NCBI GenBank assembly: GCA_017514025.1
Contig: JAFWLB010000002.1
Span: 250,346 to 314,345, forward strand
Direction of reading: 5' to 3'
Length of the DNA stretch: 64,000 bases
Origin: Candidatus Saccharimonadota bacterium
GTDB lineage: Bacteria > Patescibacteriota > Saccharimonadia > Saccharimonadales > Saccharimonadaceae
Shown here piece after piece: positions 1 to 64,000 of the stretch. The position numbers were made by a program, and so were the translations under genes. Position 1 is the stretch's first letter; the number at the start of each line of letters is the position of its first letter. The notes beneath the pieces were generated by a model. That model did no database searches. It saw nothing but the letters and a program-made list of their open reading frames with translations, and was not told where the DNA came from.

Positions 1-524
1 TAGTTGGGGATGCTGGCGATGGCGGCAGTAATGAGAATAGCGCCGTCTATGGTTTTGGAATTGGTTTGCTCGCGGATGGTGCGGGCGGCGTTGTAAATCG
101 GTTCGATAGAAGTGGGGAAAAATGGAGCGATTTGTTCAAGGACGGGAATAGTGAGCATGAAACGAGCCATAAGGAAGGCACCGCTGCGAGTTTTGGGGAT
201 GATTTTGACAAGATCGGCGGGAGTAGTGTCGGACTTAAGAAGGAGAAGTAGGTCGGGAGAGAGGAGATCGGTGAAATCGTCGGTTTTGCCGAGGGGGATG
301 GTGTCGAGGGCATTCTTGATCCAAAAAATTAGCATGAGGGGGAGGGTGGAAAAACCAAGAAAAGTCCAACCGATCGCGAGTTTGAAAAAGAGAAGAGTGA
401 GACCGCCGATGAAAAGTAGAGCAAAAATGACAAAATTTAAAGTAATGACGGCGGGGGAATTAAGGGCGCTCCTTTCGCGGGCTTGATGGATGCGGGGATT
501 TTTGGGGTCGAAGGAATTTTTCAT
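1..524 (-). CDS. Membrane protein, N-terminal part, runs off left edge (possibly membrane-anchored Clp/AAA protein)
   Basis: An open frame on the minus strand starts with ATG at 524 and stays open to base 1, giving at least 174 residues (N-terminus MKNSFDPKNPRIHQ). Two hydrophobic segments lie at about residues 25-43 and 51-67, followed by a soluble region rich in D/L/P. The start overlaps the stop of the upstream gene by ATGA, so the two are translationally coupled. In CPR genomes, membrane-anchored ClpC-like ATPases begin with a similar layout and the soluble part loosely recalls a Clp N-domain, but no AAA motif is inside the window. The reading frame is clear; the family is a weak inference. 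Confidence 0.6.
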   Translation of the reverse strand, partial: MKNSFDPKNPRIHQARERSALNSPAVITLNFVIFALLFIGGLTLLFFKLAIGWTFLGFSTLPLMLIFWIKNALDTIPLGKTDDFTDLLSPDLLLLLKSDTTPADLVKIIPKTRSGAFLMARFMLTIPVLEQIAPFFPTSIEPIYNAARTIREQTNSKTIDGAILITAAIASIPN

Positions 525-901
525 AGGAAAGCTCCAGTGATGGTGAGGATAATGCCGGCGAGAGGTGCAAGGGGGATAACAGGCCAAAGAACAATGAGAA
601 CGAGGCTAAGGATGGCGCCAAGTAGGATAATGATAGTGCCAGCAAGGAGCAAAGTGAGGCGGGAGAAAAAGCCGACAATGCGAGAGACCAGACGGTCGAT
701 GAACATGTGAAATTTGAGGTCGAGGGAAGATTCGGCAGAGGCGGTGGCGGCGGAGATTTGGCGGAAAGGTTGAAAAAGAGTGCGGACGAGGTCGCTCATG
801 GAGAAGAAGTCGATAATGCTGGCCATGAAATTTTTGATTTTTTGGACAAAAACTGACCAGCCGTGAACATACCACCACAAAAACATTTCAGCGATTGCCA
901 T
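521..901 (-). CDS. Small integral membrane protein, unknown function
   Basis: This 126-residue protein starts MAIAEMFLWWYVHG. It has an amphipathic, aromatic-rich N-terminal third, a charged middle (LVRTLFQPFRQISAA) and a hydrophobic C-terminal half from about residue 75 that can form two membrane helices. It is divergent from pilB with 34 bases between the start codons, and its stop overlaps the start of the following partial membrane gene (ATGA), so the two probably form one operon. I do not recognise a named family. Confidence 0.7.
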   Translation of the reverse strand: MAIAEMFLWWYVHGWSVFVQKIKNFMASIIDFFSMSDLVRTLFQPFRQISAATASAESSLDLKFHMFIDRLVSRIVGFFSRLTLLLAGTIIILLGAILSLVLIVLWPVIPLAPLAGIILTITGAFL

Positions 902-935
902 GTTTTTATTATAACACTTATGCTATAATTATGGT

Positions 936-2558
936 ATGGATGAGAGTGAAATTCAGCAAAAGCGACGAGAAAATGAGGAACGAGCGACGGCGGAACGGGC
1001 GCGGATTTTGGGTTTGCCGTATTTGGATACTAGGGATTTTGAAAATGAAATAGGATTGGTGCCGGGACTTCTAGAAATAGAGCAGATGCATCGGGATTTT
1101 ATAATTCCCTTGCAGCGAGGTGGGGGCGAAGAACATTTTCAGTTTATGGTGACCAGTCAAACGCCGCGGTCGGTGATTGAACAAATGCGACAAAAATACA
1201 CAGATGAAGGTGAGCGAGCGGATTTCTTTCTGATTTCGAATTCGGCGTATAAAGTTTTTATGTTGCGTTATGATCCGCCGAAAGAAATTCATTATGATGA
1301 TATTAAGATTGCGGGTGAGGGGGATTCAGAGACGATTGCGAGCGTGTCGCGAACTTTGAATATGGTGTCGACGGAGCGAGTGTTTGACTTTTTGATTGAG
1401 CAGGCGGATAAATTGGGGGCGAGCGATATTCATATTGAAAATATGCGACGAGAAATTCGGATTCGGATGCGGGTAGATGGGATTTTGCATCCGGTGGCAA
1501 ATATTGATCGAGACCGGTACCGGATTTTTATGGGGGAATTGTCATCACGAGCGAATGTTTCGATGGCTTCGAGCAAGCCGCAATCCGGACATATGCAAAA
1601 AGATATTACGCGGGATGGGGCGACGCATCTTTTGAATATTCGTGTGGAAACGATCCCGACGATGTATGGGCAGGATGCGGTGCTCCGGTTGTTTAATTTT
1701 GATGAGACTTTGCTGAATTTGGATCTTCTGGGCTTGTCGGAGGAGGAGCGTGCTGAGATTAATGAAGTGATTTCGCATCCGCGGGGTTTGGTATTAATGG
1801 TAGGGCCAACTGGTTCTGGTAAGTCGACAACTTTGTATTCGATTTTGAATGCGCTGAACACGTCGGATCGAAAAATTATTACTTTGGAGGATCCGATTGA
1901 ATATGGGATTACGGGAATTTCGCAAATTCCGATTCATACGGGCGATGGAGGGTCGTTTGCAGAGGGGCTTCGTTCGGTGCTGAGGTTGGATCCGGATGTA
2001 GTGATGGTGGGGGAGATTCGGGATGGCGATACGGCAAAAACAGCAATTCAGGCGTCGATTACAGGGCATTTGGTGTTGTCGTCTTTCCATGCAAATTCGA
2101 CTTCGGCGGCGTTTTCGAGGATGATTGACCTGATCGGGGTAAATCCGATTTTCTCATCGTCGATCCGACTGGTAGTGGCGCAGAGGTTGGTGCGGAAATT
2201 GTCTTCGTCAAAGCGAGAACGGGCGGCGACGGAAGCGGAAGCGAAATATGTGCGGGAAGTTTTGGAAGGAGTGGCGGCCGAGAAGTTGGAGGGGATGAAT
2301 TTGGATGAGATTAAATTGTGGGATCCGGTGGTGACCGAAGGAGATCAGTTTGGTTACTCAGGGCGGACGGTGATTATGGAGCAGTTGGTGGTCTCGGAGG
2401 ACATTCAAGCGTTTATCCGGGGGGATGTGACGGATGTGAGTACGGATGCAATTGAAAAAGTGGCAAAGAAGAATGGGATGTTGACGTTGGAGCAAAAGGG
2501 AGTGATTATGGCACTCAAGGGCGAGACAACTTTGGAAGAAGTGGCGCGTGTGATATAA
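936..2558 (+). CDS. pilB: Type IV pilus assembly ATPase PilB/GspE
   Basis: This is a 540-residue type II/IV secretion family ATPase that would power pilin polymerisation at the inner face of the membrane. The Walker A motif GPTGSGKST lies near residue 290, an Asp box (GASDIHIE) near 160-170, Walker B in DVVMVGEIRD near 350 and the His box in GHLVLSSFHANS near 375. An N-terminal region of about 130 residues precedes the ATPase core. The zinc-binding tetracysteine of the C-terminal subdomain is absent: the whole protein has no cysteine and reads LVRKLSSSKRERAA where CxxC would start. A perfect TATAAT at 924-929 lies 7 bases before ATG, so the mRNA should be leaderless. The pilin operon is at 8428-11529. 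Confidence 0.95.
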   Translation: MDESEIQQKRRENEERATAERARILGLPYLDTRDFENEIGLVPGLLEIEQMHRDFIIPLQRGGGEEHFQFMVTSQTPRSVIEQMRQKYTDEGERADFFLISNSAYKVFMLRYDPPKEIHYDDIKIAGEGDSETIASVSRTLNMVSTERVFDFLIEQADKLGASDIHIENMRREIRIRMRVDGILHPVANIDRDRYRIFMGELSSRANVSMASSKPQSGHMQKDITRDGATHLLNIRVETIPTMYGQDAVLRLFNFDETLLNLDLLGLSEEERAEINEVISHPRGLVLMVGPTGSGKSTTLYSILNALNTSDRKIITLEDPIEYGITGISQIPIHTGDGGSFAEGLRSVLRLDPDVVMVGEIRDGDTAKTAIQASITGHLVLSSFHANSTSAAFSRMIDLIGVNPIFSSSIRLVVAQRLVRKLSSSKRERAATEAEAKYVREVLEGVAAEKLEGMNLDEIKLWDPVVTEGDQFGYSGRTVIMEQLVVSEDIQAFIRGDVTDVSTDAIEKVAKKNGMLTLEQKGVIMALKGETTLEEVARVI

Positions 2559-2569
2559 TAGGTGTTATT

Positions 2570-3319
2570 ATGAGTGAAAAAGTTGTTTCAGATTACAATG
2601 GCTATGATTACAAAACTGAGTTTTGGGAAAAGACTGATCGAGAATATGAAGATCAGGCGGACCGAATGGCGATCCGGAAACTTTTGCCGAAGCGGATGGA
2701 AAAGTTTGCGGATATTGGCGGGGGTTACGGGCGGCTCGCTAATGAGTATTTGAAACGAGCGCGGAAAGTATATATTTTTGATTATTCGAAGTCGGAGCTG
2801 AAGCAGGCTAAAGAGATTTATGGTGATAAGATTGAGACAAAGGCGGGAGATATTTATAAGTTGCCGTTTAAAGATGATGAGCTAGACGGTCTAATGATGG
2901 TGCGGGTGACGCATCATTTGAAATATATGGATAAAGCGATGAAAGAGCTTTATCGGGTGTTGAAACCAGGCGGAGTGGCGGTGATTGAAGTGGCGAATAA
3001 GCGGACTTTGCCGAAAATGGCGCGGTATGTGACTGGGCGCTCAAAGGTAAATCCGTTTGATTTGAAAGTGGCGAATTATAAAGAAATTTCGGCAGACGGG
3101 TTTTATAATTACCATCCAAAGTATGTGGAAAGGATTTTTGAGAAAACTGGTTTTAGGTGTGAAAAAGTTTTGTCGGTGTCTAATTTTCGGAGTAGAAGTT
3201 TGAAAAAAGTATTTGGGACGAAGAATTTGGTAAAAATGGAAGATAAGGCACAGAAAATATTGGCGGGGGTAAGATTTGCGCCGTCGATTTATTATAAGTT
3301 GCGGAAACCTGAAGATTAG
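2570..3319 (+). CDS. Class I SAM-dependent methyltransferase
   Basis: This is a 249-residue Rossmann-fold methyltransferase. Motif I is FADIGGGYGRLANEY (about residues 46-60), followed by an acidic strand end IFDYSKSELKQA and the motif IV/post-IV region ELYRVLKPGGVAVIEV near residue 130, as in UbiE/Methyltransf_11 proteins. The substrate is not evident. TATAAT overlaps the end of pilB (2554-2559) and lies 10 bases before the start, so the gene can be transcribed separately with almost no leader. The C-terminus is basic. Confidence 0.85.
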   Translation: MSEKVVSDYNGYDYKTEFWEKTDREYEDQADRMAIRKLLPKRMEKFADIGGGYGRLANEYLKRARKVYIFDYSKSELKQAKEIYGDKIETKAGDIYKLPFKDDELDGLMMVRVTHHLKYMDKAMKELYRVLKPGGVAVIEVANKRTLPKMARYVTGRSKVNPFDLKVANYKEISADGFYNYHPKYVERIFEKTGFRCEKVLSVSNFRSRSLKKVFGTKNLVKMEDKAQKILAGVRFAPSIYYKLRKPED

Positions 3320-3327
3320 GTTATAAT
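3299..3327 (+). promoter_or_regulatory. Promoter of the structured RNA / tRNA-Arg transcript
   Basis: TTGCGG (3299-3304), a 17-base spacer and a perfect TATAAT (3322-3327). The expected start falls at about 3333, exactly the first base of the 7-bp stem of the next feature. Confidence 0.7.
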
Positions 3328-3332
3328 ATATG

Positions 3333-3384
3333 GCAAGGGGCTGTCGACTAGAAGTCGTCGGCACCCATCGCTCGTTACCCTTGC
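3333..3384 (+). ncRNA. Candidate structured RNA upstream of tRNA-Arg
   Basis: A 52-nt segment is closed by a perfect 7-bp stem (GCAAGGG 3333-3339 with CCCTTGC 3378-3384). Inside it is a 10-position hairpin (3340-3349 with 3353-3362, one U-U mismatch, loop AGA), then an unpaired tract of about 15 nt. It begins at the predicted transcription start and ends 2 nt before the tRNA. It could be a processed leader, a small RNA or a degenerate tRNA. It does not fit a tRNA fold and I recognise no known RNA family. Confidence 0.5.
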
Positions 3385-3386
3385 TT

Positions 3387-3461
3387 GGGGCCGTCGTTCA
3401 ACGGATAGGACATATCCCCTCTAAGGATACAATGCTGGTTCGATTCCAGCCGGCCTCGCCA
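3387..3461 (+). tRNA. tRNA-Arg (UCU)
   Basis: A 75-nt cloverleaf with acceptor GGGGCCG/CGGCCTC (one G-U pair), anticodon stem TATCC/GGATA, loop CCTCTAA with anticodon TCT at 3420-3422, a T-arm with GGTTCGATTCC and an encoded CCA end. Probably co-transcribed with the structured RNA just upstream. Confidence 0.95.
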
Positions 3462-3494
3462 TCAAAATCGCCAGTTTTGGCATTTTTTGATGTT

Positions 3495-5294
3495 TTATTC
3501 TTCGTCTGAGATGATGGCGAGATGGGATTCGTCGAGTTGGTTTTGGTCGACTGGGGAGGGAGAATCCATCATGAGGTCGACGCCGGAACCGTTTTTGGGG
3601 AAGGCGACGATGTCGCGAATGTTGTCTTGATTTTCTAAGACCATGAAAATGCGGTCAAGACCGGGAGCACAACCAGCGTGCGGGGGAGCACCGAATTTGA
3701 AGGCGTTTAGCATGCCTTTGAAGCGAGCTTCGACATAGTCGTTGTTGTAGCCTAAAATGTTGAAGGCTTTATACATGATGTCGGGATTGTAATTACGGAC
3801 GGCACCGGAGCAAACTTCGTAACCGTTCATGACCATGTCGTATTGGTCGGCTTTGATAGCGAGTTTGTCTTCATCGGTTTTAGCATCTTCTAATGCTTTT
3901 AGGCCACCTTTAGGCATGGAGAAGGGATTGTGGCCGAAGTCTAGTTTTTTAGTTTTTTCGTCCCATTCGTAAAATGGAAAATCAACAACCCAACAGTAGG
4001 AAACTTGGTCAGGATTTTTGAGGTGGAAATGATCGGCGAAACTGATACGGAGGACGCCGAGGACTTTGTTGACTTTGGCTCGTTCGTCGGCACCGAAGAA
4101 GACGGCATCGCCAGTTTTGGCTTTAGTTTTGGTTTGGACTTCGGCGATTTCCTGTTCGGACATGAATTTGAGAATAGGAGATTTGGGGCCTTCTTCGGTA
4201 TATGATATATAGGCGAGGCCGCCAGCGCCTTCTTTTTTGGCTTGCTCGGTAAACTCGTCGATTTCGCGGCGAGTAAGGCTGGCACCGTTTTCAACTTTGA
4301 GGGCTTTGACGCATTCAGTTTGGAAGACCTTGAAGTCGGTATTTTGGAAAACGTCGGTGAGGTCGATAAGTTCCATGTTGTAACGGAGGTCAGGTTTGTC
4401 GGTGCCGTAAGTGTCTAGGCAAAACTCGTAAGGTAAACGGGGAATTTGGCTGTCTCCCGGAATATATTTTTTAGCGGGTTCGGAACTGATGACAAGTTTT
4501 TTGCTAGCGAATTTGGTGGCGAGGTCGATAAAGAGAGGTTCGATTTCCTGACGGACGGTTTCGCCGTCTTCGACGAAGGACATCTCCATATCTAGTTGGT
4601 AAAAATCACCGTACAATCGGTCGGCGCGGGGGTCTTCATCGCGGAAACAAGGAGCGATTTGGAAATATTTGTCGACGCCACCAACCATTAGTAATTGTTT
4701 GAATTGCTGAGGAGCTTGGGGGAGGGCGTAGAATTTGCCGGGGTGGAGACGAGAAGGAACGAGAAAATCACGGGCGCCTTCGGGGGAAGAATTAGCCAAA
4801 ATAGGAGTGGAAATTTCGGTGAAATCACGATCATACATGTAGTTGCGGATGAAGCGATAGTATTCAGAGCGACGTTTTAAGAGATTTTGCATGGAGGGGC
4901 GACGAAGGTCGAGATAGCGGTATTTGAGGCGAAGTTCTTCGGAAGATTTTTCGCCATCGTCGTGGGTATTGACGGGAGGAGTTTGGGATTTGTTTAAGAG
5001 TTCGAGACTTTCGATGACTAATTCGATGGTGCCGGTTTCGAGGTTAGGGTTGATCAAATCTTTTTCGCGTTCGCGCATAGTGCCGGTAGCACGGAGGACG
5101 AATTCATCGCGGACGGACTCGGCGAGCCTGAAAGAATCAGTAGTTTCGGGAGTGACGACGAGCTGGATGATGCCGGTGTGGTCGCGGAGATCGATAAAAA
5201 TCAGACCACCGTGGTCACGACGAGAATTGACCCAGCCGGAGACGGTAACTTGTTTGCCTAAAAAATCGTGTAGTTGATTTGCTAAAATTCTCAT
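3495..5294 (-). CDS. aspS: Aspartyl-tRNA synthetase
   Basis: This is a 599-residue bacterial-type class II synthetase that charges tRNA-Asp. It starts with an OB-fold anticodon-binding domain (VSGWVNSRRDHGGLIFIDLR, about residues 18-37). Class II motif 2 is seen in FRDEDPRADR, the bacterial GAD insertion lies in the middle, and motif 3 is APGLDR near residue 550, with GAPPHAGCAPGLDR in place of the common GAPPHGGIALGLDR. Length is normal for bacteria (about 590). A minus-strand TATAAT (5302-5307) lies 7 bases before ATG, so the mRNA should be leaderless. Whether it also charges tRNA-Asn cannot be settled here. Confidence 0.97.
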   Translation of the reverse strand: MRILANQLHDFLGKQVTVSGWVNSRRDHGGLIFIDLRDHTGIIQLVVTPETTDSFRLAESVRDEFVLRATGTMREREKDLINPNLETGTIELVIESLELLNKSQTPPVNTHDDGEKSSEELRLKYRYLDLRRPSMQNLLKRRSEYYRFIRNYMYDRDFTEISTPILANSSPEGARDFLVPSRLHPGKFYALPQAPQQFKQLLMVGGVDKYFQIAPCFRDEDPRADRLYGDFYQLDMEMSFVEDGETVRQEIEPLFIDLATKFASKKLVISSEPAKKYIPGDSQIPRLPYEFCLDTYGTDKPDLRYNMELIDLTDVFQNTDFKVFQTECVKALKVENGASLTRREIDEFTEQAKKEGAGGLAYISYTEEGPKSPILKFMSEQEIAEVQTKTKAKTGDAVFFGADERAKVNKVLGVLRISFADHFHLKNPDQVSYCWVVDFPFYEWDEKTKKLDFGHNPFSMPKGGLKALEDAKTDEDKLAIKADQYDMVMNGYEVCSGAVRNYNPDIMYKAFNILGYNNDYVEARFKGMLNAFKFGAPPHAGCAPGLDRIFMVLENQDNIRDIVAFPKNGSGVDLMMDSPSPVDQNQLDESHLAIISDEE

Positions 5295-5307
5295 AGAGTA
5301 TATTATA

Positions 5308-5895
5308 TCATTTTCCTAGCAAGTAGTCGAGGAGGATTTCGATGGTGAAGAAGCCGGCAAGAGCGTCGGTTTCGTCAAGGACGAGAAAATAATAGCTGTT
5401 GGTGCGGTTGATCTCTTCGACGACTTTGGGGAGGGGGTCGAAAGTATGAAGGTAGTTGAAGTTTTTGTCGATGTATTTGTCGGCGCGGTCGGTTTTTTTG
5501 ATTTCGAGAGTATTTAATGCTTCGGTGTGGATGATGCCCTTGACTTTGTTTTTGCTATCGACGACGGGGAAATTAGTGAAGCCGGATTTGTAGAGTTTGT
5601 CGAGGACGAGAGGGCCGAGGATTTCGGTGGTTTTGACGAAGACCATTTCGGATTTTGGTACCATGAGGTCGGAAACTTTGCGATCGTCGAAACTCATGAT
5701 GGCGGCAATACGGTCGCGATCGGCGGAAGAGAGGACGGACTGAGGAGTGCGTTTTAGGATATCAATAAAATCGGCGAGAGTTTCGGGAGTGTATTTGGGG
5801 GGTTTGGGAGGTTTGGCGGAAGTTTTAGGCAAACGGTATTTGTTGAGTTTGGGATCGAGCCAACGAGTGAGCCTTTGCATAAAACTTTCGAACAT
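5308..5895 (-). CDS. CBS-domain pair protein (CorC/HlyC-like)
   Basis: This 195-residue protein has about 60 basic, proline-rich residues and then two CBS modules (VSDLMVPKSEMVFVKTTE near 75; FDPLPKVVEEI near 153). The pattern is that of the CorC/TlyC family of Mg/Co efflux or regulatory proteins, but the DUF21 membrane domain and the CorC_HlyC tail are absent. It is therefore probably a soluble nucleotide-sensing module of unknown target. It lies just upstream of aspS on the same strand (13-base gap). Confidence 0.8.
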   Translation of the reverse strand: MFESFMQRLTRWLDPKLNKYRLPKTSAKPPKPPKYTPETLADFIDILKRTPQSVLSSADRDRIAAIMSFDDRKVSDLMVPKSEMVFVKTTEILGPLVLDKLYKSGFTNFPVVDSKNKVKGIIHTEALNTLEIKKTDRADKYIDKNFNYLHTFDPLPKVVEEINRTNSYYFLVLDETDALAGFFTIEILLDYLLGK

Positions 5896-5927
5896 GATAA
5901 TATATATTATATCACTAAAGGAGTTAT

Positions 5928-6686
5928 ATGAAAAAGTTAAAAGGATTTTCTGTGGCGGGGGTGATTATTGGAGTATTGGCAGTGGCGTTAATTGGCGTGG
6001 CGGCGTATGCGGTGATTGACGGAAATAATAGAGCAACGAATTTTGACAATTATGATTTTTATTCGGTGATCGGGCCGGATGCGAGCAACGGGAATATAGG
6101 TGACCATGTGAAAGGGAATGCGGATGCACCAGTGTTGATTTTTGAGTATGCGGATTATCAGTGCCCGGGGTGCGCGTCGATTAACCCGCGTGTAAACAAA
6201 GTGGTTGAGCAATTGGACGGAAAGTTGGCAGTGGTGTATCGGAATTATTTGTTGTCGTATCATCAAAATGGGACGGCGGCGGCATCGGCGGCAGAAGCAG
6301 CAGGGTTGCAAGGCTATTGGAAGGAATATGCGGATAAATTGTTTGCGGAGCAATCGGAGTGGGAATATGCTTCGGCGAGCGATCGGACAGCGCTGTTTGA
6401 TAAGTATTTTGAAGAGGTCACTAATGGGGAAGGTGATGTAGAAAAATTTAACCAAGATATCGCTAGTGAAGCAGTGGCGAAGAAAATTAGTTTTGACGGG
6501 GGGATTGGTAAACGGATAGATGTGCAAGGTACACCGGCGTTTTACGTGGATGGCCAGTTGATTAATTGGGGAAGTGCGGGGAGCGTGACGGTAAACGGCA
6601 AAACGATTTCGTGGGAATCGGCACGATCTGGTGATAATTTTGCGAAGCTTTTGAAAGATATCGTGGCAGCAAAAACAGGCGAATAA
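5928..6686 (+). CDS. Membrane-anchored DsbA-like thiol oxidoreductase
   Basis: This is a 252-residue protein with an N-terminal membrane anchor (about residues 7-28) and an extracytoplasmic thioredoxin-fold domain. The active site is in FEYADYQCPGCASI (CPGC, about residues 78-81), and the cis-proline region is in VQGTPAFYVDG. The family is Thioredoxin_4/DsbA-like, as in BdbD-type proteins, which form disulfides in secreted proteins. Likely clients are the many exported proteins in this window that carry cysteine pairs. The start is supported by a Shine-Dalgarno (AAAGGAG) 6 bases upstream. No DsbB/VKOR partner is seen nearby. Confidence 0.9.
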   Translation: MKKLKGFSVAGVIIGVLAVALIGVAAYAVIDGNNRATNFDNYDFYSVIGPDASNGNIGDHVKGNADAPVLIFEYADYQCPGCASINPRVNKVVEQLDGKLAVVYRNYLLSYHQNGTAAASAAEAAGLQGYWKEYADKLFAEQSEWEYASASDRTALFDKYFEEVTNGEGDVEKFNQDIASEAVAKKISFDGGIGKRIDVQGTPAFYVDGQLINWGSAGSVTVNGKTISWESARSGDNFAKLLKDIVAAKTGE

Positions 6687-6707
6687 ACTAGATTTATTTA
6701 GGTCTAT

Positions 6708-6794
6708 CTAGATTTCGATGAAATTTTGCCATTCGGCGGGAGGGATTTTGGATTGTTTTTGTTTGCTAGATTGTTTAAGACGTTTGATACGCAT
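6708..6794 (-). CDS. Small basic peptide, 28 aa, with its own promoter
   Basis: A 28-codon frame (N-terminus MRIKRLKQSSKQKQ, C-terminus AEWQNFIEI) lies on the minus strand between the DsbA-like gene and the next membrane gene. It is preceded by TTGACA (6827-6832), a 16-base spacer and TAGAAT (6805-6810), about 10 bases before ATG. The first half is strongly basic, the end aromatic and acidic. Nothing is recognised. A chance frame is possible, but the good promoter in the right place argues for expression. Confidence 0.45.
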   Translation of the reverse strand: MRIKRLKQSSKQKQSKIPPAEWQNFIEI

Positions 6795-6856
6795 ATATTG
6801 TGTTATTCTAACAAACATTTTTATAATGTCAAGCATAAAAATGTTATAATTGGTGT

Positions 6857-7534
6857 ATGAAAAAGCGTGGGCAAAAGAAGTTCCATAGGCTGAAGACATG
6901 GCAACTATTGGTGTTGTTGGTGCCGCTACTTTTTGTTGATGCGACGCTGCTAAGACTGGATCATATTAGGATGACGGAATTGAGAGATAATGTGATGGCT
7001 TCGGATGAGGCAGAGGAAGACGAGGCGGTGATTGCAGAAAAATTGGCAACACTGAAAGATTATGTATTTAATAATATGGTGATAAATGTGGTGGATGATA
7101 ACGGTGAACAGAAAGTGACATTTGGGACGGGGCCGTTTTATTTGGAACATACTTATATCCGGGCGGCGAATAAAGCTTTGAATGAGGCGGAGGCGCGGCT
7201 CGCAGATGATAGCAACCCGAATGGGAATATTTATGGCATGGCGGGCGAAGTGTGTCGTGCGGCGGCGATTGCAAATGGATGGAGCTGGGATGATGCAAAT
7301 TTCATAAATTGTATGGTGGGTGAAATTCAAAAATATCCAGCATCTGATGATTTGCAGAGTCAGTTAGTTGCAAGTTTGCCGTCTACGGAGCTGTATCGGC
7401 ATAATTATGCTTCGCCAGTATGGGCACCAACATTGACGGGATGGATGATTTTGATTACTTTAATAGTGGTCGTTGTAATTTTTATCAGGTTTGTGACTTG
7501 GGTAATTTTGAGATTATCTCTATTATTTATGTAA
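6857..7534 (+). CDS. Bitopic/polytopic membrane protein, unknown
   Basis: This 225-residue protein has an N-terminal helix (QLLVLLVPLLFVDATLLRL, about residues 16-34), an acidic extracytoplasmic region with two cysteines (EVCRAAAIAN and FINCMVGEI), and a C-terminal hydrophobic segment of about 30 residues. TATAAT at 6845-6850 lies 6 bases before ATG, so it should be leaderless. The two cysteines could form a disulfide. No family is recognised. Confidence 0.8.
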   Translation: MKKRGQKKFHRLKTWQLLVLLVPLLFVDATLLRLDHIRMTELRDNVMASDEAEEDEAVIAEKLATLKDYVFNNMVINVVDDNGEQKVTFGTGPFYLEHTYIRAANKALNEAEARLADDSNPNGNIYGMAGEVCRAAAIANGWSWDDANFINCMVGEIQKYPASDDLQSQLVASLPSTELYRHNYASPVWAPTLTGWMILITLIVVVVIFIRFVTWVILRLSLLFM

Positions 7535-7540
7535 AACCTC

Positions 7541-7569
7541 TTGACAATTTGCTTCTAGGGTCATAAGAT
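7541..7569 (+). promoter_or_regulatory. Consensus sigma70-type promoter
   Basis: TTGACA (7541-7546), a 17-base spacer and TAAGAT (7564-7569), ahead of the small conserved gene at 7601 that has a strong Shine-Dalgarno. Confidence 0.85.
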
Positions 7570-7600
7570 AGAAGTATATTAACTTAAGGAGGAAAGCTAA

Positions 7601-7807
7601 ATGGCTTACGAACATACCAATGGCAAGGGTGTGAAATACTATCTGCACAAATCTGAAGTGACGCTTCGCGGTGGCAAGCCCCAGACGATTTATTTCTTTA
7701 CTAAGGAAGAAAATGGTGGCAAGGGTACGCCTTGCGATTTGCCGGAAGACCGGGAAGTGTGCGAAAATCCGCGCAACGGTTTTTTGACTCTACGCAAGAA
7801 GAAATAA
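7601..7807 (+). CDS. Small conserved hypothetical protein (68 aa)
   Basis: This 68-residue soluble protein starts MAYEHTNGKGVKYYLHKSEV and contains LRGGKPQTIYFF and a basic end. From memory, very similar short proteins are widespread in Saccharibacteria; their function is not known to me. Expression looks high: a consensus promoter, a leader with AAGGAGG at a good distance, more C-ending codons than neighbours, and a strong terminator directly after the stop. A KOW- or nucleic-acid-binding-like role is possible but not shown. Confidence 0.85.
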   Translation: MAYEHTNGKGVKYYLHKSEVTLRGGKPQTIYFFTKEENGGKGTPCDLPEDREVCENPRNGFLTLRKKK

Positions 7808-7820
7808 ATAATAAAAAATG

Positions 7821-7845
7821 AACCCCTGCGGGGGTTTATTTTTTT
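7821..7845. terminator. Bidirectional rho-independent terminator
   Basis: Hairpin AACCCC-tgcg-GGGGTT (7821-7836) is followed by an eight-base T run on the plus strand and has an A-rich flank (7811-7818) that gives a T run on the minus strand. It serves both the 68-aa gene and the facing tRNA-Ile. Confidence 0.9.
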
Positions 7846-7921
7846 GGTAGGGATGCTAGGACTCGAACCTAGGACCCTGCGTGTATAAGACGCATGCTCT
7901 AACCAGCTGAGCTACATCCCC
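7845..7921 (-). tRNA. tRNA-Ile (UAU)
   Basis: A 77-nt cloverleaf on the minus strand: acceptor GGGGATG/CATCCCT, D-arm with GCTCAGCTGGTTAGAGC, anticodon stem TGCGT/ACGCA, loop CTTATAC with anticodon TAT, T-arm GGTTCGAGTCC and an encoded CCA. Anticodon UAU reads AUA directly, whereas most bacteria read AUA with a lysidine-modified CAU tRNA. Confidence 0.93.
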
Positions 7922-7959
7922 ATTACTATATTTTATCATAAAATGATATAATATTAAGC

Positions 7960-8406
7960 GTGAGCAAGATAAAGACGAAAATTCGGACTGTAGTGAGGCG
8001 GTTAGATTATAAGACGCGACACGATTTTTTGACGATAGAAAATGTGGTACTGATACTAGCGATTGTGTTGTGTTTGACCTGGACGTATCAGTCAATTGCG
8101 GCGATGAGTCGGAACTGGGAATTGTCAGAGAGACTAACGGCAGAGCGAAAAAATTTGGAGCTAATTACGATTGAAGTAGAAACGGCAGAGTTGGCCAATG
8201 AATATTATAAGACGAATGAATATCAAGAGCTTGTGGCACGACGGAATTTGGATAAGAAGTTGAGCGGAGAAAATATGGTGGTGATGCCGGAAAATTCTGA
8301 GGCAGCAAAAAATAAACATAAAGAAGAGTCAAAGGTGGTAGTGAGCGATGAGCCAGATTATACGAATTTTGAGAAATGGATGATGTATTTGTTCCCGAAT
8401 TATTAA
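7960..8406 (+). CDS. DivIC/FtsB-like septum formation protein
   Basis: This 148-residue protein starts at GTG 7960, 7 bases after a perfect TATAAT (7947-7952). A basic cytoplasmic N-terminus (about 25 residues) is followed by one membrane helix (ENVVLILAIVLCLTWTYQSI) and a coiled coil rich in E, L and N. The tail motif YQELVARRNLDKKLSGENMV matches the AR..lg...GE.v pattern of DivIC/FtsB proteins, which scaffold the divisome with FtsL and FtsQ outside the membrane. The family call rests on architecture and this motif. Confidence 0.75.
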   Translation: MSKIKTKIRTVVRRLDYKTRHDFLTIENVVLILAIVLCLTWTYQSIAAMSRNWELSERLTAERKNLELITIEVETAELANEYYKTNEYQELVARRNLDKKLSGENMVVMPENSEAAKNKHKEESKVVVSDEPDYTNFEKWMMYLFPNY

Positions 8407-8427
8407 AGCTTATGATATAATAAAGAT

Positions 8428-9195
8428 ATGAAAAAGGGTAGACGGGGCTTTACGTTGGTGGAGGTAGCGATTTTTTTGGCGATTACGGGAATACTGTTTA
8501 TCGGAATTACGGTGGGGGTGCAAAATTCGGTTTACCAACAACGGCGTAATGATTCGGTGCAGAGTTTTATTGAGTTTTTGCGAAATGTATATTCTGAAGT
8601 GGAGAATGTGCAAAACTCAGTACCAGAAGGGCGGAGTGAGAAGGCGATTTATGGGAAGTTGGTGACGTTTGGGGAGAGTTTGGATTTGGAATATAACGGG
8701 ACGGGGGATCAGGACAAGATTTTTGTTTATACGGTGGTGGGAGATGTGGGGTCGCCTTCGGGAGATACTTTGGTAGCGTTAAAGGATTTGCATACTGATA
8801 TATTATATAATGGGCAACTAATGGGATACCCGGAGACGTTTATTCCGAAGTGGGGCTCGACGATTGATCCGGCTTGTCCGTCGGGGTCAGGTTGTGATTA
8901 TAAACCGCTTAAGGCGTCGCTTTTGGTAGTGAGACATCCGAGTTCGGGAGTAGTTTATACATATTATAAGTCTGGGGTGATTGATGTGAACGCGTTGAGA
9001 AAGAGTGGCGCATCGGTGATACTGGGCGATTTTAGCGGTTTCGGCTTGCAACAAGTGGATTTTTGTGTGAACCCAGAAGGGCGGGCCAATGTGGATGACA
9101 GAATGGACGTGCGGATTGTGAATAGGGCGCATAATGCTTCGGCGATTGAGCAAGTGCCGGATTATGATAATTTGTGTGGAGCGAGAAAGATATGA
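8428..9195 (+). CDS. Type IV prepilin-like protein
   Basis: A 255-residue secreted pilin-like protein. The prepilin peptidase/N-methylation site is in RRGFTLVEVAIFLAI (cleavage after G, E at +5), followed by the usual hydrophobic helix. The soluble part has a cysteine pair (CPSGSGC near residue 151-157) and later cysteines (FCVNP, LCGAR). TATAAT at 8416-8421 sits 6 bases before ATG. It is first of three pilin-type genes and its stop overlaps the next start (ATGA). Confidence 0.9.
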   Translation: MKKGRRGFTLVEVAIFLAITGILFIGITVGVQNSVYQQRRNDSVQSFIEFLRNVYSEVENVQNSVPEGRSEKAIYGKLVTFGESLDLEYNGTGDQDKIFVYTVVGDVGSPSGDTLVALKDLHTDILYNGQLMGYPETFIPKWGSTIDPACPSGSGCDYKPLKASLLVVRHPSSGVVYTYYKSGVIDVNALRKSGASVILGDFSGFGLQQVDFCVNPEGRANVDDRMDVRIVNRAHNASAIEQVPDYDNLCGARKI

Positions 9196-10172
9196 GGATG
9201 AAAAAAGGGTTTACTTTGGTGGAGTTGTCGTTAGCGTTGGCGCTGATTGGAGTGCTGTCGATTATCGTGGTATTGATGATTAGCAATGCGGTGTCGGCGT
9301 ATCATCGGGGGTTGACTTTGAATCAAATTAACACAGTAGGAATGGCAATAGTGGATGACATGCGGGCGGCGGTGCAGAGTTCGCCGGGGCGGTTTAATTA
9401 TGAAAGCGATTGCCAGTCAGTGTATGATGGAGTGGGGGGCAATGCGCTGGAACAGTGCAAGACTGATAAAGCGGCGAGTTTCACGTTTATCGAAAGGTAT
9501 GGGAATGTGAGTTTTACTGGTAGTTCGGAGAGTTTTAGAGTGCCACTATACGGAGCGTTTTGTACGGGGAAGTATTCGTATATTTGGAATTCGGGGTATT
9601 TCTTTAACACGGAGGACTATGCGATAGATTCTAGCCTGAAGGATAAGATGGCGACGTTTAGCTATCGGAGTTTAACTGATAGCAGCAGGAAGGTGCAAAC
9701 GAAAACTGGTTTTAAACTTTTGAAGGTGGAGGATGATAATCGAGCGGTTTGTAAAGCGGCGGCGGGGGGAGCAAGCGGGAGCTATTTGAAAAATAACGAT
9801 GCGCGAAATACTTTAAATAATAATGCGTTTGACATTGCCTGCAATAGTATAACTGATGAAAGCAAACGGCCGGTGGATATTTGTGGGGCGATTGATGCGA
9901 GTACGATTGATACGGATATTATAGATATGAATTCTGGGTATGGAGGTTTGGCGTTGTATGATTTGACGGCGGCGAAGCCAGCGAGTAGTCAAGGAACGAA
10001 TAATATGTTTTATGCGGTTTCGTTTATTTTGGGGACGGTGCGAGGAGGTGTGAATGTTTCGGCATCTGGTAACTATTGTGCTACGCCGGAAGGTTATAAT
10101 GCCAGTGTGGAGAATTTTGATTATTGTGCGATCAACAAATTTAATTTTGCCGCTCAGGCGACCGGAGGTTAA
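9192..10172 (+). CDS. Type IV prepilin-like protein
   Basis: This is a 326-residue pilin-like protein starting MRMKKGFTLVELSLALALIG, with the site GFTLVE and the hydrophobic N-terminal helix. The start at 9192 is chosen because it overlaps the previous stop (ATGA); a second ATG at 9198 is also possible, and longer readings are out of keeping with a short leader before the G-F site. The large soluble part carries several cysteines (ESDCQS, LEQCKTD, VDICGAID). Probably a minor pilin or pseudopilin with the two adjacent genes. Confidence 0.88.
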   Translation: MRMKKGFTLVELSLALALIGVLSIIVVLMISNAVSAYHRGLTLNQINTVGMAIVDDMRAAVQSSPGRFNYESDCQSVYDGVGGNALEQCKTDKAASFTFIERYGNVSFTGSSESFRVPLYGAFCTGKYSYIWNSGYFFNTEDYAIDSSLKDKMATFSYRSLTDSSRKVQTKTGFKLLKVEDDNRAVCKAAAGGASGSYLKNNDARNTLNNNAFDIACNSITDESKRPVDICGAIDASTIDTDIIDMNSGYGGLALYDLTAAKPASSQGTNNMFYAVSFILGTVRGGVNVSASGNYCATPEGYNASVENFDYCAINKFNFAAQATGG

Positions 10173-10176
10173 AAAA

Positions 10177-11529
10177 ATGAGTTTGGGAATAAAGAGGAAA
10201 TTTAGAAAAGGGGCGACATCGTTTTATATTGTGGCGTTTTCGACGTTGATACTTTTGATTGTGGCGACGAGTTTTGCAGCGATTATCATTTCGGAGATTG
10301 AGCGGACTTCGAACGATGATTTGTCGCAGTCGGCATATGATTCGGCGCTCGCCGGAGTGGAAGATGCGAAATTGGCGTTTTATAATTATCAAAACTGTGT
10401 AGCACAAGGGACTTCGGCGAATGTGGATTGTAAGGCCGTGATGAACTATATGGCGAATCCGGATTGTGATATGGTGGGACATATTTTGGGGCGAACAAAG
10501 GCAGATGTGAATGGAGAGGTAATAGTGCAAGAGTCGAGCAGCGGTAATAATATGCAGCAGGCGTATACGTGTGTGAAGGTGGATACGGTGCTGGATGATT
10601 ACCGTTCGACTTTGTCGAGTGCGGTGCAATATAAGGTGGTAAAATTGAAATTTGATAAGTTGGACGCTTCGCAAATTAAAAGAGTGAAAGTGAGTTGGTA
10701 TGCGGATCGGGACGCAAAGACTTTTCGATATACGAATTTTGCATCCAATAAGGTGATATTCCCAAAGACTGGGACGGCTTTGTGGGCGACGCCACCGACG
10801 ATTTCGGTGGCGTTGGTGCAAACGGCGAAGACCTTTAATTACGATCAGTTTAGCACGACGGTGGGAAATACTACGAATCGAGGAATGGTGTATTTGACAC
10901 CGGTGAGGACTGTGGCACAGGCAAGTGGTAGTTCGGCGGGAAATTACAAAGGAGCCTATGATTCTTCTGGGGCTTTGCACGAAGGGTCGCATAATTATAT
11001 TGATGTGAATGGTTTCCTGAATTCGAACAAAAAGACATCGGCGAACACAAACGTGCCGTATGCGGTGTATTGTGATCCGAATGGGGGAAGCGACTTTGCT
11101 TGCTCGGCGACAATACAAATACCAGATCCGGTGGGGGGAGCGCGAAGCGACAATACGTTCTTGATGGTAGTGGCGATGCCTTATGGCAAACCGACAACGG
11201 ACTTTTCGTTGGAGTTTTTCTGTGATACGCAATGCACGACAAATACTTATACGGATGCGGCGGGTAAAACGGTAGAAGAAAAAACGAATCAGGCTAATTT
11301 GAATGGGGTGCAAATTGGAGTAGACTCGACGGGACGGGCGAATGATTTGTATCGGCGAATTGAAACGCGTTTAGAATCGGCAGCAAATGATGCTAATTTG
11401 ACGGTGATGGGACCGTTGGAATTAATTGGTGGTTCCGGAGGGGGAAGTGGGAGCGGAGGATATACTTTGCAAAAGACGATGACGGTGAAGTGCGAGAATA
11501 ATTTCATTGGTGCAAGTAATTGTACATAA
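10177..11529 (+). CDS. PilX-like minor pilin / pilus-associated protein
   Basis: This is a 450-residue protein. The start at 10177 is fixed by GGAGG at 10164-10168; the frame stays open upstream but that part overlaps the previous gene. The N-terminus (KRKFRKGATSFYIVAFSTL) has a single helix without a classic GFTLxE site, like PilX/PulK-type components, and then a segment full of acidic residues and alanines (SDL/AYDSALAGVEDAKLA). The C-terminus has a Gly-Ser run (GGSGGGSGSGG) and cysteines. It completes the pilin operon. Confidence 0.75.
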   Translation: MSLGIKRKFRKGATSFYIVAFSTLILLIVATSFAAIIISEIERTSNDDLSQSAYDSALAGVEDAKLAFYNYQNCVAQGTSANVDCKAVMNYMANPDCDMVGHILGRTKADVNGEVIVQESSSGNNMQQAYTCVKVDTVLDDYRSTLSSAVQYKVVKLKFDKLDASQIKRVKVSWYADRDAKTFRYTNFASNKVIFPKTGTALWATPPTISVALVQTAKTFNYDQFSTTVGNTTNRGMVYLTPVRTVAQASGSSAGNYKGAYDSSGALHEGSHNYIDVNGFLNSNKKTSANTNVPYAVYCDPNGGSDFACSATIQIPDPVGGARSDNTFLMVVAMPYGKPTTDFSLEFFCDTQCTTNTYTDAAGKTVEEKTNQANLNGVQIGVDSTGRANDLYRRIETRLESAANDANLTVMGPLELIGGSGGGSGSGGYTLQKTMTVKCENNFIGASNCT

Positions 11530-11555
11530 AAAAGAGGAGCTACCAGACTGCTCCT
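11528..11555 (-). terminator. Terminator of the initiator tRNA
   Basis: On the minus strand, just after the tRNA 3' end, AGGAGC...GCTCCT forms a 6-bp stem, followed by CTTTTTT (11528-11534). Confidence 0.85.
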
Positions 11556-11557
11556 TA

Positions 11558-11634
11558 TGGTTGCGGGGGCTGGATTTGAACCAGCGACCTTTTGGTTATG
11601 AGCCAAACGAGCTACCAGGCTGCTCTACCCCGCG
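11558..11634 (-). tRNA. Initiator tRNA-fMet (CAU)
   Basis: A 77-nt cloverleaf on the minus strand with acceptor CGCGGGG/CCCCGCA: the unpaired C1:A72 position and the A11:U24 pair are hallmarks of the bacterial initiator. The anticodon loop is CTCATAA (CAT). The anticodon stem is TTTGG/CCAAA, so only two of the three conserved G-C pairs (30:40, 31:39) remain and 29:41 is U-A. CCA is encoded. Confidence 0.95.
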
Positions 11635-11653
11635 ATGTGGTATATATTATATA

Positions 11654-13027
11654 TTATTTTGATTTTTTAGTCAATAACTTTTTGGCGGCGAGCTTGATGA
11701 GATGGTTATAATTGTTGACGGGATGGGGGGTGCTGGCCAACTCTATGACAGTGAGGTTGTGGCGGATGGCGAGGGAGATTTCGGAAGCCATGAGCTCGGC
11801 GTGAGGGGCGACAATACAGGCCCCAAGGACGTGATTGGAGCGGTCGGCGAGGAGTTTGACAAAACCGTAGTCGAAATTGTCGATTTTGCTGATATGGGCT
11901 TCGCTAGCGCGAACGAGGGATTTTTGGTATTTGCGGTCACGGCGAAGGAGATCGTCTTCGCTGAGACCAACGACGGAAATTTGCGGGAAAGTGTTGACAG
12001 TGCGAACGGAGCCTTTATAATTGACAGGATTTTTAACTTTGTTGATCAAATTGCTTGCAAGGGTGAGACCGGCTTGTTCGGCGCGATCGGTGGAAGATTC
12101 GTTGTCGGTGCAATCGCCTATAGCATAGATGTGTTTGGCAGAAGTTTCAAAATATTTGTTGGTGGTGATGCCGCTGTTTTTGTATTTGACTTTGACGTTT
12201 TCGAGACCGTAGTCGAGTGTGGGTTCGCTGCCGGTAGCAAGAACGATGCAATCGACACGAACCATTTTTTCGGTATTGTCGTGGCGGAAGATGACGCGTT
12301 TGCTGAATTCGTCTTCTTCGAGGGCGACAACTTTGGAGTTTAAGAGGATGTTGATGCCGAGGCGCTGCGAGAAGTATTCGGCGAGAAGATCGCCGACTTC
12401 GCGGTCTTCATGGGGAAGGAGACGGCTGGATGATTCGAGGATGATGACTTTGATGCCAAGTTCGGCATAATAAGAAGCGATTTCGACACCAGTGCTGCCG
12501 CCGCCGACGATGGCGACGACTTTGGGAGCGCGGCTGATTTTGATGGCAGTTTCGGGGGTTAGATGTTTGACGAAATTAGTGCCAGCGATGCCGGTGGTTT
12601 TGAGATGCGAACCGGTGGCAAGGATGAAGTTGCCAGCGGTGAAACGTTTTTCGGCGACAGCGATGGTGTGAGGATCGAGAAAATTAGCGAAGCCTTTGAT
12701 GCAAGTAATGCCGGCGTCTTCGTAGATTTTTTTGTTGTTGCCGCCGGATTCGATAATGGCTTTGAGTTGGCAGGCGGGGACGGTCGGTAAATTAAAATGA
12801 AAATCTTGATTTTTGAGCTCTGGGTAGGACTGGATGCGAGAGTAGGCGTGAGAAAAATTTAGAGCGACGGCGTAGGGGATGTCGCGAGTGTTGAGATTGG
12901 AACCGCCCCAAAAACGGCTTTCGACTAGGCCGACGGATTTTTTAGCTTCGGCGAGCTTTAAAGCGGCGGCAGATCCAGCGGGGCCGCTGCCAATAACTAT
13001 GTATTCAAAATCAAATTTTTTACCCAT
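11654..13027 (-). CDS. FAD/NAD(P)-dependent oxidoreductase without redox cysteines
   Basis: This 457-residue protein has the fold of dihydrolipoamide dehydrogenase/mercuric reductase: an FAD GxGxxG (YIVIGSGPAGSAAALKL, residues 9-25), an NAD(P) motif (VAIVGGGSTGVEIASYYAEL near 170), a second FAD motif (IYAIGDCTD near 305) and a C-terminal dimerisation domain (from about 335). Where the family has CxxxxC it reads WGGSNLNTRDIPY, so no disulfide is possible there, and the C-terminal HxxxxE is altered (STPHPVNNYNH). It may act as a transhydrogenase- or NADH-oxidase-like flavoprotein. It is last in a three-gene minus operon. Confidence 0.85.
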   Translation of the reverse strand: MGKKFDFEYIVIGSGPAGSAAALKLAEAKKSVGLVESRFWGGSNLNTRDIPYAVALNFSHAYSRIQSYPELKNQDFHFNLPTVPACQLKAIIESGGNNKKIYEDAGITCIKGFANFLDPHTIAVAEKRFTAGNFILATGSHLKTTGIAGTNFVKHLTPETAIKISRAPKVVAIVGGGSTGVEIASYYAELGIKVIILESSSRLLPHEDREVGDLLAEYFSQRLGINILLNSKVVALEEDEFSKRVIFRHDNTEKMVRVDCIVLATGSEPTLDYGLENVKVKYKNSGITTNKYFETSAKHIYAIGDCTDNESSTDRAEQAGLTLASNLINKVKNPVNYKGSVRTVNTFPQISVVGLSEDDLLRRDRKYQKSLVRASEAHISKIDNFDYGFVKLLADRSNHVLGACIVAPHAELMASEISLAIRHNLTVIELASTPHPVNNYNHLIKLAAKKLLTKKSK

Positions 13028-13029
13028 CT

Positions 13030-13278
13030 TTATATTATTTTATCACGATTTTGATAAACATAAGCAAAATCTTTGTGGTATTTTTTGAGTTCTTTGACGA
13101 TGGCACGATCGAGATCTCGGTCGGTGATGAGTTTTTTGGATTTTAAGGATTTGGTGGCGTCTTTTAGGGCGCGGTCGATAAAAACATTAGCGGCGCCGGA
13201 AGGGATACCAAGAGCTTTGGCATGGATTTTGAGAGATTTTTTGATTTTGGCAGGATCGAAAGGTTGGTCGGTGGTCAT
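13030..13278 (-). CDS. Small basic protein, unknown (82 aa)
   Basis: This 82-residue soluble, helical, lysine-rich protein (MTTDQPFDPAKIKKSLKIHA...) lies between a membrane protein gene, whose coding strand precedes it with an ATGA overlap, and the flavoprotein (2-base gap). The tight spacing makes it part of that operon. The fold could be a small helical bundle. I do not recognise it. Confidence 0.7.
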   Translation of the reverse strand: MTTDQPFDPAKIKKSLKIHAKALGIPSGAANVFIDRALKDATKSLKSKKLITDRDLDRAIVKELKKYHKDFAYVYQNRDKII

Positions 13279-13979
13279 AATAAAACTCCTAAAATAATTA
13301 AAACAGCGATGAGGAAATAGAGCAGTGGGATGATGAAGCGGAAGAAGGATTTGTTTTTGAAACGAAAACGGGCAAAGTCGGCGAGGGTGCGACCGGCAGA
13401 GGTGAGGCTGTAAAAAATGAGAAGTGGAGCGATGGCGACAAGGGCAAAGAGAATGATGAGGCCGGCGCGTTCGAAACCGTTAGTGCCGAGGTGTACAACG
13501 CTGGTGACGGCGAGGACGTAAAGCGGCAGAGTGAAGATGAGCTCTGGGATGCCGGCGAAGAAGCCGAGCAGGAAAGCTTCGGAGCGGGTTTTGGCGGTTT
13601 TGATGCGGGTGCGACAGTGGGCGGCAAAGTTGCGAGAAATGAAAAGTTCGCTAGTTTTGCCGCGGCGATAGTAGAGACAGAAGAAGAGGAGGCTGATGGC
13701 AATGAGGATGCCGGCCATGATCCAAGCAAAAATGTCGCTGTCTACGGCGAGGGAGATGAGGGGAGAGGCGTAGAAAATGGCGTAGATGGCAAGGAAGAAC
13801 ATAACGACGGAAGTTTCGGCGCCGAGAATGAAAAAGACGGTGAGGTCGGAAGCTTTGAGTTTGAAAAATTGACCGAATTTGTAATGAGAAAAAAGGACAA
13901 AAATGCCGGGAACGAGCTGCAAAAAGGCCATGATAAGCATAGACAATAACAAAATTCCCAAAGAGGTCAAATCACTCAT
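13275..13979 (-). CDS. Polytopic membrane protein, about six helices
   Basis: This 234-residue membrane protein starts MSDLTSLGILLLSMLI. The start at 13979 is preferred over an in-frame ATG at 14009 because a minus-strand TATAAT lies 7 bases upstream of it. Hydrophobic segments are spread along the protein with a basic loop near residues 115-135 (YRRGKTSELFISRNFAAHCR). It is the first gene of an operon with the 82-aa protein and the flavoprotein, which hints at a membrane redox function, but no family is recognised. Confidence 0.75.
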   Translation of the reverse strand: MSDLTSLGILLLSMLIMAFLQLVPGIFVLFSHYKFGQFFKLKASDLTVFFILGAETSVVMFFLAIYAIFYASPLISLAVDSDIFAWIMAGILIAISLLFFCLYYRRGKTSELFISRNFAAHCRTRIKTAKTRSEAFLLGFFAGIPELIFTLPLYVLAVTSVVHLGTNGFERAGLIILFALVAIAPLLIFYSLTSAGRTLADFARFRFKNKSFFRFIIPLLYFLIAVLIILGVLL

Positions 13980-14003
13980 GCTTAAATTATAGCATGAAAA
14001 AGG

Positions 14004-14032
14004 TTGCATTTCTAGATGGCTCGTGCTAGTCT
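14004..14032 (+). promoter_or_regulatory. Promoter of the lamin-tail protein gene
   Basis: TTGCAT (14004-14009), a 17-base spacer and TAGTCT (14027-14032), then 7 bases to ATG 14040. The geometry again predicts a leaderless mRNA and fixes the start. Confidence 0.65.
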
Positions 14033-14039
14033 GGGCGCC

Positions 14040-15491
14040 ATGAAGAAAAAAGTTTTAGTTTTAGCTTTGAGTTTGAGCTTGGTGGGGAGCTGGATAGGAC
14101 AGACGAGCGGAATTTTGCTGGGTGTGGATGTTTTTGCGGAGGGGGATACGAATGAAACTACAGAGGGGGAATTGTTGGATGAAAATGACGAGGCGGTGTG
14201 GGAACCGCCAGAATTATACATAAAAGCCGTAAATCCGGGATATAAGATTGACGGCATAAATAATGTCGGGGAAATGATAGAAATTGCCCGAAAGGAAAAC
14301 TCCGACACACCGATTTCGCTCGCCGGGACAGCCATAGGCTATACTAACTCAAGCGGGAATTATTCGATTTTGTTTGAATTTCCCGAGCACAGCTGGCTGA
14401 CCGGCGAAAGCATCCTCCTTCGATTGGCTAGCTCACCGGGGTTTGAGCTAGCCAACACGCTTTATCAAAAGACGTTGGCGATGGGGGCGAAATTGGAGCT
14501 CGTGATGAACGGCGAAGCGGTGGATGAGGTATGTTGGACGGGGAAGAAGGGATGCTACAAAGCGTTTAGTTCAACTAATCCGACGACGTTAGTGCGGGAT
14601 GTTTCGACGGGAGAGTTTGAACACGTTTTGGTTTATGAGCCAGAATATAGTGAGGGGAATTATTATGTGGAGGAAGAGGCGGAGGAGGGCGGGAAAGGTG
14701 AGGTAAGAACGGCGCAGTGTAAGGGAGTGCAGTTTTCGGAGATTTTGAGTTATTACGAGGTTTTGAAAACCGAGCAGTTTATCGAATTTTATAATGCGGG
14801 GGCAAGTGCGGTGACTTTGGATGGGTGCAAGGTGCGATATAAAAATAAAAATTATGTATTGAATGGAATGGTGGAGGCAGAAGGATATTTTGTGTATTAT
14901 CCGGTGGGGTTTAGTTTGACGAAAAATCCGACAAACTCAAACAAGTTGGAGCTGGTGGATGTGGATGAGACGGTGGTGGATGTACTGGAGTATCCGAATG
15001 GGCAGAGAAAGGGGACTGCTTATGCGTATTTGGGAGTGGATGCGGAGGGGAAGGAGATTTGGCGAGTAACTTATGCACCGACGCCAGGAGCACCAAATAA
15101 TTATCAGGAATTTAAAACTTGTGAAGAGGGGAAAGTAATTAACAAAGTGACGGGAAATTGTGTAAAAGTAACGAGTGTGGCGGATAAAGTATGTAAGGAG
15201 GGGTATTATTTGAATATTTTGACGGGACGGTGTAGAAAGACGGAAAGTATAACGGAAAAAACTTGCAAAGAAGGGTATTATTTGAATCCGGAAACGAATC
15301 GGTGCCGGAAAATTCAGGATAATACAGGGGCGGATTATAGTTTGGAGCCAGAAAATTACGAGGAGAATTCTTCGTTTGTGGCGCTGTATGCAGTGCTAGG
15401 AGTGTTAGGTGTGGGTGGGATATATTTGATCTACGAATTTAGGCACGAGATTGCAAAGCTTTGGCGTAGAGTTTTTCGACGATCTCATTGA
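14040..15491 (+). CDS. Secreted lamin-tail-domain protein with cysteine repeats
   Basis: This is a 483-residue exported protein. A signal peptide (KKKVLVLALSLSLVG) is followed by an acidic region and a lamin-tail-like domain at about residues 225-360 (SEILSYY, EQFIEFYNAG, VTLDGCKVRY, TPGAPN). Then come three tandem units of about 30 residues of the form C-x-E-G-x(12-14)-C (CEEGKVINKVTGNC, CKEGYYLNILTGRC, CKEGYYLNPETNRC), and a C-terminal helix with a basic tail (WRRVFRRSH). It is probably anchored to the membrane and exposed. The end overlaps the convergent adk gene by 53 bases. Confidence 0.85.
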   Translation: MKKKVLVLALSLSLVGSWIGQTSGILLGVDVFAEGDTNETTEGELLDENDEAVWEPPELYIKAVNPGYKIDGINNVGEMIEIARKENSDTPISLAGTAIGYTNSSGNYSILFEFPEHSWLTGESILLRLASSPGFELANTLYQKTLAMGAKLELVMNGEAVDEVCWTGKKGCYKAFSSTNPTTLVRDVSTGEFEHVLVYEPEYSEGNYYVEEEAEEGGKGEVRTAQCKGVQFSEILSYYEVLKTEQFIEFYNAGASAVTLDGCKVRYKNKNYVLNGMVEAEGYFVYYPVGFSLTKNPTNSNKLELVDVDETVVDVLEYPNGQRKGTAYAYLGVDAEGKEIWRVTYAPTPGAPNNYQEFKTCEEGKVINKVTGNCVKVTSVADKVCKEGYYLNILTGRCRKTESITEKTCKEGYYLNPETNRCRKIQDNTGADYSLEPENYEENSSFVALYAVLGVLGVGGIYLIYEFRHEIAKLWRRVFRRSH

Positions 15492-16062
15492 AGACGTTTT
15501 CGCGGATTTGGTCGCCGTTGACGTCGATGAGGAGTCCGAGAGTTTTGTAATGTTGGAGAACAGGAAGGGTTTTTTCGCGGAACTCTTGAAGGCGGGTTTT
15601 AAAAATAGTGAGGTCTTTGTCGTCTGCGCGGTCGCCACGGTCATTTAGGACTTGGGCAGCGTTGAAGCGATTTTCGACGTCGGCTTCGGAGATGTTGAGG
15701 AGGACGACGGCTTTGATTTCGTGACCGGCGCCGCTAGCTATGGACATGACTTGGTCTTCTTCGCCGTGCCAACGACCGATAGAGGAGAGAACTAAGGGGA
15801 ATTCAAACAGATCTGGGCGTTCGAAATAAGGCAGAACCCACTCGTAAAAAATGTTGGTGGGAATGAGGGCGCCTTTTTTGGAATAATCTTGTTTGGTTTG
15901 CTCTTCCATGGCACGGATGATGAGGCCAGAGGAGAGGAATTTAGCGCCGAGGGCTTCGGCGAGTTTGATGCCCTGAGTGTCTTTGCCGGACATCGGGAGG
16001 CCAAAGATGTTGATGGAGCCGGTGCCGAGCCACTCTTTGATTAAAGCAATCTTTTCTTCCAT
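15439..16062 (-). CDS. adk: Adenylate kinase-like nucleoside monophosphate kinase
   Basis: This 207-residue P-loop kinase starts MEEKIALIKEWLGTGS; the start is chosen because a minus-strand TATAAT lies 9 bases upstream. The nucleotide-binding loop reads FGLPMSGKDTQG instead of the usual GxPGAGKGTQ; an NMP-binding helix (LSSGLIIRAM) and a LID-type arginine motif (NDRGDRADD) are present. It would interconvert ATP, ADP and AMP or a related NMP. The altered P-loop leaves the substrate uncertain. The gene faces hrcA across the CIRCE site. Confidence 0.82.
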   Translation of the reverse strand: MEEKIALIKEWLGTGSINIFGLPMSGKDTQGIKLAEALGAKFLSSGLIIRAMEEQTKQDYSKKGALIPTNIFYEWVLPYFERPDLFEFPLVLSSIGRWHGEEDQVMSIASGAGHEIKAVVLLNISEADVENRFNAAQVLNDRGDRADDKDLTIFKTRLQEFREKTLPVLQHYKTLGLLIDVNGDQIRENVFNEIVEKLYAKALQSRA

Positions 16063-16091
16063 AATAATTTTATTATAGCATATTGTGAAAG

Positions 16092-16118
16092 TTAGCACTC
16101 TTGCGTTTTTAGTGCTAA
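16092..16118 (+). promoter_or_regulatory. CIRCE operator (HrcA binding site)
   Basis: TTAGCACTC - 9 bases - TAGTGCTAA, matching the CIRCE inverted repeat with one changed base (T for G at 16110). It overlaps the candidate -35 element TTGCGT (16101-16106) of hrcA, whose -10 TATAAT is at 16124-16129, so bound HrcA would block its own promoter. Confidence 0.95.
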
Positions 16119-16135
16119 TTTTGTATAATTAAGGT

Positions 16136-16843
16136 ATGGATATAACACCGCGACAAACTGAGATTTTGTATCGGATTATAGAGGAATATGCGGAAACGGC
16201 GTCACCGGTGGGGAGCGTGACGTTGGCGAAGCTTTTTGGGGTGTCTCCGGCGACGATTCGGTCGGAAATGGCAAAATTGGAGGCAATGGGGCTGATTACA
16301 CAGCCACATACCTCGGCGGGGAGAGTTCCGACAGATGCGGGATACCGGTTTTATGTGAAAGACAGTTGTTACGATGAGGATTTTGGCGGGGATTGGGGGA
16401 GAGAGATGCATGCTTTGGATGTGAGGGCAAATGCGCAGTCACGAGCTGATGCAGCGATTAAGGGGGCAGCGGACGTACTAACAGAGTTGACGGGAAATTT
16501 AGGATTTGCGACGATTGGAGAGCAATTATATTTGTCGGGAATTTCACGTTTGTTTATGCAGCCGGAGTTTGGAGATAGAGGACGAGTGCAGGCGGTAGCG
16601 GAACTTTTGGATAATTTGGAGCCGTGGCTCCGAGAGGCTTCGCCGGGAGAGGCTCTGAATATCTTTATTGGGCGGGAAAATCCGATCGGGAGAAATTCGA
16701 ATGTGGCGTTGATTATTTCGAAGTTTCAATCGCCGTATTCGGATCGGAGTTATATTGGGGTATTAGGGCCGACGCGACAAAATTATTCGCGGGTGACGGC
16801 TTTGGTGCGACACGCGGGAGATTTATTAGAGGAGATGTTATAA
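16136..16843 (+). CDS. hrcA: Heat-inducible transcription repressor HrcA (short)
   Basis: This 235-residue protein begins with the winged-helix domain of HrcA (TPRQTEILYRIIEEY; SPATIRSEMAKLEAMG; PHTSAGRVPTDAGYRFYV). HrcA represses heat-shock genes at CIRCE sites and needs GroEL for activity. Family members are normally about 340 residues; here the central and C-terminal regions are shortened. TATAAT lies 6 bases before ATG. grpE follows after 9 bases; dnaK, dnaJ and groEL are not in the window. Confidence 0.95.
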   Translation: MDITPRQTEILYRIIEEYAETASPVGSVTLAKLFGVSPATIRSEMAKLEAMGLITQPHTSAGRVPTDAGYRFYVKDSCYDEDFGGDWGREMHALDVRANAQSRADAAIKGAADVLTELTGNLGFATIGEQLYLSGISRLFMQPEFGDRGRVQAVAELLDNLEPWLREASPGEALNIFIGRENPIGRNSNVALIISKFQSPYSDRSYIGVLGPTRQNYSRVTALVRHAGDLLEEML

Positions 16844-16852
16844 AGGAGGAAA

Positions 16853-17275
16853 ATGAAGGAAAAGAAAAAAGAAACTGAGGTGCAGATAGAAGAGCTGACG
16901 GCGGATTTACAGAGGACGCGGGCGGATTTTGAGAATTTTCGTAAGCAGGTGGAACTGCAAAAAGCTGGGGAACGGAAGGTCGCGAAATACGGGACGGTTA
17001 TGAAATTGTTGCCGTTGCTTGACGATTTGGATCGGGCGATTGCGAGCTACGAAGAATTGAAGCCGCTAGAAAAATCATTAGGGAAGACTTTGCAAGAATT
17101 GGATTTGAAGAAGGTAGAATCAGAGGAAGGAGTGGAGTTTAATCCGGATTTGCATGATGCGGTGATGGTAGAGGGGGAGGGAGAAAAGGAAGTGATTGGC
17201 GAGACTCTCAGGCCGGGGTATTATTACGAAGGAGAGGTACTGCGTCCGGCTATGGTAAAAGTTAAAAAAATATGA
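16853..17275 (+). CDS. grpE: Nucleotide exchange factor GrpE
   Basis: This is a 140-residue DnaK cochaperone. An N-terminal coiled coil (IEELTADLQRTRADFENFRK) leads to the beta-wing domain ending in YYYEGEVLRPAMVKV, the family's C-terminal signature. It is shorter than typical GrpE (about 190). A Shine-Dalgarno AAAGGAGG lies 4 bases before the start, the gene follows hrcA closely, and it would be under CIRCE control. Confidence 0.95.
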   Translation: MKEKKKETEVQIEELTADLQRTRADFENFRKQVELQKAGERKVAKYGTVMKLLPLLDDLDRAIASYEELKPLEKSLGKTLQELDLKKVESEEGVEFNPDLHDAVMVEGEGEKEVIGETLRPGYYYEGEVLRPAMVKVKKI

Positions 17276-17306
17276 TATAATTAAGAGAAGTAGAAAGGAA
17301 TTATTT

Positions 17307-17987
17307 ATGGCTGAATATAAGTTGACGCTGGAAAAGCGTGAGTTGACTGGCAAAAAATTGAAAAGTTTAAGAGAGGCGGGGATGATTCCGTCGGTGGTTT
17401 ACGGTGGGAAAGAGCCGGTTTTGGCGGCTAGTGAATATGTGGCAACGGAGAAAGTTTTGGAAAAGGCTGGCTATCATTCGCCGGTGGATTTGGATATTGC
17501 TGGCAAGAAACAGATGGCAATCGTGAAGGATGTGCAGTTAGATGCGGTGAGCCGGAAAATTTTGAACGTAGAGTTTCAGGCAATTTCGGCGAAGGAAGCG
17601 GTGGTGGCAACGACACCGATTGTGGTGGTAGATTTTGAAGCGTCAGAAGCGTCAAAGACTTATCATTTTGCGATGACTCAGGCGATGACGGAAATTGCGG
17701 TGAAGGCAAAACCGGCGGATTTGCCGAAAGAATTGACTGTAGACGCATCAGGCTTAAATGGTGTAGAGGATAAAATTGTGCTAGCTGATGTGAAACTGCC
17801 GGCGGGAGTGGAGCTAGCAGGCAAAGAACTAGATATGGAACAGGTAGTAGCGTCGCTTTATGACCCGGCGGCAGAAGCGGAAAAGCGGGAGGCGGAGGCG
17901 GAGACTGAGGCCAGCGAAGAAGCTTCGACAGGGGAAGCTACGGAGACTGCTGAAGAAAAATCTGAGGAAACGCAGGAAGAGAAATAA
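17307..17987 (+). CDS. rplY: Ribosomal protein bL25 (CTC family)
   Basis: This is a 226-residue bL25 of the long CTC type. The 5S-rRNA-binding domain is at residues 1-90 (LTLEKRELTGKKLKSLREAG; VKDVQLDAV), followed by the beta-rich CTC domain to about residue 185 and a highly acidic, alanine/glutamate-rich tail of about 40 residues. A TATAAT (17274-17279) and an AGAAAGGA ribosome-binding site precede it, so it has its own promoter after grpE. Confidence 0.95.
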   Translation: MAEYKLTLEKRELTGKKLKSLREAGMIPSVVYGGKEPVLAASEYVATEKVLEKAGYHSPVDLDIAGKKQMAIVKDVQLDAVSRKILNVEFQAISAKEAVVATTPIVVVDFEASEASKTYHFAMTQAMTEIAVKAKPADLPKELTVDASGLNGVEDKIVLADVKLPAGVELAGKELDMEQVVASLYDPAAEAEKREAEAETEASEEASTGEATETAEEKSEETQEEK

Positions 17988-17990
17988 AAA

Positions 17991-19826
17991 TTACTGCAAA
18001 GCTTTGGTATTTGCGATAAGCCTGTCAAGAAAAGCTTGGCGGGCTTTTTCGGCGTTTTGGTTGTAGCCAGCCCAAGCATAAAGGGCGGGATCTTGGAGAG
18101 CGCGGGCAAAACTAAAGGTGACTGGCCAGGGGAAGGGGCCGTTTTTAATGATGGCGGCGAGATTGGCGGTGGCTTGTTCAACGGTTTGTCCGCCAGAGAG
18201 GAAGACTACGCCGGCGAGTTCTTTGGGGACGTGGTTTTTTAAGACTTTGGCGGTGGCTTTGGCGACTTCTTCTGGAGTGGATTGGTGTTCTTGTTGTTTG
18301 CCGGCGAGAACCATGTTGCATTTTAGGAGACAGCCGCGGAGATTGACATGGCGTTCTTTCAGTTTGGCAAAGAGGCAGTCGAGAATTTTAGCGGTGGCTT
18401 CAGCGCACTGATGGATGTCGTAAAAACCGTCGTAGACGACTTCGGGCTCAACGATGGGGACGAGGCCGGCGGATTGGCATTTTTCGGCATATTCGGCGAG
18501 GCGAGTGCAATTTTCGATAATAGCGTAGTCAGTGGGGGTGAGAGGGTTGCCGTGGTCGTCGAGGTGGATTTCGAAAGCGGCGCGCCATTTGGCGAAACGC
18601 AGACCCATTTGGTAGTATTCGGCGAGGCGAGCGTCGAGACCAACGAGGCCTTTGGTGTAAGTTTCGGTGTAATCTGGGGTTTTAGGGTCGGCAGCTTCGA
18701 TGGGGGCGAGGCCCTGGTCGACCTTGATGCCAGGGATGAGACGTTTGCCGGTGAGATAGTCGACGAAATTTTGGCCATTGTCGGCGAGTTGGCGAGCAGT
18801 TTCGTCAAAGAGGATGACGCCGTTGATGTATTTTTCGAGATCTTTGGTGGTGAAAAAGAGGTTGCGGTAATTGCGGCGGTTTTGGTAAGTATCAGGGATA
18901 TCTAGCTGCCCAAATTTTTTGTGGATACTGCCACCGGATTCATCGGCAGCGAGGATGCCTTTGGGGTACAAAACCAGATTTTTGGCGATGAGTTCGAGGT
19001 TGTTTTTGGCGGTAAAAGAGGTGGCGAGCTCTTGGAGTTGGGGAAGAGAAAGAGTGGAATTGAGGAGGGATTTTTCGATGTTGAGGCGGGCAAATTGGAG
19101 ACTGATTTCGACGGAGTGGCCGAGGACGAAGCTGGCGAGAATGGTCGCAGCGGCGATGGAATAAGTAGAGAGGTGAGTGGCGACGTTGATGCGGTTTACG
19201 GAGATGGTCTCGGAGACATCGGCATAAGAGAGAGCCTCAGCGGAAATATGAATGATTTTATTGGGGTCAATGGTGTCTAAGGCGGGCGCGTTTGAAATTT
19301 CCGCAAAAATTAGATCAGCTTTTTCTAGGAGAGAGTTTAAGTGATGATTGTTGGGCTCGCGAAGATAGATGACCAGTTTAGTATTGGGGGAGTTTTTGAG
19401 GTAATTTTGGATGGCTTCGGTGGTTTTGGCGGTGAGAGTAGCGGAACGATCCAAATAGAGGTAGTCTGCAGGTTGACTAGGGGGAGTGAAAGTAGTTTTG
19501 GTGAAATTAGTGGGGGAGAGATAGGAAACATCGCCATCAGAGACAAGGATGTAGCGGTGAGTGGCGGTATCAGCGGTGGGATTGTCGTCTTTGAAACTCA
19601 GAGTGGAACCAGAGATGGCGGCGTCGATACCGAATTTTTGGAGAACTTCGAGAGAAACGGCGGCACCGCCGAGGCTGGATTCACGGTGGAAAAAGCGGTG
19701 TTCGGAAGCGTTGAAGCTAAAGTCGAGCCATTTGGTGCCGAATTTGTCGGTTTCGAAGTTTTCGGTGCGAGAGTCGAGATTTAAGTAAACGTCTTTGGTG
19801 ACGTTGCCCACTACTAAGATATTCAT
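17991..19826 (-). CDS. Fusion: PfkB-like domain + class I fructose-bisphosphate aldolase
   Basis: A 611-residue protein. Residues about 1-270 resemble a PfkB/ribokinase-family sugar kinase (ILVVGNVTKDVYLNL; the GG of SSLGGAAVSLEVLQKFG at 53-54), but the catalytic GAGD motif is replaced by THLSTYS (about 217-223), so the Asp base is missing. Residues about 275-611 are a complete class I aldolase: LAADESGGS (Asp295), Lys368 in GIKVDQG, KWR at 413, Glu460/462 and the Schiff-base Lys502 in LLKCNMV. It should cleave fructose-1,6-bisphosphate, with the N-terminal half likely regulatory or structural. TAAAAT lies 6 bases before ATG. tpiA is nearby. Confidence 0.93.
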   Translation of the reverse strand: MNILVVGNVTKDVYLNLDSRTENFETDKFGTKWLDFSFNASEHRFFHRESSLGGAAVSLEVLQKFGIDAAISGSTLSFKDDNPTADTATHRYILVSDGDVSYLSPTNFTKTTFTPPSQPADYLYLDRSATLTAKTTEAIQNYLKNSPNTKLVIYLREPNNHHLNSLLEKADLIFAEISNAPALDTIDPNKIIHISAEALSYADVSETISVNRINVATHLSTYSIAAATILASFVLGHSVEISLQFARLNIEKSLLNSTLSLPQLQELATSFTAKNNLELIAKNLVLYPKGILAADESGGSIHKKFGQLDIPDTYQNRRNYRNLFFTTKDLEKYINGVILFDETARQLADNGQNFVDYLTGKRLIPGIKVDQGLAPIEAADPKTPDYTETYTKGLVGLDARLAEYYQMGLRFAKWRAAFEIHLDDHGNPLTPTDYAIIENCTRLAEYAEKCQSAGLVPIVEPEVVYDGFYDIHQCAEATAKILDCLFAKLKERHVNLRGCLLKCNMVLAGKQQEHQSTPEEVAKATAKVLKNHVPKELAGVVFLSGGQTVEQATANLAAIIKNGPFPWPVTFSFARALQDPALYAWAGYNQNAEKARQAFLDRLIANTKALQ

Positions 19827-19859
19827 ATCTCTATTTTAACATGTTATAATGGAGTTATT

Positions 19860-20624
19860 ATGAAAAAAGTTTTAGCATTTGATATAGACCAAACATTAAA
19901 CGTAGCCAAGACGCCGATTACGGATGAGATTGGGGAGCTTTTGGTGAATTGTTTGGATTATTTCGAGGTTTGTCCGATTTCGGGGCAAAAATTCGACCAA
20001 TTTTTGATTCAAATTGTGGATAGGCTGCCAAATCCTACCCCGGCCCAACTAAGCCATCTGCACTTGTTTGTGGCCCAAGGAACGCAATATTACAAATTTG
20101 ATACTGAGAAAAACGACTGGGTGCAGATTTATAATTATCCGTTAACAGAGGAACAGGTGGCGAAGATTTCGGAGACGATCGAAAAATCGGCGCGAGAGCT
20201 GGGTTTTTGGGAAGAGGATAAGCTCATGGAGGGGGATGAGATTATTGAAAATCGGCTTTCGCAGGTGACTTTTTCGGCTCTGGGACAAAAAGCTGGGACA
20301 GAGGCGAAATACGCTTGGGATCCGGATTGCAAAAAGCGGGAAAAAATCGTGAAACGCTGCAAGGAGTTGGCGCCGGAGTTTGATTATGAGATCGGGGGTA
20401 CGACTTCTATAAATGCGATTACGCCAGGGATGAACAAGGAATTTGGTATGACACACCTTTTGGAGGAATTGAATGTGAAAAAAGAGGACATTCTCTATTT
20501 TGGTGATATGACGCAGCCGGGCGGGAATGATTACCCAGTGGTGGCGATGGGGATTGATACGATTACGGTGCGCAGCCACGAAGATACGGCTTTTGCCTTG
20601 CGTGGGATTTTGGGCGTGTTATAA
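19860..20624 (+). CDS. HAD-IIB phosphatase, phosphomannomutase-like
   Basis: A 254-residue HAD hydrolase. Motif I is LAFDIDQTLN (DxD), Lys/Gly elements lie in the cap-containing middle, and the C-terminal motif DILYFGDMTQPGGNDYPV closely resembles that of eukaryotic-type phosphomannomutases and sucrose-phosphate phosphatases. Activity could be a hexose-phosphate mutase or phosphatase. TATAAT (19845-19850) is 9 bases upstream. It lies directly before tpiA (7-base gap). Confidence 0.85.
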   Translation: MKKVLAFDIDQTLNVAKTPITDEIGELLVNCLDYFEVCPISGQKFDQFLIQIVDRLPNPTPAQLSHLHLFVAQGTQYYKFDTEKNDWVQIYNYPLTEEQVAKISETIEKSARELGFWEEDKLMEGDEIIENRLSQVTFSALGQKAGTEAKYAWDPDCKKREKIVKRCKELAPEFDYEIGGTTSINAITPGMNKEFGMTHLLEELNVKKEDILYFGDMTQPGGNDYPVVAMGIDTITVRSHEDTAFALRGILGVL

Positions 20625-20631
20625 TTGTTTT

Positions 20632-21402
20632 ATGAAAACATATATCGTGGGCAACTGGAAGCTGAATTTTACGGTGGGGGAGGCTTCGATTTATTTGCAT
20701 AAACTACTGAGGAAAATGTCAAATTACAGAGATGTAGAGGTGGCGGTGGCGCCTTCGACGATTGCGTTGCAACCATTGTCTTTGCAGGTAGATAGGCATA
20801 AGATGAAGCTGTGTGCGCAGAACGCATTTTACCGGGATTACGGAGCGTTTACGGGGGAAACTTCGTTTAATCAACTGAGAGGGGTGGCGGACTATGCGAT
20901 TATTGGGCATTCGGAGCGGCGGTATATTTTTGGGGAAGATGATAAGATGATTGCGAAAAAGGTGGCGGCGGCGGTGCGAAATCGGATTTCGCCGATTTTG
21001 TGTATCGGAGAAACAGAGAGCGAGCGGGCGTTTGGCGAGACGGCGGACGTGATTCAGGACCAGTTGGTATCCGGGCTAATGGACATTGCAGAGGATGATA
21101 TTGAGAAGGTGATAGTGGCCTATGAGCCGGTATGGGCGATTTCGTCGGTGAAAGCGGCAAAGTTGGCTACCCCTGATGAAATTGCAGAGGTAGTGAGAAT
21201 GATTCGGCAGATTTTGGTGGAAACTTACGGGGCGGAAAAGGGAGAAAAAGTGCCGATTTTGTTTGGGGGGAGCGTAAATTCGTCTAATGCGGGGGCGTAT
21301 TTGACCGTACCGGGGGTGAACGGGTTATTAGTTGGGGGTGCGAGTTTGATTTTGAGTGAGTTTACTGGTATAATAGAGGTGGCTAAGAGAGTGAGGTCAT
21401 GA
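20632..21402 (+). CDS. tpiA: Triosephosphate isomerase
   Basis: A 256-residue TIM-barrel enzyme interconverting dihydroxyacetone phosphate and glyceraldehyde 3-phosphate. Catalytic Lys is in VGNWKLN (residues 6-12), His in IIGHSERR and Glu in VAYEPVWAI; the phosphate loop is GGSVNSSNA and LVGGASL. The start at 20632 is supported by a TATAAT (20620-20625) ending 6 bases upstream and by family alignment; an upstream in-frame extension belongs to the previous gene. With the aldolase next door it gives lower glycolysis a local cluster. Confidence 0.97.
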   Translation: MKTYIVGNWKLNFTVGEASIYLHKLLRKMSNYRDVEVAVAPSTIALQPLSLQVDRHKMKLCAQNAFYRDYGAFTGETSFNQLRGVADYAIIGHSERRYIFGEDDKMIAKKVAAAVRNRISPILCIGETESERAFGETADVIQDQLVSGLMDIAEDDIEKVIVAYEPVWAISSVKAAKLATPDEIAEVVRMIRQILVETYGAEKGEKVPILFGGSVNSSNAGAYLTVPGVNGLLVGGASLILSEFTGIIEVAKRVRS

Positions 21403-22007
21403 AAAAACAGTATATGGATTTTGTGCCGGCAGGGACGGCAAAAAAGAGAACTGCGACTAAGAAGGTGGTAAAAAAAGTGGCTGCAGAGCCGGTCAAGGAG
21501 CCTGTTAAGAGAGGAACTGTGAAGGTGGCACCAAAGACGGGAACGGTGGCTTTTGCGGGTGAGAAAAAATTGAGATTAGGAACGGTAGAGGATTTGAATC
21601 CGAAATTTGTGAAAACGGATGTGCCGAAACGGCCACTAAGTTCGGCATCGCATTTTGCGACGAAAAAAACTGGGGTGGCGGCGGTGAAGGCCAAGAAAGT
21701 GGGGGTACAAGGGGTGGTGCGGCCTGTGGAAAAACCTGTGGAAAAGTCGAAGAAAAAGAGTGATTTGGGAACGTATCAAACTCCGAAATCGCCGTTTATC
21801 AATCAGGGGAAGGTGCAGAAGCGACCCCTGTCGAAAAATGTGTATGCGGAGAAAGTGGTGATGCCGATAGAAGAGCCGAAGGGCCCGGTGACGATAATTA
21901 GTAAGCCGGAAAAGCAGGCGCATGTAGGAATGATAGTGACAATTATTTTGACGATAATTTTAGGGGCGGCAGCGGGGACGGTAGCGTTTTTGCTGTTGCC
22001 GAAGTAA
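21399..22007 (+). CDS. Basic linker protein with C-terminal membrane anchor, unknown
   Basis: A 202-residue protein whose start overlaps the tpiA stop (ATGA). About 170 residues are low-complexity and rich in K, V, P and A (repeated KKVxKxV and PVEKPVEKS units), followed by one C-terminal helix (MIVTIILTIILGAAAGTVAFL). This is a tail-anchored, cytoplasm-facing basic stalk, which might contact nucleic acid or the ribosome. No family recognised. Confidence 0.75.
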   Translation: MKKQYMDFVPAGTAKKRTATKKVVKKVAAEPVKEPVKRGTVKVAPKTGTVAFAGEKKLRLGTVEDLNPKFVKTDVPKRPLSSASHFATKKTGVAAVKAKKVGVQGVVRPVEKPVEKSKKKSDLGTYQTPKSPFINQGKVQKRPLSKNVYAEKVVMPIEEPKGPVTIISKPEKQAHVGMIVTIILTIILGAAAGTVAFLLLPK

Positions 22008-22024
22008 TTTTGGGAAGAGCTGAG

Positions 22025-22354
22025 ATGGTAAACGGAGCGGCAGATAAAAATCCATTGCTTCACCGGATAATGAAGGCGAAAACTGAGGAAGCGCTGCATT
22101 CTTCGGGGTATGCAAGAGCGAGTTTTGGTGAGCGAATTGGCTCGACATCGGCGGAGAGTTTTGCGGCGAGACAGGCGATGGAAGCGAATCGGCAAGTGGT
22201 GCGGCGGTATAGAGATTCGGAAGTGGGAGATTCTCGGAATACGGTGGAGCGAGCGAGAGGGTTTGACGCAACGCAAGATGCGGCCAAGAGGGCGGAGATT
22301 CGGGAGCGATTTCAGAAGCCTAGCCCTGGCAATTCGGGAAAAGATGTGGTATAA
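22025..22354 (+). CDS. Small basic hypothetical protein
   Basis: A 109-residue hydrophilic protein (MVNGAADKNPLLHRIMKA...) rich in R, A, E and S with the segment ERIGSTSAESFAARQ. ATG 22025 is preferred; TTG at 22010 is in frame and would add five residues. It follows the tail-anchored protein gene by 17 bases and its end overlaps the -10 box (22350-22355) of the tRNA-His promoter. Function unknown. Confidence 0.6.
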   Translation: MVNGAADKNPLLHRIMKAKTEEALHSSGYARASFGERIGSTSAESFAARQAMEANRQVVRRYRDSEVGDSRNTVERARGFDATQDAAKRAEIRERFQKPSPGNSGKDVV

Positions 22355-22367
22355 TTAGTGGGCATCT

Positions 22368-22445
22368 GGTGGGATTAGCTCAGATGGTTAGAGCGTCGGA
22401 TTGTGGTCCCGAAGGTCGGCGGTTCGATCCCGCTATCCCACCCCA
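22368..22445 (+). tRNA. tRNA-His (GUG)
   Basis: A complete cloverleaf with acceptor GTGGGAT/ATCCCAC plus the histidine-specific extra G-1 (22368) facing C73, anticodon loop TTGTGGT (GTG), T-loop TTCGATC and encoded CCA. A TATAAT box lies at 22350-22355. Confidence 0.95.
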
Positions 22446-22533
22446 TGCATCAGCTCCAGTTCAGCACGTTGTGGCTGGAACCGCCGGAGCGTCCCAAGGG
22501 GCAAACGGGGTTCGATCCCGCTATCCCACCCCA
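22446..22533 (+). repeat. Truncated tRNA-His copy (3' part only)
   Basis: The last 25 bases of tRNA-His (22421-22445, T-loop to CCA) are repeated exactly at 22509-22533, 88 bases downstream. The 63-base spacer contains a second TTGTGG (22469-22474) but no 5' acceptor strand that could pair, and the T-stem has a G-G mismatch, so this copy cannot fold as a tRNA. It is a decayed duplication or a trace of integration at the tRNA 3' end. Confidence 0.8.
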
Positions 22534-22538
22534 CGTTT

Positions 22539-22613
22539 GCGGGTATAGTACAGCGGTTAGTATATCAGTTTTCCAAACTGAGGATGGCGGTTCGATTCCG
22601 CCTACCCGCACCA
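22539..22613 (+). tRNA. tRNA-Gly (UCC)
   Basis: A 75-nt cloverleaf with acceptor GCGGGTA/TACCCGC, anticodon stem TCAGT/ACTGA, loop TTTCCAA (anticodon TCC), T-arm GGTTCGATTCC and encoded CCA. Confidence 0.95.
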
Positions 22614-22629
22614 AGATATTGTATAGTAA

Positions 22630-22658
22630 TTGACAAATTTGATAAAGTGTGCTATAAT
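22630..22658 (+). promoter_or_regulatory. Perfect consensus promoter
   Basis: TTGACA (22630-22635), a 17-base spacer and TATAAT (22653-22658): full consensus at both boxes. It precedes a leader of about 55 bases and the coiled-coil gene at 22720. Confidence 0.92.
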
Positions 22659-22719
22659 GGGGGTATGTAGTTTTACAATGTGTGTTTCAATGTCCGTGCT
22701 CAAGGGAAGGAGAAAAACT

Positions 22720-23214
22720 ATGAGCAAGACGAACGATCGGAACAATGGTAACAATGGCACCACGACGGCTACGCCGCCCGTCCCGGATACTTCTGGTATC
22801 GACGTTTCGGTGACGCAGCCGCTCGACACGGCTGGCAAGACGCCGGAACAGCTGCGTGCGGAGGCGGAAGCCAAGCGCAAGGAGGCTGAGCGCCTCGAGG
22901 CGGAAGCCAAGGCAGCTGCGGAAGCGGCAGCCGCTGCAGCCAAGAAGGCCGAAGAAGAGGCCAAGGCGGCCGAAGAGGCGGCCAAGAAGGCTAAGGCTGA
23001 GGCTATCGCGAAGGCCAAGGAGAGCGGTCAGTTCCGGGAGGCTTTCCTTCCGAAGATGGCTGATGGTTCGCTGGGCCGCCCTTATGGTAGCCCGCATTTG
23101 GCCGAGCAGGCTTCGCCGCTTGGCAAGTGCGAGGTGCGCCTCTGTTGGGGGGCACCGGATGGTCCGATTGGGCCGCCGTTGACGCCGGATGAAATGGAGA
23201 GGTATGCGCAGTAG
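22720..23214 (+). CDS. Alanine/lysine/glutamate-rich coiled-coil protein, unknown
   Basis: A 164-residue protein. The start at 22720 follows GGAAGGAG at a good distance. Residues about 1-42 are polar (N, T, P); residues about 43-105 form an uninterrupted charged helix of A, E and K heptads, TolA-like; the last 55 residues (SLGRPYGSPHLAEQA; CEVRLCWGAPDGP) form a compact end with two cysteines. No signal peptide is seen. Codon use is C-ending and unlike the G-rich neighbours, the promoter is perfect and a terminator follows, all pointing to strong expression. It may work with the next gene. Confidence 0.8.
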   Translation: MSKTNDRNNGNNGTTTATPPVPDTSGIDVSVTQPLDTAGKTPEQLRAEAEAKRKEAERLEAEAKAAAEAAAAAAKKAEEEAKAAEEAAKKAKAEAIAKAKESGQFREAFLPKMADGSLGRPYGSPHLAEQASPLGKCEVRLCWGAPDGPIGPPLTPDEMERYAQ

Positions 23215-23256
23215 CGCTACCTCTCCCCTTACACAACTACATAGCACTTTGGATTA

Positions 23257-23279
23257 GGGCGACTTCGGTCGCCCTTTTC
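23257..23279 (+). terminator. Rho-independent terminator
   Basis: GGGCGAC-ttcg-GTCGCCC, a 7-bp stem with a UUCG tetraloop, followed by TTTTCT; 42 bases after the coiled-coil gene. Confidence 0.92.
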
Positions 23280-23320
23280 TAATATAAATTAGACATAAGC
23301 GCAAAAAAGCATTATACATA

Positions 23321-23349
23321 TTGACAAAAAAGCGAAAGTGTGATACAAT
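23321..23349 (+). promoter_or_regulatory. Near-consensus promoter with long leader
   Basis: TTGACA (23321-23326), a 17-base spacer and TACAAT (23344-23349). Transcription would start near 23356, giving a leader of about 145 bases, exceptional in this window. Confidence 0.88.
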
Positions 23350-23355
23350 GAAGGC

Positions 23356-23501
23356 AGTCTGAGTTTTGCGTGTGTGTAATAACGACGAAGACCATTAACA
23401 GCCAAATCATCTCAGGTTTCAAGATGTTTTTGGAACCTGAATGCTATCTATTGTAAGGAAAGTGAAAAACTCCCCGCAGGAAAAAGAAAGGAGGCCACAA
23501 A
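23356..23501 (+). promoter_or_regulatory. Structured 5' leader of the proline-repeat membrane protein
   Basis: The leader holds a hairpin CAGGTT...AACCTG (about 23413-23439) and two segments that are complementary to the region after the gene: CCAAATCATCTCA (23402-23414) and GCTATCTAT (23443-23451). It ends with a strong Shine-Dalgarno AAAGGAGG 8 bases before ATG. No known riboswitch class is recognised. Confidence 0.55.
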
Positions 23502-25382
23502 ATGTTGGTGGCTGACATTATTATGAGCGTATTGTTCGCTCTGGCGGTGACGTTTTTCACCGCCTGTGCAACACAAGCGTTGCACACCAATGGGGACCTC
23601 ACCTATGTCCCCGAGTCCGACAGCAGTAGGCGTAAATTCGCAGGCTTGAACCGAGTTGAAGCCAGTGAATGGCTGATGGCAGTAGGATTTGGAGTGTTGA
23701 CTGGCGTATGCTGGTTTTTCTCTGGATTCTGCGCGCGCACCGTGCCAGGCGTCTCGATGGTTTGTTTCATCGTGATGGTGGCAATGATCATCTATGTGAT
23801 GATCTGGTGGGGCAGTAAAGGTGGCGAATGGAAGGAACTCCCTTCTTTTATCATCTTGCTGATCCCAATGATGGTGGCGCTATTCAGGACTGCGTTGTAC
23901 GCAAAGGTGTTGGTGGCAGAAAATGCCTTTGGGGCTTCCGTGGTTGGCACGTTGCCGCTTTTGATGCTGATCGTTTTGCTGGGATTTATGCCGGCAAGCG
24001 TGGCGTTTTATCGGTGGCGGGACAACAATGCGGCAAGTTCTACTGGTGGCCTAACAGCTGTGGCTAGAACTCGCAACCAGATCTTTTTCTGGGTGGCGAC
24101 AGGCCTGGCTGCGCTCATGTTTATCTTGGCCATGATTTTTGGCGGGATTGCGTGGGGCAAAATTGGCAATGTCGCGCAGGCGGCAGTGCCACAGCAAGCG
24201 CACGCTTCAACTGGTGCAGTGGTAGATAATCAACGAGTAAAGTGGTTGCACTACTACAATCTGGATCTGCAGAACGATGGGGACGATGCGAACGATTTCA
24301 ATTTCGGACCGAACCCCTACAAAAATGGCAAGTCGGCTGCTGATTACGATGCGGAACTCCGCGAACGTATGAAGTGGGATACGGCGCTAGCCGCTGCGGA
24401 TACTGCTTGGCTCGACGCGAATGTCGGGACCAGGTACCTAGGCACGTTCTATGAGTCTTGCAAAGAGGATTGGGCGTTGACTATCAATGACGCCGCTTAT
24501 ACCTTCTCGCAGGATCAACAGGCGTACTATAAGAATTTGGATGCGTTTTTCGCGTATCTGGATCATGCCAAAAAGGTGGAAGTACGTGAGTGCAGCAACG
24601 TGACAGATCAGATGTATATGAATCCGTTCACGAAGTCGGGCGTGCCCGACGTAATCGTGCTGCTCACGGATAATCAGGTCGGTCATGAGCTGGTGTACAC
24701 GTTTGAAATCAAGGGAAATACCTTTGAGGTGGCGTTTAGGATTGAATGTGGGTTCCAGCCCACAAATGTCCAGGCAGTGATGGGGATTACTCCTCAAAAC
24801 CAGCCGAGCACGTCGAGCACACCGAGTACACCAAGTAATCCGGATAACCCGGTGAATCCACCGGAGCCGACTCCACCCGAGCCGACTCCACCCGAGCCGA
24901 CTCCACCCGAGCCGACGCCGCCGAGCCCTGATCCTCCGAGCCCCGATCCGCCGCAGCCGGATCCTCCGACTCCGCCAGAGCCGGAACCGAAGAAGGATCC
25001 AAGTGAGCTGACTCCGATTAACACCGAGCCCAACGATGACACGGGTCCGGGTCCGGACACGAATAACCCCGATGATCCTGAGCATAGCATTAAAGACCGG
25101 GATGATAATTCCACGTCTTATGATAGCTACGACGATTATCGTGCGGACATTGAGGAGAAGGAACAAATCAACAACGACCAAAAGGTCGGTGGGGATTCGA
25201 ACCAGCCCTCGACTGAAACACCTTCCGGCACTACCGTGGATAACAATGCCGAGAACGGCACTGGTAACGGTGGAATTGATAAGCCGACTGAAGTTTCCAA
25301 ACCAGCAGAGACGTCTGACGGCTCAGCTGTGACAAAACCTGGTGGCGATGGCGCCTGGGGAGACGGTACCCCACCAGAATAG
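23502..25382 (+). CDS. Surface membrane protein with proline-rich pentapeptide repeats
   Basis: A 626-residue protein. The first 230 residues hold about five membrane helices (starting IIMSVLFALAVTFFTACATQAL). Residues about 240-425 form a soluble domain with tyrosine/aspartate-rich stretches and cysteines (ESCKEDW, RECSNVTD, IECGFQP). Then come a linker of TPS/NP units, eight PPxPT/D pentapeptides and a highly acidic, low-complexity tail of about 130 residues. The protein appears membrane-embedded with a long rigid stalk and acidic tip or tail; topology is not certain. Codon use is balanced in G and C, unlike most of the window. Function unknown; a contact or host-interaction role is plausible. 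Confidence 0.8.
   Translation: MLVADIIMSVLFALAVTFFTACATQALHTNGDLTYVPESDSSRRKFAGLNRVEASEWLMAVGFGVLTGVCWFFSGFCARTVPGVSMVCFIVMVAMIIYVMIWWGSKGGEWKELPSFIILLIPMMVALFRTALYAKVLVAENAFGASVVGTLPLLMLIVLLGFMPASVAFYRWRDNNAASSTGGLTAVARTRNQIFFWVATGLAALMFILAMIFGGIAWGKIGNVAQAAVPQQAHASTGAVVDNQRVKWLHYYNLDLQNDGDDANDFNFGPNPYKNGKSAADYDAELRERMKWDTALAAADTAWLDANVGTRYLGTFYESCKEDWALTINDAAYTFSQDQQAYYKNLDAFFAYLDHAKKVEVRECSNVTDQMYMNPFTKSGVPDVIVLLTDNQVGHELVYTFEIKGNTFEVAFRIECGFQPTNVQAVMGITPQNQPSTSSTPSTPSNPDNPVNPPEPTPPEPTPPEPTPPEPTPPSPDPPSPDPPQPDPPTPPEPEPKKDPSELTPINTEPNDDTGPGPDTNNPDDPEHSIKDRDDNSTSYDSYDDYRADIEEKEQINNDQKVGGDSNQPSTETPSGTTVDNNAENGTGNGGIDKPTEVSKPAETSDGSAVTKPGGDGAWGDGTPPE
24858..24977 (+). repeat. 15-bp tandem repeats encoding PPxPT/D
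   Basis: Four near-identical 15-base units (CCACCCGAGCCGACT type, 24858-24917) are followed by four diverged units (24918-24977). They encode PPEPT x4 then PPSPD, PPSPD, PPQPD, PPTPP. The identical copies make the length prone to slippage. Confidence 0.9.
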
Positions 25383-25585
25383 TTTACATAGATAGCAGGA
25401 TGAGGTCTGGGTGGGCATTTGACCTAGAACATTATTAAAAATGTCCCGGCGGCGCTTTTGTCGCCGGGCTCATTCAAGATTTAAAAATTGAGATTTGAGA
25501 TGATTTGGTTGTTTGTGCAGAAGAAGTTTAACAATTTGAACGGCTAGCACAAATCAATTTTTATTTTTTAATGAAAGGATTCAAT
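25383..25585 (+). other. Intergenic region with GC hairpin and long-range complements
   Basis: After the proline-repeat gene there is TTTACATAGATAGC (25383-25396), then a strong hairpin CCCGGCG...CGCCGGG (25445-25468) without a T run, then TGAGATGATTTGG (25496-25508), exactly complementary to the leader of the same gene. A ribosome-binding site (AAAGGA) for the next gene ends the region. No clear promoter was found for the next gene. Confidence 0.6.
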
Positions 25586-26854
25586 ATGGGTAAAACTTTT
25601 AAGGCAGCGATGAGCGTGACTGCGGCGATTGCGGTGGTGAGCGCTTCGCTAACTCCGGCGATTGTGAACGCTTGGGGTGACAATACCGCTGGTGGTAAAG
25701 GTCGTCCGAGCTATACGCTGGATCAAATCAATTCGGGGGCGATTGACGACAAAATTACTTTTAACTCTATTTCCAATCAGGATGTTTCGATTGGAGATGA
25801 AAAGAACTTCGTGGGGGCAAAGGTGGCTGGTGAAACCGTGAAAACGTGGAACGCCAACAGCATTGAAGTAAAAGATGGTGAGACTTATACGATCCGTCTT
25901 TACGTGCATAACAACAACCGTTTAGGTGAAAAGATGATTGCAAAAGGTGTAAAAGCGACGTTTAGTTTGCCGACTAACGTGGCAAAATCGCATACAATCG
26001 TGGGTTATCTTGACTCTACAAACGCTACGCCTACCCGTTACTGGGATGAAGTAACTTTGACTTCTGACCAAGATTTCTATTTGGAATATGTGGACGGTTC
26101 GGCGCAATACAATAACAACGTAGGGGTGTTTAGCTTGTCTAACGATATCATCATCAATGGTGCGAACCTTGGTTACACTACGATGAATGGTGAAATCCCG
26201 GGTTGTTATAAATACGCTGGCGTGGTGACGATCAACGTGAAGGTGCACTCTTCGGTGGGTGCTAAACTTTCCAAGATGGTCCGGATTAAGGGTACCAAGA
26301 CTTGGAGCGAATCGGTGGAAGCCAAAGTTGGTGATGAAGTGGAATATCAGATCGAATATAAGAACTTGTTTGCCGATCAGGTAAAGAACGTGATGATTCG
26401 GGATATTTTGCCGACCAACGTGGAATATGTGCAAAATTCCACCTATTTGTTTAACGAAAGCCACCAAGATGGGGTGCTTCTTAAGGATAATACCGTAACT
26501 ACTTCTGGTATTAACATTGGTACTTATAATGCCAAGGGTAATGCCTATGTGCGGTTTACCGGTAAAGTTGTAGACAAAACTATGGCTTGTGGTAATAACC
26601 AGTTGGTAAACTGGGCGAGCGCTACGGTGAATGGCAATGTTTACAAAGACGATGCTTCGGTGTTTGTGACGAAGGATGACGAGACCTGTAAAGACAATCC
26701 GACTCCTCCGACGCCTACTCCGGATAACCCAGGTAACACTCCGACTACGATCGTGAGCACTGGTCCTGGCACCATCGTGATGGGGGCTGTGGGGGCAGGT
26801 GCTGCAGTAACTACGTTTGGTTACTACATCGCTAGCCGTCGTAAACTTATGTAG
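25586..26854 (+). CDS. Exported surface protein with DUF11-like domain and C-terminal anchor
   Basis: A 422-residue protein. The start at 25586 follows AAAGGA; the in-frame ATG at 25571 lies before that site. A signal peptide (KAAMSVTAAIAVVSASLTPAIVNA) leads to a beta-rich body. Residues about 240-355 match the DUF11 pattern of surface adhesins (VGDEVEYQIEYKN; MIRDILPTNVEYVQNST), with a cysteine pair (AGxxGCYKYAG not certain; DKTMACGNNQ). A TPPTPTPDNPG linker and a C-terminal helix with basic end (GYYIASRRKLM) anchor it. Balanced codon use and a good terminator suggest an abundant, S-layer-like protein. Confidence 0.85.
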   Translation: MGKTFKAAMSVTAAIAVVSASLTPAIVNAWGDNTAGGKGRPSYTLDQINSGAIDDKITFNSISNQDVSIGDEKNFVGAKVAGETVKTWNANSIEVKDGETYTIRLYVHNNNRLGEKMIAKGVKATFSLPTNVAKSHTIVGYLDSTNATPTRYWDEVTLTSDQDFYLEYVDGSAQYNNNVGVFSLSNDIIINGANLGYTTMNGEIPGCYKYAGVVTINVKVHSSVGAKLSKMVRIKGTKTWSESVEAKVGDEVEYQIEYKNLFADQVKNVMIRDILPTNVEYVQNSTYLFNESHQDGVLLKDNTVTTSGINIGTYNAKGNAYVRFTGKVVDKTMACGNNQLVNWASATVNGNVYKDDASVFVTKDDETCKDNPTPPTPTPDNPGNTPTTIVSTGPGTIVMGAVGAGAAVTTFGYYIASRRKLM

Positions 26855-26892
26855 ATTGACCGCTTCATACACACGCTAGGGCGGGAAAATCG

Positions 26893-26928
26893 GAAATCTC
26901 CTCTCGAGCAATCGGGAGGAGATTTTTG
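26893..26928 (+). terminator. Rho-independent terminator
   Basis: AAATCTCCTC-loop-GAGGAGATTT, an approximately 10-bp stem followed by TTGTTG, placed 40 bases after the DUF11-like surface protein gene. Confidence 0.92.
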
Positions 26929-26968
26929 TTGTAAAAAACAAAGAGCTTATGGTATAATAAGCGTATAT

Positions 26969-27865
26969 ATGAATCCGTCATACAACAGTGGGCAGATGCC
27001 GCAAGCGCCGATTATTTCGAGCGGAGCGGGGATGCAGACTCCGGTTAGTTCTGGATCGGGGGATGTGGTGCTGTCTGGTGGGGCTAGCCCGGAAAAGAAA
27101 TCGCACAAAGGGATAATTATTTTGGCGGTTTTTTTGGTGTTGGCGCTGGTGCTGGGCGGGATTTACGCTTTGTGGCAGAATGGAGCTTTTAGGAATATTG
27201 GTCTAGGTGGGGGGAGCGAGCAAGTGGCGACGGCAAATTTGGAAGAAGCCTACAATGCCTATACGAACTATGTGTTGTTTGGGGAGGAAAATGTGGCGAG
27301 GCCGAGTTTAGAGGCAATTGAGGCGGCGAGGCCGTATTTTGAAGGTTTAGAAACCAGCGAACTGGATGCGTATGTGGCGAGAGCGGATGAAAAATATGGG
27401 GATTTGGAATTGAAATATGGCGAGTCGGAGGTGACAATAGGGGGCGACATGACTACCTTGAAAGCGTTTTTTGAAGATTTTGTAAAGGTGACACTGGTGG
27501 GGGAAGATGAGATTTTGCAAGCGTATGTGAAAGGTGGGCAAGAGGGGACGCGATTTATGATTTCTAATCAATATACGACGGCGAATGTGGGAAATGAGTA
27601 TTTGCGGGAGTATTTGGAGGCGGAAAATGGTTTGGCGGTGATGAGGCTAGAATTGATTGCGAAAGCAGAGGCGGCAGGATGTGTGCAGAATGGAGCGTTG
27701 GTAAAGGGTTGCTATAATTTGACGGAGAGTGAGGGGCAGGCTTTTGCGACAGAAACTATACGGACGGTTGAGGCGAAGAATGCATTATATTGGGCGGCAA
27801 TGGGAGAGCTAGAGACGATTTATAATGATTTGTATAATCCAGTGAACGCGGAGGGTGAGGAATGA
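26969..27865 (+). CDS. Membrane-anchored protein, unknown, coupled to VirB6-like gene
   Basis: A 298-residue protein with a cytoplasmic G/S/P-rich N-terminus of about 48 residues, one membrane helix (GIIILAVFLVLALVLGGIYAL) and an acidic, helical extracytoplasmic domain with two cysteines (EAAGCVQNG, VKGCYNLT). TATAAT at 26953-26958 is 10 bases upstream. The stop overlaps the start of the VirB6-like gene (ATGA), suggesting a shared complex. No family recognised. Confidence 0.8.
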   Translation: MNPSYNSGQMPQAPIISSGAGMQTPVSSGSGDVVLSGGASPEKKSHKGIIILAVFLVLALVLGGIYALWQNGAFRNIGLGGGSEQVATANLEEAYNAYTNYVLFGEENVARPSLEAIEAARPYFEGLETSELDAYVARADEKYGDLELKYGESEVTIGGDMTTLKAFFEDFVKVTLVGEDEILQAYVKGGQEGTRFMISNQYTTANVGNEYLREYLEAENGLAVMRLELIAKAEAAGCVQNGALVKGCYNLTESEGQAFATETIRTVEAKNALYWAAMGELETIYNDLYNPVNAEGEE

Positions 27866-30800
27866 GAATTTGGCGAAGATTATTAGTAGTATTGGCTTTG
27901 GCTATGGTGGTGGTGGCAGGGCTGTTAAGCGCGAGCGGAGACGCGCAGGCTTTGAATACGCAAGATATTTTGAAAAAGTGGACGTTTGTAGGGTTCAGGA
28001 CGTGTGCGCAGTCTAATATCAATTCGCCGTTGTCTACGGAGCAAAGTGGATCGGTGGCAGATGCGGTAATGAAGGCGGAAGGCACGGTAAACTTGCCTTC
28101 GTATGGATTTGGAGGAGTGTCCGGGACATCGATAAATTGTAAAGAGAATTTCTTGGGATCTGGTGGGATGACAGGAGTGATTAATTATGGCGGAATTAGC
28201 GGATCGACGCAATGGAGCGATGCGACGGGAACGAAGAGTATTTTGGAAGGAAAATTGAAGTATAAATTTAAAGCTAAGGGGGAGAAGTATTTTACTTTGA
28301 CAGCGACGCGGAGTACTGAAAATACGATGGTGGACGGGTTTGGAGAGCGAACTTATCAAGGACCTACGGTGACGACGCGATCGGGGCGGATTACGCAAGA
28401 TGGCGACACTTATAAACTAGGAAGTCGAGACATGGAAGCAATTAAGTTGAGTATTTCGGGCAAGAATTTGGTGATAGAAAAGGGAGGATTGCCCCCGCAG
28501 TGTAATTGGACGCAGCCGAGAGGCGTTGATTCGGTGTCGATTTCATTTGAGGGGAAAGACATCGACGCTTTTGCAGGGGAGATTGTAAACAAAATGAATG
28601 GGCAAAAATGGGCTTATACTTGCAACAACGGCACCACCAGTGGGACGAATTACTCGACTTCCGAGTATTCGTTTACGAAAGAAGTAGTAGATGCGGGGCA
28701 GAAGGGGGAATATAAGTGGGAGAATAAGACAGATGATGCGATTAAAGAGATGTCTGGGGTGAAGGCGGATGAGTTGGTATTAGATAAGAATCAGCAGTAT
28801 GTGCTGTATAAGTATTATGTAGAAAAGGCGGCGGCAACGGAAGGTGGAAGTATTAATTGTGAAGAGGAACAGACGGGGTCTAATTGGACCGTGCTAGAGA
28901 AATGGCGGACAGGCGGGGAGTTTAAGAAGTGCTGGGTGAGCTTCAACGGGAGAAGTCCGGGTGATATCACGGTATACACGATTGGGAGTGGGCCGAAGAT
29001 TCAGAGGATTACGTTGGCGACGGTGATTAACTGGCTGAATAATGTGAACACGGATGAATTGACGGACGTGGATATGGTGACGAACGGGGATGCGACGGAC
29101 TCTGGGGGGAGCGCAGATGTGACGTGCGCGAGCTCGGGGGCGGCCGGTTCGCTGGGTTGGATTGTGTGTCCGATTATGGATTGGTTAGGTGGGGCGGCAC
29201 AGGATTTGTATAACGGGGTGGTGAAAGATAGTTTGCAAGTGGAACCGGAGTTGTTTACCGGTGGGAACGGGGGGACAAAGCAAGGTTGGGAGACGTTCCG
29301 GAACATTGCGAACGTGGTGTTTATTATTCTGTTTATGGTGGTGATTTTCTCGCAGTTAACAGGGGTAGGAATTGATAATTACGGGATCAAAAAGATTTTG
29401 CCAAAATTGATTATTTCAGCGATTTTGATTAATTTGTCCTATTGGATTTGTATTGTGTTTGTGGACTTGTCTAATATTTTGGGGAATTCGTTCCAGGCGC
29501 TCTTTAACGGATTGGCAGCGGGGCTAAATCCGTCATCGACGGTGGTGGGGTCGGGAGCGTTTGAATCGGCGGGGGCGACGATTGTGAGCGTGATTATTAT
29601 TGGGATTATTGTAGCAGGAGCGGGAGTAGCGATTGCGCTAAACCCGGCAATTTTGCTGGCGATGGTAGTGGGGGCGATTGGGGTGGTGATTTCGATTTTG
29701 TTCTTGTTTGTGCTGTTATCCGTGCGGGAAGCGGCGATTGTAGTGCTGGTGGTGATTTCGCCACTGGCGGTGGTGTGTTATATGTTGCCGAATACGAAGT
29801 CGATGTTTGACAAGTGGTTGAAGTTCTTTGAGGGGCTGCTGCTAGTGTATCCGATTTGTGGGCTACTAATCGGGGGTGGGAACTATGTGTCGCGGTTGCT
29901 CCTGGCGAGCGGTGTGGGAGACGGTGGGATCTTTAGCGCGGTGACGGCGATGATTATTGGAATCGTGCCGATATTCTTTATCCCAACGGTACTAAAGAGT
30001 TCATTTGCGGCGATGGGGACGGTGGGGGCGAAGTTGGCGGGGATGGGCAAAGGCGCCAGCGGTTGGGCAACGGGTAAGATGCGAGATTCCAATGCTTACA
30101 AAAATGCGCAAGAGCGAGGGTTGGAGCGGCGGACGCGGATTCGGGGTGGAATTGATAAAAATGGTGTGCCGGTGACTGGGGGACGACGAGCAGTGGCGAG
30201 TTTCTTGAGTGGGGGCAAGAGGGGTCGGCAGCGGAGTGCTTTGCAATATCAAAAGATGGTGGCCGATCGGGGGTCGCTAGAGGCAGCGGACGCACCGGAG
30301 TTTATGACGGCGACGCAAACGGCGAATGTGATGAAAGAGCTGAATGCGACGGGGGCGATCAACGAGATGGGCAAGATGAACACAGATGCAAATGGAAATT
30401 ATATTGGCGGCGGCGGTTCTGGTTTGACTGGTGGGCTATATAGTGCGTTGATGTCCGGAAATAAGGCGCAGATCCGGGCTTATACGGATGCGCTGTCGGC
30501 AAAGGGCGAAGATGGACGAAATGCGGTGAAGGCGGCATATAATGCGGCAGTGGGAGACGGAATGAGTGGTGAGTCAGCAAAAGCGTTTGCGGATAATATT
30601 ATGGCGAACCATGCGGCAGATTATAAGAACAACAACCGAGCGATGTTTGCGGTGGCGCAAGGGATTAATGCGGCGAGCGATCAGGATAGAGCTAGCGCCG
30701 TGCAGACTACGGGACAATATTTGGCTAACGGTGGGCAGGAAGCGCTTGCTAGTAAAGTTACGTCGAATACGATTGGCAATATGGATGATACGGCATTTGC

Positions 30801-31164
30801 GGAGACCTTTAGCCCGGATGCGAACGGCGATTTGATGCCGGCGAATCTGAGGGGCGACGACGAGGGGTCGAGGAAGGCTCGGGAAGCGATTGGAGCTACG
30901 GCTTATGCAGCGTTGAATGATCAGAATGCGAATATCAAGGCGGATCGGCGAGCGGCTTTGGAGAAATTGGTGGCAGAGTCTGGTTATAAGCCGGCGCCGC
31001 AGGATGTTAACGCAAATATTACAAATGATATTCTGGATGTACGTGAAGCGGGGCACGTGGCGGATCCGCAGGGGAATACCTACAAGGTGCACCGAAATAT
31101 TAATGGGGGTGTGTCAGACGAAGGTGGGTTTGAGATAGACCCGACGCAGTTTAATGCTAGATAG
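27862..31164 (+). CDS. VirB6/TrbL-like type IV secretion membrane protein
   Basis: A 1100-residue protein. A signal/anchor (LLVVLALAMVVVAGLLSASG) precedes a secreted cysteine-containing domain (residues about 30-415). A membrane domain with at least six helices follows (about 480-720: NVVFIILFMVVIFSQLTG; LIISAILINLSYWICIVFV; REAAIVVLVVISPLAVVCY; IIGIVPIFFIPTVLKSSF), and then a basic, Ala/Asn-rich cytoplasmic tail of about 370 residues. The helix pattern and the REAAIVVLVVISPLA segment resemble VirB6/TrbL channel proteins that CPR genomes carry next to VirB4-like ATPases. No VirB4 is in the window. It may take part in DNA or protein transfer, or in the pilus machinery. Confidence 0.78.
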   Translation: MRIWRRLLVVLALAMVVVAGLLSASGDAQALNTQDILKKWTFVGFRTCAQSNINSPLSTEQSGSVADAVMKAEGTVNLPSYGFGGVSGTSINCKENFLGSGGMTGVINYGGISGSTQWSDATGTKSILEGKLKYKFKAKGEKYFTLTATRSTENTMVDGFGERTYQGPTVTTRSGRITQDGDTYKLGSRDMEAIKLSISGKNLVIEKGGLPPQCNWTQPRGVDSVSISFEGKDIDAFAGEIVNKMNGQKWAYTCNNGTTSGTNYSTSEYSFTKEVVDAGQKGEYKWENKTDDAIKEMSGVKADELVLDKNQQYVLYKYYVEKAAATEGGSINCEEEQTGSNWTVLEKWRTGGEFKKCWVSFNGRSPGDITVYTIGSGPKIQRITLATVINWLNNVNTDELTDVDMVTNGDATDSGGSADVTCASSGAAGSLGWIVCPIMDWLGGAAQDLYNGVVKDSLQVEPELFTGGNGGTKQGWETFRNIANVVFIILFMVVIFSQLTGVGIDNYGIKKILPKLIISAILINLSYWICIVFVDLSNILGNSFQALFNGLAAGLNPSSTVVGSGAFESAGATIVSVIIIGIIVAGAGVAIALNPAILLAMVVGAIGVVISILFLFVLLSVREAAIVVLVVISPLAVVCYMLPNTKSMFDKWLKFFEGLLLVYPICGLLIGGGNYVSRLLLASGVGDGGIFSAVTAMIIGIVPIFFIPTVLKSSFAAMGTVGAKLAGMGKGASGWATGKMRDSNAYKNAQERGLERRTRIRGGIDKNGVPVTGGRRAVASFLSGGKRGRQRSALQYQKMVADRGSLEAADAPEFMTATQTANVMKELNATGAINEMGKMNTDANGNYIGGGGSGLTGGLYSALMSGNKAQIRAYTDALSAKGEDGRNAVKAAYNAAVGDGMSGESAKAFADNIMANHAADYKNNNRAMFAVAQGINAASDQDRASAVQTTGQYLANGGQEALASKVTSNTIGNMDDTAFAETFSPDANGDLMPANLRGDDEGSRKAREAIGATAYAALNDQNANIKADRRAALEKLVAESGYKPAPQDVNANITNDILDVREAGHVADPQGNTYKVHRNINGGVSDEGGFEIDPTQFNAR

Positions 31165-31939
31165 CTGACTGAAGGACGTGATCAAAGAGAGCGGCGATGG
31201 TGAGGGGGCCAACACCGCCTTTTTCCGGGGTGATGGCTGTGAGGTCTTGGCGTTCTCTGACACTGGGTGCGACATCACCTTTAAGAATTCCATCTTCGCT
31301 GGCGGTGCCAGCGTCAACTAGAACGGCGCCCGGTTTGACGAATTCATCAGAAATCAAGCCGGGAACGCCGGTGGCGCTTATGATTATATCAAATTGTTTA
31401 AGTTTTGTCAAGTCGGAGCCGCGATGGAAGAGTTCGACGTCGTAATTTGAAGCGGTGAACATTTTAAAAAGAGGGGCACCAACGAGTTTACCACGACCGA
31501 CGATGGCAATTTTTTGATTTTGTAAGTTGATGTCGTAGCCAGTGAGAAGCCATAAAATAGCGGTGGCGGTAGCGGAGTCGTATTTGGCGTTTTTTCCGAG
31601 ACCGTCGACATCTTTTTCGGGAGCGATGAGATTACAAAGGTCGTCGGTATTAGTTTTGTCGCTAAGGGGTAATTGAATGATGATGCCATTGATGGCTGGG
31701 TCGTCATTTGCAATTTTAATTTTGTGAATTATTTCATTTGAATTTTTGGCTTTAAAATTTTCGACGTTGATGCCGATGTTTTCGCCGTAGCGAATTTTGA
31801 GACCGACGTATTTCATGATGACGGGATCGTTGCTATCGCGGATGATTAGGAGCTTGGGTTTTTGTTTGAGTGAGCGAACTTGGTGAGCTTGGCGTTCTTT
31901 GATAAAGCTGGCTAGTTCGGAGCCGTTTAAAGATTTCAT
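31157..31939 (-). CDS. folD: Methylenetetrahydrofolate dehydrogenase/cyclohydrolase FolD
   Basis: A 260-residue bifunctional one-carbon enzyme. Recognised by YVGLKIRYGENIGI (the family's catalytic Lys region), NGIIIQLPLSD, EKDVDGLG, the NAD(P) motif IAIVGRGKLVGAPLFKM and the C-terminal PEKGGVGPLTIAAL. It is a little shorter than usual (about 280). Its start overlaps the murB stop by one base (TAATG), so the two are one operon. It ends 8 bases inside the convergent VirB6-like gene. Confidence 0.95.
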   Translation of the reverse strand: MKSLNGSELASFIKERQAHQVRSLKQKPKLLIIRDSNDPVIMKYVGLKIRYGENIGINVENFKAKNSNEIIHKIKIANDDPAINGIIIQLPLSDKTNTDDLCNLIAPEKDVDGLGKNAKYDSATATAILWLLTGYDINLQNQKIAIVGRGKLVGAPLFKMFTASNYDVELFHRGSDLTKLKQFDIIISATGVPGLISDEFVKPGAVLVDAGTASEDGILKGDVAPSVRERQDLTAITPEKGGVGPLTIAALFDHVLQSAI

Positions 31940-33024
31940 TAGTTAGCTCCGTAGATGGGTGTGTTTTGAATTGGAGTGGTGCCGGGAGCAGCAGCGGGGT
32001 TTGGTTGCTCGGCATTAACAATCTCCACGGGTTCTTGTTCGAGCCAGTAGCCGAATTTATCGTAGACTTTGTTGACAATTTCGGCGCGGGCGGCATTAAG
32101 ATCGGCGTAACTTTGGGCGGATTCGTTGATGAGAACGAGAGGAGCGCTTTTACTAACGCGGAAACCGTGAAGAAGTTTGCCTTTGAGATGGCATTGTTCG
32201 ATGAGCCAAGCAGAGTTGATTTTGATGCCATCATCGCCACGGCGGATAGGGATGCCGTTGCTTTCGGCGGTTTCGGCGTCGGTTTCGGAAAGATAAATGT
32301 TTTTGAAGAAGGAGCCGGCGGAAGCTTTTTCGGAGGGGTCGGGGAGCTTTTCGGTGCGAATAGCGGAAACGACAGCGCGTATACCGGCAGGGCTGAAGTC
32401 GGTAAGGGCGTGGTCGGACATGAAAGTTTCGATGGAATTGTAGAAGGGACGGGGCATGACGCCGACGTGGAGCTCTAAGGTGATGGAAATGACAAAGTAG
32501 CGGCCGTATTCGGTGGTGTTAAGGATGCTATGGCGATAGGAAAATTGGAGCTCGTCGTGAGATAAAGTTTTGACGGAATCGGTTTGAGTATCAAAAACTT
32601 CGATTTCGGTGAGGACGTCGGAAATTTGTTGACCGTAGGCGCCGATATTTTGAACAGGGGCGGCACCGGTGAGGCCGGGGATTTTGGACAAAGCTTCGAT
32701 ACCAGTGAGACCTTTATTGCAAGCGTATTCGACAACGTGATCCCAATATTCGCCCCCCATGATTTTGAGACGGATGCCGTTTTCGATGGGCTCTTCGAAC
32801 ATGCCTTGCATACGGTTGATAATAATAACGCCGTTGAAACCTTCATCGCGGCCGATGGTGTTGGCGCCATAGCCGAGGACGAAGGTGGGAAGTTTCAAAG
32901 TGCGGGCGAAGCCGTAGGCGTCGGCGATGTCGCGAGGAGTTTCGACTTCTAGTACGTAGCGAGCGGGGCCGCCGAGGCTCATAGTGGTTAAACTGGAAAT
33001 TAAGATATTTTCGTTTAGTCTCAT
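31939..33024 (-). CDS. murB: UDP-N-acetylenolpyruvoylglucosamine reductase MurB
   Basis: A 361-residue FAD enzyme of peptidoglycan precursor synthesis. It shows the FAD domain ([28 protein letters not shown]), the segment [18 protein letters not shown] and the type I signature YRHS in [10 protein letters not shown], the catalytic Ser loop [10 protein letters not shown], and [20 protein letters not shown] near the end. A Pro/Ala/Asn tail of about 30 residues extends the C-terminus. A minus-strand TATAAT lies 6 bases before ATG. It starts 126 bases from recA, divergent. Confidence 0.95.
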
Positions 33025-33150
33025 ATGTTTATTATAGCATTTTGGGTGGAGGGTTGTAAAATGTTTTGTTTCATGTTATACAGGGGTGCAGAAGTAGGAT
33101 GCAATAATAGCAAAATAATGTATAATTGTATACAGAAAGGTAATACTATT

Positions 33151-34179
33151 ATGGCAAAAAAGGATGCGGTGGAGAAGAAAAATACTAAAGCGACTGAGGA
33201 TGGGAAGAGCGAGGCGCTGAAGCTAGCGATTTCACAGATCACGAAACAGTTTGGAGATGGTTCGATCATGAGGCTGGGGGAGGCGCCGAAGATGGATGTG
33301 GAATTGTTGCCTTCGGGGTCTTTGTCGCTAGATTTGGCACTAGGTGGGGGTTGGCCGAAGGGACGAATTATTGAGATTTATGGGCCGGAATCGTCGGGAA
33401 AGACGACTTTGGCGTTGCACGCGATTGCGGAAATGCAGAAGCAGGGCGGGCAGGCGGCGTTTATTGATGCGGAGCATGCTCTAGACCCGGCTTATGCTAA
33501 GAAAATTGGGGTAGATACGGAGAATTTGCTGATTTCGCAGCCGGATAACGGGGAACAAGCGCTGGAGATTTGTGAGACTTTGGTGCGATCTAATGCGGTG
33601 GATTTAATCGTGGTTGACTCGGTGGCGGCGCTGGTGCCGCAGGCGGAAATCGACGGCGACATGGGGGATGCGCAGATGGGCTTGCAGGCGCGACTGATGT
33701 CGCAGGCGATGCGGAAGCTGACCGGGATTATTTCGAAATCTCGCGCGACGGTGGTGTTTATCAACCAGATTCGGATGAAGATTGGCGTGATGTTTGGTAA
33801 TCCGGAGACGACGACGGGCGGTAATGCTTTGAAGTTTTATGCGTCAGTGCGGGTAGATATTCGACGGATTGGCCAGATTAAAGACGGAGATAAAATTGCT
33901 GGGAACCGGACGAAGATTAAGGTGGTAAAAAATAAGATCGCGGCGCCTTTCCGGACGGCGGAATTTGACATTATGTATAATGAGGGGATTTCGAAGCCGG
34001 GGGATGTGCTGGATCTAGGGGTCACGTATGGGGTTTTGGAAAAAGCCGGAGCGTTTATTAAATATAACGGTGAGACTTTGGGCCAAGGTCGCGAAGCGGT
34101 GAAGAAATTGTTCCGAGAGAAACCAGAATTGATGGCGGAGATTGAAGAGAAAGTACGTGTCGCGGCTGAAGCAGAATAA
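33151..34179 (+). CDS. recA: Recombinase RecA
   Basis: A 342-residue RecA for homologous recombination and SOS signalling. Walker A is [13 protein letters not shown], Walker [11 protein letters not shown], the L1/L2 loops are seen ([36 protein letters not shown]). The start at 33151 ([10 protein letters not shown]) is set by AAAGG 10 bases upstream; the frame is open upstream to 33025 but without support. A TATAAT is at 33120-33125. I see no clear LexA box. The stop overlaps recX (TAATG). Confidence 0.98.
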
Positions 34180-34841
34180 TGGAAATATATAAGTTGAGTG
34201 ATGACGTTTCGGGAGCGGTGTCGTTGCGAGTTGATAAGTTTACTATCACGGATTTGAGGCAGGGAGTAAAAAATCCGAATCGGGTGAATGTGTTTATTGG
34301 TGGGAAGTTTGCGTTTTCTTTGGACGTGGCGCAGGTGGTGGATTTTAGGTTGAAGATTGGGTCGGAGGTTTCGGAGGAACAGTTGGCGGAATTGAGGCGG
34401 GCATCGGAGTTTGGGAAGTTGTATCAGAGGGCGCTGGAGTGGGTTTTGGTGCGGCCACGAAGTGAGAAAGAGATTTACGACTATTTATATAAGAAGGTGT
34501 ATGAAAAAAAGTTAGATAAAAATTATATTAATTTGATTATTGAAAGATTGAAAGAAAAAAAATATGTGGATGATCGGAAGTTTGCGGAGTATTATGTGGA
34601 AAATCGGTTTGTGAAGAAGGGGATTTCACGGAAGAGACTGAAGATGGAATTGATAAAAAAGGGGGTAGCGAAAGAAATCGTAGACGAAGTGATTTTTGGC
34701 AGGGATGACGAGGAGGAAATTGATAAAATTATTGCCAAAAAGCGGGATAAATACGACGATGAGAAGCTGATTAGCTATCTTTGTCGGCAGGGGTTTTCGT
34801 ATCAGCTGGCGCAAAGCCGGGTTGTTCGCGGAAAGGATTGA
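34179..34841 (+). CDS. recX: Regulatory protein RecX
   Basis: A 220-residue RecX, inhibitor of RecA filaments. An N-terminal region of about 80 residues (VNVFIGGKFAFSLD) precedes the three-helix repeats (QRALEWVLVRPRSEKEIYDYL; YVDDRKFAEYYVENRF; ISRKRLKMELIKKGV; KLISYLCRQGFSYQLAQ). Translationally coupled to recA by a one-base overlap. The last 71 bases overlap the convergent PRC-barrel gene. Confidence 0.95.
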   Translation: MEIYKLSDDVSGAVSLRVDKFTITDLRQGVKNPNRVNVFIGGKFAFSLDVAQVVDFRLKIGSEVSEEQLAELRRASEFGKLYQRALEWVLVRPRSEKEIYDYLYKKVYEKKLDKNYINLIIERLKEKKYVDDRKFAEYYVENRFVKKGISRKRLKMELIKKGVAKEIVDEVIFGRDDEEEIDKIIAKKRDKYDDEKLISYLCRQGFSYQLAQSRVVRGKD

Positions 34842-35373
34842 CGAAGTTAGGGACAAAATCTTCTTTTTCGGCACGAGCTTTGAGGACTTTTTCCTCATCT
34901 TTAACAACAATTTTGTAGTCGGTAATTTCGACGATTTCGCGGCGGTGGATGACGAGTTCGGGGTCGACGAAGCTTTTGACGACGGGGCGTTTGACGATGA
35001 TTTGTTGGATGGTGAAATCTTCGGGAGTGAAGGAGAAATCGATGACTTTGCCGAGTTTGGAGCCTTTCTTGGTTTCGACTTTGAGACCGATAAGGTTGAA
35101 GTTGAGAGCAAGGATGTCTTTGATTTTGACGACGTCTTCGGGGCCGACGAGTTCGTCGGCGTCGTCGATGACCATGCCAAGGTGGGAATATTCGCGGACG
35201 GAAGCGGTGTCTAAAATATAGTTGTTGGAATTGATGACGGGGCCTTCGAGCTGGAGGGCGATGATTTGGAGATTGTCGGGATTAACGATGGGAGCGGTGA
35301 CGGTAGCGATGGCACCACCGGCTTGGACGCTGAGGATTGGAGTACCGAAGAGACGTGAATTATACACTAGCAT
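34771..35373 (-). CDS. PRC-barrel domain protein
   Basis: A 200-residue soluble protein with two PRC-barrel-like halves (LVYNSRLFGTPILSVQAGG near 1-30; KVETKKGSKLGKVIDFSF near 97-115) and a charged, proline-containing tail. PRC barrels occur in RimM and in proteins that bind membranes or RNA. A minus-strand TATAAT ends 6 bases before ATG. It is upstream of nothing else on its strand and overlaps recX tail to tail. Confidence 0.85.
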   Translation of the reverse strand: MLVYNSRLFGTPILSVQAGGAIATVTAPIVNPDNLQIIALQLEGPVINSNNYILDTASVREYSHLGMVIDDADELVGPEDVVKIKDILALNFNLIGLKVETKKGSKLGKVIDFSFTPEDFTIQQIIVKRPVVKSFVDPELVIHRREIVEITDYKIVVKDEEKVLKARAEKEDFVPNFVNPFREQPGFAPADTKTPADKDS

Positions 35374-35380
35374 ATTTTGA

Positions 35381-36019
35381 TTATAACACTTTTGCGTCTT
35401 TGATGCTATATTTGCCGATCTTGGTGCGGCGAAGGGCGGTGAGATAGGCGCCAGTTCCGAGTTTTTTGCCGATGTCTTCGGCGAGAGCTCTGATGTAAGT
35501 GCCGGAGCTGACGTGAGTTTTGATTTTGAGTTCGGGGTAATTATATTCTAGGATTTCGATGGAATAGATTTCAACTTGTCTCGAGGGGATTTCAAATTTT
35601 TGGCCTTTTCTGGCGAGTTTGTAGGCTCTTTGGCCGTTGATTTTAATGGCGGAGTATCTCGGGGGAGTTTGTTTAATTTTACCAATGAAGTTTTTGAGAA
35701 TATTTTTAATTTCAATAATATCAATATTTTCATTATCTAATTTTGTAATTTCACCTTCGGGGTCGCCGGTGGTGGAGGTGTAACCGAGTTTCAGGGTGGC
35801 TTCGTAGACTTTGTCGAGCTTCAAGAATTCGGAGGATTTTTTGGTCATTTTGCCCGAGAGGAGAATGAGGAGGCCGGTGGCGAAGGGATCGAGGGTGCCG
35901 GTGTGTCCAACTTTGACTTTGTGGCCAAAATCGTCGCGTAGGCGGACGCGGACTTTGGCCACAACGCCGAAACTGGAAATACCGGCGGGTTTGTCAATTA
36001 AGATGATTTGGTCTTCCAT
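35381..36019 (-). CDS. truB: tRNA pseudouridine-55 synthase TruB
   Basis: A 212-residue enzyme that makes the T-loop pseudouridine. Motif KPAGISSFGVV, the catalytic Asp in VGHTGTLDPFATGLL, PRYSAIKINGQRAYKLARKG and SSGTYIRALAEDIG are all present; the PUA domain is missing, as in short TruB proteins. ATG 36019 is chosen: a minus-strand TATAAT lies 6 bases upstream, and longer readings run through rpsO. Divergent from rpsO with 34 bases between the starts. Confidence 0.96.
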   Translation of the reverse strand: MEDQIILIDKPAGISSFGVVAKVRVRLRDDFGHKVKVGHTGTLDPFATGLLILLSGKMTKKSSEFLKLDKVYEATLKLGYTSTTGDPEGEITKLDNENIDIIEIKNILKNFIGKIKQTPPRYSAIKINGQRAYKLARKGQKFEIPSRQVEIYSIEILEYNYPELKIKTHVSSGTYIRALAEDIGKKLGTGAYLTALRRTKIGKYSIKDAKVL

Positions 36020-36053
36020 TGCAATATTATAACAGATGTGATATAATGGGGCA

Positions 36054-36320
36054 ATGATAACAAAAGAGAATAAAGACAAGGCTATTGCCAAGGTCGCTCG
36101 GAACAAGAATGACGTTGGTTCTCCTGAAGTACAAGTTTCAATCTTGACGTCTCGCATCAAAGAGGTGACTGAGCACGTGAAGAATAACAAACATGACTTT
36201 ATGGCCAAAAGAGGTTTAATTCAGATGGTGGGGAAGCGCAAGAAATTGCTGAAATACCTGGAAGAGACTGATTTTGAGCTATACAAGAAGACCATCTCGA
36301 AATTGGGCCTCAGGAAATAG
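36054..36320 (+). CDS. rpsO: Ribosomal protein uS15
   Basis: An 88-residue uS15 of normal length that binds 16S rRNA early in assembly (VGSPEVQVSILTSRIKEVTEH; RGLIQMVGKRKKLLKYL). TATAAT at 36042-36047 lies 6 bases before ATG, so even this highly expressed gene appears leaderless. A strong terminator follows. Confidence 0.98.
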   Translation: MITKENKDKAIAKVARNKNDVGSPEVQVSILTSRIKEVTEHVKNNKHDFMAKRGLIQMVGKRKKLLKYLEETDFELYKKTISKLGLRK

Positions 36321-36332
36321 TTAGAAAAAGTA

Positions 36333-36361
36333 AAACCCGTCGGCGAACCGGCGGGTTTTTG
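36333..36361 (+). terminator. Rho-independent terminator of rpsO
   Basis: AACCCGTCGG-cgaa-CCGGCGGGTT (one mismatch) followed by TTT, 13 bases after the rpsO stop. Confidence 0.93.
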
Positions 36362-36385
36362 ACGGAAAATGGCGGAGTTCTGGAA

Positions 36386-36955
36386 CTAGAAACCGAAGAA
36401 GTCGGTGAGCTTTTCGAATTTACTTTTCAAAAGCTCCTTGCTGCGAACTTCGCGGCGCTGTTTTTCGGCGTCGTCTTCGTCAGTTTTGAATTTATACTGG
36501 CGAAGGAAGGCGTCGAGCAGGGTACTGCATTCCTCGGTAGAAACGTTTTCGCCGGCTTTTTGCAGATATTTGCAGTAAGCCACGTATCCTATCTGGAAGT
36601 CCATCAGAAAACTCTCGAGTGCGTCAATGAACAGCAGCATTTGATGACTAAAGGTGTCTTCAAAACGGCTGATGTATTGATTTGCCTTGGAGTCGTCGAC
36701 GAGGACGGCGCAGTTCGGATAAAACTCTCCGACGATGGCTTCTTCGTTGATGGTGAAGACGGCCGTCGTGTAGACGGCGTAGGTCTCGCCGTTGCGCTTC
36801 CGAACGCTGGACCAGATTTTGTCCAGCGGACTGAAGACCGGATTTTCCGGAAAAGAGAGTCCTCGGATGACGAGGCTCCCAATGCCGTTTTCGCAGTGCT
36901 CTTCGTAAACCAGTTCCCGTGCCATTTTTTCCGCTTGTGTAGTTAATGTGCTCAT
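36386..36955 (-). CDS. Hypothetical soluble protein, 189 aa
   Basis: A protein starting MSTLTTQAEKMARELVYEEH; the start at 36955 has an AAGGGA-type ribosome-binding site, and the frame upstream lies in the leader. Mixed alpha/beta with a helical, charged second half (LLDAFLRQYKFKTDEDDAEK). A minus-strand TATAAT (about 37019-37025) gives a leader of roughly 55 bases. Base use is balanced in G and C and unlike flanking genes. It sits between rpsO and pnp, which are neighbours in many bacteria. No family recognised. Confidence 0.7.
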   Translation of the reverse strand: MSTLTTQAEKMARELVYEEHCENGIGSLVIRGLSFPENPVFSPLDKIWSSVRKRNGETYAVYTTAVFTINEEAIVGEFYPNCAVLVDDSKANQYISRFEDTFSHQMLLFIDALESFLMDFQIGYVAYCKYLQKAGENVSTEECSTLLDAFLRQYKFKTDEDDAEKQRREVRSKELLKSKFEKLTDFFGF

Positions 36956-37055
36956 GCTTTCTTGTTCCCTTCGGTTTCGGTTGCTGCTTAAAAGCATGCA
37001 AGAACAATACAACTGTTCTATTATAGCATACTTTGCGAAAAAAAGCAAGTTTTGA

Positions 37056-37143
37056 TATAATAAGAATAACATTAACATTTGGGAAGACAGCGGATACCTG
37101 ACAGGGGCAGATATCTGAGGTTTTCCCAAGAAAGGGTATTTTT
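37056..37143 (+). promoter_or_regulatory. Promoter and structured leader of pnp
   Basis: TATAAT (37056-37061) is followed by a leader of about 75 bases. TTGGGAA (37079-37085) pairs with TTCCCAA (about 37124-37130), enclosing a second hairpin GATA..TG/CA..TATC, and AAAGGG precedes ATG. In E. coli, pnp is autoregulated through a leader stem-loop; the position and shape here fit such a role, by inference only. Confidence 0.6.
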
Positions 37144-39321
37144 ATGGAAATTATCAATCCGAATGGCAAAAAAACGGTGCGGCTTTCTACTGAGTGGCTG
37201 GGGCGGGAGTTGACACTAGAGGTAAACAGGGTGGGGTTTCGGTCTACTTCGTCGGTTCTGGTAACTTACGGGGATACTGTGGTACTGGGGTCGGTGGTAG
37301 TGGGGACAAAACCAGTGGTGATGGACTATTTTCCTCTGTCGATTAGTTACGAAGAGAAATTTTACGCAGCGGGGAAAATCAGCGGGTCGCGGTTTATCAA
37401 ACGTGAAGGTAAACCGTCGGATGAGGCAGTACTAATTGGGCGGTTGATTGACCGACCGATTCGACCTCTGTTTCCTAAGGGGTATCGGCAAGAGGTACAG
37501 GTGGTCTGTACGGTGCTCTCGATGGATCCGAGTTTTCGGCCGGACTGCGTGGCGATGATTGCAGCCTCGTCGGCTCTGATGAATGCGGGGGTGCCGTTTG
37601 ACGGGCCGGTAGCAGGGATCCGGATTGGGCGCATTGGGGGTGAGTTTAAGGGATTTTTGTCGCCAGAAGAGAGGGAAAAATCGCCGTTAGACCTCGTGGT
37701 TGCCTGTAAAGATGGCAAAGTAGTAATGGTGGAAGCGGGAGCGAAAGAAGTGCCAGAGGAGATGATCATCGAAGCTATGCATTGGGCGGTGGATAAAGTG
37801 CAGCCAGTGCTGGATTTGCAGAGGAAATTGGCTAAACAGGTGAACACACCAGAGCAGGAATATGAGCTGGTTTTGCCGTCGGAAGAGGTTTTGAAAGAGG
37901 TTGAGGCCTGGACGGCGGGGAAATTTGGCTCGAAAGTACGGGGGAACGTAATGGAACGGGCGCAGATTTTAGACGACCTCAAATATGCGATGCACGATGA
38001 GTTTGCTCTCTCTAAGGGTGAGGGCGAAACAGACAACGAAAAAGTGGCATGGTATGATGAAAATCTCAGGGATGTGTATGATCAGGCGTTTGAGCTAGCA
38101 GTGCATAAAGAGGTGCGGCGGGGGATTGTAGAGGAAGGGGTGCGGCCAGATGGACGAAAATTGGATGAGGTGCGACCGCTGTCGTCGCAAGTGGGGATTT
38201 TGCCAAGAGTGCACGGTTCTTCCCTGTTTACGCGAGGGGTGACACAGGCGATGAATATTGTGACTTTGGCGCCTTTGTCTTATTCGCAAGAGGTAGATAC
38301 GATGGAGATAACTGAGGGGAAACGGCGTTATATGCATCACTATAATGCGCCGCCTTATACGGTAGGTGAACCGGGGCGGATTGGTTCTCCGGGCAGGCGC
38401 GAGATTGGGCATGGCTATCTGGCGGAGCGGGCTTTGATCCCGGTGTTGCCGTCGGAAGAGGACTTCCCTTATGCAATTCGGAGCGTGACTGAGATAATGT
38501 CTCAAAATGGGTCGACCTCGATGGCGGCGACTTGTTCTTCTTGTATGGCACTTCTCAATGCCGGGGTGCCGCTCACGCGGCCGGTATCAGGGGTGGCGAT
38601 GGGGCTAATGGTGGATGTGCCAAAAGGTGCAGAAATCACCGAAAAAGATATTGATAAGGCTTATGTGCTGACGGATTTGATGGATGCGGAGGATTTTGCC
38701 GGGGATATGGATTTCAAAGTAACAGGGACGGATCAGGGGATTACGGCGCTGCAAATGGATATGAAGGTGCACGGGTTGCCGGTGGAAATTATGGAAAAAG
38801 CCCTGAAACAATCTCACGCTGGGCGGATATTTATTTTGGAACATATTAAAGAGGTGATTCCTGAGCCTGGCAAAGTGAGCGAATATGCGCCGCGGATTGA
38901 AAAATTGATGATTAAACCGGAGAAAATCGGTTCGGTGATTGGTAAGGGGGGCGAGACGATCAATAAAATTACTTCGGAAACGGGGGCGCAGGTGGATATT
39001 GAAGACAGCGGTCTCGTGACAATTTCGGGGACGAACAGTGAGAGTATCGAAAAGGCTGTAGCGTGGGTGAGGAGTTTAACGGAAGAGCCAGAGGTGGGGA
39101 AGATTTACGAAGGCGTAGTTGCCGCGATTAAAGATTTTGGAGCGTTTGTGACGATTTTGCCAGGGATTGACGGGATGTTACATATTTCGCAAATTACAGA
39201 GAAGAAGCGATTGAAAAAGGTGGAAGAAGTTCTACACAAAGGTGACAAGGTGAAGGTAAAGTTGGTGGCGATTGATGACAGGGGGAAGTTGTCGTTGTCG
39301 ATGATTGGTATAGAACAGTAA
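37144..39321 (+). CDS. pnp: Polyribonucleotide nucleotidyltransferase (PNPase)
   Basis: A 725-residue 3'-5' phosphorolytic exoribonuclease of the RNA degradosome. Two RNase PH-like domains (first: SRFIKREGKPSDEAVLIGRLIDR region, in parts; second: EGVRPDGRKLDEVRPLSS, FTRGVTQAMNIVTL) flank an all-helical linker. KH (KIGSVIGKGGETINKITSET) and S1 (GKIYEGVVAAIKDFGAFV) domains close the protein. The length is normal. The stop overlaps lepA by one base. Confidence 0.98.
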   Translation: MEIINPNGKKTVRLSTEWLGRELTLEVNRVGFRSTSSVLVTYGDTVVLGSVVVGTKPVVMDYFPLSISYEEKFYAAGKISGSRFIKREGKPSDEAVLIGRLIDRPIRPLFPKGYRQEVQVVCTVLSMDPSFRPDCVAMIAASSALMNAGVPFDGPVAGIRIGRIGGEFKGFLSPEEREKSPLDLVVACKDGKVVMVEAGAKEVPEEMIIEAMHWAVDKVQPVLDLQRKLAKQVNTPEQEYELVLPSEEVLKEVEAWTAGKFGSKVRGNVMERAQILDDLKYAMHDEFALSKGEGETDNEKVAWYDENLRDVYDQAFELAVHKEVRRGIVEEGVRPDGRKLDEVRPLSSQVGILPRVHGSSLFTRGVTQAMNIVTLAPLSYSQEVDTMEITEGKRRYMHHYNAPPYTVGEPGRIGSPGRREIGHGYLAERALIPVLPSEEDFPYAIRSVTEIMSQNGSTSMAATCSSCMALLNAGVPLTRPVSGVAMGLMVDVPKGAEITEKDIDKAYVLTDLMDAEDFAGDMDFKVTGTDQGITALQMDMKVHGLPVEIMEKALKQSHAGRIFILEHIKEVIPEPGKVSEYAPRIEKLMIKPEKIGSVIGKGGETINKITSETGAQVDIEDSGLVTISGTNSESIEKAVAWVRSLTEEPEVGKIYEGVVAAIKDFGAFVTILPGIDGMLHISQITEKKRLKKVEEVLHKGDKVKVKLVAIDDRGKLSLSMIGIEQ

Positions 39322-41087
39322 TGATAAGAAATTTTTGCATTATCGCGCATATTGATCATGGGAAGTCAACGATTGCGGATCGGATGATGGAGCTCACTGG
39401 GACGGTTAGCAAGCGCGAGATGCAAAGCCAGCTACTGGATTCGATGGAGCTGGAGCGGGAAAAGGGGATCACGATTAAGTTGGCGCCGGTAACAATGCAG
39501 TGGAAAGGCTGCACGTTGAATCTGATTGATACGCCGGGGCATGTGGATTTTTCGTATGAGGTTTCGCGAAGTTTGCAGGCGGTAGAAACAGCGGTTTTGG
39601 TGGTGGATGCGACGCAAGGAATTCAGGCACAGACACTGGCGAATGTGTATTTGGCTTTGGAGCAAGATCTTAAAATTATTCCGGTGATAAATAAGATTGA
39701 TTTGCCAGCGGCGGAGGTGGAGAAGACGGCGGCGCAGATAATGAATTTGCTTGGTTGCTCACGCGAGGAGATTATCGAGGTTTCTGGGAAAACTGGTTTT
39801 GGCGTCGATAAGATATTGGATAGATTAGTTAGTTTAAATATTGAAATAGATAATAATATAAATAGTAAAACTAAGGCTTTGATTTTTGATTCGTATTTTG
39901 ACGATTATCGGGGGGTGGTGCTGTATGTGCGAGTGTTTGAGGGAGAGATTGCTAAAAATTCTGAGATTTTGATGATGGCGGCTAGAACTAAGGGATTGGC
40001 GTTGGAAGTAGGGGTGCTTACGCCAAAGATGACGCCGCGGGAGAGTTTGAAGGCGGGGGAAATTGGCTATATTGTGACGAATCTAAAGACGACTAGGGAT
40101 GCGAAGGTAGGCGATACGGTGACGTTGGCACGAGAACCGGCGGCGGAAGCATTGCCGGGGTATAAAGAGGTGCTGCCGTTTGTATATGCGGGCTTTTTCC
40201 CGGTTTCGAATGACCAGTACAAAGATTTGAAAGAAGCAATTGAAAAATTGAGTTTGTCGGATTCGGCTTTGCAATTTGAGCCGGAGAATTCGCCGGTGCT
40301 AGGATTTGGCCTGAGGATTGGATTTTTGGGGCTTTTACACATGGACATTATTCGGGAAAGGCTGGAAAGAGAATTTGGGCTGGATTTGATTGTGACAAAT
40401 CCGTCGACAAACTACGAAGTAGTGATGAATAATGGGGAAATTATTGAAATTAAGTCGGCGGCGGATTTGCCAGATGTGACGGAGGTGGCAGAAATTCGGG
40501 AACCATGGGTGAAGGGGGAAATAATTGTGCCGAAAGAAATGATTGGTGGGGTGTTGAATTTGATCAATGAGAAGCGGGGGCATCAGACGAACTTGTCATA
40601 TATTGAGACGAGGGCAGTGATTGATTTTGAGGCGCCGATGGCGAATTTGTTGACGGATTTTTATGATCAGTTGAAGTCGGTGACGAGTGGCTACGCGTCG
40701 TTTAATTATGAGTTGAACGGTTATCGGGCGGAAGATTTGGTGAGAGTGGATTTTTTGGTGGCGGGGCATAAGATGGATGCGCTGAGCGTAATGGCGCACC
40801 GGAGTGAGGCGGAGGCGATTGGGCGGGAAGTAACGAAAAAATTAAAAGAAGTAATTCCCCGCCAGAATTTTGAGGTGGCGCTCCAGGCGGCGATTGGGGC
40901 GAGGATTATTGCGCGGGAGACGATTGGGGCATACCGCAAGGATGTGACGGTGAAAATTCATACGGGGGATAGAGACAGGAAGGCGAAGCTGCTTTCTAAA
41001 CAAAAAAAGGGGAAGGCGCGGATGAAAAGATTTGGTAAGGTCGATATCCCGAGCGAGGCGTTTACCGTGATGCTAAAGCGGGACTAA
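39321..41087 (+). CDS. lepA: Elongation factor 4 (LepA)
   Basis: A 588-residue translational GTPase that back-translocates stalled ribosomes. G1 AHIDHGKSTIADRM, G3 DTPGHVDFSYEV, G4 NKIDLP, and the LepA-specific C-terminal domain (QKKGKARMKRFGKVDIPSEAF) are present. Near-normal length. Translationally coupled to pnp (TAATG). Confidence 0.98.
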   Translation: MIRNFCIIAHIDHGKSTIADRMMELTGTVSKREMQSQLLDSMELEREKGITIKLAPVTMQWKGCTLNLIDTPGHVDFSYEVSRSLQAVETAVLVVDATQGIQAQTLANVYLALEQDLKIIPVINKIDLPAAEVEKTAAQIMNLLGCSREEIIEVSGKTGFGVDKILDRLVSLNIEIDNNINSKTKALIFDSYFDDYRGVVLYVRVFEGEIAKNSEILMMAARTKGLALEVGVLTPKMTPRESLKAGEIGYIVTNLKTTRDAKVGDTVTLAREPAAEALPGYKEVLPFVYAGFFPVSNDQYKDLKEAIEKLSLSDSALQFEPENSPVLGFGLRIGFLGLLHMDIIRERLEREFGLDLIVTNPSTNYEVVMNNGEIIEIKSAADLPDVTEVAEIREPWVKGEIIVPKEMIGGVLNLINEKRGHQTNLSYIETRAVIDFEAPMANLLTDFYDQLKSVTSGYASFNYELNGYRAEDLVRVDFLVAGHKMDALSVMAHRSEAEAIGREVTKKLKEVIPRQNFEVALQAAIGARIIARETIGAYRKDVTVKIHTGDRDRKAKLLSKQKKGKARMKRFGKVDIPSEAFTVMLKRD

Positions 41088-41104
41088 CGTGTTATAATTT
41101 TATT

Positions 41105-41602
41105 ATGAAACGCTTTTTGATAGTTTCGGTTTTGTGTTTGACGTCGGTTTTTGTAGCTTTGCCGGTTAGTGCGATTTCGGATGGCAAAAAAGATGCGATT
41201 ATAGAACATTGCGGGGCGATAAAAGATAGTTTGAAAAATACGCAAAGGACGGACGCACGGACGCGGGTGTATTTAGGCGGATTTTATGAGACGATTTTGA
41301 CGGATTTTGTGACGCCTCTCAATGTACGATTAGTGGAAAATAATTTATCGTCGGCGGATTTGGTAGAAAATCAGAATAAGATAGCAGATACGAAAATCCT
41401 GTTTGCGAATGATTTCGTGAGTTATCAGCAGGATTTGGAAGAATTGGTGGATATGAATTGCGAGCAGGAGCCGGAGATTTTTTATGATAAATTGGTGCGA
41501 GTGCGACAAAAGCGGAAAATTGTGGAGCAGGATGTGTTAAAAATGCGGAGTTTGATTTCGGAGCATGTGAAACTAGTTAATCAGTTGAAGGGGAAGTTGT
41601 AA
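41105..41602 (+). CDS. Secreted helical protein, unknown
   Basis: A 165-residue protein with a signal peptide (RFLIVSVLCLTSVFVALPVSA) and a mature helical domain with two cysteines (IIEHCGAIK and DMNCEQEPE) that could form a disulfide. TATAAT lies 7 bases before ATG (41092-41097). The next gene begins 1 base after its stop. No family recognised. Confidence 0.8.
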   Translation: MKRFLIVSVLCLTSVFVALPVSAISDGKKDAIIEHCGAIKDSLKNTQRTDARTRVYLGGFYETILTDFVTPLNVRLVENNLSSADLVENQNKIADTKILFANDFVSYQQDLEELVDMNCEQEPEIFYDKLVRVRQKRKIVEQDVLKMRSLISEHVKLVNQLKGKL

Positions 41603-41603
41603 A

Positions 41604-41951
41604 ATGAAAAAGAAATTGAATAAAGGCGGTTGGAATTTGGTGATATTGGGGGTGTTGGCTGTGGTGATTGCGGGAGCGACGACGGGAGTGTCGCTGGCTA
41701 TATATCATAATTCGGGGGATATTTATTTGGATCGGTCGCGGCCGGGGTATTTGCCGGATGAGGCAGAGATTGAAGAGGGAGAAGAGCAAAATTTGGAATA
41801 TAAGTTGGAAAAAAGTGGGAAGATAGATATGGAAGTTTTGGAAGAATATTTGAAAAATTTGGATATAGAGGTGAAGGCGATCGATGCCTATGAAAAACCG
41901 TTCGGGGCGGAGGCTTTGAGTGACGACAGATTAGGGCTTCCAACGGAATGA
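41604..41951 (+). CDS. Small membrane-anchored acidic protein
   Basis: A 115-residue protein with a basic start (MKKKLNKGG), one membrane helix (LVILGVLAVVIAGATTGVSLAIY) and an acidic extracytoplasmic tail (EAEIEEGEEQNLEYKLEKSG). It lies one base after the secreted helical protein gene, so both are probably one unit. Unknown function. Confidence 0.75.
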   Translation: MKKKLNKGGWNLVILGVLAVVIAGATTGVSLAIYHNSGDIYLDRSRPGYLPDEAEIEEGEEQNLEYKLEKSGKIDMEVLEEYLKNLDIEVKAIDAYEKPFGAEALSDDRLGLPTE

Positions 41952-42002
41952 TGCTTGACATAAACCGTTGACTATTTTAGATAAAAGTCTTATACTTAAA
42001 AT

Positions 42003-43136
42003 ATGAAACGACAAAAAAAGTCGCAGATGATAACCTTAGCAGCGCTAGGGTTGTTTGGGTTGGGGCTGGTTTTTTCAGTATTTGGAATGTCGCAGACGAT
42101 TGTGAAGATTGACGAAGAAGCGATCGCGCGGACACCAGAAGCGGTGTTGGCTAGTGCGGGAGTAGAGAATGGTGCCGATGTGAATTTGGCGGTGACGTAT
42201 TTTGACCAAAAGCAAGATGCTTGTGTGAATTTATATGATGTGGGGGCGAGCAGGACGATAAAGGAGCGGCAGTTTGAGTGGACGAGTTGTGGGTATGAAT
42301 ATGGGCAGATCGAAGAGGGGTTAGTGGAATATGAGTTAGGGAAAAATCTTTTGCCGGTGGCAAAGGGCGGAAAGCTAATTCCGAATCGAGGTTTGACCAA
42401 TATGAGCAGATGGTTTGAAAACGTAGAAGGTAAGAGCAAAGAATATACTGGGAATTTGAAATTGGCTTATAAAGTAAACGAGGCGGCTGAATTTTCGTTT
42501 GCGAGCAATGATTTTTATCCTTTGGATGGGACAGAGTTTAGTGCTGAAGACGAAGTGAACAAAGATGGGCATAATCATTTGTGGACGATGAATTTTGCAG
42601 TGCCGTTTACGGTGATGGCGAGTGGGGCGGAGAGTTTTGAAATTACGGCTGATGATGATACTTTTGTGTTTGTAGGGAAAGAGTTGGCGCTGGATATGGG
42701 GGGGATTCATGCAGCGACAACTGGTAAGATTGCGGTAAACGAAAACGGGGAAGTTTATACAGGGGTGGAGAGCGCGGATTTGGCGTATAGCGGAATCAAA
42801 GTGGCAAAAGGTCAGGAGGAAGTGATTCGGATTTTTCATGCAGAGCGAGATGCGAAAGATGCAGTTTTTAAGGTGAAATTAACGGAAATGAATTTGAATG
42901 TGGTGCAGACGCAATTAGCAAGTGGAATGAATGACGTGCAAGTAGCAGTAGTGCATGACCCAAGTAGTTCTGACGGTGCAGATTACATGGGGCCGCTAGG
43001 GGAGAGTTCGGTAGTGCGGTCTGATGGGACGAAGGGGTATTTGATTATGGCGACGGTGCTGGCGGTGGCGATTGTGACTTGCGCGATGTTTACGGTGATT
43101 ACGGCGCATGCGCTGATAAAAAACAAGGATAAGTGA
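42003..43136 (+). CDS. Surface protein with fibro-slime (PA14-like) domain
   Basis: A 377-residue protein with N-terminal (LAALGLFGLGLVFSVFGMS) and C-terminal (IMATVLAVAIVTCAMFTVI) membrane helices and an extracytoplasmic domain between. Residues about 195-300 match the fibro-slime/PA14-type pattern: TADDDTFVFVGKELALDMGG, IHAATTGKI and IFHAERDAKDAVFKVKLTE. Such domains bind carbohydrate in adhesins. A TATACT box 7 bases upstream suggests a leaderless mRNA. Two early cysteines may pair. Confidence 0.8.
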   Translation: MKRQKKSQMITLAALGLFGLGLVFSVFGMSQTIVKIDEEAIARTPEAVLASAGVENGADVNLAVTYFDQKQDACVNLYDVGASRTIKERQFEWTSCGYEYGQIEEGLVEYELGKNLLPVAKGGKLIPNRGLTNMSRWFENVEGKSKEYTGNLKLAYKVNEAAEFSFASNDFYPLDGTEFSAEDEVNKDGHNHLWTMNFAVPFTVMASGAESFEITADDDTFVFVGKELALDMGGIHAATTGKIAVNENGEVYTGVESADLAYSGIKVAKGQEEVIRIFHAERDAKDAVFKVKLTEMNLNVVQTQLASGMNDVQVAVVHDPSSSDGADYMGPLGESSVVRSDGTKGYLIMATVLAVAIVTCAMFTVITAHALIKNKDK

Positions 43137-43137
43137 G

Positions 43138-43470
43138 TTATTTTTTGGGACTAGTGATATTCGCTCCGCGACCGTAGTCGGGGAGGATGATTTTTTGTTT
43201 TTGATCATGGTGGTTGTACAAAGGGACGTTTAATTCGTGAGCAAGAGTGTTGACTATGGAAGCGCCAATGCGAAGTCCGGTGAAGGAGCCGGGGCCAGAC
43301 ATAAAAGTGATGGCGGTGATGTCGCGCCAACCTTGGTGGTTTTCTTGCAATTTGTCATGAATAAATTTTAGCAATTTTTCTGCCATATCGTGACCGAGCT
43401 CTTTGCGGTATTCTTTGTCGTTTAGTTTTAGAATGACTTCTGGTGTGCTGGTGTCTAGGTATAATTTCAT
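43138..43470 (-). CDS. tsaB: TsaB-like protein, N-terminal half only
   Basis: A 110-residue protein matching the first half of TsaB: MKLYLDTSTPEVILKL and the signature SGPGSFTGLRIGASIVNTLA (about residues 58-77). TsaB is usually about 220 residues, with a second ASKHA subdomain that is absent here. TsaB helps TsaD and TsaE make the t6A modification of ANN-decoding tRNAs. It overlaps tsaE (ATGA), supporting the assignment. Confidence 0.85.
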   Translation of the reverse strand: MKLYLDTSTPEVILKLNDKEYRKELGHDMAEKLLKFIHDKLQENHQGWRDITAITFMSGPGSFTGLRIGASIVNTLAHELNVPLYNHHDQKQKIILPDYGRGANITSPKK

Positions 43471-43889
43471 AGAGTTATCTCCCTGCCTTGGTCATGGTAT
43501 TTAATGTTGATTTTGATGCGATCCGGTGGGAGGATGTTGGCGATGGATTCGCCCCATTCGACAACGATGATGTTTTGGGGGTTTTTGAGATTTTCGGCTA
43601 AATCGTCTAGCATGAGACCGGGGTCGGAAAGACGGTAAAAATCGTAATGGATGAGGTTTCCACTTTCTGGCAAGGGATAGGATTTGGAAATAGTAAAGCT
43701 GGGGCTGGTGACGGACTCTTTGACGCCTAGTCCTTCGGCGAGACCACAAGTAAAGGTGGTTTTGCCGGTGCCGACGTCGCCGATAAGTTCGATGACTATA
43801 GAATGGGGCGAGTCCTGTTGGGATTTTGCGATTTGCTCGGCAAAATTTCGCCCAAAGTTTAGCATCTCTTGCTCAGATTTGATATTCAT
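43467..43889 (-). CDS. tsaE: tRNA threonylcarbamoyladenosine ATPase TsaE
   Basis: A 140-residue P-loop ATPase of t6A synthesis with Walker A ELIGDVGTGKTTFTCGLAE (about residues 35-53), the TSPSFTI motif and HYDFYRL. Normal length. It begins 17 bases from the divergent murC start with an inverted TATAAT in between, and is coupled to tsaB. Confidence 0.95.
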   Translation of the reverse strand: MNIKSEQEMLNFGRNFAEQIAKSQQDSPHSIVIELIGDVGTGKTTFTCGLAEGLGVKESVTSPSFTISKSYPLPESGNLIHYDFYRLSDPGLMLDDLAENLKNPQNIIVVEWGESIANILPPDRIKINIKYHDQGREITL

Positions 43890-43906
43890 TATATAATAAT
43901 TATATC
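43890..43906. promoter_or_regulatory. Minimal divergent promoter between tsaE and murC
   Basis: Only 17 bases separate the two start codons. A plus-strand TATAAT (43892-43897) and a minus-strand TATAAT (43899-43904) each lie 9 bases from their start. For murC a TTGCTC at 43869-43874 gives a 17-base spacer, placing the -35 inside tsaE; the tsaE -35 must lie inside murC. Confidence 0.75.
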
Positions 43907-45124
43907 ATGAATATCTATATTTCAGGAATATCGGGGACGGGGATGGGGCCGTTGGCGTTGATGGCGAAAAATGCCGGGTTTAATGTTTGCGGGTCAGATT
44001 TAACGAAGGGCGCGATTTATGACGAGCTAGTGAAGGCGGGAATTGAGGTACATATCGGGGAGCAGGATGGGAAGTTTTTGCAGTCTAGACTTAAAGAGAG
44101 TGTGGATTGGTTTGTGTATACTTCGGCGCTGTCCGAAAATCATCCAGAGCTAGTGATGGCGCGGGAGGCGGGGGTAAAATGTACAAAACGAGATGATTTG
44201 ACCGCTTTTTTGGTAGGAAAATTGGGTTTGAAGATGATTGCAGTGGCGGGGACGCATGGCAAGACGACGACGACAGCGATGATTGTGTGGGCGGCGTTGA
44301 AGTTGGGGTTGCCGGTGGCTTATATCGTGGGGACGACTTTGGGATTTGCGCCGAGCGGAGCGTATCACGCCGGAGATAAGTTTTTTGTTTATGAAGCGGA
44401 TGAATATGACCGGAACTTTTTGAAGTTTCATCCGTGGTTGGCAGTGATACCGTGTGTGTCTTATGACCATCCGGATATTTATCCGACGCCGGAAGATTAC
44501 AAGGCGGCGTTTAGGCAGTTTGAGGCGCAGAGTGAACAAGTGATAAAGGCGGGAGTGGATGCGGAAAAGTTTAAGCTGGCGGGGGAAGTGAGAAGGGCGG
44601 ATGCAGGATTGGCAGTGGCGGCGATAAAGATGGCGGCGCCGGAGGTTGATGAGTCTGAGATAGTGCGGATTTTGGATGAGTTCCCGGGAGTGGGGAGGAG
44701 ATTTGAAAGAATTGCGGAGGGGGTGTATTCGGATTATGCGCACCATCCGGAGGAGATTGCGGCGACGATGGAAGTGGCACAGGAAGAGGCGGATTTGTTG
44801 GGGCGGGCTGGTGTGATGGTAGTCTATCAACCGCATCAAAATACTCGGCAGCATGAAGTGCGAGATGGATATAAGGATGCGTTCGTGGGGGCGGAAAAGG
44901 TATTTTGGTTGCCGACGTATTTGGTACGAGAAAATCCAGATTTGGCAATCTTGACTCCGGAAGAGCTGTTTGGCGGATTGTCCAATTCGGAAGCGGCGGA
45001 AGTGGCGGAGCTGTCGGATGAGCTGGCGGGCAAGTTAAGGGATTATTTGGAGAAGGGATATTTGGTGATTTTGATGACGGCTGGTCCGGCGGATGAATGG
45101 TTGAGGGAGAATTTTAAAATTTAG
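43907..45124 (+). CDS. murC: UDP-N-acetylmuramate-L-alanine ligase MurC
   Basis: A 405-residue Mur ligase of peptidoglycan synthesis. N-terminal UDP-binding motif ISGISGTGMGPLALMAK, ATP P-loop VAGTHGKTTTTAMIVW, EADEYDRNFLKFHPW, and the C-terminal DYAHHPEEIAATM. Shorter than typical (about 460). The Mpl ligase of murein recycling is a related possibility, but the short length and N-terminus fit MurC. With murB it shows that precursors are made by the cell. Confidence 0.92.
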   Translation: MNIYISGISGTGMGPLALMAKNAGFNVCGSDLTKGAIYDELVKAGIEVHIGEQDGKFLQSRLKESVDWFVYTSALSENHPELVMAREAGVKCTKRDDLTAFLVGKLGLKMIAVAGTHGKTTTTAMIVWAALKLGLPVAYIVGTTLGFAPSGAYHAGDKFFVYEADEYDRNFLKFHPWLAVIPCVSYDHPDIYPTPEDYKAAFRQFEAQSEQVIKAGVDAEKFKLAGEVRRADAGLAVAAIKMAAPEVDESEIVRILDEFPGVGRRFERIAEGVYSDYAHHPEEIAATMEVAQEEADLLGRAGVMVVYQPHQNTRQHEVRDGYKDAFVGAEKVFWLPTYLVRENPDLAILTPEELFGGLSNSEAAEVAELSDELAGKLRDYLEKGYLVILMTAGPADEWLRENFKI

Positions 45125-45162
45125 TTGGCTTTTTAACTTGCTTGTGGTAAAATGGGGGTAGT

Positions 45163-45690
45163 ATGGATGGTGCGGTGGAAAGAGAAAAAAACGGAGTATT
45201 CATAGGGATATTGGTTTTTTTGTGCGTGGCGATTGTGGGGTTGGTGATTGGGATTGTGGTGGTAAATGCGAATAACGGAGTGCAGAAAAATGAGGGCAAT
45301 GTAGAGTACTCATTGCCCAAGGAGTTACAAGGTGACGACCTTTCTCCTACGGATCAGGTAATCAAGGAAACTACCCTGATGGTTCAAGATCCGAATGTTA
45401 GCAACTCCGAAATTGAAGCATATTACGATGGAGTAATTGCAGATGCCCTAATGAGCGGAAATACTGATTTGGCAATGAGAATAATAATCCAAAAGATGGA
45501 CTTTATTGCAGTGATAGAAGGTAATTGCGCAGAAGCGAAGGAATATGTAAACAACGTAGACTTGTCTCCCTATTCAACGACAGAAAAAAGTTACCTAGCG
45601 TCTTATGTAGTCTCAATGGCAGAAGGATGCAGTGGCGGAGAATTGCAGGCAAAGTGGGAAGCTCTTTACAATGATGCGAGGGAGAAATAA
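45163..45690 (+). CDS. Membrane-anchored protein, unknown
   Basis: A 175-residue protein with one N-terminal helix (FIGILVFLCVAIVGLVIGIVV) and a helical extracytoplasmic domain with two cysteines (EGNCAEAKEY, AEGCSGGEL). TAAAAT lies close upstream. From about residue 50 the base composition becomes balanced, unlike the G-rich first part. It sits 2 bases before the giant surface protein gene and may assist it. Confidence 0.75.
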   Translation: MDGAVEREKNGVFIGILVFLCVAIVGLVIGIVVVNANNGVQKNEGNVEYSLPKELQGDDLSPTDQVIKETTLMVQDPNVSNSEIEAYYDGVIADALMSGNTDLAMRIIIQKMDFIAVIEGNCAEAKEYVNNVDLSPYSTTEKSYLASYVVSMAEGCSGGELQAKWEALYNDAREK

Positions 45691-45692
45691 TC

Positions 45693-48600
45693 ATGAATAA
45701 AAGGTATACAAAAGTAATCCTGACTTGTGCGATGTTTTTGGCTGGAGTTGGAGTAACTGTAGGCGGAAGTGTTTATGGTGATGAAGGTGGCGGTAGTGAT
45801 TCTAGTGGTACCGCTGCGAGCTGTTCTAATAACGCGCTTACTTCTCTTTGCGGTGATCCGGCGGGGTCTGCTGGTGGTGGTGCTAGCTGGAAAATTTTTA
45901 AAGCCGATGACGGCTGGGGATTAGATGATTATACTGGTTATGGTGGTAGTATCCTTCAGGAGCAGTATAAAGGTTCAGCAATGAGCGACTGTAGCGACGA
46001 AGGTTGGTTCGCATCTTTTGGTTGGGATGGCATGAAAGGTAGCAACTATGGCTACAGCGACTATGTCTTTCAAATTGGGCCAGCCAACAGAAATGAAGGA
46101 AACTTAATTCGTTCAGCAACTTATAATGACTACGATAATAAGAGCGAAGAGTGGTTGAATGATAATAATTTCCCAAATAATACTAGAATTTCTGCTTCTA
46201 CTGCACTAAGCTTATATCAACGCTTGCATGGAGATGCGACAGGTATACCAGATGATGTGGGTTATTTCTGCGTGCCCAATAAACATAAAATGACGGTATA
46301 TGCCAAAGTCAATAATTCCGGGCCGGGGTATTCAACTGGGGATTATTTGAATAGCGGTAATCCAATTTATGGGCCAGTCGAGGCTAATCACGGTAGTTCG
46401 GTAGATGCAAAAAGCAGCGGCTATAATCCTACTGGTTATACGTTTGCGAATTGGGGGATTACTAATAGTGATATGCGAACTTTGACAAATCAGACATCGA
46501 ATACGGTGCGTGATATTACTTGGAAGAGTTTGACGGCGGATCAGGTTTTAGATGTGTATTATTGGAAGGATACTTTTGTGGGGCGATCTAGGGTGGGGCC
46601 AAGTACAAGTAATTTTGTGAAAAATGCACCTAGTAGAGGGTGGTTAAAAACTGGAAATGCGACAGCGACATGGAATATCGACGACTGCGATAGGGATAGT
46701 GGTTGTACGGCGGTGATTCGGCATGCTTTGAAACGCCAATACGGGGCTGGTTCTACTAAGTACCATATAACGAGAAAATCAAATATACCTGGTGTTAGTA
46801 CTGGTACTGTGGTGAGAGAAACGACGGAAAGTTTTAGTGGTATTGCGAATGATACAGCTAAACAAATACGACAGACTTCTTATACTTTGAAGCCGGGGCA
46901 ATATGTGTGCGAAACGATGTATTTCAACAGCGATGTTGATACAAGAAACGTGAATACTACTGTTTGCGCAACAGCGTATGGGACTTATGAAACCGAAACT
47001 TCGGACGGGGCGTTTTTGGAGATTAATGTAAAGAAAAAGACTGCGGCGGGCGTGGAATCTGGGTGGTCTAAAGAAGTTTATGTTAAACCTACTGATACAA
47101 TAACTTATAAGGCGATATATCGTCCGCAAGCACAAAAAGCATACAGCATTATTCCGCAGAAGATACAAGTAAATGGTGGCACAGTATATCCGACGGCTTA
47201 TGATGCCTATAACACATCGTTAAATACTGGGCAGATGATGCAGACTTACGCGGGGAAGACTTGGAATAATGGTTTTAGATTATATAGTGAGAATTTCTTG
47301 CGGGGATCACATACGCAAAATTATACTTATACTCTCGGTAGTGCGGATACTAAGACGGAGACAAAAAGTCATGTTTTGAACCATGGTGATGAAGTGGGGC
47401 GGAGTTTGAATGATGCGGTAGTGACGAATTTGAACAAGATAGGCGGCAGTTCGGGTGGGGTGCGGACAGTTCCGAGGTCGGTAAATTTCCATGAAGTGTG
47501 TCAGACTGGCGTGAAAGATGGCGAAACTGTAGAAAATTGTTATAATGCGGCAAATGTAGATACTACTTCGATGAGCGATATTGCCTATGCGCGGGTTCCG
47601 TATAACTTTATCAATACCACAAGGATGACCAGTTGTAATGCGGAGGATGCAGAGCGATATGGTATGAGCTGTGCTGATTATACGAAACCGGCTCAGTCTC
47701 AGACTTTCTATGCGGGCGAAACAGCTACAATGGGTTTTGATGTGATTGTGCATCCTAAGTCAAATTCGGTGACGGACGGTACTTATGCTACAATTGTGCA
47801 CCAGGCTCAAATGAAGTTGGTGTTTTGTGTGGGGGCAGGCGATTGCGATGCTGGGAGATATGGGGGAGCTAATCGTGAGACCACCCCGTCTACTAGCAAT
47901 GGGACAATTGTGGATTTGAATGCTACGACTCTAAACAACGCTAATTATAATGGGACCGAAAGCAGTCCGGAAAATAAGTCTATTACATTCAACATTCCAG
48001 ATGTCGCGGCAGGTACAAAGATGTGTGTAAAATCTGCGGTTTATCCGGCTAATAGTGGTGCGGAGACTAACTGGAGTGACAAGGAGGGTAACCATACTTG
48101 GGAGTATTCAGATCCGGTTTGTTTTACGGTGGCGAAGAAACCTTCTATCCAGGTTTGGGGCGGCAACGTATATTCTAACGGTGTGATCAGTACTTTAGAT
48201 GCGAATAAACGGAGCCTAGATGGTTATAGTGGCAATAAAGCTTATGCCGTAGAAGGTGGGAATCAAAGGTTTGTTTTCGGCTCATGGGGCGAACTAGGCG
48301 TATTATCTAATGGCACAGTCAGTGGTTTCGCTAGTGGCACTAGTCTAGGTTATGGCGGTATCAGCAATGGCGTATTGTCACCAAATCCATATGCCAGCCC
48401 ATCCACTGGTAATACAGCCAGCAGTGCTTCTAATCCAGGTGGTGCTACTAAGACTGGTCTTTGCAATCATGCTCCACTCAGTTTTGCCAATAATCCTTGT
48501 GATGGCACCACTGGGTTGCTAGGCAGTACCATAGTTAGTAGTAGCATGAATGGTGATAAGAATGATATCCTTACTAAATTTGCCTATGGCGGCACTCCTA

Positions 48601-49181
48601 ATGTATCTGGCACAGTAGCTCTCAATGATCCTACCAAGTTCCGAGATGATAATTACTATTATTACGGCAACAATCTAATCATTCCAACTTCAACCATAGA
48701 ACGTGGTACTATCCAAGTGGTTCATTCTAGTAACAATATCACAATTAATGGCAATGTAACTTATGAGGATACTTACATTTCACTCAGTGATGTACCAAAA
48801 CTAGTAGTCTATGCTGAAGGTAATATCAATATTGCTTGTAATGTGACTAGGATTGATGCGATTCTAATTGCTACTGGTGATGTGAATACTTGTACAAATT
48901 CTAGTGGCACTACACCAACCAATATTAATGCTAAGGAACGCTCCCAGGGACAACTCAAGATTAATGGTGCAGTTATTGCTGGGCATCTGCTCGCCAACAG
49001 GACTTATGGTGCCGCTACTGGTGCTAACTCTATCATTCCAGCTGAAATCATTGACTTTGATCCTACCCTTTACCGTTGGGGCGAAGTTACAGCTTCTAGC
49101 TCTATGGAAACAGAAGAGACCAGTGATACCAGCATTAACCTAGATACTACTTACCAGATTGAGTTGGCGCCGAGACTCTAG
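45693..49181 (+). CDS. Very large exported surface protein (1162 aa)
   Basis: A signal peptide (VILTCAMFLAGVGVTVGGSVYG) leads to a long beta-rich, S/T/N/G-rich, cysteine-containing protein. Residues about 205-255 resemble an InlB-type B repeat (KMTVYAKVNN; GYTFANWG). The C-terminal 340 residues (from KPSIQVWGGNVYSNG) include a domain with YAEGNINIACNVTRIDAILI and QLKINGAVIAGHLLANRTYG, which recalls a pilus-associated beta-helical domain. There is no LPXTG motif and no C-terminal helix, so attachment is unclear. The C-terminal part has C-rich rather than G-rich codons. A cell-surface adhesin or fibre is the best guess. Confidence 0.8.
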   Translation: MNKRYTKVILTCAMFLAGVGVTVGGSVYGDEGGGSDSSGTAASCSNNALTSLCGDPAGSAGGGASWKIFKADDGWGLDDYTGYGGSILQEQYKGSAMSDCSDEGWFASFGWDGMKGSNYGYSDYVFQIGPANRNEGNLIRSATYNDYDNKSEEWLNDNNFPNNTRISASTALSLYQRLHGDATGIPDDVGYFCVPNKHKMTVYAKVNNSGPGYSTGDYLNSGNPIYGPVEANHGSSVDAKSSGYNPTGYTFANWGITNSDMRTLTNQTSNTVRDITWKSLTADQVLDVYYWKDTFVGRSRVGPSTSNFVKNAPSRGWLKTGNATATWNIDDCDRDSGCTAVIRHALKRQYGAGSTKYHITRKSNIPGVSTGTVVRETTESFSGIANDTAKQIRQTSYTLKPGQYVCETMYFNSDVDTRNVNTTVCATAYGTYETETSDGAFLEINVKKKTAAGVESGWSKEVYVKPTDTITYKAIYRPQAQKAYSIIPQKIQVNGGTVYPTAYDAYNTSLNTGQMMQTYAGKTWNNGFRLYSENFLRGSHTQNYTYTLGSADTKTETKSHVLNHGDEVGRSLNDAVVTNLNKIGGSSGGVRTVPRSVNFHEVCQTGVKDGETVENCYNAANVDTTSMSDIAYARVPYNFINTTRMTSCNAEDAERYGMSCADYTKPAQSQTFYAGETATMGFDVIVHPKSNSVTDGTYATIVHQAQMKLVFCVGAGDCDAGRYGGANRETTPSTSNGTIVDLNATTLNNANYNGTESSPENKSITFNIPDVAAGTKMCVKSAVYPANSGAETNWSDKEGNHTWEYSDPVCFTVAKKPSIQVWGGNVYSNGVISTLDANKRSLDGYSGNKAYAVEGGNQRFVFGSWGELGVLSNGTVSGFASGTSLGYGGISNGVLSPNPYASPSTGNTASSASNPGGATKTGLCNHAPLSFANNPCDGTTGLLGSTIVSSSMNGDKNDILTKFAYGGTPNVSGTVALNDPTKFRDDNYYYYGNNLIIPTSTIERGTIQVVHSSNNITINGNVTYEDTYISLSDVPKLVVYAEGNINIACNVTRIDAILIATGDVNTCTNSSGTTPTNINAKERSQGQLKINGAVIAGHLLANRTYGAATGANSIIPAEIIDFDPTLYRWGEVTASSSMETEETSDTSINLDTTYQIELAPRL

Positions 49182-49201
49182 GGGTGTGATATAATGGGGG
49201 T

Positions 49202-50560
49202 ATGAAGAGTAAAACTAATTTTGTATGCCAGCAGTGCGGGGCGGTGTATACGAAATGGACGGGGCAATGCGGAAACTGTGGGGCATGGAATTCACTGGTG
49301 GAGCAGGAAGTTAGTGCTGGTGCGACTGGTGGGGGCGGGAAATCGGCAGTGGCAAAAGGGCAGGTATCTGGTAAAAAATTGGACTTCGTGAAATTATCTT
49401 CGATCGTGCCGTCTGATGCGAAAGCGCGACTTTTGACGGAATTTGATGATTTGAATACGGTTTTGGGGGGAGGAATATTGCTGGGGTCGGTGATGCTGCT
49501 GGCGGGACAGCCGGGGATTGGGAAATCGACAATTTTGATGCAAATTTGTGCGGAAGTGGCAAAAAAACATAAAGTGTTGTATGTTTCGGGAGAAGAGTCG
49601 GCAGGGCAAGTGAAGTTAAGGGCCCTAAGATTGGGAGCGGAGAGCAATAATTTGAGTTTTGCAGCTTCAACGAGTGGGAATGATATTGCAAAAACGATTG
49701 AGTCGGGGGAATTTGACTTGGTGATAGTGGATTCGATTCAGACGCTGGCGATGGATGAGATTTCTTCGGCGCCGGGGACGGTATCGCAGGTGACAAATTG
49801 TGGAAATTTGATGATTCGAGCGGCAAAGGCGACAGATACGGCAGTAGTGATAGTGGGGCACGTGACGAAGGAAGGAACTTTGGCGGGGCCGAAAGTTTTG
49901 GAGCATTTGGTGGATGTGGTGCTAAATTTTGAGGGAGATAGGTATGGCGGGTTTAAGACGGTGAGGGCAGTGAAAAACCGGTTTGGCTCGACGAACGAGG
50001 TGGCGATTTTTGAGATGGCGGATTCGGGACTTAAAGAAGTGGAAAATCCGTCGGCAGCGCTACTGGCGGAGCGGACAAATACGGATGGGTCGGTGATACT
50101 CGCGACACTGAATGGAAATCGGCCGATTTTGGTGGAGATTCAGGCGCTTTGCAACAAGTCTAATTATGGCTATCCGAAGCGGACGGCTTCGGGGTTTGAT
50201 ATCAACCGGCTGAATTTGTTGATTGCGGTGTTGGAGCGAAGGACGAAGTTGAAACTATCGGATCAAGATATTTTTGTGAATGTGGTGGGAGGGATGAAAT
50301 TAAATGATTCGGCGGCAGATCTTGCCGTGGCAATGGCGATAGCGTCGGCGGTGGCGGGACGGAAATTAGGGGAAGAATATGTGGTATTTGGCGAAGTGGG
50401 GCTGGGAGGCGAAATTCGCTCGGCGTTTCGGGCGGATCAGCGAATTGCAGAAGCGAAGAAATTAGGGTTTAAACATGCGATTGGACCTTCTACGGTGCGG
50501 GACAAATTTGTAATTCCGGCTAAAGATTTGCGTGAAACTTTAATTAAGTATGTAAAATGA
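49202..50560 (+). CDS. radA: DNA repair protein RadA (Sms)
   Basis: A 452-residue branch-migration ATPase. Zinc finger CQQCGAVYTKWTGQCGNC (residues 8-25), Walker A LAGQPGIGKSTILM, the RadA motif KNRFGSTNEVAIFEM and a C-terminal Lon-protease-like domain (VGGMKLNDSAADLAVAMAI). Normal length. TATAAT (49190-49195) lies 6 bases upstream. Its stop overlaps ruvC (ATGA). Confidence 0.98.
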   Translation: MKSKTNFVCQQCGAVYTKWTGQCGNCGAWNSLVEQEVSAGATGGGGKSAVAKGQVSGKKLDFVKLSSIVPSDAKARLLTEFDDLNTVLGGGILLGSVMLLAGQPGIGKSTILMQICAEVAKKHKVLYVSGEESAGQVKLRALRLGAESNNLSFAASTSGNDIAKTIESGEFDLVIVDSIQTLAMDEISSAPGTVSQVTNCGNLMIRAAKATDTAVVIVGHVTKEGTLAGPKVLEHLVDVVLNFEGDRYGGFKTVRAVKNRFGSTNEVAIFEMADSGLKEVENPSAALLAERTNTDGSVILATLNGNRPILVEIQALCNKSNYGYPKRTASGFDINRLNLLIAVLERRTKLKLSDQDIFVNVVGGMKLNDSAADLAVAMAIASAVAGRKLGEEYVVFGEVGLGGEIRSAFRADQRIAEAKKLGFKHAIGPSTVRDKFVIPAKDLRETLIKYVK

Positions 50561-51075
50561 GAATATTGGGAATTGACCCAGGGATTGGAATTTGTGGGTT
50601 TGGTTTGATTGAGACGAGTTCTAGGGCGTCGGCGCGGGCGTTGGATTACGGGGCGGTAACGACGGAAGTGGCGGCACCATTGCCGGCGCGACTTTTGGAA
50701 TTATACGAATCTTTAAAGGAAGTTTTTGAACAAACTAAGCCGGAAGTGGTAGCGGTGGAAAAATTGTTTTTCTCGAAAAATATTACGACGGGGATTGCGG
50801 TAGCAGAGGCGCGAGGGATAATACTGATGGCGGCGGAGCAGAAAGGTTTGCCGGTGTATGAATATACGCCGAACGAAATAAAAAAGTCTCTGACTGGTTA
50901 CGGGGCGGCGACAAAGGCGCAAATTCAGGAAATGGTGCGAGTGCATTTAGGACTCGAAAAAAAGCCGAAGCCAGATGATGCAGCGGATGCTTTGGCAGTA
51001 GCGATTACGTGTAGTTTTCTTTATCGGCAGGGGCAAAATGGGGAATACAAGTTTTCTAATTCAAGGAATAAGTGA
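50557..51075 (+). CDS. ruvC: Holliday junction resolvase RuvC
   Basis: A 172-residue RNase H-fold nuclease. Acidic residues are seen in MRILGIDPGIGICGFGLIE (Asp7), VVAVEKLFF (Glu) and KPDDAADALAVA (two Asp). It resolves four-way junctions with RuvA and RuvB. Coupled to radA by ATGA; ruvA follows after 12 bases. Confidence 0.97.
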   Translation: MRILGIDPGIGICGFGLIETSSRASARALDYGAVTTEVAAPLPARLLELYESLKEVFEQTKPEVVAVEKLFFSKNITTGIAVAEARGIILMAAEQKGLPVYEYTPNEIKKSLTGYGAATKAQIQEMVRVHLGLEKKPKPDDAADALAVAITCSFLYRQGQNGEYKFSNSRNK

Positions 51076-51087
51076 TAGAATAATAAT

Positions 51088-51660
51088 ATGATTGCGCATC
51101 TTTTTGGGAAAATTGAGGAAAAGTTTGGTAATTCGCTGATTTTGGATGTAAATGGGGTGGGGTACGAAGTGACAGTGCCGACGCCGGATTTTGAGAATTG
51201 TAGTTTGGGAGAGGAGCGAAAGTTTTATACTTATCATGCGGTGCGAGAAAATGCGGAGGAGTTGTATGGTTTTTCGTCTTTGGCGGCGAAAAAGATTTTT
51301 GAACTTTTGACGAGCGTGCAAGGGATTGGGCCGAAAGCGGCGATTGCGATTTTGTCTTTGGCGGAAGCGGAAGAAGTGCGGAATGCGATTGCGAATGCGG
51401 ATGCGAGCTTTATTGCGAAAGCTTCGGGGGTGGGAAAAAAGTCGGCAGAGCGGGTGATTGTGGATTTGTCGGATAAGGTGGGGATACCGTCGCATTATGG
51501 GGCGACAGAAGTACGAAAGAGCATAGGGGCGGAGCCGGATGAGGCGCTGGATGCGTTGATTGCGTTAGGTTTTCCTTTGAAAGAGGCGACGGCGGCTCTA
51601 GAAAAGGTGGATGCGGATTTGCCAGTAGAAGAGCGAGTGCGGCTAGCTTTGAAGGGATGA
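51088..51660 (+). CDS. ruvA: Holliday junction DNA helicase subunit RuvA
   Basis: A 190-residue junction-binding subunit: OB fold (MIAHLFGKIEEKFGNSLIL), helix-hairpin-helix motifs (LTSVQGIGPKAAIAIL; KASGVGKKSAERVIVDL) and the C-terminal domain that binds RuvB (ALDALIALGFPLKEATAAL). ruvB is not in the window. Normal length. Confidence 0.97.
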   Translation: MIAHLFGKIEEKFGNSLILDVNGVGYEVTVPTPDFENCSLGEERKFYTYHAVRENAEELYGFSSLAAKKIFELLTSVQGIGPKAAIAILSLAEAEEVRNAIANADASFIAKASGVGKKSAERVIVDLSDKVGIPSHYGATEVRKSIGAEPDEALDALIALGFPLKEATAALEKVDADLPVEERVRLALKG

Positions 51661-51730
51661 GAAAAACCCTTGAAAAGTTAGAAGAAGTGTGGTAAAATAA
51701 CAGGTAGTTTAGTAATAACAAAGGTAAAAT

Positions 51731-52192
51731 ATGAGTTTTTCGATTTTAAAAGAAATTGGTGATGCCCAGAAAAAGAAGGCCGTGGTGGATGTGCGCTCAG
51801 GTGATACCGTGAGAGTGACTCAGAAGATTAAGGAAGGAAATAAGTTCCGTTTGCAGACTTTTGAGGGAGTGGTGATTCGCGTGGAACGGAAAAATTCGCA
51901 CACTGAGCGGATTGTGGTGCGGAAGGTTACTTCTGGCGTAGGGGTGGAGAAGTCGTACTTGGTGCATTCGCCGCTAGTGGAAAAGATTGAAATTACCAAG
52001 CGGGCAAAGGTGCGACGAAACAATTTGTCGTATTTGCGTCAGCGGTCTGGTAAATCGGCACGTTTGGCTGGAAAAGATTTTGACCGAGCGGCAGTAAATG
52101 ACGTGACTGTAGAAGAGGAAGCTGAGCCGGCAGAGGCTCCAGCAGAAACTGCAGAGACGGAAGAAGAAAAGTCCGAAGAGACTAAGGCCTAA
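51731..52192 (+). CDS. rplS: Ribosomal protein bL19
   Basis: A 153-residue bL19 (DTVRVTQKIKEGNKFRLQTF; GVGVEKSYLVHSPLVEKIEI; KVRRNNLSYLRQRSGKSARL) with an added acidic tail of about 35 residues (EEEAEPAEAPAETAETEEEK), similar in character to the tail of bL25 in this window. It has its own leader with AAAGG. The stop overlaps the RNase HII gene by one base. Confidence 0.97.
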   Translation: MSFSILKEIGDAQKKKAVVDVRSGDTVRVTQKIKEGNKFRLQTFEGVVIRVERKNSHTERIVVRKVTSGVGVEKSYLVHSPLVEKIEITKRAKVRRNNLSYLRQRSGKSARLAGKDFDRAAVNDVTVEEEAEPAEAPAETAETEEEKSEETKA

Positions 52193-53175
52193 TGGCAATA
52201 CTAGGAATAGATGAGGTGGGGCGCGGACCCTTGGCGGGTCCGCTTGTTGTGGGGGCGGTGATTTTGCCAGAAAAGAGGTCAAAATGGGTGGAAGAATTAA
52301 GGGATTCTAAACAAATTAAACCTAGGCGAAGGAAAGAACTGGCTTGGACGATCAATAAATATGCGGAGGCGGTAGGTTTGGGCTGGGTAGAGTCAGACGA
52401 AATTGATCGGATGGGGATGATGGAAGCTTTGAGATTGGCGACGAGACGAGCAGTGGAGGAGGTGCAGGCCCAAAAGAAGGCGTTTTCGGAGATTGTGATC
52501 GATGGAAATATAAACTTTTTGGAGGGGACGAGGCTGGCGCCATATACGACGACGGTGATAAGAGGAGATGATTTGATCAGGGAAGTTTCGGCTGCTTCTA
52601 TTGTGGCGAAGGTGGCACGGGATGACTATATGATAGAGTTGGGAGAAAAATATCCGGAATACGGTTTTGAACAACATATGGGATATGGGACGGAGATGCA
52701 CCGGATGAGGATGCGGGAATTTGGGCTGTGCCCGGAGCATCGGCGATTGGTGAAATTGGTATACGAAATTGCTAAGCGAGAGGGGGAAGATCTGAGTCAA
52801 GTTTGGACGAAGGAAAAACAGAAAAATACGACTGAGATTGGGAAAAAGGCCGAGCGAGCAGTGGCGGAATATTTGAAGGAACACGGACATATGATTATCG
52901 CACAGAATTTTAAAAATAAGTATTGCGAGATTGATTTGGTGTCGGTGGACGTGATGACCGGTAAAATCTTTTTTACGGAAGTGAAATACCGGAAAGATGA
53001 TGGGCGCGGAGGGGGGCTAGAAGCGGTGGATAAGACAAAACAGGAACAGATGGGGTTTGCGGCGGAAATGTTTTTGAAGAAAAATCGGAAGTTTAAGGAA
53101 TATGATCCGATTTTGACGGTGGCGGATGTAGCGGGGGAAGATTTTGTGGTGCGAGATTGGGTGCCGGTGATTTAA
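52192..53175 (+). CDS. rnhB: Fusion: ribonuclease HII + YraN-family nuclease
   Basis: A 327-residue protein. Residues 1-200 are RNase HII, which removes ribonucleotides and RNA from DNA hybrids: catalytic Asp-Glu in GIDEVGRGPLAGP, Asp in EIVIDGNINF, and VAKVARDDYM. Residues about 212-327 are a YraN/UPF0102 domain: IGKKAERAVAEYLKEHGHMI, CEIDLVSVD and FTEVKYRK carry the restriction-endonuclease-like core. rplS-rnhB-yraN are neighbours in many bacteria; here the last two are one polypeptide. Confidence 0.95.
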   Translation: MAILGIDEVGRGPLAGPLVVGAVILPEKRSKWVEELRDSKQIKPRRRKELAWTINKYAEAVGLGWVESDEIDRMGMMEALRLATRRAVEEVQAQKKAFSEIVIDGNINFLEGTRLAPYTTTVIRGDDLIREVSAASIVAKVARDDYMIELGEKYPEYGFEQHMGYGTEMHRMRMREFGLCPEHRRLVKLVYEIAKREGEDLSQVWTKEKQKNTTEIGKKAERAVAEYLKEHGHMIIAQNFKNKYCEIDLVSVDVMTGKIFFTEVKYRKDDGRGGGLEAVDKTKQEQMGFAAEMFLKKNRKFKEYDPILTVADVAGEDFVVRDWVPVI

Positions 53176-53196
53176 TGATTGGAGAAGGTTGGTTTT

Positions 53197-54186
53197 TTAG
53201 ACGTTGAATTTGAATTCGACGACGTCGCCGTCTTGCATGATGTAAGTTTTACCCTCGGTGCGGAGTTTGCCGGCGGCTCGCACTGCCTGCTCGGAGCCGA
53301 GGGTGGCTAGGTCATCATAATTACAAATAGATGCGGCGATAAAACCCCTTTCGAAATCGGTGTGGATGGTGCCGGCGGCTTCGGGGGCGGTGGAGCCGCG
53401 TTTGATAGTCCAGGCTCGGCACTCTTTTTTACCGGCGGTGAGGAAACTTTGCAATCCTAGAGTTTCGTAGGCGGCTTTGATCAGTTCCTCTAGAGCGTCG
53501 TGGTTTACGCCGTAACTTGCTAGGAATTCTTTGCGCTCGGCATGGTCCATGCCAGACATTTCCTCCTCTAATTTGGCATTGACGAAAATCGCTTGGCTAG
53601 GGGAGACTAGTTGCTTAAGTTTGCTTTGCAAGGTTTTGTCGGTGAGACCATCCTCGTCTACGTTGAACATATAGATGACGGGTTTGTCGGTGAGGTAGGG
53701 GATAAATTCGTCCTCGGGGGATTTTTTGCGTTTGGTGGCGATTTTTTCGCGCGTTTCGTCGTCGGCGAGCTGGAGTTCTAAGTTGATGATGTCGATGTCG
53801 TCTTTGGCTTGATTTATAATGTTGTCTTCGGGTTTGTTGTCGGCTCTTACTATATCGCTTGATTTAAAGGCGCGGACGACGTGGCAGATGGCTTGGCATT
53901 CGCGGATGTGGGCGAGGAATTTATTCCCTAGTCCTTCGCCTTTGGAGGCGCCTTGGACGAGGCCGGCGATGTCGACGAATTCGACGGTGGCGGGAACTAT
54001 CTTGTCGGTATCGTAGATTTTGGCGAGAATGTCGAGACGTTCATCAGGAACGGGAACGATACCGACATTTGGCTCGATGGTAGCAAAAGGGTAGTTGGCG
54101 GCGAGAGCGCCAGCATTGGTGAGAGCGTTAAATAATGTGGACTTCCCGACGTTCGGGAGGCCTATGATGCCGATTTTCAAGTTCAT
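53197..54186 (-). CDS. ychF: Ribosome-associated ATPase YchF (Obg family)
   Basis: A 329-residue OLA1/YchF NTPase. P-loop [20 protein letters not shown]2/G3 region [20 protein letters not shown], the atypical G4 (MFNVDEDGL, giving ATP preference in this family) and a TGS domain with [19 protein letters not shown] and [15 protein letters not shown]. Shorter than usual (about 360). A minus-strand TATAAT lies 7 bases before ATG. Confidence 0.97.
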
Positions 54187-54211
54187 ATCTGTAATTATAC
54201 CATATTTATGG

Positions 54212-54236
54212 AAAAAGCGGGGCCTAGGGCCCCGCT
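54212..54236 (-). terminator. Rho-independent terminator
   Basis: On the minus strand AGCGGGGC-cta-GGCCCCGCT forms a stem of at least 7 bp, followed by TTTTT (54212-54216), 3 bases after the stop of the 125-aa gene. Confidence 0.9.
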
Positions 54237-54239
54237 GGG

Positions 54240-54617
54240 TTAAAGACGTTTCGGGGTTTTGTATGATTTGTGTGGATCTTTTTTGAAATCACGATAGAGA
54301 CGAGCGTTGATGGTGGGGTTTTTGCCCCAAACTAGCTTGGTGATTTCACGATTGTGACGCCCGGTTGTTTTGCCGACGACAATAGCGATGTCTTCGAGCG
54401 AACGGCCGGATTCTTCAAGTTGTTTGGCCATTTCTGGCTCTACGATATAGTGAAGCAGAGGCGCGCCGGGTTCGAAGGCCGGTGCCTCCGGCAGAGGGTC
54501 AGTACTGGGTGGAAAAGTCCACATTTGGCCTGAGCAAGATTCATAAAGACAGACTGTTGAGTCAGTCAAATTTATGAAGCTAGCGGAGAGCCGATCGTGT
54601 ATATAGTTAACACTCAT
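54240..54617 (-). CDS. Small soluble protein, unknown (125 aa)
   Basis: A 125-residue protein (MSVNYIHDRLSASF...) with a central proline-rich stretch and a C-terminal segment that could be a helix-turn-helix (LEESGRSLEDIAIVVGKTTG) followed by a basic end (RLYRDFKKDPHKSYKTPKRL). This suggests DNA binding but is not proven. It has TATAAT, a leader of about 40 bases, a very strong AGGAGG and a terminator, so it is a single-gene transcript with good expression. Confidence 0.75.
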   Translation of the reverse strand: MSVNYIHDRLSASFINLTDSTVCLYESCSGQMWTFPPSTDPLPEAPAFEPGAPLLHYIVEPEMAKQLEESGRSLEDIAIVVGKTTGRHNREITKLVWGKNPTINARLYRDFKKDPHKSYKTPKRL

Positions 54618-54754
54618 TATTTTCCTCCTAAGGTAAGGTACGGTCCGAAACGTCCCTCTATTATATCACACTAATGGTAAAAAAGCAAGGGTGGTGGCTG
54701 AGGGGCTGGTCTGAACTAGTTGGGTTTTAGGGGAGAGTGTGGTAAACTAGAAAC

Positions 54755-55735
54755 ATGACGGAGCAAGTGCGGAAACGGCATTTTGGAGGGTGGATTTTGC
54801 TAATGGCTTTGATTGTAATAGGGGTGGGAGTGTATTTGAACCGAGAGCCGATTTATGAATATTATCGGGGAGTGACTTATCAGCCATCTAGCGAAATGGC
54901 AAGGATTAGGACTGACTTGCAATTGACAGAGCGGGGGACGAGTTTGTTTAATACGGCGCAGCCGGCTTTGGAAGAGGCGACGGAGTTTAATGCGTATTGC
55001 CGAGATGGAGAAACAGAGACAGCGGTACTGGGGTGTTATGTGGGTGGGAATATCCATGTTTACAACATTACGGACGAGCGGTTAAATGGGATTCGGGAGC
55101 TGACGACGGCGCATGAGCTTTTGCACGCAAAGTGGGCGCGGATGAGTGAGAAAGAAAAAGTAGCATTAGTGGAGCCGCTGACGCGGGTATTTGAGGAAAA
55201 TCAGGATTTTCTGGGGAATGAAATTGATAACTATGATGTCAATGAAAAACAAGAAGAGCTGTATGTGCGAGCGGGGACAGAGGTGAAGAATTTGCCGGCG
55301 GTTTTGGAAAAGCACTATGCGGAGATTTTTCGGGATCAGGATTTGATTGTGGATTTTTATGATAGTTATATTGAGGTGTTTAGGGCGCTCGCGGCGGAGA
55401 TGGATGGGCTAAAGGCAGAGATGGATGCGATTGGTGAAGAGGTGAATGCGAAAATTGCGGAGTATGAACAGAGGGCGGCACAATTAAACGCGGATATTGT
55501 GAGTTTTAATAGCTGTGCGGAGGTGGCGGGATGTTTTGAGAGAGAGGAGGATTTTTACGAGCGGAGAGAGGCGCTAGTAGCGGAACAGCTGGCGCTTGAG
55601 GAGATGTATGAGGAAATAAATAGTTTGGTGGCGGATTACAATGTGAAGGTGGAGATTTATAATGCGGATGTTTTGGAGAAGGAAAAATTGAATACGATTA
55701 TCAATTCGGCGGCGAAACCGCAGGAGATAGAGTGA
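54755..55735 (+). CDS. Membrane-anchored HExxH metallopeptidase-like protein
   Basis: A 326-residue protein with one N-terminal helix (GWILLMALIVIGVGVYL) and an extracytoplasmic part. The zinc motif HELLH lies in TTAHELLHAKW (about residue 121), with possible third ligands in EKQEELYVRAGTE. A long helical coiled-coil region (about 205-310) with two cysteines follows. A secreted-side protease or a regulatory relative is likely. TAAACT lies 7 bases before ATG. Its stop overlaps the nuclease gene start. Confidence 0.8.
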   Translation: MTEQVRKRHFGGWILLMALIVIGVGVYLNREPIYEYYRGVTYQPSSEMARIRTDLQLTERGTSLFNTAQPALEEATEFNAYCRDGETETAVLGCYVGGNIHVYNITDERLNGIRELTTAHELLHAKWARMSEKEKVALVEPLTRVFEENQDFLGNEIDNYDVNEKQEELYVRAGTEVKNLPAVLEKHYAEIFRDQDLIVDFYDSYIEVFRALAAEMDGLKAEMDAIGEEVNAKIAEYEQRAAQLNADIVSFNSCAEVAGCFEREEDFYERREALVAEQLALEEMYEEINSLVADYNVKVEIYNADVLEKEKLNTIINSAAKPQEIE

Positions 55736-56457
55736 AATTAAAGGGGCGGAGACTGGCGGTAGTGGGATTTGTTTTGGCGGCGGTAGTGGTGTGGCTGGTG
55801 GTGAATCCGGCGAGCTATGACTCGGTTTTTGTGGCGTCTGGAGATAGTGGGGCGGACTATGCAGCGGAGGCGGTGACGGAGCCGGACGTTAATTCCCCGT
55901 TGGCGACGGAGATTTTGGAGAAGCTAGAGGTAAAGGGGCGGGCGCCGAAGACGGGATATTCGCGAGATCAGTTTTATAATGGCTGGCCGACGGTGGATGG
56001 GTGTTCGCTTCGGCAGAGGATTATCAAGCGGGAGTTTGGGGAGACAGCGGTGCTGGATGGGTGTAATGTGCTGGCGGGGGAGTATGACGAGCCGTATACG
56101 GGGGAGCATTTGAAGTTTACGGAGCGGGAGCAGATTAGCAAGGGCATTCAGATAGATCATGTGGTGGCGCTGTCTGATGCATGGCAAAAGGGGGCGCAGT
56201 ATTTTGAGGCTGCGACGCGGTATGCGATTGCGACGGATCCGTTGAACTTGTTGGCGGTGGATGCGTCGGCGAATCAGGGGAAGTCGGACGGAGATGCGGC
56301 GACGTGGTTACCGCCGAACAAGAAGTTTCGCTGTCAGTATGTGGCGAGGCAGGTGTCCGTGAAATATAAATATGGGATGTGGGTGACTTCGGCTGAGAAA
56401 GAGGCGATTAAGGGGGTTCTAGCTAATTGCCCGCAAGAGCCAGCGGTGGGCGTGTAA
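55732..56457 (+). CDS. Secreted HNH-type (DUF1524-like) nuclease
   Basis: A 241-residue protein starting at GTG 55732, overlapping the previous stop. A signal anchor (LAVVGFVLAAVVVWLVVNPA) is followed by a catalytic domain with the DUF1524/GmrSD-C-like pattern: IQIDHVVALSDAW, DPLNLLAVDASANQGKSD and ATWLPPNKKFRCQYVARQ. Such domains cut DNA with a beta-beta-alpha metal site. Being exported, it could degrade external DNA for nucleotide uptake. It is coupled to the HExxH protein gene. Confidence 0.88.
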   Translation: MKLKGRRLAVVGFVLAAVVVWLVVNPASYDSVFVASGDSGADYAAEAVTEPDVNSPLATEILEKLEVKGRAPKTGYSRDQFYNGWPTVDGCSLRQRIIKREFGETAVLDGCNVLAGEYDEPYTGEHLKFTEREQISKGIQIDHVVALSDAWQKGAQYFEAATRYAIATDPLNLLAVDASANQGKSDGDAATWLPPNKKFRCQYVARQVSVKYKYGMWVTSAEKEAIKGVLANCPQEPAVGV

Positions 56458-56514
56458 TTATATATAGGGAGATATTTGTAGCATAATAAACTTCAGAAAG
56501 GAGTTTTATGCGTT

Positions 56515-57351
56515 ATGCGAAAAATTGAGAAGCAGGTGGGGGAATATTTGCAATATTGTGAAAAAGTGAGGGGGATGAGCGGGACGACGCTGCACGCCAA
56601 ACGGAATGTGCTGGAGAGGTTTGTGCGGGTGACTGGGTTGGCCGATTTGGGGGAGCTGACGAACGAGGTGTTTAATGGGTGGGTTTCTGAACTAAATGAG
56701 CGGGGCGTGGCGCCGAGGTCTATCAACACATATAATGCGGTGATACTAGCGATGGTGCGGTATTATCGGGGAGTGGGGGTGGAGGTGCCTTTGCAGTTGT
56801 CTCTGGTGGGGAAATTGCGGGAGGGGGAGGTGCGGCGGCGGTTTTATACTGCGGATGAGGTGGAAACGGCGATTTCTTACGCGAGTTTTGAGACGGGGCT
56901 GATGATCCGGATTATGTTTGAGACGGGGATGCGGATTGCGGAGTTGACGCACCTCAAGGTATCTGATTTTACAGGGCGGAGAATTCAGTTTATAGGGAAG
57001 GGGCGGAAGCCGCGAGAAGTGTATATTCGGGAGGATACTTTGAGAGAAGTTTGTGAATTTATGCAAGAGAGGGGGCTGGTGTCAGGGTATTTGTTTGCGA
57101 CTTTGAACGGAGAGCCGCCGACGGTGGCGACGGTGCGGAAGAGGCTTAGGAGGCCGTTTTTTAAGGCTGGATTTGATGATTTTTATCCGCACGCGCTGAG
57201 ACATTCGTTTGCGACGAGGCTGCAGTTAAAGGGGGCGAGTGTGTTTGAGATCAAAGAAATGATTGGGCATGAATCGGTGGCGACGACGGAGCGGTATTTG
57301 CATGGGTTTGAGGGGAGGATGATGGAGTTGTTTGATAAGTATGCGGGGTAG
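56515..57351 (+). CDS. Tyrosine recombinase (XerC/XerD-like)
   Basis: A 278-residue integrase-family recombinase. The N-terminal SAM-like DNA-binding domain covers about residues 1-90. All catalytic residues are visible: Arg in FETGMRIAELTH, Lys in IGKGRKPREV, HxxR in HALRHSFATRL, His in IGHESVATTERY and that Tyr as nucleophile. It could be the chromosome-dimer resolvase or a mobile-element integrase; no dif site or partner was identified. AGGAG lies 11 bases before this ATG and 4 bases before an ATG opening a 6-codon frame. Confidence 0.93.
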   Translation: MRKIEKQVGEYLQYCEKVRGMSGTTLHAKRNVLERFVRVTGLADLGELTNEVFNGWVSELNERGVAPRSINTYNAVILAMVRYYRGVGVEVPLQLSLVGKLREGEVRRRFYTADEVETAISYASFETGLMIRIMFETGMRIAELTHLKVSDFTGRRIQFIGKGRKPREVYIREDTLREVCEFMQERGLVSGYLFATLNGEPPTVATVRKRLRRPFFKAGFDDFYPHALRHSFATRLQLKGASVFEIKEMIGHESVATTERYLHGFEGRMMELFDKYAG

Positions 57352-57405
57352 GGGTTGTTTTGGCTTTGGGTTTTTTGCTTGGCGGCCGTGGTGTATAATA
57401 AAAGT

Positions 57406-58314
57406 ATGAACGTTTTGGAATATGCTAAAGGGGTGGAAAAATTGGTGGGTCCGATGATGGTGGGGAAGACGCACTATCTGCAGACGCGGCTAGCTAAGTT
57501 GCCGGTGTTTTTGCAGCGAAAGATTGTGACTTCTGCTTCGGCGAAGGCAGGGAAAATGCCGTTTGTGGTGGAGCCGTATTGTACCTTTTTGTTTTATGAG
57601 ATACCGGAGCCGGCTAGGGTGGAGAAGTTTATGCCAGAGGGGTTTGTGCCGGCGAAATCTAGTGTTTTTGCGGGGGATAAAGAGAAATATTACGGGATTG
57701 TGTCGATGTTTCGGATCCATACGAGTGTGTTTTGGGGTGCGAGGGCGGAGTATTATTTGGTGGCGGAGAATACTTCTACGGGGCTGTTGTCGTGGGTGAT
57801 GATGGACTATATTAGCGATACGATTAGCTATGACGAGGCGCATGGGCTAAAGTCGCCGGATTGCGTGGGGGCGGTGATGACGACGACTTGTGAGGGGGAT
57901 TTTGTGTGCGAGATGCGGAGTTTGGATGGTGCGAAGAAAGTGGAGTGTACGGCGTCTTTGCTGGGGGCTAAGATGCGGCCGCTGAATCAGCGGCTGTGGA
58001 TAGAGGGGAATACCTCGATCGCTTATGGGCGGCTGGCGGGGGAGCCGGATGGGGATTTGTTTTCTTTAACGTTTTTCCCGGAGGAGATGGCTGCGGCTTT
58101 GGATGTGCCTTTGAAAGATGTGGCGCATTATGGTGTGTCTAGTTCTAGGACAGGTCGTTTTGGAGCGGTATTAGATAGAGTGGTCAGCTTTCCGTTTGCG
58201 CAGCATATGCTGTCTGATTCGCCGGGGCAACAGACGAGTTATGGCTCGGAGGAAGCTTTAAGGGCCGCGGTGATGGGCGTGGATTTTAAGAAGATTAGGA
58301 CGTTGGGGAAGTAG
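57406..58314 (+). CDS. Hypothetical protein, 302 aa
   Basis: A soluble protein starting MNVLEYAKGVEKLVGPMM; the start is set by TATAAT at 57394-57399, 6 bases upstream. The central part has many beta strands (FVVEPYCTFLFYEIPEP; GIVSMFRIHTSVFWGARAEYY; FVCEMRSLDGAKKVEC), weakly reminiscent of acetoacetate-decarboxylase-like folds. I do not recognise the family with confidence. It separates the recombinase from the ATPase-RloB pair. Confidence 0.7.
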   Translation: MNVLEYAKGVEKLVGPMMVGKTHYLQTRLAKLPVFLQRKIVTSASAKAGKMPFVVEPYCTFLFYEIPEPARVEKFMPEGFVPAKSSVFAGDKEKYYGIVSMFRIHTSVFWGARAEYYLVAENTSTGLLSWVMMDYISDTISYDEAHGLKSPDCVGAVMTTTCEGDFVCEMRSLDGAKKVECTASLLGAKMRPLNQRLWIEGNTSIAYGRLAGEPDGDLFSLTFFPEEMAAALDVPLKDVAHYGVSSSRTGRFGAVLDRVVSFPFAQHMLSDSPGQQTSYGSEEALRAAVMGVDFKKIRTLGK

Positions 58315-58351
58315 CAGTATAACTTAATTTTGCGCAATTTTTTGCGTATTA

Positions 58352-58380
58352 TTGACTTATTTGTAAAAATTTGATACAAT
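58352..58380 (+). promoter_or_regulatory. Promoter of the ATPase-RloB pair
   Basis: TTGACT (58352-58357), a 17-base spacer and TACAAT (58375-58380); ATG 58387 follows after 6 bases, so the transcript should be leaderless. A short hairpin CGCAA..TTGCG lies just upstream (about 58333-58346). Confidence 0.85.
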
Positions 58381-58386
58381 TAAGTT

Positions 58387-59619
58387 ATGATACACTCAAT
58401 TAAGGTCAAAAATTATTTCTCTATTGGGGGAGAAGTCAATTTAAATTTTGATGCAAAGGAAGGTGGCATTACTGCGCCGGAGCTTTATTTAGATGCTCCG
58501 CTTGGCAGAAAAACCACAAAAATTGCCTTTATTGGTGGTCCGAATGCGTCTGGAAAGACTAGCATCCTTAGGGCATTATCGTTTGTGAAAAAGATAATTA
58601 CTGAGCCGCTTACGGCGAAAGATCCTTCTCGTCTAGACTATATGCGGTTTTTGGGAAACGATCCGAAGAAGGAATCTAGTATTGAAGTTTGTTTCTCGAT
58701 TGACACTAAAAGAATCTACGATTACAAGGTTGTTTTTACCTTTAGGCGGATTTTGGAAGAGCAGCTTGATATTACTGAGAAAGTTGAAAAACGCTCGTCT
58801 ACCACGAATGTCTTCAAGAGAAAGTGGGAAAACGATAAATATGTTGTCAATATAGCAAATAGTATCCCGAATATTAAGAAGATTATTGGTATTGGAGACT
58901 TGCTGGATACTGAGAATAACAGATGTAACTCTTTTATCGCAGTTACGTCAAACATGGATTCTATAAACGGAATTTTGCGGGAAGTTTCAATCTTCTGGGA
59001 TAATTTGGTCACTAATGTTTCCCCGCTTACTGTCAACGATTCTGTGTCCATGAATGCTCATAGGGTACTGGAAAAATACAGGGAAGGTTCGCCGATTAAA
59101 GAAAAGGCAAAATCTTTGCTGAAAGAGATGGACATAGGCTATGAATCATTTTTTGAGTTCAAGGGGCCTGGGGATGATTCTCCTGTTGCATACGGCATCA
59201 GGCATGTTTATCCAAAAAGTGGAGTTTTTGACATTTTGTCGCCAGTTGAATCAACTGGCACGCAGAGGTTGATTAGTATAATTGACGACATAGCGACTGC
59301 TCTGTTAGTAGAAAAAGGTGGGGTAGCGATTTTGGACGATATGGACGCTTTTATACATCCAGATCTTTATGAAAAACTGGTTAATTATTTTATGTCGCCA
59401 TCGCTAAACAAAAATAATACCCAGTTGATTTTATGTTCGCACAATTATACGACTTTGAATGAACTAGACAAGCAACAGATTTTCTTGGCGGAACGGAATG
59501 ATGCTGGCGAGACGGAAGCTTGGAGGTTGGACGAGGTAGAGGGTGTGCAGGCAAGAGATAATTTTTATGCACGCTATATGGCTGGAGCTTATGGTGCTGT
59601 GCCGCGAGAGGATAGGTAG
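58387..59619 (+). CDS. AAA15-family ABC-type ATPase (AbiLi/RloA-like)
   Basis: A 410-residue SMC/OLD-type ATPase. Walker A is IGGPNASGKTS (about residues 49-59), an ABC signature-like ESTGTQR lies near 287, Walker B AILDDMDAFIHP near 315 and the H-loop LILCSHNYTTL near 350. The layout fits AAA_15 ATPases of abortive-infection systems (AbiLi, RloA; related to AriA of PARIS), which sense phage proteins and release a toxic partner. Codon use is less G-biased than the core genes, suggesting acquisition. The stop overlaps the partner by one base (TAGTG). Confidence 0.9.
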   Translation: MIHSIKVKNYFSIGGEVNLNFDAKEGGITAPELYLDAPLGRKTTKIAFIGGPNASGKTSILRALSFVKKIITEPLTAKDPSRLDYMRFLGNDPKKESSIEVCFSIDTKRIYDYKVVFTFRRILEEQLDITEKVEKRSSTTNVFKRKWENDKYVVNIANSIPNIKKIIGIGDLLDTENNRCNSFIAVTSNMDSINGILREVSIFWDNLVTNVSPLTVNDSVSMNAHRVLEKYREGSPIKEKAKSLLKEMDIGYESFFEFKGPGDDSPVAYGIRHVYPKSGVFDILSPVESTGTQRLISIIDDIATALLVEKGGVAILDDMDAFIHPDLYEKLVNYFMSPSLNKNNTQLILCSHNYTTLNELDKQQIFLAERNDAGETEAWRLDEVEGVQARDNFYARYMAGAYGAVPREDR

Positions 59620-60140
59620 TGGCGTTGAGGCAATCTTATATCACCAGCGATTTTTGGGGAGAGGGTGACCGAGATTGGAGCTGGATAAAATATTTGTATG
59701 GGCTGTATCATGTTGAAGCGATTAGGGTGCGGGCGGACAATGCTCGTGGCGGTAGCCCTACGAAGCAGATTCAGGATATGATTGATGTGGCAAAGCGTAA
59801 ATTTTATGATCGCAGGACTGCCATGTTTGACACTGATAGAGGAGAGGAGGAAGTTAATGAGGCGCTGGAGCTGGCAAAGAATAATGGGATATACTGCATA
59901 TTGTCTGAGAAGAATATTGAGTGTGAAATTTTGAAACTTCGTGGAGTGAGTGCTAGGAGGCTTTCGCGGGCGATGACGGGTGCGCATGCCGCGAAAAAGG
60001 AGTTTCAAATTGAGTTTAATTTAGAGAGTGAAAACGACGACGTCGAATGGTCGCGGTATTTCCCTAAGAGTTTTCTGGATGCGGCGAGAAGTACGAACCA
60101 TTGGCTGGATGAGATTATTTCTCGGATTGAGAGATTGTGA
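59619..60140 (+). CDS. RloB/AbiLii-like partner protein
   Basis: A 173-residue protein with a GTG start in a one-base overlap with the ATPase. It carries the RloB-type pattern: an early acidic segment (WGEGDRDW), RGGSPTKQIQDMID, a strand plus DxD (TAMFDTDRGEEEVNEAL) and SEKNIECEILKL. RloB/AbiLii proteins are fixed partners of AAA15 ATPases and have a TOPRIM-like look, consistent with a nuclease effector. A little shorter than usual members (about 200). Confidence 0.82.
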   Translation: MALRQSYITSDFWGEGDRDWSWIKYLYGLYHVEAIRVRADNARGGSPTKQIQDMIDVAKRKFYDRRTAMFDTDRGEEEVNEALELAKNNGIYCILSEKNIECEILKLRGVSARRLSRAMTGAHAAKKEFQIEFNLESENDDVEWSRYFPKSFLDAARSTNHWLDEIISRIERL

Positions 60141-60228
60141 GATAGTAGTTCTTGTGGGATTAGAACGGAATGAAGTCGCGATTTTTTGATTTGATTGAAA
60201 AGGATAGAGTGTTGATCTATGAGCGTTA

Positions 60229-60256
60229 AATACCACTCGCCTTAACGAGTGGTATT
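60229..60256. terminator. Convergent stem-loop terminator
   Basis: AATACCACTCG-ccttaa-CGAGTGGTATT, a perfect 11-bp stem between the RloB gene and the facing surface-protein operon. T runs are short on both sides. Confidence 0.7.
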
Positions 60257-60277
60257 GGTTAGCATCTGTATTTGTGT

Positions 60278-61237
60278 CTATTCTGTACTTACAGGAGTGG
60301 CGGTTTTCTTTTTGGTGGGTTTTTTGTGGTGGCGGACACGCATGACGATCCAGATGATCAGAGCGGCAATGATGAATAAGATGATGAAGAGGAGCCAGAT
60401 TGGGCATTTGATGACCATTTTGGAAACTTGCGTGGTTACGCCTTCAAATTCTACAGTGTAAACGACGTTGAAGATGCCTATAGTCGGGGTGTTTTCCCAG
60501 GCGGTTTCGATGTATCTGGTGCGATTGGGCAAGATTGTGGCGCTAGCAGGATCTTCTTCGTTGGTGAAAACTTCTTCGTCGCTGAATAAAGGATAAACTT
60601 GCATGGTGTAAGTAGCTATATCATGAACGTTGCCAGTATTTTCGATGGTGGCTGAGCCGGTGATATTGCCGTTAAAAATGAAGCCAGGGACGTCGACATT
60701 GGTTACTTTGCCTTGATGCACCACATTGCCAGTGACCTCTGCATAAATCATGTAGGCCATTGCTACGGACTCTTTGATCATCGTTGCGTTGTTCGGATTG
60801 TCATTTTCTGGCGACATGGTTGTTGCTACGATGGAAGCGTATTGTCCGCCGGCTGGGGCATCTGTAGGTACATTGATAGTATAATTGACCCTCATAGTTT
60901 GGTTTGGTTCAATACTGCCAGTTAGTGGTGAATCGATTGTAATCCAGTCCGCCATTTGCCCTCTACCGTCCACGTCTTCAAAAATTGCATTATTGCTATC
61001 ATCTCGGTAAAAACTTCTTACATCTAGCTGATATCCTACTGCCATCTCATTATTCGCTGGATTAGATAAAGTCAACGATCCAGTATAGGTATCCCCGGGG
61101 TCCAAAATTAGCATTTGGGCCATTGGCGACATTACGAAACCCGTAAAAGCATCTGCCGCTGCATTTAACACTCCTACGCAGCTTAGCAATGCTGCAAGTC
61201 CCACCGCTGCTATTTTATTCCCCTTGATATTTTTCAT
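60278..61237 (-). CDS. Exported DUF916-like protein with C-terminal anchor
   Basis: A 319-residue protein. The start at 61237 (MKNIKGNKIAAVG) is fixed by AAAGGAGG just upstream; longer readings overlap the previous gene. A signal peptide is followed by two Ig-like beta domains. The first reads like the peptidoglycan-binding part of WxL-interacting DUF916 proteins (ILDPGDTYTGSLTLSNPANN; PTDAPAGGQYASIVATT). A C-terminal helix (WLLFIILFIIAALIIWIVM) and a basic tail anchor it. Last gene of a minus-strand operon of surface proteins. Confidence 0.82.
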   Translation of the reverse strand: MKNIKGNKIAAVGLAALLSCVGVLNAAADAFTGFVMSPMAQMLILDPGDTYTGSLTLSNPANNEMAVGYQLDVRSFYRDDSNNAIFEDVDGRGQMADWITIDSPLTGSIEPNQTMRVNYTINVPTDAPAGGQYASIVATTMSPENDNPNNATMIKESVAMAYMIYAEVTGNVVHQGKVTNVDVPGFIFNGNITGSATIENTGNVHDIATYTMQVYPLFSDEEVFTNEEDPASATILPNRTRYIETAWENTPTIGIFNVVYTVEFEGVTTQVSKMVIKCPIWLLFIILFIIAALIIWIVMRVRHHKKPTKKKTATPVSTE

Positions 61238-61250
61238 TATCCTCCTTTGA

Positions 61251-61844
61251 TTATTGATCATTTTGTTCTCCTTCTGACACTGTGCAGGTAAGGCCAAGCT
61301 TTTCATAAATTGCTTGGATTTCCGATAGCGTATAATTTGTGCTATTGCTCAAATTACCTAGCAGAAAATACTTCATAGCCGGGCTACCCAATTGGCTGCT
61401 AGAAGCATAAAGTGTCATCTTCATGCCATCAGGTAAAACTGCATAGCTAGCATTCAAAGCGTCTGGATTCATGCCACTATCCGCGAAGCTTAAATTCATC
61501 GCTGCATGATTATAAACTTCGCTTGCGTTAATCGCGTTGCTGTCGTTATAATACATCGCTTGACGAAGCGAAATCATATCCAAATTGTCTGTTTCAGTAA
61601 ACACGGCGTTGATTTTGGTTGTCTTCTTTACGGTATTGTCATAGGTAAAAATTGGGTATTCTATGCCTTCGCCCTCGCAAGTCAACGACTTAGTTGCCTG
61701 AGCCCCAGCCCATTCGCCGGTTACTTTGGTTTCGCCTCTTAACCAAAAATAAAAAATTAGCACAATTGCTATTATAATTAAAGTCATTCCGGCTACCACT
61801 AGCCACGTTTTTTCAATTCTTTGTCGGTCATTCTGACTACTCAC
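61251..61844 (-). CDS. Membrane-anchored surface protein, unknown
   Basis: A 197-residue protein starting at GTG; two adjacent GTG codons are possible (61847 and 61844) and the second is preferred because GGAGG then has 7-base spacing. One helix (WLVVAGMTLIIIAIVLIFYFW) leads to an extracytoplasmic domain with two cysteines (KSLTCEGEG and LGLTCTVSE) that may pair. Its stop is 13 bases before the DUF916-like start. Base use is G/C balanced. Family unknown. Confidence 0.75.
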   Translation of the reverse strand: MSSQNDRQRIEKTWLVVAGMTLIIIAIVLIFYFWLRGETKVTGEWAGAQATKSLTCEGEGIEYPIFTYDNTVKKTTKINAVFTETDNLDMISLRQAMYYNDSNAINASEVYNHAAMNLSFADSGMNPDALNASYAVLPDGMKMTLYASSSQLGSPAMKYFLLGNLSNSTNYTLSEIQAIYEKLGLTCTVSEGEQNDQ

Positions 61845-61903
61845 CACACCTCCTCCATCTGTTTAATTAATATTCTGCCCACCGGTAAATTGCAAATCCC
61901 CTT

Positions 61904-61940
61904 TTTCTAAAATCCCCCTAGAAATGGGGGATTTTAGAAA
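61904..61940. terminator. Strong intercistronic hairpin
   Basis: TTTCTAAAATCCCCC pairs perfectly with GGGGGATTTTAGAAA (15 bp, 7-base loop) between the abundant-type surface protein gene and the next gene of the minus operon. There is no T run after the stem on the minus strand, so it may be a partial terminator or an mRNA-stabilising end. Confidence 0.7.
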
Positions 61941-61954
61941 GATTGTCGATCTAA

Positions 61955-62563
61955 TTAGCTGCCGCTAACATTCGGGTCATCGTAGCTAAAGGTATAGACC
62001 ACATTGCCAGAGTAGGTGCCAGCCTCAGTGGTAGTAGCAGTACCTACCGTATATTGAACAGATGCTGTCACTGCACTAGTAGAAGTGGTGGCAGCATTTG
62101 CACTCATTAAAGTGCCGCCGTTAGCCAAGTATGCGGCAGTTCCAGTTGTCCGATAGACAGTGTAACCTTCATCGCCAGCTGAAAGTTGAGCAGTGCTCAA
62201 TTGAATCGTATCTTCACCCTTTGTCAAATTAGGGGCGGCTACAGTCACGGAGAAACCATTCGTTGCGTTACAATAACCAGTAAATTCGCTGGTACCAAGA
62301 ATTGCTAGACTACCTGGAGTAATTGTGGCAGAATAAGTACCAGTGTTAGTGCCAGTAGCGTCGGACCATGCCACATTGGACACACCGGTTTGGGCAGTGG
62401 AATATGCCTCGCCGGTTCGTGTAAACTCGCAAGCCGTAGACACGGTCGGTTGGATAGTATCGGTGATCGTGATAGTCTGCGTCGAGGCAGAAACCCCTGC
62501 AAACGGAATCACTGCAAGACCAAAAGCGGCTGCGCCTGCACCTGCGATTATTGATTTCTTCAT
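61955..62563 (-). CDS. Small secreted beta-rich surface protein
   Basis: A 202-residue protein with a signal peptide (SIIAGAGAAAFGLAVIPFAGVSA) and a beta-sandwich-like mature part. Two cysteines (STACEFTRTG, TGYCNATNGFSV) occupy the same pattern as in the divergent gene at 62699, as does AGTYSGNVVYTFSY near the end. AGGAGG precedes the start. No anchor is seen, so it may be free or bind the anchored DUF916-like protein of its operon. Codon use suggests good expression. Confidence 0.82.
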   Translation of the reverse strand: MKKSIIAGAGAAAFGLAVIPFAGVSASTQTITITDTIQPTVSTACEFTRTGEAYSTAQTGVSNVAWSDATGTNTGTYSATITPGSLAILGTSEFTGYCNATNGFSVTVAAPNLTKGEDTIQLSTAQLSAGDEGYTVYRTTGTAAYLANGGTLMSANAATTSTSAVTASVQYTVGTATTTEAGTYSGNVVYTFSYDDPNVSGS

Positions 62564-62698
62564 AGTTAATTTTCTCCTCCTGCATTTAAGCAGAATTAAT
62601 TTATATTTGTGTTAAAATACTCAAAACACTTGTGCTAAAACGAAAAGTAGTGTATCATGAAAGTATATAAGGTCATACAATAGGAAGGTAAGATAAAA

Positions 62699-63844
62699 AT
62701 GAGAGAAACTAACTTGCAGGGCAAAGCATGTGTAGTGCCGTTGGCGGTAGCTGCTAGTCTTGGCATGGCTGGGATGGGGCTGGCGTCGAGCGAAGTTGCG
62801 GCGGCAGATATAACTTCAGTGACGGACACTCTTAGCGTGGAGGTGCAGCTGAGTTGTACTTTTAACAGCACGACTAACAAGACCTATACTGGGTCAGCGG
62901 CGAACGGAGCCGAAGTAAATGATTTCAATGATTCAGGTATACATGAGTTTAATCTTTTTTGTAACGGCAGCAATGGTTATGTCGTGACGGCGACACCGTA
63001 TGATCTGGAAGCGACGGGTATAGATCGTAAGATCAGTTATACGGATAGTTATACACCTAGTGGGACAAATGGTTTATGGACGGCAGTGATAACGTCTGAG
63101 GCAGCAGGGGTGACGGTGACGAGTCCGGTGCCAGTTGGCGGCGGGGAGATTATTTCGTCTGATTCGGGTACGACAGCGGAGGGGGTAAGTTTCACCGCGG
63201 CTTATAGTGCTTATGTAGGAACGGAGACGCCGGCGGGAACTTATACGGGAACGATAGTATATACCCTGACTGCGTCAGGGACTTCAACTAGTAGTGGCTC
63301 AGGTTCGGGTGGAACTAACCAGAATAACGACAACGGTGATAACAATGGTGATAATGGTGGCGGTAGCGGTGCCAATTCTGACAATGAAACGACGGATGCC
63401 ACCGATAACGGTGGTGATGCGGGCGATTCTGGCTCAGGTGCCGGTTCTGGTGATGCCAATTCCGGTGATTCTAGTAATACGCCAGAGAGCACCCCAAACA
63501 ATGCACCGCTCGCCTTAAATAATACATATAATACTTATAGCACTTCCAGCACATATAGTACCACAAATTATACTAGTAGTGGAACTGGTATGACTGGCAC
63601 GCAAGCTACGACGAGCGGGAATACGAACGGCACAACAAGTGGAAATAATGATGGCGAAGGTAGTTCTAAAGCAAATGATGACTATGAGCAACCATTGGGC
63701 GTAACGACGAACACATCATCATCGTCGTCGTCGAGTAAAAATTCGGGAACAGATCCAATGCCGCTAATAGCAGCTGGGGTGTTGGCTACAGCGGGAGTAG
63801 CGGGAGCGATTGCCTTAGCGCGGAGTAACAAGGAAGAAGAATAA
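62699..63844 (+). CDS. Anchored surface protein with long low-complexity stalk
   Basis: A 381-residue protein. A signal peptide (VVPLAVAASLGMAGMGLASS) is followed by a beta domain (about residues 30-185) with the cysteine pattern QLSCTFN and LFCNGSNGYVVTATP and the end AGTYTGTIVYTLT, paralogous to the protein at 61955. About 160 residues of S/T/G/N/D repeats then act as a stalk, followed by a C-terminal helix (PLIAAGVLATAGVAGAIAL) and a charged tail. TTGTGC-17-TATCAT and AGGAAGG precede it. Divergent from its paralogue. Confidence 0.85.
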   Translation: MRETNLQGKACVVPLAVAASLGMAGMGLASSEVAAADITSVTDTLSVEVQLSCTFNSTTNKTYTGSAANGAEVNDFNDSGIHEFNLFCNGSNGYVVTATPYDLEATGIDRKISYTDSYTPSGTNGLWTAVITSEAAGVTVTSPVPVGGGEIISSDSGTTAEGVSFTAAYSAYVGTETPAGTYTGTIVYTLTASGTSTSSGSGSGGTNQNNDNGDNNGDNGGGSGANSDNETTDATDNGGDAGDSGSGAGSGDANSGDSSNTPESTPNNAPLALNNTYNTYSTSSTYSTTNYTSSGTGMTGTQATTSGNTNGTTSGNNDGEGSSKANDDYEQPLGVTTNTSSSSSSSKNSGTDPMPLIAAGVLATAGVAGAIALARSNKEEE

Positions 63845-63860
63845 AAAAAGCGCACTAATA

Positions 63861-63892
63861 AAAAACTAGGTGGATCATCCACCTAGTTTTTT
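63861..63892 (+). terminator. Rho-independent terminator
   Basis: AAAACTAGGTGGATCATCCACCTAGTTTT, a near-perfect palindrome with a stem of about 13 bp followed by TT, 16 bases after the stalked surface protein gene. On the minus strand it also has a T run. Confidence 0.93.
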
Positions 63893-63949
63893 GTCGTGTA
63901 GTGGTGGAAAAGTCGGGCAAGAAAAATTAAAAAAAGCTTAAAAAGTATG

Positions 63950-63978
63950 TTGACATCGGGTTTATGGTTAGTTATAAT
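63950..63978 (+). promoter_or_regulatory. Perfect consensus promoter for a gene beyond the window
   Basis: TTGACA (63950-63955), a 17-base spacer and TATAAT (63973-63978). The transcript begins with AAAAGGTCATA, similar to the leader of the surface protein gene at 62699 (ATAAGGTCATA), so the next gene may be a related surface protein. Confidence 0.85.
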
Positions 63979-64000
63979 GGAAGAGTTAAAAGGTCATATT

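Follow-up and report, generated by a model that had tools for sequence, protein, structure and literature searches.

A PfkB-fold pseudokinase fused to a class I fructose-bisphosphate aldolase, and also found without it, in one family of Saccharibacteria

Kinase-aldolase fusions and regulatory relatives of sugar kinases are already known. In the bifunctional 5-dehydro-2-deoxygluconokinase/phosphogluconate aldolases (NF047869) and the KHG/KDPG aldolase-sugar kinase fusions (NF041633), one polypeptide holds both a PfkB-type kinase and an aldolase, which catalyse consecutive steps. The PfkB-type proteins FLN1 and FLN2 of the plastid RNA polymerase, together with yeast Gal3p, represent sugar-kinase folds in non-catalytic, regulatory roles (PMC3409070). 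In Nanosynbacter lyticus TM7x, a PfkB-type kinase lies beside a fructose-bisphosphate aldolase (FBA), and the two (TM7x_02415 and TM7x_02420) have been proposed as phosphofructokinase (PFK) and FBA (PMC12815258). That phosphofructokinase is missing from Saccharibacteria and other CPR bacteria is a long-standing puzzle (PMC7304191, PMC8386444, PMC6031116).

Here we describe a gene for a PfkB-fold pseudokinase joined to a class I FBA, found in a stretch of 64,000 nucleotides from a Candidatus Saccharimonadota bacterium (hereafter the window). Its architecture recalls that of NF047869 and NF041633, but the aldolase families and substrates of those fusions are different and the kinase of the window protein is dead by its motifs; the two profiles gave weak local matches to the kinase part only, far below cut-off. 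The whole C-terminal half resembles class I FBA (PF00274, NF033379), down to the nine catalytic residues checked, and what the window protein adds to that enzyme is the N-terminal pseudokinase extension. PfkB and FBA are genomically linked in TM7x as in the window fusion, but there as separate genes; in the related genera examined, the FBA neighbouring a second type of PfkB is class II, unlike the class I enzyme of the fusion. As a putative regulatory pseudoenzyme of the Gal3p/FLN type, the window pseudokinase itself shows a kinase fold, motif loss and purifying selection. Close sequence kinship to these proteins is lacking, however, their partners and context are unrelated, and Gal3p is a galactokinase-family protein, not a PfkB. 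In the openly licensed papers searched we found no report of a PfkB-class I FBA fusion, of its decay to a pseudokinase fusion or of the release of the pseudokinase. The window's family (f1) holds side by side the intact fusion, the pseudokinase fusion, the pseudokinase with a decayed aldolase and the free pseudokinase, and these four coexisting forms are a rare stepwise record of a metabolic enzyme domain becoming a non-catalytic protein.

The fused gene and its two halves

The fused gene is a real open reading frame (ORF), and its features are collected in Table 1. Fusions recur across the family, in over 100 genomes independent of one another, which excludes chance or an assembly artefact. 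In a full-length structure model both domains were confident (pLDDT 91) and their placement relative to each other was not (pTM 0.65). The adjoining gene of the HAD family points away from the fusion in the window and in locus L192; in L004 and L055 the two have the same orientation, with the HAD gene about 20 bp upstream. The difference is a small local inversion.

Table 1. Features of the fusion locus, in window coordinates.
Feature	Position	Strand	Basis
Ribosomal protein L25 gene	17307..17987	+	Convergent neighbour, conserved beside fused and stand-alone pseudokinases
Fused gene, PfkB-fold pseudokinase and class I FBA	17991..19826	-	611 aa; ORF and family searches
Class I aldolase domain, residues 277-609	18000..18998	-	PF00274, 351 bits; PDB aldolases, E about 1e-79
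Lys502, Schiff-base lysine (muscle K229)	18321..18323	-	Alignment
Lys413 (muscle K146)	18588..18590	-	Alignment
Lys368 (muscle K107)	18723..18725	-	Alignment
Asp295 (muscle D33)	18942..18944	-	Alignment
Pseudokinase domain, residues about 1-270	19017..19826	-	AlphaFold pLDDT 89.5; VIA Z 20.8; hhalign 98.8%
THLSTYS, residues 217-223, replacing the D/RTGAGD catalytic and anion-hole motif	19158..19178	-	Alignment with intact fused and solo PfkBs
Asp126, DRSA motif, newly fixed (56/56); mostly Ser in intact kinases; directly after core strand	19449..19451	-	Alignment, model
Arg91, YRYIL motif, newly fixed (56/56); mostly His/Trp in intact kinases	19554..19556	-	Alignment
Asp12, invariant (56/56), aligned with the PfkB sugar-binding Asp (ribokinase D16)	19791..19793	-	Alignment
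HAD-family sugar phosphatase/phosphomannomutase-like gene	19860..20624	+	PF03332, 42 bits; synteny
Triosephosphate isomerase (TIM)	20632..21402	+	PF00121, 249 bits

Residues 277-609 scored 351 bits against PF00274 (curated Pfam cut-off 22.2) and 377 bits against the NCBIfam class I FBA profile, and aldolases in the PDB matched this half with E about 1e-79 in a sequence search. All nine catalytic residues checked are kept (D295, K368, K413, R415, E460, E462, K502, S544 and R575), as they are in 54 of 59 aligned homologues. An initial annotation of the window had listed Asp295, Lys368, Lys413 and Lys502 as retained; alignment bore this out for all four, which correspond to D33, K107, K146 and K229 of muscle aldolase, and added the five further residues. 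The C-terminal half is predicted to be an aldolase of working type.

The N-terminal half is far more diverged. Its match to the PfkB family (PF00294) stayed below the gathering cut-off of 25.8 bits, with 13.7 bits for the full protein and 16.7 bits for the N-terminal domain, and a direct sequence search of the PDB with the pseudokinase profile gave no match (best E 0.47), so that its kinship is visible only by fold and by profile-profile comparison. A profile of 41 pseudokinases aligned with one of intact PfkBs at 98.8% probability (hhalign, E 7e-17). An AlphaFold model of this half, built from pseudokinase sequences alone (pLDDT 89.5), matched structures of ribokinase, ketohexokinase, KDG kinase and adenosine kinase over about 240 residues with Z of 19-21; a structure match (VIA) had Z 20.8 over 244 residues at 3.1 A, and Foldseek gave E 7.6e-12 against ribokinase/ketohexokinase structures. 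Together with the lost catalytic motif, the ribokinase-like fold and the profile match uphold the initial annotation of this half as a PfkB-like pseudokinase, and the non-kinase fold that it had allowed for did not turn up.

Where the window protein has THLSTYS, aligned intact relatives read D/RTGAGDAF, as the initial annotation had surmised in noting the loss of GAGD. The motif is missing in all homologues read from genera g1, g8, g319, g340 and g4 as well, and kept in g6 and g341. Both ATP-site motifs of the intact relatives, NxxE and TDGxxG, are missing in the window protein. On the sugar side, Asp12, which aligns with the sugar-binding Asp of PfkB (D16 in ribokinase), and GG53-54 are kept, and the Asn after GG is lost. 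To judge by these motifs, the kinase half is dead, with both catalysis and ATP binding lost. Eight residues (G7, D12, Y14, L15, F38, G54, R91 and D126) are invariant in all 56 pseudokinases aligned. R91 and D126 align with, or directly follow, elements that presumably line the sugar site in the ribokinase fold. The alignment, and strand 122-125 of the AlphaFold model, which directly precedes Asp126, would place both residues at the old sugar pocket.

Origin of the fusion and its glycolytic setting

The survey of class I aldolases took in 380 genomes spread over the phylum and 393 from the class. In family f1 these aldolases are fused ORFs of about 565-680 aa. The exceptions are copies that are degraded or lie at a contig edge and, in a g4 genome, an additional broken solo copy (L101, G594:C7:99729-100724), which carries in-frame stop codons and occurs alongside that genome's own fused gene. 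Those detected elsewhere in the phylum are solo proteins, mostly 330-405 aa long. The fused aldolases form one clade (SH-aLRT 99), whose first split, with a support of only 82, separates g6 and g341 from all degenerate forms (g4, g319, g340, g8 and g1). In the alignment, the g6 and g341 fusions have TGAGD in the kinase half and all nine aldolase residues; in the window fusion, where the kinase site is lost, only the aldolase set is complete. On this phylogeny the fusion arose once, in one Saccharibacteria family. A survey for fused relatives that keep GAGD, proposed in the initial annotation, was thus answered by these sister genera, and the window's N-terminal half is a relic, derived from a fusion in which the kinase site was intact. 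The ancestral fusion was probably bifunctional, as the motifs of g6 and g341 suggest.

In related families of the order and class, an aldolase gene and an intact PfkB gene, each of them solo, are a few kb apart; in families f6, f154 and f157 this PfkB shares 46-52% identity with the kinase half of g6. Solo pairs encoded on a single strand (L112-L115 and L117) have the aldolase first and the PfkB second. This order is opposite to that in the fusion, so a simple read-through of adjacent genes was rejected and a rearrangement is needed. A record labelled Candidatus Nomurabacteria (L017, JAISOF010000017.1) was considered as a transfer to another lineage and rejected, since it holds the same protein as L093 (genome G655) of the window's family; its organism name is probably wrong.

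The window genome is 679 kb in size and 97% complete. Six-frame family searches, on which all gene absences given here rest, detected in it no PF00365 phosphofructokinase, class II FBA, transketolase or transaldolase, and the fused aldolase was the only FBA detected. A divergent PGI is present, and TIM adjoins the fusion. A second, intact PfkB with GAGD sits in a GAPDH-RpiB-Rpe-PfkB cluster; it is probably the orthologue of the TM7x PfkB, and presumably carries the PFK step. An intact PfkB gene was found in 33 of 34 genomes tested, among them the aldolase-free G458 and G494. The initial annotation had considered a relic of a phosphofructokinase-aldolase that would bridge a glycolytic gap. Descent from a fusion with an intact kinase, as preserved in g6 and g341, agrees with that proposal; bridging of a gap in the window genome is not supported, with the kinase half dead and a separate intact PfkB present. 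The comparison makes the PFK puzzle of Saccharibacteria and CPR bacteria testable, and offers two concrete PFK candidates: the PfkB present in almost every genome tested, and the g6 and g341 fusion, in which PfkB is intact.

In the sister genera the second-type PfkB adjoins a class II FBA, a split transketolase, Rpe and RpiB, an arrangement that agrees with the TM7x pair. Genera g6 and g341 have class II FBA and transketolase, both of which were absent in every pseudokinase genome tested of the lineage g1, g8, g319, g340 and g4; transketolase loss thus accompanies loss of the fused kinase, and wherever class II FBA and transketolase are lacking in the family, the fusion has become the sole FBA detected. 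No transaldolase was detected in g6 and g341. Transketolase without transaldolase makes it possible that the fused kinase originally phosphorylated sedoheptulose-7-phosphate for subsequent cleavage by the aldolase. A route of this kind, phosphorylation followed by aldolase cleavage, has been described for cellulolytic clostridia (PMC7029132).

Four genomes (G009, G123, G200 and G671) have transketolase and class II FBA with no transaldolase detected, and are candidates for a sedoheptulose-bisphosphate bypass via PfkB and FBA in Saccharibacteria. Transketolase is split in this family into separate genes for its N- and C-terminal parts (L158:1472-2335 and 2335-3327). Where genera lack the class I fusion, the same intact PfkB type instead carries at its N-terminus an uncharacterised domain of about 165 aa, for which Pfam gave no match (L158:5225-6724, L159:5291-6814 and L160:4949-6466), and lies directly behind the second PfkB; at that place g6 and g341 have a similar domain as a separate 150-aa ORF (L163:4728-5186 and L164:4070-4522).

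The pseudokinase with and without its aldolase

In the class survey, 13 g1 genomes gave no match to class I aldolase. The pseudokinase was kept in nine of them, although in one of the nine (G544) it is truncated where the contig ends and carries no weight as evidence; in the other four it was gone too, and it is therefore not essential. A complete stand-alone pseudokinase ORF of 261-271 aa was found in six genomes (G494, G527, G531, G687, G723 and G482). No class I aldolase was detected in these six, and no class II enzyme in the four tested for it (G494, G527, G531 and G482). Five further ORFs, of 429-475 aa, join the pseudokinase to a decayed aldolase remnant that has lost most catalytic residues (G458 and G511, the remaining two of the nine, and, from genomes that gave weak aldolase matches, G510, G596 and G699). 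By synteny, most stand-alone and decayed-tail pseudokinases lie at the fusion's own locus, adjoining L25 and TIM/HAD. Mapped onto the tree of pseudokinases, the presence of a full aldolase half switches six times (bootstrap range 5-6), with three changes needed for the stand-alone forms; the aldolase half has been lost or degraded independently about five to six times.

Pairs of stand-alone pseudokinases had dN/dS of 0.07-0.09, similar to the neighbouring TIM and L25, at dS of 1.2-2.4; dS is near saturation in most pairs, so these ratios are approximate. Their conservation is nevertheless clear, and the stand-alone forms are under strong purifying selection. In the fused pairs compared, both domains are in frame and under selection, and the N-terminal domain is the faster-evolving in most. 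The converse of a free pseudokinase, an aldolase without it, was not seen in g1 or g8 in the class survey, save one ORF cut at a contig end. The pseudokinase is thus the more persistent half in these cases.

As the best explanation, which we hold with some confidence but well short of certainty, we propose a single PfkB-FBA fusion whose kinase half was remodelled into a pseudokinase with a target of its own and has outlived the aldolase. Within one Saccharibacteria family, a class I FBA would have been joined a single time to a PfkB-type sugar-phosphate kinase, giving what was probably a bifunctional enzyme that phosphorylated a sugar phosphate and cleaved the resulting bisphosphate. On the branch that led to the window (g1, g8, g319, g340 and g4), the kinase half would have lost catalysis and ATP binding, and would have been kept and reshaped as a conserved pseudokinase whose invariant residues sit around the former sugar site. 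Because the domain outlives the attached aldolase, it probably has an aldolase-independent, non-catalytic role. With the phosphotransfer side gone and the sugar side remodelled and fixed, its most likely role is that of a regulatory domain that binds a ligand in a remodelled pocket, where Asp12, Arg91 and Asp126 would be the invariant residues. It may act in regulation or as a scaffold, and in fused genomes may also tune the aldolase. A more specific form of this proposal, to which we give not quite an even chance, makes it a sugar-phosphate sensor of ultra-small episymbionts that rode on the aldolase, was freed several times by shedding it, and controls something else.

The nearest rival, which takes in the allosteric sensor suggested by the initial annotation, confines the pseudokinase to the aldolase, as an allosteric or structural module that tunes the fused FBA by sensing a sugar phosphate or by organising the oligomer. 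Every full-length g1 or g8 aldolase examined is indeed fused to a pseudokinase, and both domains remain in frame under selection. Yet in at least six genomes with no detectable aldolase (class II tested in four of the six) the pseudokinase stands by itself and is under purifying selection, and in others it is followed by a degraded aldolase tail that is catalytically dead. Tuning of an attached aldolase cannot then be the only role, and we regard this reading as unlikely. PfkB enzymes commonly dimerise, and the pseudokinase might instead be a pseudo-subunit of the second, intact PfkB, in a heterodimer regulating the phosphofructokinase step. The near-universal presence of that PfkB, aldolase-free G458 and G494 included, would suit such a partnership, as would the consecutive steps on which the fusion and the second PfkB would act. 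However, the two genes show no genomic linkage, the aldolase-free G477 keeps PfkB with the pseudokinase gone, and G596 keeps the pseudokinase with no PfkB found, which together leave the heterodimer rather improbable.

That the domain is a functionless relic, retained since its deletion would truncate or destabilise the aldolase, is very improbable: loss of the catalytic and ATP motifs and the faster evolution of the N-terminal domain in most fused pairs fit decay, but dN/dS is low across the whole domain, invariant residues have appeared that intact kinases lack, and several lineages keep the domain without the aldolase. An N-terminal half still active as a kinase through a shifted catalytic base, which the initial annotation had named as an alternative, can scarcely be credited. 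The PfkB fold, Asp12 and GG are all kept, but the catalytic Asp column falls on residue 221 or 223, depending on the alignment, and aligned columns 219-226 contain no acidic residue common to the 56 pseudokinases; the GAG anion hole has been lost along with the two ATP motifs, and elsewhere the window genome encodes an intact PfkB.

The decayed aldolase remnants behind two of the pseudokinases (L198:3544-4833 and L199:3647-4936) still had dN/dS of 0.11, and are possibly a second pseudoenzyme half under constraint.
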